Shown here in pieces: positions 1 to 16,607 of a stretch of 16,607 bases of DNA. The notes beneath the pieces were generated by a model, which was not told where the DNA came from, made no database searches, and worked only from the letters and a program-made list of their open reading frames with translations. The DNA lies in contig JAHJRR010000083.1 of assembly GCA_018830685.1 (NCBI GenBank), forward strand, positions 1 to 16,607, in the 5' to 3' direction. The translations under genes were made by a program, and so were the position numbers. This DNA is from Nanobdellota archaeon. Its GTDB lineage: Archaea; Nanobdellota; Nanobdellia; Pacearchaeales; GW2011-AR1. The number at the start of each line of letters is the position of its first letter. Position 1 is the first letter of the stretch.

Positions 1-91
1 ACTTAACAGCCACACTCTTTCTCTTCCCAGCCCTCTTCTTACTCTTAGAAAAACTCTTCTTCCCAACCTCTTTTTTATTTTCTTTCACCAT
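1..91 (-). CDS. Partial lysine-rich protein, 5' end only
   Basis: The reading frame opens at an ATG (minus strand, base 91) and runs off the window edge after about 30 codons. The visible N-terminus, beginning MVKENKKEVGKK, is about half Lys/Arg with Ser and has no hydrophobic stretch. It therefore resembles a disordered basic tail, as on nucleic-acid-binding or ribosome-associated proteins. No domain is visible, so no function is assigned. It lies 14 bases beyond the 13-base tRNA-Ser-like repeat and has no good TATA box 25 bases upstream. If the Fic cassette is an insertion, this gene once sat directly behind tRNA-Ser. Confidence 0.55.
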   Translation of the reverse strand, partial: MVKENKKEVGKKSFSKSKKRAGKRKSVAVK

Positions 92-104
92 TTTATTAAT
101 TAAA

Positions 105-117
105 ACGCCCCAACCAG
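105..117 (-). repeat. 13-base copy of tRNA-Ser 3' end (candidate attachment site)
   Basis: The 13 bases ACGCCCCAACCAG are identical, and in the same orientation, to 1093-1105, which is the 3' end of the tRNA-Ser gene (end of T stem, acceptor strand, discriminator). A GC-rich 13-mer repeating by chance within 1 kb of AT-rich DNA is very unlikely. The copy lies downstream of the tRNA 3' end, where tRNA-targeting integrases leave their distal attachment site. On the minus strand it is followed by a T-run (TTTTAATTAA), as expected behind a natural tRNA end, whereas the intact tRNA is not followed by one. Confidence 0.55.
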
Positions 118-147
118 CCCTAAAAGTTTTTGTTTGAGTCCCTAGTT

Positions 148-1035
148 TTATCTTAAATATTTCTTATATTCTCCCAAATATCTTCTAAAAAACCATTGGA
201 TGAAGATGTTGTCATCTTTGTTCACCTGGGCTCTTTCCAGTGCATTGTAGTAACTAGATCTTTTTGTGTATTGAATGTCTAACAGGGGGAAGTTAAATTT
301 TTTCAGAACAAAGTTCATCATTAATCTTGATATTCTTCCGTTCTCATCTGAGAAAGGGTGAATAGTTACAAACTTAAGGTGAGCTAATGCCGCTAGTTCC
401 ACAGGGTGAATACTCTTCTTTTCTTTGTTATACCATTCAAAAAATTCTCTCAGCAGGGTGTCAACTTCTAGATGTATTGGCGGTTTGAATTTCGATTGAG
501 ATATTGCAACGTCATGTGTTCTCGTCTTTCCGGCTATATCGTTGGCAGTATCTTTCATCAGTTCCAAATGCCATCTCAAAATAATTTGCATATTCAAATC
601 TCCCCCATAGTCTAGCATATCAAAAAATACTTTTTTGTGTGCTTCAGCTTCCTTAACATCTCTTAAAGGTCGGGAGTTGGGGGTTATTCCCTCATCAAGA
701 AGTTTGGCTGTATCTTTTAAGGAAAGCGTGCTTCCTTCTATCCTCTGTGTGTTGTATGTAAATTTAACTGCGAAATTGTTCTTAGCTTTTTCTTTTGCAG
801 AGATGGGCATTGCCTTATATTCTGCGTTGAATTTCCTTTTTACCTTGTCTAAGTTCCCTAAGAATTTTCCTTTGTAGAATTCCCTCATAAAACTCTTCTT
901 CTTTTCCTCAATGTTTTTTGGGATGGCTTCACCTAAATAAAACTGCTTTTTCTTTACAGATTTCCCTTCTCTGTAGCTGTGCACAAGATAGTAATAATTT
1001 TTCTTTCCTCTTCTGATTTCCTTAATTTCTACCAT
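148..1035 (-). CDS. Fic/DOC-family protein (probable AMP transferase)
   Basis: Fic enzymes usually transfer AMP from ATP to a hydroxyl side chain of a target protein. The 295-residue protein has the Fic core motif HPFSDENGRISR at residues 226-237, with catalytic His226, acidic Asp230 and the NGR anion hole. It differs from the common HPFx(D/E)GNGRxxR by Glu for Gly at 231. Residues 96-101, TQRIEG, match the (S/T)xxxE(G/N) inhibitory helix placed N-terminal to the core (class II), so the enzyme is probably self-inhibited through Glu100. Residues 1-90 are basic and charged, with no recognised domain. The TATA element at 1054-1065 lies about 25 bases before the ATG, which supports this start and a leaderless transcript. 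The target is unknown; no partner antitoxin is adjacent. Confidence 0.93.
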   Translation of the reverse strand: MVEIKEIRRGKKNYYYLVHSYREGKSVKKKQFYLGEAIPKNIEEKKKSFMREFYKGKFLGNLDKVKRKFNAEYKAMPISAKEKAKNNFAVKFTYNTQRIEGSTLSLKDTAKLLDEGITPNSRPLRDVKEAEAHKKVFFDMLDYGGDLNMQIILRWHLELMKDTANDIAGKTRTHDVAISQSKFKPPIHLEVDTLLREFFEWYNKEKKSIHPVELAALAHLKFVTIHPFSDENGRISRLMMNFVLKKFNFPLLDIQYTKRSSYYNALERAQVNKDDNIFIQWFFRRYLGEYKKYLR

Positions 1036-1053
1036 GAGAATTATTATACCTAC

Positions 1054-1065
1054 TTATTTATAAAG
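1054..1065 (-). promoter_or_regulatory. TATA box of the Fic gene
   Basis: On the minus strand CTTTATAAATAA is centred about 25 bases before the Fic ATG, the spacing of an archaeal TATA box when transcription starts at the start codon. It lies between Fic and tRNA-Ser, so Fic is transcribed separately. Confidence 0.65.
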
Positions 1066-1093
1066 TTATTGTTTTCTTTAAAATGTAGATACA

Positions 1094-1247
1094 CGCCCCA
1101 ACCAGGACTCGAACCTGGATGCCCTTGCGGGCCGAGATCTTCGGTCTTTTATATCTGCGAAGCAGACATCTCTAGGAGATGTTACCGTAGAAGAACCTAG
1201 GTTCTTCCCGTTTCCAATCTCGTGCAATACCCTTATGCGATTGGGGC
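1094..1247 (-). tRNA. tRNA-Ser(GGA) with 73-base intron
   Basis: The acceptor stem is GCCCCAA/TTGGGGC with discriminator G. The D arm is GCA...TGC with GGG in the loop. The anticodon stem CGAGA/TCTCG encloses a TTGGAAA loop, giving anticodon GGA (1215-1213). The variable arm is long, GCCC-GCAA-GGGC, and the T arm is CCAGG-TTCGAGT-CCTGG. The long variable arm (class II), discriminator G and GGA anticodon agree on serine. An intron (1139-1211) splits the gene after position 37. The mature tRNA is 81 nt with no encoded CCA. The cognate synthetase, serS, is at 8315-9601 in this window. Confidence 0.95.
1139..1211 (-). other. tRNA-Ser intron with three hairpins
   Basis: The 73-base intron lies between positions 37 and 38. 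The splice region folds as a 4-bp central helix (TTGG with CCGA, one G-U pair) with 3-base bulges cut as AA|A and AG|A, matching the archaeal bulge-helix-bulge rule on the exon side. The inner helix next to the first bulge does not pair directly, so this looks like a relaxed bulge-helix-loop. The intron contains three consecutive perfect hairpins: 1190-1207 (an 18-base palindrome around CCTAGG), 1166-1182 (7-bp stem, 3-base loop) and 1154-1166 (TCTGC-GAA-GCAGA). Confidence 0.85.
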
Positions 1248-1263
1248 ACGAGATTAATAAGCC

Positions 1264-1272
1264 CTTATAAAC
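1264..1272 (-). promoter_or_regulatory. TATA box of tRNA-Ser
   Basis: GTTTATAAG on the minus strand is centred about 21 bases before the first tRNA base. This fits an archaeal promoter starting at or just before the mature 5' end. Confidence 0.5.
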
Positions 1273-1278
1273 TTTTTA

Positions 1279-1326
1279 AGGCTTTTCTATTAGAGTTTTG
1301 GTGATTATGGGAATTCACCAAAGCCT
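1279..1326. repeat. Nested inverted repeat between tRNA-Ser and the M64 protease
   Basis: TTTGGTGA (1297-1304) is complementary to TCACCAAA (1315-1322), with a 10-base loop. Part of it can nest inside AGGCTTT (1279-1285) pairing with AAAGCCT (1320-1326). It lies between two divergent promoters, so it may be an operator or a structured transcript end. Function is unknown. Confidence 0.4.
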
Positions 1327-1335
1327 GAAAACAAA

Positions 1336-1360
1336 ATATATATATATATATATATATATA
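1336..1360. repeat. (AT)n dinucleotide tract at promoter position
   Basis: 25 uninterrupted bases of alternating A and T end 20 bases before the ATG at 1381. The tract covers the place where a TATA box is expected (around 1355). It probably serves as the TATA element of the protease gene. Length changes by slippage could alter expression. Confidence 0.75.
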
Positions 1361-1380
1361 CTAAATCTATTTTCTAACAC

Positions 1381-3090
1381 ATGTGTTCAAAAAAGATATT
1401 TTTATTTTTATTTTTAATCTTTTTATTTTATACTCAGGAAAATTTTTCTATAGCTCAAGCACAGTCTTGTGAACTTATAACCTGTGGGGATTATGAAGAA
1501 TTAGTGGACACTGGAAGGAGAGATTCTTTTGAATGTCCTATCTATGAATGTGCCCCTTATGAGATTATTTGCAATGTTCCAGTATGTGATGAAGAAAGGG
1601 GCGAAAAACTTTTCAACACAGAGGAATATGCCCCCGGGGGTTGTAAAATCTATGAATGTGTTTCTTGCCGAGATGGTGGAGATTATAATCTCATGTATAG
1701 ATGCCCCAACGGGGAGAAAATTGTGGATTGTACCTGTAATAGTAACGAATGGGATTGTCTAGAAGATCCTGCTAGCGCCTGCACAAGTAACAAGTGTTTA
1801 GAAGCAATAGGAAACCTTAATGATTTAGAAGATACAACGCGTGTGAATGTAATCTTTGCGGGTTTAAACTATCCTTCAACTGATATTTTCTCAGAGTTAG
1901 TCCAAGAACTTATTAATATTGAAGGAGATGGTTCCGAGCTTAATACGGGACTTCTTTCAGAACCTCCCTTTAGAGATTATCAAGACAGTTTCAATATTTG
2001 GTACATAAATGAAACTCTCCCATATAATTCAGATACTTTTGCAGAGTCAAGAAGATCTCTTTTTAGTCAATGTCCTGTTTTTGAAAAAAAACAGGAAATC
2101 ACTTTGGTCAAAAGCAACGAAATAAATTCTTACGCAATATTAGGTTCTCCTGCATATGGCTGGGCAGTTATAGCAGACAAATTTAGTCTTGATTATGCAA
2201 GACATGTTTTACTCCATGAATGGGGTCATTCTTTTGGAGGATTGTATGATGAGTACACCACATATGGCGTTAATGATTGGCCCCCAAGTGCTATAAATTG
2301 TGATCTTGCCTCTTCCACATCCGCATGCTCTAAATGGTGCAGTGGTTCTCCTTTACCTGTTGAAAATTTAATTCAAGGAATTTGTAATGATGCTCAAGAT
2401 AGCATATCATGTTATAATAAAAAAAATGAAGGAATCCCTTGCTTTTGGTTAGGCGATCATGGAGTATTGGGAGAAACTGGCTGTATAAATAGAGTAGAAT
2501 TGTGTACTTCTATAGAGGAGAGGGAAACTTGTAGTGATTCTGATGGAGATGGGACATTTTGGAACGGCAACTTTTGTATATGGTACTGGCCAGAAGGGAA
2601 TGAACCCTACTATGGAACCAAATGCATTCCTACTAGCTCAGGTGTAAACATAGGTACTGATTGTATAGGGGATACAATATGTCTTCAAGGTTGCACTCTA
2701 AACAATTATTATAGTTCTTCTGAAAGAAGTAAAATGAGAACTGCCAGCTATCCCTGGAATTATATTAATGAACAACATCTAATCTCTTTGTTAGAAGGTT
2801 TAGACGAAGAAGCACAGTCCATCACAGAAGGTCCTGAAATAATCACCTATGACGATTTTAATCCAGATGGAGAACCTTTGTCGGGGGGCATAATAAATCT
2901 CTCAGGTAAAGTCTTTGTACATGAAATTAATGATTTCTCTATAGTCCAGGAACATATCCAATCATTCGAGAAGATAGATTCCTCTGAAAATTCCTCTCTT
3001 GATAAAGAAGATACAATCTCCAAACCAAAAAGTAATTTTATAGAAAAAATAATTATATGGTTCAAGAAATTTTTAAGATTTCAAGATTAA
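1381..3090 (+). CDS. Secreted M64-like zinc metallopeptidase
   Basis: The 569-residue protein starts with a signal peptide (hydrophobic residues 6-17, likely cleavage near AQAQS at 25-29). A Cys-rich region follows (about residues 30-140, many CxxC or spaced Cys, probably disulphide-bonded). The zincin motif HEWGHSFGGLYDEY is at 279-292: His279 and His283 bind zinc, Glu280 is catalytic, and the GLxDEY continuation is typical of MEROPS family M64 (IgA-peptidase-like). Residues 300-440 hold further Cys-rich inserts. The segment around 450-466 (KMRTASYPWNYINEQH) resembles the M64 region after the zinc site. The C-terminus is a Ser/Glu/Lys linker and then an amphipathic tail (about residues 552-566, IEKIIIWFKKFLRF) that could hold the protein at a membrane. 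It is probably exported and acts on surface or host protein. The promoter coincides with the (AT)n tract. Confidence 0.85.
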   Translation: MCSKKIFLFLFLIFLFYTQENFSIAQAQSCELITCGDYEELVDTGRRDSFECPIYECAPYEIICNVPVCDEERGEKLFNTEEYAPGGCKIYECVSCRDGGDYNLMYRCPNGEKIVDCTCNSNEWDCLEDPASACTSNKCLEAIGNLNDLEDTTRVNVIFAGLNYPSTDIFSELVQELINIEGDGSELNTGLLSEPPFRDYQDSFNIWYINETLPYNSDTFAESRRSLFSQCPVFEKKQEITLVKSNEINSYAILGSPAYGWAVIADKFSLDYARHVLLHEWGHSFGGLYDEYTTYGVNDWPPSAINCDLASSTSACSKWCSGSPLPVENLIQGICNDAQDSISCYNKKNEGIPCFWLGDHGVLGETGCINRVELCTSIEERETCSDSDGDGTFWNGNFCIWYWPEGNEPYYGTKCIPTSSGVNIGTDCIGDTICLQGCTLNNYYSSSERSKMRTASYPWNYINEQHLISLLEGLDEEAQSITEGPEIITYDDFNPDGEPLSGGIINLSGKVFVHEINDFSIVQEHIQSFEKIDSSENSSLDKEDTISKPKSNFIEKIIIWFKKFLRFQD

Positions 3091-3095
3091 TTCTA

Positions 3096-3284
3096 CTAAA
3101 AATCTAAACTCTTATAAAATTCTTGGGTTCTCGGTTCAAATTGGACCTCTCCCTTGCCTAAAGAATCCTTAAGAAGTTTAGGGTATTGTTCCATTTTACC
3201 AAAAAATCTGTTATACTTTAAAAATAGATATCTTCTAAGAAGTATATTTTGAAAATTGCGAAATCTATAAAAATCTTCTTTATG
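3096..3284 (-). pseudogene. Probable 3' remnant of an unidentified gene
   Basis: On the minus strand a frame with protein-like composition ends in TAG at 3096-3098, six bases past the end of the convergent protease gene. It can be read back without a stop to at least 3284. It includes stretches such as FLKYNRFFGKMEQYPKLL and VQFEPRTQEFYKSLDF, rich in aromatic and basic residues. The only ATG (3194) would give 32 residues. Upstream the frame runs into the oppositely oriented gene at 3295, which has its own TATA box inside this stretch. The best reading is the C-terminal part of a gene whose 5' part was lost. The family is not recognised. Confidence 0.4.
3264..3273 (+). promoter_or_regulatory. 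TATA box of the 3295 gene
   Basis: TCTATAAAAA is centred about 26 bases before the ATG at 3295, which supports a leaderless transcript and this start codon. It lies inside the minus-strand gene remnant. Confidence 0.55.
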
Positions 3285-3294
3285 TATTAAAGAA

Positions 3295-4479
3295 ATGGAT
3301 GAGCAACAATTACATTCCGCCGTGTCAAAATTAAGTGAACTTGTTTTTGATTTTGGAGAAAGAAGATTGATTCCAGCACGGAGAATTGCAGAGATTCGTC
3401 AGGCGCTTCTGCTTCCACCGAATCTTGATGAAGAAACCTCAGACAGCATAAAAGAGCTTGCTTTGTCTTTTCTTGAAGAGAGGAAAGCATATTTATTAGA
3501 AGAGCTAAAATACATTGGTGAAAAATCCAATGGAAAAGAGAAGGGAATTTCTTCTGTACCAAAGAAAGATGCTCTTGAATCTGTTGTGAAAACTCCTAAA
3601 GACGAGCCAAAAAGTCAACTTCCGAAGATTGATGTTACTGCTATAAAAGATGCTATGCTTGGAGGAAACAAAGACCCTCTTTTTCTTTACCCAGACTTAA
3701 TTAGAGAGGAAGATGCAAAAAGGTATTTGCATGAATTAATTCATGATAAAAAAATAGAACTGGCTGCTTATGATCTCTTAGGGAAAGGTAAGACAAAGGA
3801 AGGGCAAACTGTTTTTAGGAATCACCTCGAGGAGTTTAGAAAATTTTACGAAGATTATGACTATCTTGATATTCTTGGATTCATGAAAATTCTAGAAGAA
3901 TCTTCCTCCCTTGAAGTTGTTCAAATTTTAAGTTCATACCCCCGGAAAGAAATCCTTGATTTAGTAAAGATTATCAATCCGTATGACCGAGGAAGAAAAG
4001 ATTTTTTTGGCATCAGAAGAGACGTATCTAAAGAAGATGTGCTTCCAAAATTAGTTGAAATCCAGAAAGCACTTAAGGAAGGTCATCTCTCATATTATGA
4101 TGTTAGTAAAGTGATTTCCCAAGAAAGAAGAATGGAATCAAATCATCCTTTATTCGAGCCAGTAATAGAAACTGTTTTTAAAAGAAGAGGAGATGGAACT
4201 TATGATGAAGGAAGCGTTGGCAAATTTTGTGATGAAACAGAAGGTTATCGTTTTAAAATGCTTAAAAGAATTCTTAATTTTCATAAACCCTCAATTGATT
4301 TGCTTGCAGAAGGTTTGAAATATTATAAGGGGTCGCTAACAAAAATGATAGATATTCTGAACGCACCGAGCAGAAAAACAGAAGACCCAACAGAAATTCA
4401 TATGTTTAGATGCGATGAAAAGGGGATAATAGATATCGAATCACTTGTGAAAGAATTTGGATTGCCTTATCATGTTTAG
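3295..4479 (+). CDS. Orphan soluble helical protein
   Basis: 394 residues, not recognised. There is no signal peptide or membrane segment, and composition is strongly charged and mostly helical. Residues 1-80 form a helical N-terminal region and about 85-115 a Lys/Pro/Ser-rich linker. Residues 116-394 form a larger region with leucine-rich helices (for example around residues 190-260) and a pattern of acidic and basic residues. No metal-binding, nucleotide-binding or catalytic motif stands out. It is transcribed alone from a TATA box 26 bases upstream. Codon use and length make a real gene very likely, but no role can be given from the neighbours, a truncated frame upstream and an intergenic repeat downstream. 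Confidence 0.8.
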   Translation: MDEQQLHSAVSKLSELVFDFGERRLIPARRIAEIRQALLLPPNLDEETSDSIKELALSFLEERKAYLLEELKYIGEKSNGKEKGISSVPKKDALESVVKTPKDEPKSQLPKIDVTAIKDAMLGGNKDPLFLYPDLIREEDAKRYLHELIHDKKIELAAYDLLGKGKTKEGQTVFRNHLEEFRKFYEDYDYLDILGFMKILEESSSLEVVQILSSYPRKEILDLVKIINPYDRGRKDFFGIRRDVSKEDVLPKLVEIQKALKEGHLSYYDVSKVISQERRMESNHPLFEPVIETVFKRRGDGTYDEGSVGKFCDETEGYRFKMLKRILNFHKPSIDLLAEGLKYYKGSLTKMIDILNAPSRKTEDPTEIHMFRCDEKGIIDIESLVKEFGLPYHV

Positions 4480-4503
4480 TTATACAACGGATTAATCCTT
4501 AAT

Positions 4504-4631
4504 CTTGCGTAGCTCACAAACAATAGGGGAAATCACACAAGAGTATGTTTATTTTGTGTTAATTAATTTCATACGAAGAAATCTGGCAGAGTCTATTTCG
4601 CAGTTAAATGAATCGGCGAACGAAGTGAATG
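4504..4631 (+). repeat. Intergenic repeat copy 1
   Basis: This is one of three related stretches (with 9617-9723 and 14020-14148). It shares, in the same order and spacing as copy 3, a G/T AAATCA block (4529-4535), AAATCTGGCAGAGTC (4579-4593) and CGAACGAAGTGA (4617-4628). The block 4523-4553 matches copy 2 at about 25 of 31 positions. AAATCTG...GAGTC can form a loop on a GAAAT/ATTTC stem (4578-4599). A frame of 44 codons can be read through it from a TTG, but copy 3 keeps the bases in a different frame, so nucleotide-level conservation is more likely. Confidence 0.55.
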
Positions 4632-4677
4632 TTTCCTAGAGCATGTAAGCAACTAACATATTTCATCTGTGCAGGAA

Positions 4678-4986
4678 CTAATCCTTCATTTCAATCTTAA
4701 TGTTGACGCTCTTGGGAATCTGCATTTTCATGATGTGATGAAGGACTTTTTCATTTGCGGGCAGGTCAATTAGTCTTCGATGAATTCTCATTTCAAAATT
4801 ATCGAATGTCGCTGTCCCGTCTCCACAAGGAGATTTTCTTGTTGTTATCTTTAACCTTTTTGTTGGAAGGGGAACAGGTCCAGAGATGTTTATCCCAGAT
4901 TTCTTCGCTACTTCCCTAATAGACTCACAAATATTATTAATCATTTCTATATCTGTACTGTTCAGTTTGATTCTTACTTTTGGCAT
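4678..4986 (-). CDS. rps10: Small ribosomal subunit protein uS10
   Basis: A 102-residue archaeal S10, a component of the 30S head. It is recognised by the conserved block GPVPLPTKRLKITTRKSPCG (residues 40-59) followed by DGTATFDNFEMRIHRRLIDL, and has the usual length of the archaeal and eukaryotic uS10/S20e family. A clear Shine-Dalgarno GGAG (4994-4997) lies 7 bases before the ATG, unusual here because most genes appear leaderless. The transcript probably starts near 5040 from the TATA element at 5061-5072, giving a leader of about 55 bases with a small hairpin. In many archaea rps10 follows the EF-1-alpha gene; here it stands alone. Confidence 0.95.
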   Translation of the reverse strand: MPKVRIKLNSTDIEMINNICESIREVAKKSGINISGPVPLPTKRLKITTRKSPCGDGTATFDNFEMRIHRRLIDLPANEKVLHHIMKMQIPKSVNIKIEMKD

Positions 4987-4993
4987 TGAAAAA

Positions 4994-5021
4994 CTCCTGT
5001 GGGTTTTCGATCCAGCAACCC
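4994..5021 (-). promoter_or_regulatory. rps10 leader: Shine-Dalgarno and hairpin
   Basis: The minus-strand leader carries GGAG (4994-4997) just downstream of a hairpin with stem GGGTT/AACCC (5017-5021 with 5001-5005) and an 11-base loop. A hairpin next to the ribosome site of a ribosomal protein gene could control translation, but this is only inferred. Confidence 0.4.
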
Positions 5022-5052
5022 GCCTTTGGCATGAATAAAAAGGTTGAAGTTT

Positions 5053-5072
5053 GTTTAAAAACCTTTTTATAG
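5053..5072. promoter_or_regulatory. Divergent promoters of rps10 and the antiporter
   Basis: GTTTAAAAAC (5053-5062) is placed to drive the plus-strand antiporter gene with a roughly 20-base leader containing GAGAGG (5095-5100). CTATAAAAAGGT on the minus strand (5061-5072) is placed to drive rps10. The two elements overlap, so the two genes probably compete for or share transcription factors. Confidence 0.5.
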
Positions 5073-5103
5073 TATTTTTATTTGAGTATGATAAGAGAGG
5101 AAG

Positions 5104-6801
5104 ATGACAGAAGTATTTAATCAGATTAGCATAATTATTCTTATCGTTTTGGGAGTCTCCTTAGTGATGAGGGCACTGAGACAGCCATTGATAATTGGAT
5201 ATATAATCTCGGGAATAATTGTTGGACCTTATTTTTTAGGGATTCTTCCTGGCGTCGGGACAATTCAGACCTTCTCGGAAATTGGTATCGCTCTTCTCTT
5301 GTTTGTTGTTGGACTTCATCTTACACCAAAAGTTATCAAAGAGGTTGGGAGCATTTCCCTTATAACAGGATTGGGTCAAATATTCTTTACAGCCTTAATA
5401 GGATACTTTGTTTCCATAGCTCTTGGATTTGAGCCGATAACTTCTTTGTACATCGCGATAGCCCTAACATTCTCCTCCACGATTATAATTCTTAAGCTCC
5501 TCACAGATAAAGAAGACCTTGACACTCTTTACGGTAAGATATCCATAGGATTCCTTCTTGTTCAGGATTTTGTTGCGATAATTGTATTGGTAATTATCTC
5601 CTCTCTTTCAGAAGGGGGGAACTTTTTGACCACCGTAGGATTTACTTTCCTTAAGGGTGGTTTGATTGTTGCAGTCTTGGCCCCAATAAGCATGTTCGTC
5701 CTGCCTAAATTCCAGAACTTTTTTGCAAAATCTCAGGAGTTGTTGTTTGTTTTCTCTGTAGCATGGGGTCTCGGTCTGGCTTCACTTTTCCTTTATGCCG
5801 GACTTTCGATAGAAGTTGGTGCTCTGATTGCGGGTGTTCTCTTATCTGTATCTCCATACAATCTTGAGATAAGTTCGAGACTTAGACCTTTGAGAGATTT
5901 CTTCATAATTTCGTTCTTCCTTCTTTTGGGTGCGCAGATGGCAATAGGAAACATAGGGAACCTTATTTTGCCTGCAGTTATATTTTCCATGATTATCCTT
6001 ATAGGAAATCCATTAATTGTTATGGCTCTTATGGGTTTTGAGGGCTTTACGAAAAAGACAGGATTCCTTGCAGGGCTCACGGTTGCACAAATTGGAGAGT
6101 TCTCCTTAATCACTGCGGCTCTTGGTCTGAAAGTTGGACATATCACGAATGAGATTTTATCTCTGATTACTCTTGTTAGCCTGATTACAATTGGACTTTC
6201 GACTTATATGGTAATTTACTCGGGAAGTTTGTACAAGATATTTTCTAAGTACCTTAATTTTTTTGAGAAGAAAAACCTTAGGGAAAAGAAAAAGATTAAC
6301 AAAAATATTGACTCGATACTCTTTGGCTACAATAGGATAGGATTTGGAATTTTGAACTCTTTGAAGAGTATAAAAAAGAACTACCTTGTTGTAGATTTCA
6401 ATCCGGAAGTGATTAAGGATCTTAAGAAGATGAGGGTGCCTGGTATTTATGGGGACGTGGATGATGATTCTCTACTAAGAGACTTACCTCTAGACAAGCT
6501 GAAACTTGCGATTTCAACTATTCCTAATTTTGACACGAATGAACTTTTGATAGAGACGATTAAAGAGAAAAATTCTAAAGTGATTGTTATTGTTAGAGCG
6601 CATAATATTGAAGATGCAATGAATCTTTACAAGAAGGGTGCAGATTACGTTCTTACGCCACATTTCCTCGGAGGAGAGTATCTTTCACATATGTTAAGAG
6701 AGATAAAGACAGATAAAGAAGGATATAAAATAGAAAAGGACAAACACATTAAGATGCTTAAAGAGAGATTTAGAAAAGGTCAATATCACGCGGATAACTG
6801 A
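5104..6801 (+). CDS. CPA2-family cation:proton antiporter with RCK domain
   Basis: 565 residues. About residues 8-375 form the hydrophobic Na+/H+ exchanger core with 11 to 13 membrane helices. LVQDFVAI (152-159) is the CPA2 core motif in its QD form, as in KefB/KefC-type K+/H+ antiporters, rather than the ND form of NapA-type exchangers. Residues 402-540 are a TrkA-N/RCK nucleotide-binding domain: glycine turn GYNRIGFG (408-415), acidic strand end VVDFN (429-433) and GDVDD (450-454). It probably exports K+ or Na+ in exchange for H+ and is gated by a nucleotide or ligand at the RCK domain. The start at 5104 is chosen because GAGAGG lies 3 bases before it; an upstream ATG at 5088 is out of frame. 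The stop codon touches the stop of the next, opposite gene. Confidence 0.93.
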   Translation: MTEVFNQISIIILIVLGVSLVMRALRQPLIIGYIISGIIVGPYFLGILPGVGTIQTFSEIGIALLLFVVGLHLTPKVIKEVGSISLITGLGQIFFTALIGYFVSIALGFEPITSLYIAIALTFSSTIIILKLLTDKEDLDTLYGKISIGFLLVQDFVAIIVLVIISSLSEGGNFLTTVGFTFLKGGLIVAVLAPISMFVLPKFQNFFAKSQELLFVFSVAWGLGLASLFLYAGLSIEVGALIAGVLLSVSPYNLEISSRLRPLRDFFIISFFLLLGAQMAIGNIGNLILPAVIFSMIILIGNPLIVMALMGFEGFTKKTGFLAGLTVAQIGEFSLITAALGLKVGHITNEILSLITLVSLITIGLSTYMVIYSGSLYKIFSKYLNFFEKKNLREKKKINKNIDSILFGYNRIGFGILNSLKSIKKNYLVVDFNPEVIKDLKKMRVPGIYGDVDDDSLLRDLPLDKLKLAISTIPNFDTNELLIETIKEKNSKVIVIVRAHNIEDAMNLYKKGADYVLTPHFLGGEYLSHMLREIKTDKEGYKIEKDKHIKMLKERFRKGQYHADN

Positions 6802-7101
6802 TTATTTCTTAGTAACTCTGAAACCCTTGTCTTTTAGTTCGTATGTTTTTCCATCAACCTTTAGTTCAGATTCTGTATATTGATACGAACGTAGGTATGC
6901 TATCACTGTTCCAGTACTATCTTGAACTTCTAGCCTATACCTGTCTCTTCCTCCCTCCCTAACTTCTTGGACAAGTCTTATCTTTGTAGGTCCTTCATAT
7001 TCAGTTTTTGCTAATTCTACTTCTCCAGTAGTATCACATGCAGTAAGCGATAATAAACCTAGTCCGAGAATTCCGCCCTTTAGCTTTTGAGTTAAGTTCA
7101 T
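6802..7101 (-). CDS. Small predicted lipoprotein
   Basis: A 99-residue exported protein. Residues 1-21 form a signal peptide with basic N-region (KLK) and hydrophobic core, ending in a lipobox LTAC with Cys22 as the lipid-modified residue, followed by DTTG. The remaining 77 residues are hydrophilic and strand-like, with two similar halves (…RYRLEVQDSTGTV… and …ELKVDGKTYELKD…), and could form a small beta domain on the cell surface. No family is recognised. The stop codon begins at the base directly after the stop of the convergent antiporter gene. A TATA-like CCTTTAAGG near 7125-7133 fits a leaderless start at this ATG. Confidence 0.75.
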   Translation of the reverse strand: MNLTQKLKGGILGLGLLSLTACDTTGEVELAKTEYEGPTKIRLVQEVREGGRDRYRLEVQDSTGTVIAYLRSYQYTESELKVDGKTYELKDKGFRVTKK

Positions 7102-7177
7102 ATTAATTCACTAATATGTAAGAGCCTTAAAGGTTTATATTTATTTATAGTCTTGAAAACATATATTTAGAGAATAA

Positions 7178-7849
7178 TCAACGTGCGTCTTCTTCCTCAA
7201 GAACTTCAACATCTTCTATTCCCATCAGATTGAAAAGGAACTCGAAGAATCTTAGGAGTATTTCTAGGGAGACTATGAAAAAGAAGAACATAAATATTCC
7301 GGAGAGGAATTCTGGGATTTCGGAAATTCTTTTTAGAAGTCTACCGGAGAAATCTGTGAAGATTGTGGGTTCCAGAACGGCAATACCGAGGAACGTTATT
7401 GGAAGAATCTTTGAGAGTTCTTTGGCAACATTTTCTCCATATTTTGGAATATAGCAAGCCATTCTTATAGAAGCTACGGCAACTGCAGAAATAAGAATAA
7501 TTACACTTATGTCAAAGCTCTCTTCAACAAGTAGTATGAGGAATGCTGTAAATATTGCAAACCAAAAGAATACTATAAAAGGAATTATGAGAATATATTC
7601 TAGGAAATATAGGCCACTTGCAGTTAGTTTTGAGAGAAAAGGACTCTCGGAGTTATTGTATTTATTTAGATTGAAAGAGAAAATATTCTTTGTTCCCATG
7701 GAGATGTGAAGCCTCCAGATGAAAGTAGCGTATACAACGACAATTACAACTAATAAGAAAAGGGTTATGAATGTTTGAGCTATGGGAGGTAAAGTGCCAT
7801 AAAACTCTTTAAGAGCTAGTATAAAATCTGTGACCACTCCTCCTTCCAT
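7178..7849 (-). CDS. Multi-pass membrane protein, unknown function
   Basis: 223 residues with about five hydrophobic segments near residues 25-45, 80-108, 113-133, 148-165 and 182-208. It ends in a short acidic tail (EDVEVLEEEDAR) likely facing the cytoplasm. The spacing of helices and a hydrophilic loop at 50-75 give it a transporter- or channel-like outline, but no signature is visible and no function is assigned. The TATA-like element at 7871-7880 lies about 26 bases before the ATG and supports the start. It is divergent from the DUF212 gene, with only 75 bases between start codons. Confidence 0.75.
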   Translation of the reverse strand: MEGGVVTDFILALKEFYGTLPPIAQTFITLFLLVVIVVVYATFIWRLHISMGTKNIFSFNLNKYNNSESPFLSKLTASGLYFLEYILIIPFIVFFWFAIFTAFLILLVEESFDISVIILISAVAVASIRMACYIPKYGENVAKELSKILPITFLGIAVLEPTIFTDFSGRLLKRISEIPEFLSGIFMFFFFIVSLEILLRFFEFLFNLMGIEDVEVLEEEDAR

Positions 7850-7870
7850 GGGTTAGATTGGCGTTTGTTA

Positions 7871-7904
7871 TTTTTAAATGTTGTTTAACGGAAAGATTAA
7901 AAAT
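7871..7904. promoter_or_regulatory. Two back-to-back TATA elements
   Basis: TTTTTAAATG (7871-7880) is spaced for the minus-strand membrane protein (start 7849). GATTAAAAATGC (7895-7906) is spaced 25 bases before the plus-strand ATG at 7925. The compact divergent promoter may link expression of the two membrane proteins. Confidence 0.55.
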
Positions 7905-7924
7905 GCTTTTCCCTTTTGAATAAT

Positions 7925-8284
7925 ATGGGTGCTAGTTACATTGTTTATTCTGTTTTTGTTGCTGGTTTGATAAGTTTTGTGATGAAAGTATTGCTTGCTA
8001 GTCGCTCTGGAAAGTTTGATCTCACGGAAGGGATGAGACATGGGGGGATGCCAAGCCTTCACTCTGCGGTCGTTGTTTCAATGTCCGTTTCAATCTACAT
8101 GCTTGAAGGATTTTCTACGTTATTTACTCTGTCTGCGATTGTCTCAATTCTTTTCATATTCAATTTACTTATAATCAACGGAGACCATAAAACTCGCACT
8201 CTTCGTAGGCACACCTTTCCACAGATTGTTGTTGGTTCGTTAATAGGATTGGTAGTTTCTGTTGCTCTTTCTTTTGTTCAATAG
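7925..8284 (+). CDS. DUF212 / divergent PAP2-family membrane protein
   Basis: 119 residues. GGMPSLHSA at residues 40-48 matches the GGMPSSHSA signature of the DUF212 family, distant relatives of PAP2 lipid phosphatases and vanadium haloperoxidases. Near the C-terminus RRHTFPQIVVGSLIGLVV matches the family's second block (HT..EV..G...G). There are three or four membrane helices. The family is usually about 130-150 residues, so this copy is slightly short in the middle loop. Histidines in both blocks suggest a phosphatase-type site, but the family's substrate is not established. An upstream TTG at 7916 would add three residues; the ATG at 7925 is preferred because the TATA element is 25 bases before it. 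It is 30 bases ahead of serS. Confidence 0.8.
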   Translation: MGASYIVYSVFVAGLISFVMKVLLASRSGKFDLTEGMRHGGMPSLHSAVVVSMSVSIYMLEGFSTLFTLSAIVSILFIFNLLIINGDHKTRTLRRHTFPQIVVGSLIGLVVSVALSFVQ

Positions 8285-8294
8285 ATTTAAATAT
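8285..8294 (+). promoter_or_regulatory. TATA box of serS
   Basis: ATTTAAATAT is centred about 25 bases before the serS ATG at 8315 and directly follows the DUF212 stop, so serS is transcribed from its own leaderless promoter. Confidence 0.6.
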
Positions 8295-8314
8295 AATTAT
8301 CGCTTTGTGATTAA

Positions 8315-9601
8315 ATGATTGACATAAAATTGCTTAGAGAGAATCCGGAGCTTGTTAAGGAGAATATAAAGAAGAAATTCAAGGAAGATAAATTGGTTAT
8401 TGTAGATAAGATTTTGAAACTTGATAAGCAGTGGAAGAAGGCAAAGAAAGAGGAGGAGGAATTACGTGCAGAGAGGAATAAGATTTCTGAGAATATTAAT
8501 CAGTTGATGAAAGGTGGAAAAAAGAGTGAAGCTGAAAAATTGATTAAAAGTGCAAAGAAGATTCCTGCAGAGATTGAGAAGTTGGGTGCTAAGAGAAAGG
8601 TATTTGAAGACAAGATGCAAGAGATGATTTCTTCTGTTCCGAATATTATGTCTGAAAATGTTCCGTTAGGAAAAGATGATTCGGAGAATGTTGTTGAGAA
8701 AGAGTATGGAAAACCGAGGAAGTTTTCGTTTCCTATTAAAAGCCATGCGGAATTAGCAGAAGGTTTGGGCTTGGCGGACTTTGATTCTTCTGCGAGAGTT
8801 GCAGGAACGGGGTTTTATTATCTTCAGGGAGATTTGGCTCTGTTGAATCAGGCGTTAATACGGTTTGCAATAGATAAGATGGTCAGCAAGGGATTCACTT
8901 ATGTTGAAACGCCGTTAATGTTGAATAATGAAGTTATCAATCGAGTTACTGATTTGAATGACCAAGAGGTTATGATTTATAGGATTGGAAATGATGATAA
9001 GTCATTGATTGGAACATCTGAACATTCCTTGATAGGAAGGTTTGTGAATCAGAATATAAATTTTAAGAAGCTTCCAATAAAACACACTTCATATTCGATG
9101 TGTTTCAGGAAAGAAATTGGTTCACATGGAATTGACGAGAAGGGTTTGTTCAGGACGCACCAGTTCAATAAAGTTGAGATGATAGTTATTTGTCAGCCAG
9201 AGGATTCTGAAAAGTTTTTTAAAGAGCTTAAAGAAATTACTGTCGAAATCTTTAATGAATTGGAAATTCCAGTAAGGGTTTTGAAGATTTGTTCTGGAGA
9301 TTTGGGTGATTTAAAATATGAACAAATTGATGTTGAAGCCTATTCGCCGAGGAAAAATGATTATATCGAAGTCGGGAGCTGTAGCAATCTGACGAGTGCG
9401 CAAGCGCGGAAGCTTGGGATTTCCACAAGATTAAAAGGGGAAAGAATCGTTCCGCATACGTTGAACAATACAGCAATTGCAACCGGAAGAGCTCTTGTTG
9501 CTATTCTTGAGAACAATCAGCAAAAGGATGGAAGTGTTACAATCCCGAAGGTTCTACAAAAATATATGGGTGGGAAGAAAGTTCTTTGTAAGGTTGATTA
9601 G
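8315..9601 (+). CDS. serS: Seryl-tRNA synthetase
   Basis: Class II aminoacyl-tRNA synthetase that charges tRNA-Ser with serine, cytoplasmic. It is 428 residues, the usual length of the common SerRS type and not the rare methanogen form. Residues 1-110 are the N-terminal coiled-coil arm that grips the long variable arm of tRNA-Ser. Also visible are the TSEHSL serine/ATP loop (234-239), motif 2 CFRKEIG (263-269, Arg265) with LFRTHQFNKVEM (278-289), the EVGSCSN segment (352-358) and motif 3 GRALVAILEN (391-400, Arg392). All key residues are present, so it should be active. Its substrate gene tRNA-Ser(GGA), with the long variable arm, lies at 1094-1247. Confidence 0.97.
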   Translation: MIDIKLLRENPELVKENIKKKFKEDKLVIVDKILKLDKQWKKAKKEEEELRAERNKISENINQLMKGGKKSEAEKLIKSAKKIPAEIEKLGAKRKVFEDKMQEMISSVPNIMSENVPLGKDDSENVVEKEYGKPRKFSFPIKSHAELAEGLGLADFDSSARVAGTGFYYLQGDLALLNQALIRFAIDKMVSKGFTYVETPLMLNNEVINRVTDLNDQEVMIYRIGNDDKSLIGTSEHSLIGRFVNQNINFKKLPIKHTSYSMCFRKEIGSHGIDEKGLFRTHQFNKVEMIVICQPEDSEKFFKELKEITVEIFNELEIPVRVLKICSGDLGDLKYEQIDVEAYSPRKNDYIEVGSCSNLTSAQARKLGISTRLKGERIVPHTLNNTAIATGRALVAILENNQQKDGSVTIPKVLQKYMGGKKVLCKVD

Positions 9602-9616
9602 TTTTGAAAGTAGACA

Positions 9617-9723
9617 GCTCGCCTTCGGCTCGCAATTAACAGGTAAAATCATACAAGTTTATGTTTATCCATTTTTTGAAACATATATGTTTCAATTAGA
9701 ATTAGCGATAAAGTCTGGAAATG
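9617..9723 (+). repeat. Intergenic repeat copy 2
   Basis: It begins with GCTCGCCTTCGGCTCGC (9617-9633), nearly the same as the start of copy 3. The block AACAGGTAAAATCATACAAG (9638-9657) and the bases up to 9668 match copy 1 at about 25 of 31 positions. The right part keeps only TAGCGATAAAGTCTGG (9703-9718), so the 3' module is shortened. The middle holds a 20-base perfect palindrome. It lies between serS and a convergent gene. Confidence 0.5.
9676..9695. repeat. 20-base perfect palindrome
   Basis: TTGAAACATATATGTTTCAA is a perfect palindrome inside repeat copy 2. As RNA it gives an 8- to 9-bp hairpin, possibly a transcript end for serS, or it may be a protein-binding site. It has no counterpart in the other repeat copies. 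Confidence 0.6.
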
Positions 9724-9724
9724 T

Positions 9725-10024
9725 TTAGTATTCTAAAGAGAATTTTATTTCAAAATTAGATTGTAGGTCGTAATCTTCGTGTTTGATTTTTCTTAAAATT
9801 TTCTCATAGGTTCTTTGGGTTCTTTCTAGTCCTCCCAAACCAACTAGTTTTCTATCCCGGAGAAAAGGATGCCCTTCGAGACAAATATCATATAGCTCGC
9901 CCATTTCTTGAACTAACGAGACAGTTATCTCGAGAGGTTGAGTTAATTTTATTCCCTCAGAAATTTTTACCTTTTTAGGATTTAAGGTTATTTTCTTTTT
10001 TTTAATTACTCTTTTGTGCATCAT
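9725..10024 (-). CDS. Orphan small basic protein
   Basis: 99 residues, not recognised. A very basic N-terminus (HKRVIKKKKITLNPKKVK) leads into a mixed alpha/beta stretch containing LEGHPFLRDRKLVGLGGLER, then a Lys/Asp-rich helix and a strand-like end. It has no signal peptide, membrane helix or Cys. The basic start suggests nucleic-acid or ribosome contact, but that is only inference. Two ATG codons (10024, 10021) are adjacent; a TATA-like run near 10042-10050 fits either. Confidence 0.6.
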   Translation of the reverse strand: MMHKRVIKKKKITLNPKKVKISEGIKLTQPLEITVSLVQEMGELYDICLEGHPFLRDRKLVGLGGLERTQRTYEKILRKIKHEDYDLQSNFEIKFSLEY

Positions 10025-10113
10025 TAAATTAAAGTGATGAAGTTAAAAAATGTTATGAAATCTTCCGAGAGTATCTGAAGAATATTTAAAAGTAAATTAC
10101 TCTTAGATTGATT

Positions 10114-10674
10114 ATGATAAAAGAGGGCAAGTGGATTCACAGAGTCTTAAAGAAATTATTGATAATCTTAATATTCATTTTTGTTCTTATCTTTGTTTTG
10201 TGGTTGGTTCGTTTTTTTATGCCTCGACAGTTGGATGATGTCTCCCCAGAGGTTGGATGTAGTGAGGAATTGATTGAGAAAAGTGATATCCTCATTGTCA
10301 TACCTTTATTTAACAATAAGAGTATAGCTGAAAACAAAACCTGGTGTGATTATATCCTCAGTTTGAATAAGACTCTGGTGTTGCATGGAGTTTATCATAC
10401 CTACAAGGAATTTGATGAGGCTCGAAGTGAAGATTATATTAATTTAGGTGCAAAAGAATTTGAAAAATGCTTTGGATTTTATCCTGAGATATTTGAAGCA
10501 CCTCAGATGGCCTTGTCAGATGAAAATTCAGAAACTTTGAAAAGAATGGGATTTAGAATCATTGGTAAGTCAAATGAAGTTTTCAGTAAAGTTTATCATT
10601 GTCAAGAATATGGAAAGTTTAGGGTTAGGATAGGTGGGATTACAATAACTAATAAGTTAATAGATTTCTTTTGA
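10114..10674 (+). CDS. Membrane-anchored DUF2334 (NodB-like) protein
   Basis: 186 residues from the ATG at 10114; an upstream TTG at 10108 would add two. A TATA element (ATATTTAAAAG, 10082-10092) lies about 27 bases before this ATG. Residues 13-36 are a signal anchor. The rest resembles the DUF2334 branch of polysaccharide-deacetylase-like proteins: LDDVSPEV (40-47) supplies the paired acidic residues, LHGVYHTYKEF (90-100) the HxxxH metal site, and FGFYPEIFEAPQMALSD (120-136) the later substrate loop. It probably acts on an acylated sugar or glycan outside the membrane. It is shorter than typical DUF2334 proteins (often over 230 residues), lacking much of the C-terminal part, so activity is uncertain. 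Confidence 0.7.
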   Translation: MIKEGKWIHRVLKKLLIILIFIFVLIFVLWLVRFFMPRQLDDVSPEVGCSEELIEKSDILIVIPLFNNKSIAENKTWCDYILSLNKTLVLHGVYHTYKEFDEARSEDYINLGAKEFEKCFGFYPEIFEAPQMALSDENSETLKRMGFRIIGKSNEVFSKVYHCQEYGKFRVRIGGITITNKLIDFF

Positions 10675-10757
10675 GGAGAAGTGATTGTATCTTTTAGTGT
10701 AATAATCTTTAAAAGAGTATAATTATATTCTAGGAATAAAAGTTTTTACGTGTTAAA

Positions 10758-10991
10758 ATGAAAGATTTGGTTGAAATTAGTTTAAATGGAAAGAGAAGAC
10801 TGATTCTAGGGTGTGCTACAAGTTTGGCTACTTTAGTTTTTCCGGTTTATATTATTGGTTCTGTTTTAATTGCTGAAGATAGAGAAGAATTAATCACTTA
10901 CTTGGATGATGGGTATAAAATATTGAAGTGGGCTTATGAGACTACAATTACTGGAGAAGTTCCCATTAAGGAAAAGAGAGTGTTGAGATAA
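10758..10991 (+). CDS. Small single-pass membrane protein
   Basis: 77 residues, no recognised family. A basic N-terminal segment (KRR at 12-14) precedes one hydrophobic helix at about 16-39 (LILGCATSLATLVFPVYIIGSVLI), then an acidic, helical tail and a basic end (KEKRVLR). The topology is probably a signal anchor with the tail outside. A TATA-like TTATATTC lies about 30 bases upstream. It is separated by 83 bases from the deacetylase-like gene ahead, so co-transcription is possible but not shown. Confidence 0.55.
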   Translation: MKDLVEISLNGKRRLILGCATSLATLVFPVYIIGSVLIAEDREELITYLDDGYKILKWAYETTITGEVPIKEKRVLR

Positions 10992-10996
10992 TTTTA

Positions 10997-11045
10997 TAAT
11001 AATTAATTTAGTTACATCCTTAATTCACTGATTGATTAATTATTA
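10997..11045. terminator. AT-rich inverted repeat after the 10758 gene
   Basis: TAATAATTAAT (10997-11007) and ATTAATTATTA (11035-11045) are perfect complements with a 27-base loop, just beyond the stop codon at 10991. It could mark the transcript end; the AT content makes chance pairing possible. Confidence 0.3.
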
Positions 11046-11108
11046 ACCAAAGCTCCTATCAGTATCCTTTATCGCTGTCGTATTATTATTTAATCGCGAG
11101 CCAAAATG

Positions 11109-11143
11109 TATTTAAATATAATAGTTATAATCATTATAGTTAT
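11109..11143 (+). promoter_or_regulatory. Toxin-antitoxin promoter with candidate operator
   Basis: TATTTAAATATA (11109-11120) acts as TATA box. Between it and the ATG at 11150 lie a 13-base palindrome TATAATCATTATA (11126-11138) and an overlapping direct repeat ATAGTTAT (11121-11128, 11136-11143). This is the expected place for the antitoxin, alone or with toxin, to bind and repress its own operon. Confidence 0.5.
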
Positions 11144-11149
11144 TATAAA

Positions 11150-11356
11150 ATGGAAAATACAACAATTGTTATAAGAAAGGATTTGAAAGAGAAAATATCT
11201 ACATTTGGAGATAAGGGTGAATCCTACTCGGATATAATTGAAAGGATTTATAACGCTGCCGTTAAAACTCAGATTAGGGAATTGTTAATGAATGAAGAGA
11301 ATACTATTTCTGCCAAGGAAGCACTAGAAAAAGCTAAGAAGCGATGGCAAAAGTAA
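11150..11356 (+). CDS. Probable antitoxin of RelE-type module
   Basis: 68 residues. The N-terminal strand-helix pattern (TTIVIRKDLKEKISTFGDKGESYSDIIERIYN) is that of small archaeal antitoxins of the ribbon-helix-helix/VapB-like or DUF7557 type. These dimerise, bind the operator and use a C-terminal tail to wrap the toxin. The Lys/Ala-rich tail (KEALEKAKKRW) fits that role. The gene overlaps the toxin start by 13 bases, typical of translational coupling that keeps antitoxin in excess. The exact antitoxin family cannot be fixed by eye. Confidence 0.75.
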   Translation: MENTTIVIRKDLKEKISTFGDKGESYSDIIERIYNAAVKTQIRELLMNEENTISAKEALEKAKKRWQK

Positions 11357-11685
11357 TCATAAATAATAACCTTGAAAAAGCAATTAACAAAAAATTTAAA
11401 GGAGAGTCTGTTGAGATTTTTGAATTGATTTATTCTTTGGAGGAAAATCCAAAAAAAGGAAAAGTTGTTGGTCAAATCGGAGGGGTAGTCATAAAAGAAT
11501 TGAAGTATGGAAAATTCAGATTCTATTTTGTTGCTGACGGTTATAAGATAAAATTTCTGGATATAACCGACCTTCATGATCTGCTTATCCGATTTGTAAG
11601 AATGTCTGACAAAAAAACCCAGCAAAAGATAATAGATGAGGTTAAATCTATTTTGAAGAAGTTTGGCGAAGAAGGATTTGATTAA
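11344..11685 (+). CDS. RelE/ParE-superfamily toxin
   Basis: 113 residues. The central block GGVVIKELKYGKFRFYFV (46-63) followed by IKFLDITDLHD is the beta-sheet core of archaeal RelE-like toxins, with basic residues Lys51, Lys54 and Arg59 placed for RNA binding. RelE toxins cut mRNA in the ribosomal A site. The C-terminal helix (MSDKKTQQKIIDEVKSILKKFG) is long and basic. The start is the second gene of the operon, overlapping the antitoxin. The alternative is a ParE-like gyrase inhibitor; the fold is shared and cannot be separated here. Confidence 0.8.
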   Translation: MAKVIINNNLEKAINKKFKGESVEIFELIYSLEENPKKGKVVGQIGGVVIKELKYGKFRFYFVADGYKIKFLDITDLHDLLIRFVRMSDKKTQQKIIDEVKSILKKFGEEGFD

Positions 11686-11778
11686 AGACTTAATGTGTTC
11701 GCCATTGGACACCAAGGTTCCCTTTATGTTAACCTCTCCTTCTAACCGACTTATTTGCTGTGTTCGCAGGTTGATGTT

Positions 11779-11809
11779 GATAATATCTTAAACAGCTAAA
11801 TATATTATC
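11779..11809. repeat. Hairpin in 11686-11879 gap
   Basis: GATAATAT (11779-11786) pairs perfectly with ATATTATC (11802-11809) across a 15-base loop. It is likely a transcript end of the toxin-antitoxin operon or part of a decayed element. Confidence 0.35.
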
Positions 11810-11832
11810 GGCGTTTTAGTTAATAATTTTTT

Positions 11833-11846
11833 CGAGCGTAGCGAGG
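11833..11846 (-). repeat. Partial copy of the intergenic repeat end module
   Basis: Read on the minus strand, CCTCGCTACGCTCG resembles the GCTCG-CTTCG-CTCGC module that opens repeat copies 2 and 3, followed by an AT-rich stretch ending in TAACTAAAAC. Only this end module is recognisable. It lies next to the promoter of the 11880 gene. Confidence 0.3.
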
Positions 11847-11879
11847 TAAATTTAAATACAAAGAAATCTAAAATCAATC

Positions 11880-12311
11880 ATGTTTGACTTTGTCACAATT
11901 CTTCTTGCGTTGATTTTTCTTGTTGGTTTGATTATTGCTTATAGAGTCGGTCATAAGATAGGAGCGTTTAGGAAAGAGCAGTATTGGCAGGGCGAGATTC
12001 CGAGTCAGCGTAAAGATGCTATTATTAAGTCGCGCGCGGTGCTTGGCGGACATTTCTCAGAGCAATTGGCTCCGTATCTTCCTAATTTTAATTATTTGCC
12101 GACGGAGTGTAAGTTCCTTGGGAAGCCGATTGATTTTCTTGTGTTTAAAGGTATGGATGAGAAGAATATAAGTGAGGTTGTGTTTGTTGAGGTTAAGAGC
12201 GGGAAATCTAAACTCTCAACACAGGAGAGAGGGTTGAAGGAGGCTATTGATAGTAAGTGGGTTAGGTGGGAAGAGTATCGGGTTGATGAAAAAATTACTG
12301 AAGGGAATTAA
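11880..12311 (+). CDS. Membrane-anchored Holliday-resolvase-like endonuclease
   Basis: 143 residues. Residues 4-21 form an N-terminal membrane helix. The soluble part carries a PD-(D/E)XK nuclease core: Glu61 in the first helix (FSEQ), PID with Asp85, and VFVEVK with Glu104 and Lys106, followed by SGKSKLSTQER, a stretch typical of proteins annotated as endonucleases related to archaeal Holliday junction resolvases. The family occurs widely in archaea with this same N-terminal helix; its natural substrate is not established. A TATA element near 11847-11859 is about 27 bases before the ATG. Its stop overlaps the stop of a minus-strand pseudogene. Confidence 0.82.
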   Translation: MFDFVTILLALIFLVGLIIAYRVGHKIGAFRKEQYWQGEIPSQRKDAIIKSRAVLGGHFSEQLAPYLPNFNYLPTECKFLGKPIDFLVFKGMDEKNISEVVFVEVKSGKSKLSTQERGLKEAIDSKWVRWEEYRVDEKITEGN

Positions 12312-12517
12312 CAAGAATCCCTGACTTGTTTTAAAGCAAATTCTTTGGCTGCCCCTTCAAGTTCACTTTCTCCAATAACCCCTTGGGGAATACACACTCT
12401 CGGAATTGCTAAAGAGAAATCATAAATAATGACAACTTACTGCCCTCTGTATCTTCCAAATTCTTTACTATCTGGAAAAGTGCAAGGTTGATATCCTGCA
12501 GATATTACAAAGGTCAT
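12308..12517 (-). pseudogene. Small gene interrupted by in-frame stop
   Basis: From an ATG at 12517 the minus strand reads 26 codons (beginning MTFVISAGYQPCTFPDSKEF), then TAA at 12437-12439, then 42 more protein-like codons in the same frame (including FSLAIPRVCIPQGVIGESEL) to TAA at 12308-12310. A TATA-like element at 12538-12552 lies about 28 bases before the ATG. The simplest reading is a small gene of about 69 codons killed by one nonsense change, or an assembly error at that codon. Two separate tiny genes are less likely since the second part has no start codon. The family is not recognised. Its stop overlaps the convergent endonuclease stop by two bases. Confidence 0.5.
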
Positions 12518-12537
12518 AGGATATTATGAGTGGGCTT

Positions 12538-12552
12538 GTTTAAAAATATTTT
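12538..12552 (-). promoter_or_regulatory. TATA element of the interrupted gene
   Basis: On the minus strand AAATATTTTTAAAC is centred about 28 bases before the ATG at 12517. Its survival suggests that the interruption is recent or that the first part is still expressed. Confidence 0.4.
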
Positions 12553-12555
12553 TGT

Positions 12556-12584
12556 GCGGGGAGATATATTTTAAAAACTCCCGC
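12556..12584. terminator. GC-rich hairpin
   Basis: GCGGGGAG (12556-12563) pairs with CTCCCGC (12578-12584), one base bulged, around an AT-only loop. It stands between the coiled-coil/peptide genes and the interrupted gene, so it may end their minus-strand transcript. The loop also contains TATA-like bases. Confidence 0.4.
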
Positions 12585-12610
12585 GCCGTAACTTTAGGTT
12601 AAGATTAAAG

Positions 12611-12700
12611 TTAATGCTTCCACTTCATTATCATGATTACTAATCCAAGAATAAATGCACCAAATATGTCAATATTTATCCCCCTCCATAAGCTCAACAT
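12611..12700 (-). CDS. 29-residue membrane peptide overlapping the coiled-coil gene
   Basis: ATG at 12700 opens a 29-codon frame ending in TAA at 12611-12613. Residues 8-24 (NIDIFGAFILGLVIMIM) form one membrane helix, closed by a basic end KWKH. The first 32 bases overlap the end of the coiled-coil gene (stop at 12669) in another frame, so it would be translated by coupling. Short overlapping genes of this sort are commonly missed. Expression is not shown and the family is unknown; the strong hydrophobic-then-basic pattern outside the overlap is the main support. Confidence 0.45.
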   Translation of the reverse strand: MLSLWRGINIDIFGAFILGLVIMIMKWKH

Positions 12701-13859
12701 TCATTTTTCCAAGTTCTTGCTTTAATGAACTCATCAATTCTTCCTCATTTGCTTTCAACTTTTCATCTCTTTTTTCTTCTCTAATCTTCTCAATCTTCAG
12801 ACTCTCAATTTTAATAACAATCTCTTTAATCTTAAAATACAATTCCCTCGTTTTATCCTCTTTCATTTTCTCTTTATTATTTTCAACTTCACCTAATTTA
12901 GAAGATATTTTTTCCATTTCCCCCTTAATTTCATCATTATTTAATTTAGACATATCCAATAAGCCAATTATCCTCTCGCCATTATCTTTTTCAAAATTTA
13001 CATGAAAATCCTCTCGATGATTTTTCACAAGGGACATTTGTTCTTGGTTTATATGAAAAAAGTTGGCCAACGCTTTAAAATCAATAAGTCGCCTTAACCT
13101 AGAAATATTGTTCTTTAAATCTTCCTCAAGTAAAATTATCTTTTCTCTTCTCTCTAACATATTTAGATAATCTGCACTTTGCTTAATTTCCTTTATCTTA
13201 TCTAAAGTTCTGTCATTTTCTTTCTTCATCTGATTAATTTTTTCACTAATAGATGCAATTTCCTTACTAATTCTTTCCTTATTTCTATCAATAGAGCCCA
13301 ATGAATCTAGTTTTGATTTAATCAATTCAATCCTCTGAAACGATTCGGTAAGCTCCTTGTTGTTATTAAAAATTTCGAGTAAATCTGAAGAAAAGGTTTT
13401 GAACGTATCTTTTATATTTGCCATTTCTTTCCCGATCAAAATGGTTGCCCTTTCGTAATTCTTAAAAGATGCTTTGTTGAAATCAAAAAAGATTCTGTCT
13501 ATTTTTTTAGTGAGCTCTGAAAATTTAGTTTCTTCAATATTTTCAAGATCGGCCATAAAATTTTTAACAGACTCGATGTATTGGGCCCTATTATCATTAA
13601 CAACTCTTTTAATTTTATCTTCTACATTTTTTGATTCAACATCAAACTCATTGAGAATGATTATTTTCCCACCCAAGTCTCCATGAAAATATTTAATCTT
13701 TCCTTTAACAAGAATTAGAATTTCATTCTCTTTGGCTTCGTTTTCAACCCTCTTTTTATCCATCCAGTTTTCAATTTCAGAAAAAACCAGCTTCTCTAAA
13801 ATAACTTTTTCAATTTCTTCCTTTTTTCCAAATTTTTTAAGAAAACTAAATATTCCCAT
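12669..13859 (-). CDS. Large coiled-coil protein with amphipathic N-terminus
   Basis: 396 residues, unrecognised. The N-terminus MGIFSFLKKFGKK is a short amphipathic basic helix that could sit on a membrane. Residues 40-75 form a small strand-rich part (ILILVKGKIKYFHGDLGGK). Residues 85-240 and 295-385 are long helices with heptad-like leucine/isoleucine spacing and many Lys/Glu. A less charged stretch around 250-290 (FKALANFFHINQEQ) separates them. It may be a membrane-attached scaffold or a remodelling protein. Its own TATA element (13879-13890) lies 25 bases before the ATG and just beyond tRNA-Asp. There is no ATPase motif, so it is not an SMC or Rad50 homologue. Confidence 0.8.
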   Translation of the reverse strand: MGIFSFLKKFGKKEEIEKVILEKLVFSEIENWMDKKRVENEAKENEILILVKGKIKYFHGDLGGKIIILNEFDVESKNVEDKIKRVVNDNRAQYIESVKNFMADLENIEETKFSELTKKIDRIFFDFNKASFKNYERATILIGKEMANIKDTFKTFSSDLLEIFNNNKELTESFQRIELIKSKLDSLGSIDRNKERISKEIASISEKINQMKKENDRTLDKIKEIKQSADYLNMLERREKIILLEEDLKNNISRLRRLIDFKALANFFHINQEQMSLVKNHREDFHVNFEKDNGERIIGLLDMSKLNNDEIKGEMEKISSKLGEVENNKEKMKEDKTRELYFKIKEIVIKIESLKIEKIREEKRDEKLKANEEELMSSLKQELGKMNVELMEGDKY

Positions 13860-13897
13860 TATTTAACTGAGAGTGGAATTATATAAAATTATGGAAA

Positions 13898-13969
13898 CGC
13901 CCGCGCCGGGAGTCGGACCCGGGTTTCCAGCGCGACAGGCTAGCGTCATAGCCGTTAGACCACGCGGGC
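13898..13969 (-). tRNA. tRNA-Asp(GTC)
   Basis: A 72-base gene without intron. The acceptor stem is GCCCGCG/CGCGGGC with discriminator G. The D arm is GTC...GAC with GG in the loop. The anticodon stem CTAGC/GCTGG (one T-G pair) carries loop CTGTCGC, giving anticodon GTC. The variable loop is AAAC and the T arm CCGGG-TCCGACT-CCCGG. The T loop has C instead of the nearly universal T at position 55. The CCA is not encoded. A TATA element (ATTTAAAAATAA, around 13991-14002) is 27 bases upstream. Confidence 0.93.
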
Positions 13970-13990
13970 ATATCATAGGGTGAGATAATT

Positions 13991-14002
13991 TATTTTTAAA
14001 TG
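13991..14002 (-). promoter_or_regulatory. TATA box of tRNA-Asp
   Basis: CATTTAAAAATA on the minus strand is centred about 27 bases before the first base of tRNA-Asp. Confidence 0.55.
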
Positions 14003-14019
14003 TTGTCTTTGTTAGGTAG

Positions 14020-14148
14020 GCTCGGCTTCGCCTCGCTGATAACAAGGTAAAATCAGATGTTCCATATTAAATTTAGAGAAAATTATTTTAGCGGAAAAAT
14101 CTGACAGAGTCGATTTTTTAACTAGGCTATTAACGAACGAAGTGAGCG
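14020..14148 (+). repeat. Intergenic repeat copy 3
   Basis: It begins GCTCGGCTTCGCCTCGC (14020-14036) and ends CGAACGAAGTGAGCG (14134-14148), whose complement resembles the start, so the copy has imperfect terminal inverted repeats. Internal blocks AACAAGGTAAAATCA (14041-14055) and AAATCTGACAGAGTC (14097-14111) sit at almost the same spacing as in copy 1. AAAAATC and GATTTTT (14095-14101, 14111-14117) form a perfect stem that presents the conserved loop. The gap between tRNA-Asp and the gene at 14329 (359 bases) holds this repeat, a 12-bp inverted repeat and a promoter; no gene is seen. Confidence 0.6.
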
Positions 14149-14164
14149 TAAGTTATATTATCCC

Positions 14165-14283
14165 AGTATCTCCGATGACTTTTCATAACTGAATAATTAA
14201 TCATTGATTTCACTCCTAATTTTATTTTTTTGTCATCAAAACCGTTTAAAAAATGAGGGCTGTTTATAAGTATCGGAGATACT
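14165..14283. repeat. 12-bp perfect inverted repeat, 95 bases apart
   Basis: AGTATCTCCGAT (14165-14176) and ATCGGAGATACT (14272-14283) are exact complements. The second arm lies just upstream of the TATA element (CCTTAAAAAC, 14299-14308) of the gene at 14329. The pair could be operator half-sites for a looping repressor or the ends of a small mobile element. Confidence 0.5.
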
Positions 14284-14328
14284 CTATTCTTACAAAACCT
14301 TAAAAACTATTTCTTTCTTGTCTAAATA

Positions 14329-15225
14329 ATGAGCGTGATAAAAGGGGTTTTGTGGACTTTCTTGAGTTTGCTTTTGGTCGTGTCGCTTTTAGTTACTGTT
14401 ACTCTCCTTACTGCAAACACATTATTGTATCCTGACATTTATGTTAAAGCACTTGATGGAGAGGGTGGTGCTTCTGGAGTTTTAGCTGATGATACAGAAA
14501 GCATTGATGGGGGAGAGTTTGTTAATACTTCTAGTGAAGAGTTTGACGTAGAAGTGGAAAAATTGATTACTAATTTTCTTTCATACTTGAGGGGAGAAAC
14601 TAACGAACTGAATCTTATCATTGACCTTGATGGTGGTGCCTTGTGGGCGTTCTTGGAAGAACAAGTTGAGAAGTTGCCAGCTTGTGGTTCTGGGAAGGAG
14701 TTGTATTCTACAGAAGGAGATGCTCTATGTAAGCCGGCAAATAAGACTTCTTCAGAGTTTCTTGACGAAGCTCTTGCAGAAAATAATATAACACTCCCTG
14801 AAAGTCAGAGTATCGACCTTGCAGAGGTTTACGAAATTGATACTGACGGACTCGGACAGATTAGAGAGGGCGTTCGGATGTATAAAATAGCCATCTACAT
14901 CTTTTTGTTTCTTAGTGTTGTCTTTTCGGTTTTGATATTTGTTGCTGCAAAAGATATAAAAAAGGGAAGTATGATTTTAGGTATAGATTTAGTTGTTGCA
15001 GGTCTGATCGTATTTATCTCTTCACTTACTACTTCATTATTGATTAATGCGCCAGATTTTGGTATTGAAATTCTCACAGGCTTGGTTAATAGTGTTAAAG
15101 ATTTCATTATTATTAGGCAGAATTTGTACGGGGTTGCTCTTGTTGTTTCTGGGGGAATCCTCGTCGGAGTTTCGGTTTTTTTAAAGAAAAATGAAGGAAA
15201 AAATGAGACGAAAGCTTTAAAATAG
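14329..15225 (+). CDS. Membrane protein with external domain, unknown function
   Basis: 298 residues. The first membrane helix is at about 5-30, then an acidic external domain (about 35-180) with two cysteines (119, 134) that may form a disulphide. Three C-terminal helices follow at about 184-207, 213-239 and 265-286, and a short basic tail. The external part contains a run of small and acidic residues (45-75) and helical segments. No family is recognised. A TATA element about 26 bases upstream supports the start. The following Ser/Asp-rich gene begins 31 bases after the stop with a strong Shine-Dalgarno site, so the two probably form an operon. Confidence 0.75.
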   Translation: MSVIKGVLWTFLSLLLVVSLLVTVTLLTANTLLYPDIYVKALDGEGGASGVLADDTESIDGGEFVNTSSEEFDVEVEKLITNFLSYLRGETNELNLIIDLDGGALWAFLEEQVEKLPACGSGKELYSTEGDALCKPANKTSSEFLDEALAENNITLPESQSIDLAEVYEIDTDGLGQIREGVRMYKIAIYIFLFLSVVFSVLIFVAAKDIKKGSMILGIDLVVAGLIVFISSLTTSLLINAPDFGIEILTGLVNSVKDFIIIRQNLYGVALVVSGGILVGVSVFLKKNEGKNETKALK

Positions 15226-15256
15226 CTGTTATGTACAGAAAAGTGGGAGGTTTAAA

Positions 15257-15439
15257 ATGGAAGACGAACAAACAACTAACGAAGACGAAGAGACAAGTAA
15301 TGAAGAAGACGTAAAAGATACAAGTTCAGAGTCTACAGAGTCCAACGATTCTGAGGTTTCAGACGATTCTGACGATTCAGAAGAGTCCGAGGATACAGAC
15401 GATTCTGACGACTCCGATAGTTCAGATAGTTCTGAATAA
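15257..15439 (+). CDS. Ser/Asp/Glu/Thr-only acidic protein
   Basis: 60 residues composed almost wholly of Asp, Glu, Ser and Thr, with no aromatic residue, so it is fully disordered and very acidic. It has one of the best ribosome sites in the window, GGGAGG (15245-15250) six bases before the ATG, which argues for real translation in spite of low complexity. A 16-base direct repeat (15360-15375 and 15396-15411, in frame, 36 bases apart) shows how the acidic tract grew. It follows the membrane protein gene in the same operon. Possible roles are a phosphorylatable or cation-binding tail; none is shown. Confidence 0.6.
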   Translation: MEDEQTTNEDEETSNEEDVKDTSSESTESNDSEVSDDSDDSEESEDTDDSDDSDSSDSSE

Positions 15440-15451
15440 GTCTTCTTTGAC

Positions 15452-15473
15452 TATTTCTTTTTTTTTATTTTTT
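15452..15473 (+). terminator. T-rich terminator
   Basis: A run of almost pure T (TATTTCTTTTTTTTTATTTTT) begins 13 bases after the stop of the acidic gene. Archaeal RNA polymerase stops at such tracts without needing a hairpin, so this probably ends the 14329-15439 operon. Confidence 0.6.
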
Positions 15474-15523
15474 AAAAAATTATTGACCCGTATCTTTAAA
15501 AATTAGAATATCTTTTGATAGTG

Positions 15524-16444
15524 ATGTCTTGGAAAGCTGTGACAAGTTTTTTTATCTTTTTAATACTAGCAGGGCTGTTTTTATTTTACTTCCTTCCTTT
15601 AGGAGATATAGTTGAGTTTAGCATTTCTAGCCAGAGGAGCAATAATTTTACGCTTGAAGGAAGTGTTGGGAATTCAAGTATGCAGTTTTATGAAAATATG
15701 AGGTATCCTGAAAAAGACATATCTTATAAGATTACAGATTGCCCGGTTGCGAAGCTGGATGAGATGAGACGGGCGTTTGATATCATTGAAGCGGCTACAA
15801 TCCTTAATTTTTACGAGAACGATTTTGATGAGATGATAACAGTGACTTGTGATAGTTCTATTCGGACGACGGGTCGAGCATTCATTGCTGGAGAGGGAGG
15901 GGTTAACAATGTTACTTCTTCGGGAGAGTTTAATGTTATAGCTAAAGGGCAAGTTCTTCTCTTGAGAGAATCAAAGTGTGCTGACCCAATTGTAGGTACG
16001 CATGAGCTTTTTCACGCACTTGGTTTTGACCATTCGGAGAATCCAAACAATATAATGTATTCCACCGTGAAATGCAGTCAGGAAATCAGTCAAGATATGA
16101 TAAATCATATAAACTGGTTATACTCTTTCCCCAAGGTTCCTGATTTGTTAGTTGAGAACGCTTCTGCCTCGATGCAAGGGAAATATCTTAGCTTATCTGT
16201 AACAATTAAAAACCATGGGCTGACGGATTCACATCCCTCGAAGATGGCAATCTATGCAGATGGTAAACAGATTAAGGACTTTGATGTCGAGAGCATATCT
16301 GTTGGAGGGGGAAAGATAATAACACTTACAAATATTCTTGTGGCGCAACTTAGTGTAGATGAAATAGATGTGCGGTTGCAGAGCGACTATGAAGAAATGA
16401 ATAAAGACAACAATATTGTTGTCTTAAAAATAAAAAATAGTTAA
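15524..16444 (+). CDS. Matrixin-like zinc metalloprotease, membrane-anchored
   Basis: 306 residues from the ATG at 15524; an upstream TTG (15515) would add three. TATCTTTAAAAAT, about 26 bases before this ATG, supports it. Residues 7-27 form a signal anchor. The metzincin zinc site HELFHALGFDH is at 160-170: His160, His164 and His170 bind zinc, Glu161 is catalytic. The Met-turn is IMYS (177-180), 8 residues later, as in M10 matrixins and related M57 proteases. Residues 207-306 form a beta-rich C-terminal domain like CARDB/immunoglobulin-type modules (VTIKNHGLTDS...). There is no obvious pro-domain cysteine switch, so control of activity is unknown. It is the second surface zinc protease in the window, unrelated to the M64-like one. 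Confidence 0.85.
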   Translation: MSWKAVTSFFIFLILAGLFLFYFLPLGDIVEFSISSQRSNNFTLEGSVGNSSMQFYENMRYPEKDISYKITDCPVAKLDEMRRAFDIIEAATILNFYENDFDEMITVTCDSSIRTTGRAFIAGEGGVNNVTSSGEFNVIAKGQVLLLRESKCADPIVGTHELFHALGFDHSENPNNIMYSTVKCSQEISQDMINHINWLYSFPKVPDLLVENASASMQGKYLSLSVTIKNHGLTDSHPSKMAIYADGKQIKDFDVESISVGGGKIITLTNILVAQLSVDEIDVRLQSDYEEMNKDNNIVVLKIKNS

Positions 16445-16458
16445 AAGAGTATGCAGGA

Positions 16459-16545
16459 CTAAGACTCGTCGAGTTCGTCGATCATCTCTTCGAATTCTTC
16501 CTCGTCCTCATCAACGTTTTCGAATGCTACAAATTTTTCATCCAT
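16459..16545 (-). CDS. 28-residue acidic protein
   Basis: ATG at 16545 starts a 28-codon frame (MDEKFVAFENVDEDEEEFEE, then MIDELDES) with 15 acidic residues. A Shine-Dalgarno GAGGT (16552-16556) lies 6 bases before the ATG, and TATA-like elements are present at about 16570-16590. It uses GAC and TTC freely in an AT-rich genome, which hints at selection on codons. It is convergent to the metalloprotease, 14 bases between stops. The function is unknown; one amphipathic acidic helix is likely, perhaps a partner-binding peptide. Confidence 0.5.
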   Translation of the reverse strand: MDEKFVAFENVDEDEEEFEEMIDELDES

Positions 16546-16607
16546 ATTTCGACCTCGTTTTTTGTTGAATTTTATAGAATTAATTAGTTTTTAAACATTT
16601 CTGTGAG

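Follow-up and report, generated by a model that had tools for sequence, protein, structure and literature searches.

We found a Fic gene enclosed between two copies of a tRNA 3' end in a Nanobdellota archaeon (assembly GCA_018830685.1), and we consider it probable that this gene is a non-autonomous, integrase-less single-gene integrated cassette of ~1 kb that was inserted by a trans-acting recombinase. The whole stretch of DNA analyzed (the window) is a complete contig, C75 (JAHJRR010000083.1), of 16,607 nucleotides. The features of the locus are as follows.

1094 to 1247, minus strand: tRNA-Ser(GGA) with a 73-nt intron, the candidate integration target (Rfam RF00005, 36.6 bits; ARAGORN with introns)
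1093 to 1105, minus strand: attL-like core, the last 12 nt of the tRNA plus one base (13-bp exact direct repeat)
1036 to 1092, minus strand: putative left end of the cassette, with the promoter region (sequence reading; similarity among close relatives)
148 to 1035, minus strand: Fic/DOC protein, 295 aa (Pfam PF02661, E 6.8e-19; AF2 model, pLDDT 82.8)
105 to 117, minus strand: attR-like core, the distal 13-bp copy of the tRNA-Ser 3' end (exact repeat)
1 to 91, minus strand: start of the flanking gene, a lysine-rich 204-aa protein that continues in contig C21 (L004:51-665)

Layout of the Fic locus

The preliminary description had read positions 105 to 117 as a direct repeat of the 13-base end of tRNA-Ser, and this held. 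The repeat, ACGCCCCAACCAG, is exact, its copies lie 988 bp apart from start to start, and no further copy exists across the whole 694-kb genome, contig-end overlap aside; the pattern read backwards had no match in the same 694 kb. With two mismatches allowed, CTGGTTGGGGCG matched twice in the window against 0.24 matches expected; two matches were reached in 5 of 200 shuffles, and the real pair is exact. A third match to ACGCCCCAACCAG, at C21:25-37, lies inside a 141-bp stretch that is identical between positions 1 to 141 of C21 and positions 1 to 141 of the window. We had considered the break between C75 and C21 at the distal repeat as an assembly-graph hint of an empty site but rejected it, since the exact 141-bp overlap puts the branch at base 142 or beyond base 1 and is uninformative on this point. 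The lysine-rich gene described at position 91 does start there, as part of a 204-aa ORF that runs on into C21.

The tRNA at 1094 to 1247 is real: Rfam recognizes it, and ARAGORN, which did not call it with default settings, called tRNA-Ser(gga) with a 73-nt intron, i(38,73), when introns were allowed. The 13-bp repeat thus corresponds to its last 12 nt and one additional base. Fic is co-directional with the tRNA and starts 58 bases behind it. As had been claimed for the ~988-base interval, Fic is the only long ORF between the repeats; two other ORFs, on the strand opposite to Fic (80 aa, and 73 aa partly outside the interval), overlap Fic or the tRNA. The 975-bp interior carries no integrase gene, and our ORF and Pfam reading found no packaging or helper-exploiting gene between the repeats, Fic being the only substantial gene.

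Fic genes behind tRNAs in related genomes

We assembled 130 Fic loci from 88 related genomes, 128 of them from the order of the window's organism and 2 from its class, which are not independent of one another. They comprise 49 loci with matches of at least 800 bp, kept from the best 70 of 83 matches in a first set of relatives (the weakest 13 were left out), and 81 of 94 new matches from a second set (13 left out). A tRNA lay within 150 bp of Fic at 17 of the 130 loci: upstream on the same strand in 16 cases, downstream on the opposite strand in 1, and in neither of the other two placements. Within 300 bp, the corresponding numbers were 20 upstream on the same strand, 2 upstream on the opposite strand, 2 downstream on the same strand, and 1 downstream on the opposite strand. 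As a baseline, we used genes of at least 100 aa from G007 (complete) and from the first 660 kb of G045; a tRNA stood within 150 bp upstream on the same strand of 33 of these 1,113 genes and in one of the other three placements together in 54 cases.

The 16 tRNAs in question are Ser, Glu, Gly, Leu, Tyr, and Asp tRNAs with nine anticodons. Fic genes of the window type (68 to 100% identity) start, according to the tRNA ends given by ARAGORN, 57 bp behind tRNA-Ser(gga) in the window genome (G000), 57 bp behind tRNA-Glu(ctc) in G089, and 58 bp behind tRNA-Tyr(gta) in G078. A separate scan of 17 named archaeal Fic loci found no tRNA in the 600 bp upstream of any of them. Four of 63 named bacterial Fic loci had a same-strand tRNA within that distance; at two of them, copies of 64 to 68 nt of the tRNA lie beyond Fic, and these could be tandem tRNA genes. 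Viral contigs returned 80 Fic loci. Contig ends showed a weak excess near Fic (3, 4, and 5 of 22 in the first three 150-bp bins downstream; 2, 1, and 2 of 13 upstream), too weak for us to retain as evidence.

Direct repeats at the ends of tRNA and protein genes

Strong direct repeats within 1.5 kb on each side of Fic were present at 28 of the 130 loci, some of them coding or simple-sequence repeats (G171, G163), versus 1 of 640 mismatched pairs of flanks. Close to the gene (115 bp upstream against 150 bp downstream), 17 of 123 loci had strong exact repeats versus 1 of 976 mismatched pairs, although no fewer than 4 of these are operator copies and not gene ends; the window is not among these 123 loci, its flank being 3 bases too short. 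In G000, G009:C61, G052, and G138:C22, the repeat reproduces the 3' end of the neighboring tRNA. Twenty Fic genes stand no more than 300 bp behind a same-strand tRNA. In four of them, the tRNA end recurs exactly (at least 11 bp) just after Fic; in three (G023, G102, G166), such a copy lies between the tRNA and Fic; and in the remaining 13, the distal copy is absent or only degenerate.

At three further loci, the repeat is the 3' end of a protein gene. The target in G138:C71 is a tRNA-synt_1b (Trp/Tyr synthetase) gene with a 27-bp repeat, that in G077:C13 is a 54-aa zinc-ribbon gene with only weak LIM and DUF4428 matches in Pfam, which we take to be ribosomal protein L40e, and that in G013:C74 is an arginine- and glycine-rich gene without a Pfam match. 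The two copies in G077 both encode CKGCQGKSFRPLKKK followed by a stop codon and differ by five synonymous changes and no amino acid change. Those in G013 show two synonymous differences and then one extra codon. A different situation was seen in G194, where the repeat resembles a gene 5' end and the second copy lies 797 bp beyond Fic.

Differences that are synonymous only suggest that both copies in G077 and G013 were once under coding selection, and the copy downstream probably used to serve as a functional gene end. They also bear on whether the repeats are target-site duplications, made by staggered cuts at gene 3' ends during transposition in trans by a casposase or Cas1-like enzyme. The repeats here, at 11 to 36 bp, have lengths of the order of casposon target-site duplications. 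The available part of a thaumarchaeal survey describes casposons that target EF-2 genes and make target-site duplications (PMC6563490). Nevertheless, the copies at the two protein genes would have diverged before insertion, and recombination of a carried gene end with the resident one fits this better than duplication at insertion. The 13-bp repeat of the window is itself too short to discriminate between the two. In addition, the two ends of the window cassette do not form an inverted repeat, and its 975-bp interior holds neither Cas1 nor PolB. We therefore regard transposition as very unlikely and favor site-specific insertion of a cassette that carried its own copy of the gene end.

Empty sites in the genus

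In G009, which belongs to the same genus as the window's organism, Fic comes next after tRNA-Gly(gcc); behind Fic lie 16 bp that repeat the end of this tRNA and then a gene for a 607-aa protein. The 607-aa gene was matched in all 11 genus genomes, and tRNA-Gly(gcc) is directly upstream of it in five of them, including G009, where Fic lies in between. The tRNA and the 607-aa gene are separated without Fic by 48 bp in G008, 72 bp in G007, 227 bp in G001, and 211 bp in G006. A Fic gene of G006 stands further upstream, behind tRNA-Ser. The upstream neighbor of the 607-aa gene is tRNA-Val, on the other strand, in G004, G005, and G010, and we found no tRNA in the available upstream sequence of G003, G002, and G000. 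Removal of the 1,013 bp between the 16-bp cores of G009 yields a 148-bp junction that aligns end to end with G008 and G007, with scores of 176 and 147, versus 126 and 90 for the cassette end plus flank. These data demonstrate that the sister cassette at tRNA-Gly of G009 has unoccupied counterparts elsewhere in the genus.

At the window's own target, Fic is not a constant neighbor, so the finding that would have refuted the preliminary description, Fic at this position in every relative, did not occur. Among the six genus genomes for which tRNA-Ser(GGA) was available, that of the window included, the next gene is Fic in two, G000 and G006, where the Fic genes are of different subfamilies, and is another gene in G001, G004, G005, and G007. 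Good matches to the lysine-rich flanking gene were confined to G000 and G002 among the 11 genus genomes, and Fic is present at both; G010 had a weak partial match. These genomes thus offer no empty counterpart of the window's own locus. Two other sites gave no empty counterpart either: for the trpS-like site of G138, the downstream gene was found in one of eight genomes, G138 itself, and for the tRNA-Glu site of G003, it was found in 3 of 11 genomes, including G003, the others being distant.

A single 13-bp repeat could be a local duplication of a tRNA fragment beside a resident Fic gene, or chance, and tRNA 3'-end copies without Fic also occur. We give such an origin hardly any credence, given that repeats flank Fic far more often than the mismatched controls, that the tRNA orientation is biased 16 to 1, and that a sister cassette has an empty site in the genus. 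The proposal of the preliminary description, an insertion of Fic alone at a tRNA 3' end, is strengthened by the same observations, together with the nine anticodons involved.

Promoter palindrome and left boundary

The promoter region of the window (1036 to 1092) contains TTTATAAA at 1057 to 1064 and an imperfect inverted repeat formed by TACCTAC (1047 to 1053) and GTAGATA (1085 to 1091), with 6 of 7 bases paired. At a score cutoff of at least 10, an inverted repeat was present in the 80 bp before the Fic start codon at 89 of 129 loci (of the 130) versus 2 of 129 after shuffling. Its sequence follows the N-terminal type of Fic among the 75 loci listed, a set outside which the weak window copy falls: the operator is TACCATTACA for the MRIIKRKKG type, TACGTCTACA for the MVYTEIKEKNG type, and ATGGG[C/T]ACA for the MVYHEIR type. 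This correspondence suggests that Fic is autoregulated, and its N-terminal domain may be what reads the operator. Some loci (G018, G171, G101:C7, G111) have a second palindrome after Fic.

We compared 13 close relatives in 78 pairs, anchoring the alignment on the CTAC in the left arm of the operator. The pairs were 0.24 to 0.33 identical over the 55 bases lying further upstream, 0.59 over the 5 bases that precede the arm, and 0.51 to 0.68 past it; the value of 0.97 at the arm itself results from anchoring the alignment there. Similarity thus sets in at the operator or immediately ahead of it, and in several of the 13 relatives the operator lies directly behind a tRNA-like 3' end.

The Fic protein of the window

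Class II Fic proteins carry an N-terminal inhibitory motif, [S/T]xxxE[G/N], and the canonical Fic active-site motif is HPFx[D/E]GN[G/K]R. The window protein has TQRIEG, a class II inhibitory motif, and its active-site motif, HPFSDENGR, departs from the canonical one, with E at residue 231. In the alignment, 56 of 57 sequences have G in this column and the window alone has E. The change from DGNGR to DENGR makes the activity of the window Fic uncertain, and the protein may be catalytically altered.

In the AF2 model, a three-stranded sheet (residues 3 to 9, 12 to 23, and 26 to 35) and a long helix form an N-terminal domain of approximately residues 1 to 75, followed by the Fic helices. The best match of the model among solved structures was FICD (PDB 4u0u), with which it shares the Fic fold and the N-terminal inhibitory TxxxEG motif. 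Unlike FICD, the window family has its own N-terminal sheet-helix domain tied to the promoter palindrome. When only that domain was modeled, without an alignment, no solved structure matched it at E up to 0.001, so its reading as DNA binding rests on the covariation with the operator.

Other 3'-end copies and recombinases

The preliminary description called for a search of the genome for other tRNA ends followed by similar cassettes. For six of the 29 tRNAs of the window genome, 12 bp or more of the 3' end recur within 1.5 kb downstream, with no such copy upstream and none for the reversed string. Only one of these six inserts holds Fic; the others are ~60 to 460 bp long and may be cassettes or the remains of cassettes. 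Within 5 kb, such copies were found for 1 of 40 tRNAs in G007 and 2 of 37 in G045, all downstream. Insertion behind tRNAs therefore appears to be a wider habit of the window's lineage.

A tyrosine integrase had also been proposed as something to look for. The window genome does encode one tyrosine recombinase (C71, 280 aa), but it has an Xer-like look. PF00589 was above the cutoff in 5 of the 11 genus genomes and matched with E of at most 0.001 in 6. By tblastn, the genus recombinases matched the fetched flanks of 5 of 130 Fic loci, flanks of median ~2.5 kb a side in a search that could miss distant recombinases. In G009:C13, a recombinase that could act as a helper lies ~0.7 kb behind tRNA-Asp.

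These data are relevant to the main rival of a cassette mobilized in trans, namely, that the locus is the relic of a larger, integrase-coding virus or plasmid that integrated at the tRNA 3' end and was reduced to Fic and two att sites. Excerpts of the thaumarchaeal survey describe integrase-coding elements at tRNA 3' ends (PMC6563490). A relic would also agree with the short inserts behind other tRNAs of the window genome, with the recombinase matches in the five flanks, and with bigger Fic units that include extra ORFs in G008, G029, and G107. The compact form recurs, however: both repeats lie within ~300 bp of Fic at 14 of the 28 repeat-flanked loci, and at 7 of these 14, whose targets are unrelated, the left repeat ends 57 to 72 bp ahead of the start codon. 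It is hard to see how separate deletions would each have halted at one and the same left boundary, which argues against a relic, and we regard this origin as unlikely.

Possible stacking and boundary decay

G002 has a Fic gene 78% identical to that of the window and adjoining the same lysine-rich gene. The junction GGCGTTTTAATTAATAARATGGTGAA is common to both, and the sequence is shared from GGCGTTTTAATTAATAA onward. The upstream tRNA differs from that of the window, as it is tRNA-Ser(gct), and between it and Fic lie two ORFs and a copy of a tRNA-Ser end that is identical over 22 bp to the tRNA of the window and over 16 bp to that of G002 itself. The locus looks like stacked cassettes with decayed boundaries. 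Since the same Fic and lysine-rich gene adjoin behind a different tRNA, rearrangement or boundary decay must also have occurred, and simple insertion does not explain everything at G002.

The arrangements in G004 and G150 suggest stacking as well. In G004, two small ORFs without a Pfam match, presumably a DUF4258/DUF2283-like pair, lie between tRNA-Ala and Fic. In G150, an antisense Fic gene is followed by a nucleotidyltransferase with a Fic-type N-terminal domain and its HepT-like partner, and then by Fic.

Discussion

Our preferred explanation is that a Fic-only cassette entered behind tRNA-Ser. Its left end would be the Fic promoter and operator, abutting the tRNA-Ser 3' end, and its right end the 13-bp copy of that 3' end. 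The cassette may have entered as a small circle bearing the target 3' end next to Fic, and one site-specific crossover would then have restored the tRNA, the original 3' end coming to lie on the far side of Fic. No circular form was observed. Cores of 11 to 16 bp are too short for ordinary homologous recombination, so those at the tRNAs make a site-specific recombinase likely. This enzyme would act in trans and is probably a tyrosine recombinase of a visiting element or of the host. The N-terminal domain of Fic probably recognizes the inverted repeat that surrounds the TATA box and thereby keeps its own gene repressed. Because Fic belongs to the self-inhibited class II, the cassette would need no separate antitoxin. 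As for the preliminary description, which foresaw a new kind of satellite, the minimal Fic-only cassette at a tRNA 3' end is well supported by the relatives, whereas we only infer its trans-acting recombinase, its satellite nature, and its current mobility.

Among the closest known systems are archaeal cryptic integrated elements and other elements integrated by tyrosine recombinases. As described for Thaumarchaeota in excerpts of the survey already cited, these use the 3'-distal ends of tRNA genes, including intron-bearing ones, and of protein genes, and are flanked by short direct repeats; 39 of 68 sites were tRNA genes and 14 were protein-gene 3' ends, and the attachment sites had a median of 17 bp and were as short as 8 bp (PMC6563490). 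One case is reported there in which the target end was rebuilt with a new stop codon (PMC6563490). In contrast to these elements, the window cassette is ~1 kb, with one gene and no integrase, while the smallest cryptic element in the same excerpts is 2.6 kb, encodes four proteins, and includes an integrase (PMC6563490). An attachment anatomy shared with known elements, combined with the absence of an integrase and a size of ~1 kb, points to a new variant of integrated elements. As integrated elements are commonly recognized by their integrase, a one-gene cassette without one is easily overlooked. Many Fic genes are located on genomic islands, according to the accessible text of another study (PMC4454073).

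Other mobile units offer partial parallels. The cassettes of integrons and CALIN arrays are small, use an integrase in trans, and stack in arrays (PMC11389934), as G002, G004, and G150 may do, but the Fic cassettes differ from them in having a tRNA or gene 3' end as their site. Casposons occur in archaea and prefer gene 3' ends, but unlike the window cassette they are multigene elements with Cas1 and PolB, terminal inverted repeats, and true target-site duplications (PMC4046053, PMC6563490). In the literature searched, whose coverage excludes most subscription journals and preprints and whose texts were partial, we found no description of single-gene Fic cassettes at tRNA 3' ends. The pdif modules of Acinetobacter have dif-like 28-bp sites in inverse orientation. 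Like the Fic cassettes, they are small, some carry toxin-antitoxin genes, and they rely on host Xer in trans, but they reside on bacterial plasmids (PMC6449649, PMC13141974).

More broadly, and as a tentative proposal to which we give somewhat less than even chances, self-contained Fic and toxin-antitoxin genes may make up a class of mobile cassettes in DPANN archaea, and possibly in bacteria, each consisting of one operon without an integrase. Such cassettes would land at the 3' ends of tRNA genes and housekeeping genes, stack there, and rely on a recombinase in trans. HepT/nucleotidyltransferase pairs that share the N-terminal operator-reading domain would belong to such a class. Because the recurring architecture supplies defined attachment sites, one empty site, and a minimal substrate of 1 kb, the movement of integrase-less islands becomes directly testable. 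If this proposal is true, the cassettes would amount to an integron-like economy in which the gene end itself serves as the attachment site. If our preferred explanation of the window locus holds, such cassettes could account for part of the uneven occurrence of Fic and other toxin-like genes among tiny symbiotic archaea.

Other tRNA 3'-end copies and a dispersed repeat

In the genome from which the window comes, five more tRNA genes (L119, L121, L123, L127, and L131) are followed by a copy of their own 3' end, 12 to 30 bp long and situated ∼60 to 460 bp downstream. In the relative G045, copies of 12 to 14 bp lie 2.9 and 4.4 kb downstream of tRNA-Ser(gct) and tRNA-Ser(gga), and the two intervals end with similar proteins of 253 and 273 amino acids. 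We also counted the short dispersed repeat GGGGTGACTTGTTAGG genome-wide, allowing at most one mismatch, in 11 genomes of the genus. There were 18 copies in the window's own genome and 18 in G002, a single copy in each of G001 and G006, and none in the remaining 7. Copies were located within a tRNA intron (L137) and directly behind tRNA genes (for example, at L121 and L127).

In G009, the genome with the tRNA-Gly Fic cassette, tRNA-Asp(gtc) is followed after ∼0.7 kb by a tyrosine recombinase match (contig C13, L151) that shares its strand.

Elsewhere in the window, a (TA)n run (1330-1360) separates tRNA-Ser from a 569-amino-acid protein with a weak match to M64 peptidase. At 11150-11685, an ORF of 68 amino acids resembling VapB/DUF7557 overlaps an ORF of 113 amino acids, and the two likely form a toxin-antitoxin pair.

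Related Fic loci and the N-terminal domain

Two bacterial Fic genes (L214 and L232) each lie between a tRNA gene (Ala and Thr, respectively) and a direct copy of the 3' part of that tRNA, 64 to 68 nt long, with Fic as the sole sizeable ORF in 1.2 to 1.6 kb. In the relative G138, the contig bearing a Fic that is 75% identical (C82, L342) ends in CCCCTAA repeats, which look telomere-like.

The N-terminal stretch of the cassette Fics has a counterpart outside Fic: that of a nucleotidyltransferase, the partner of a HepT (L371, 2705-3507), resembles it. This likeness suggests an operator-reading module common to toxin-like systems.
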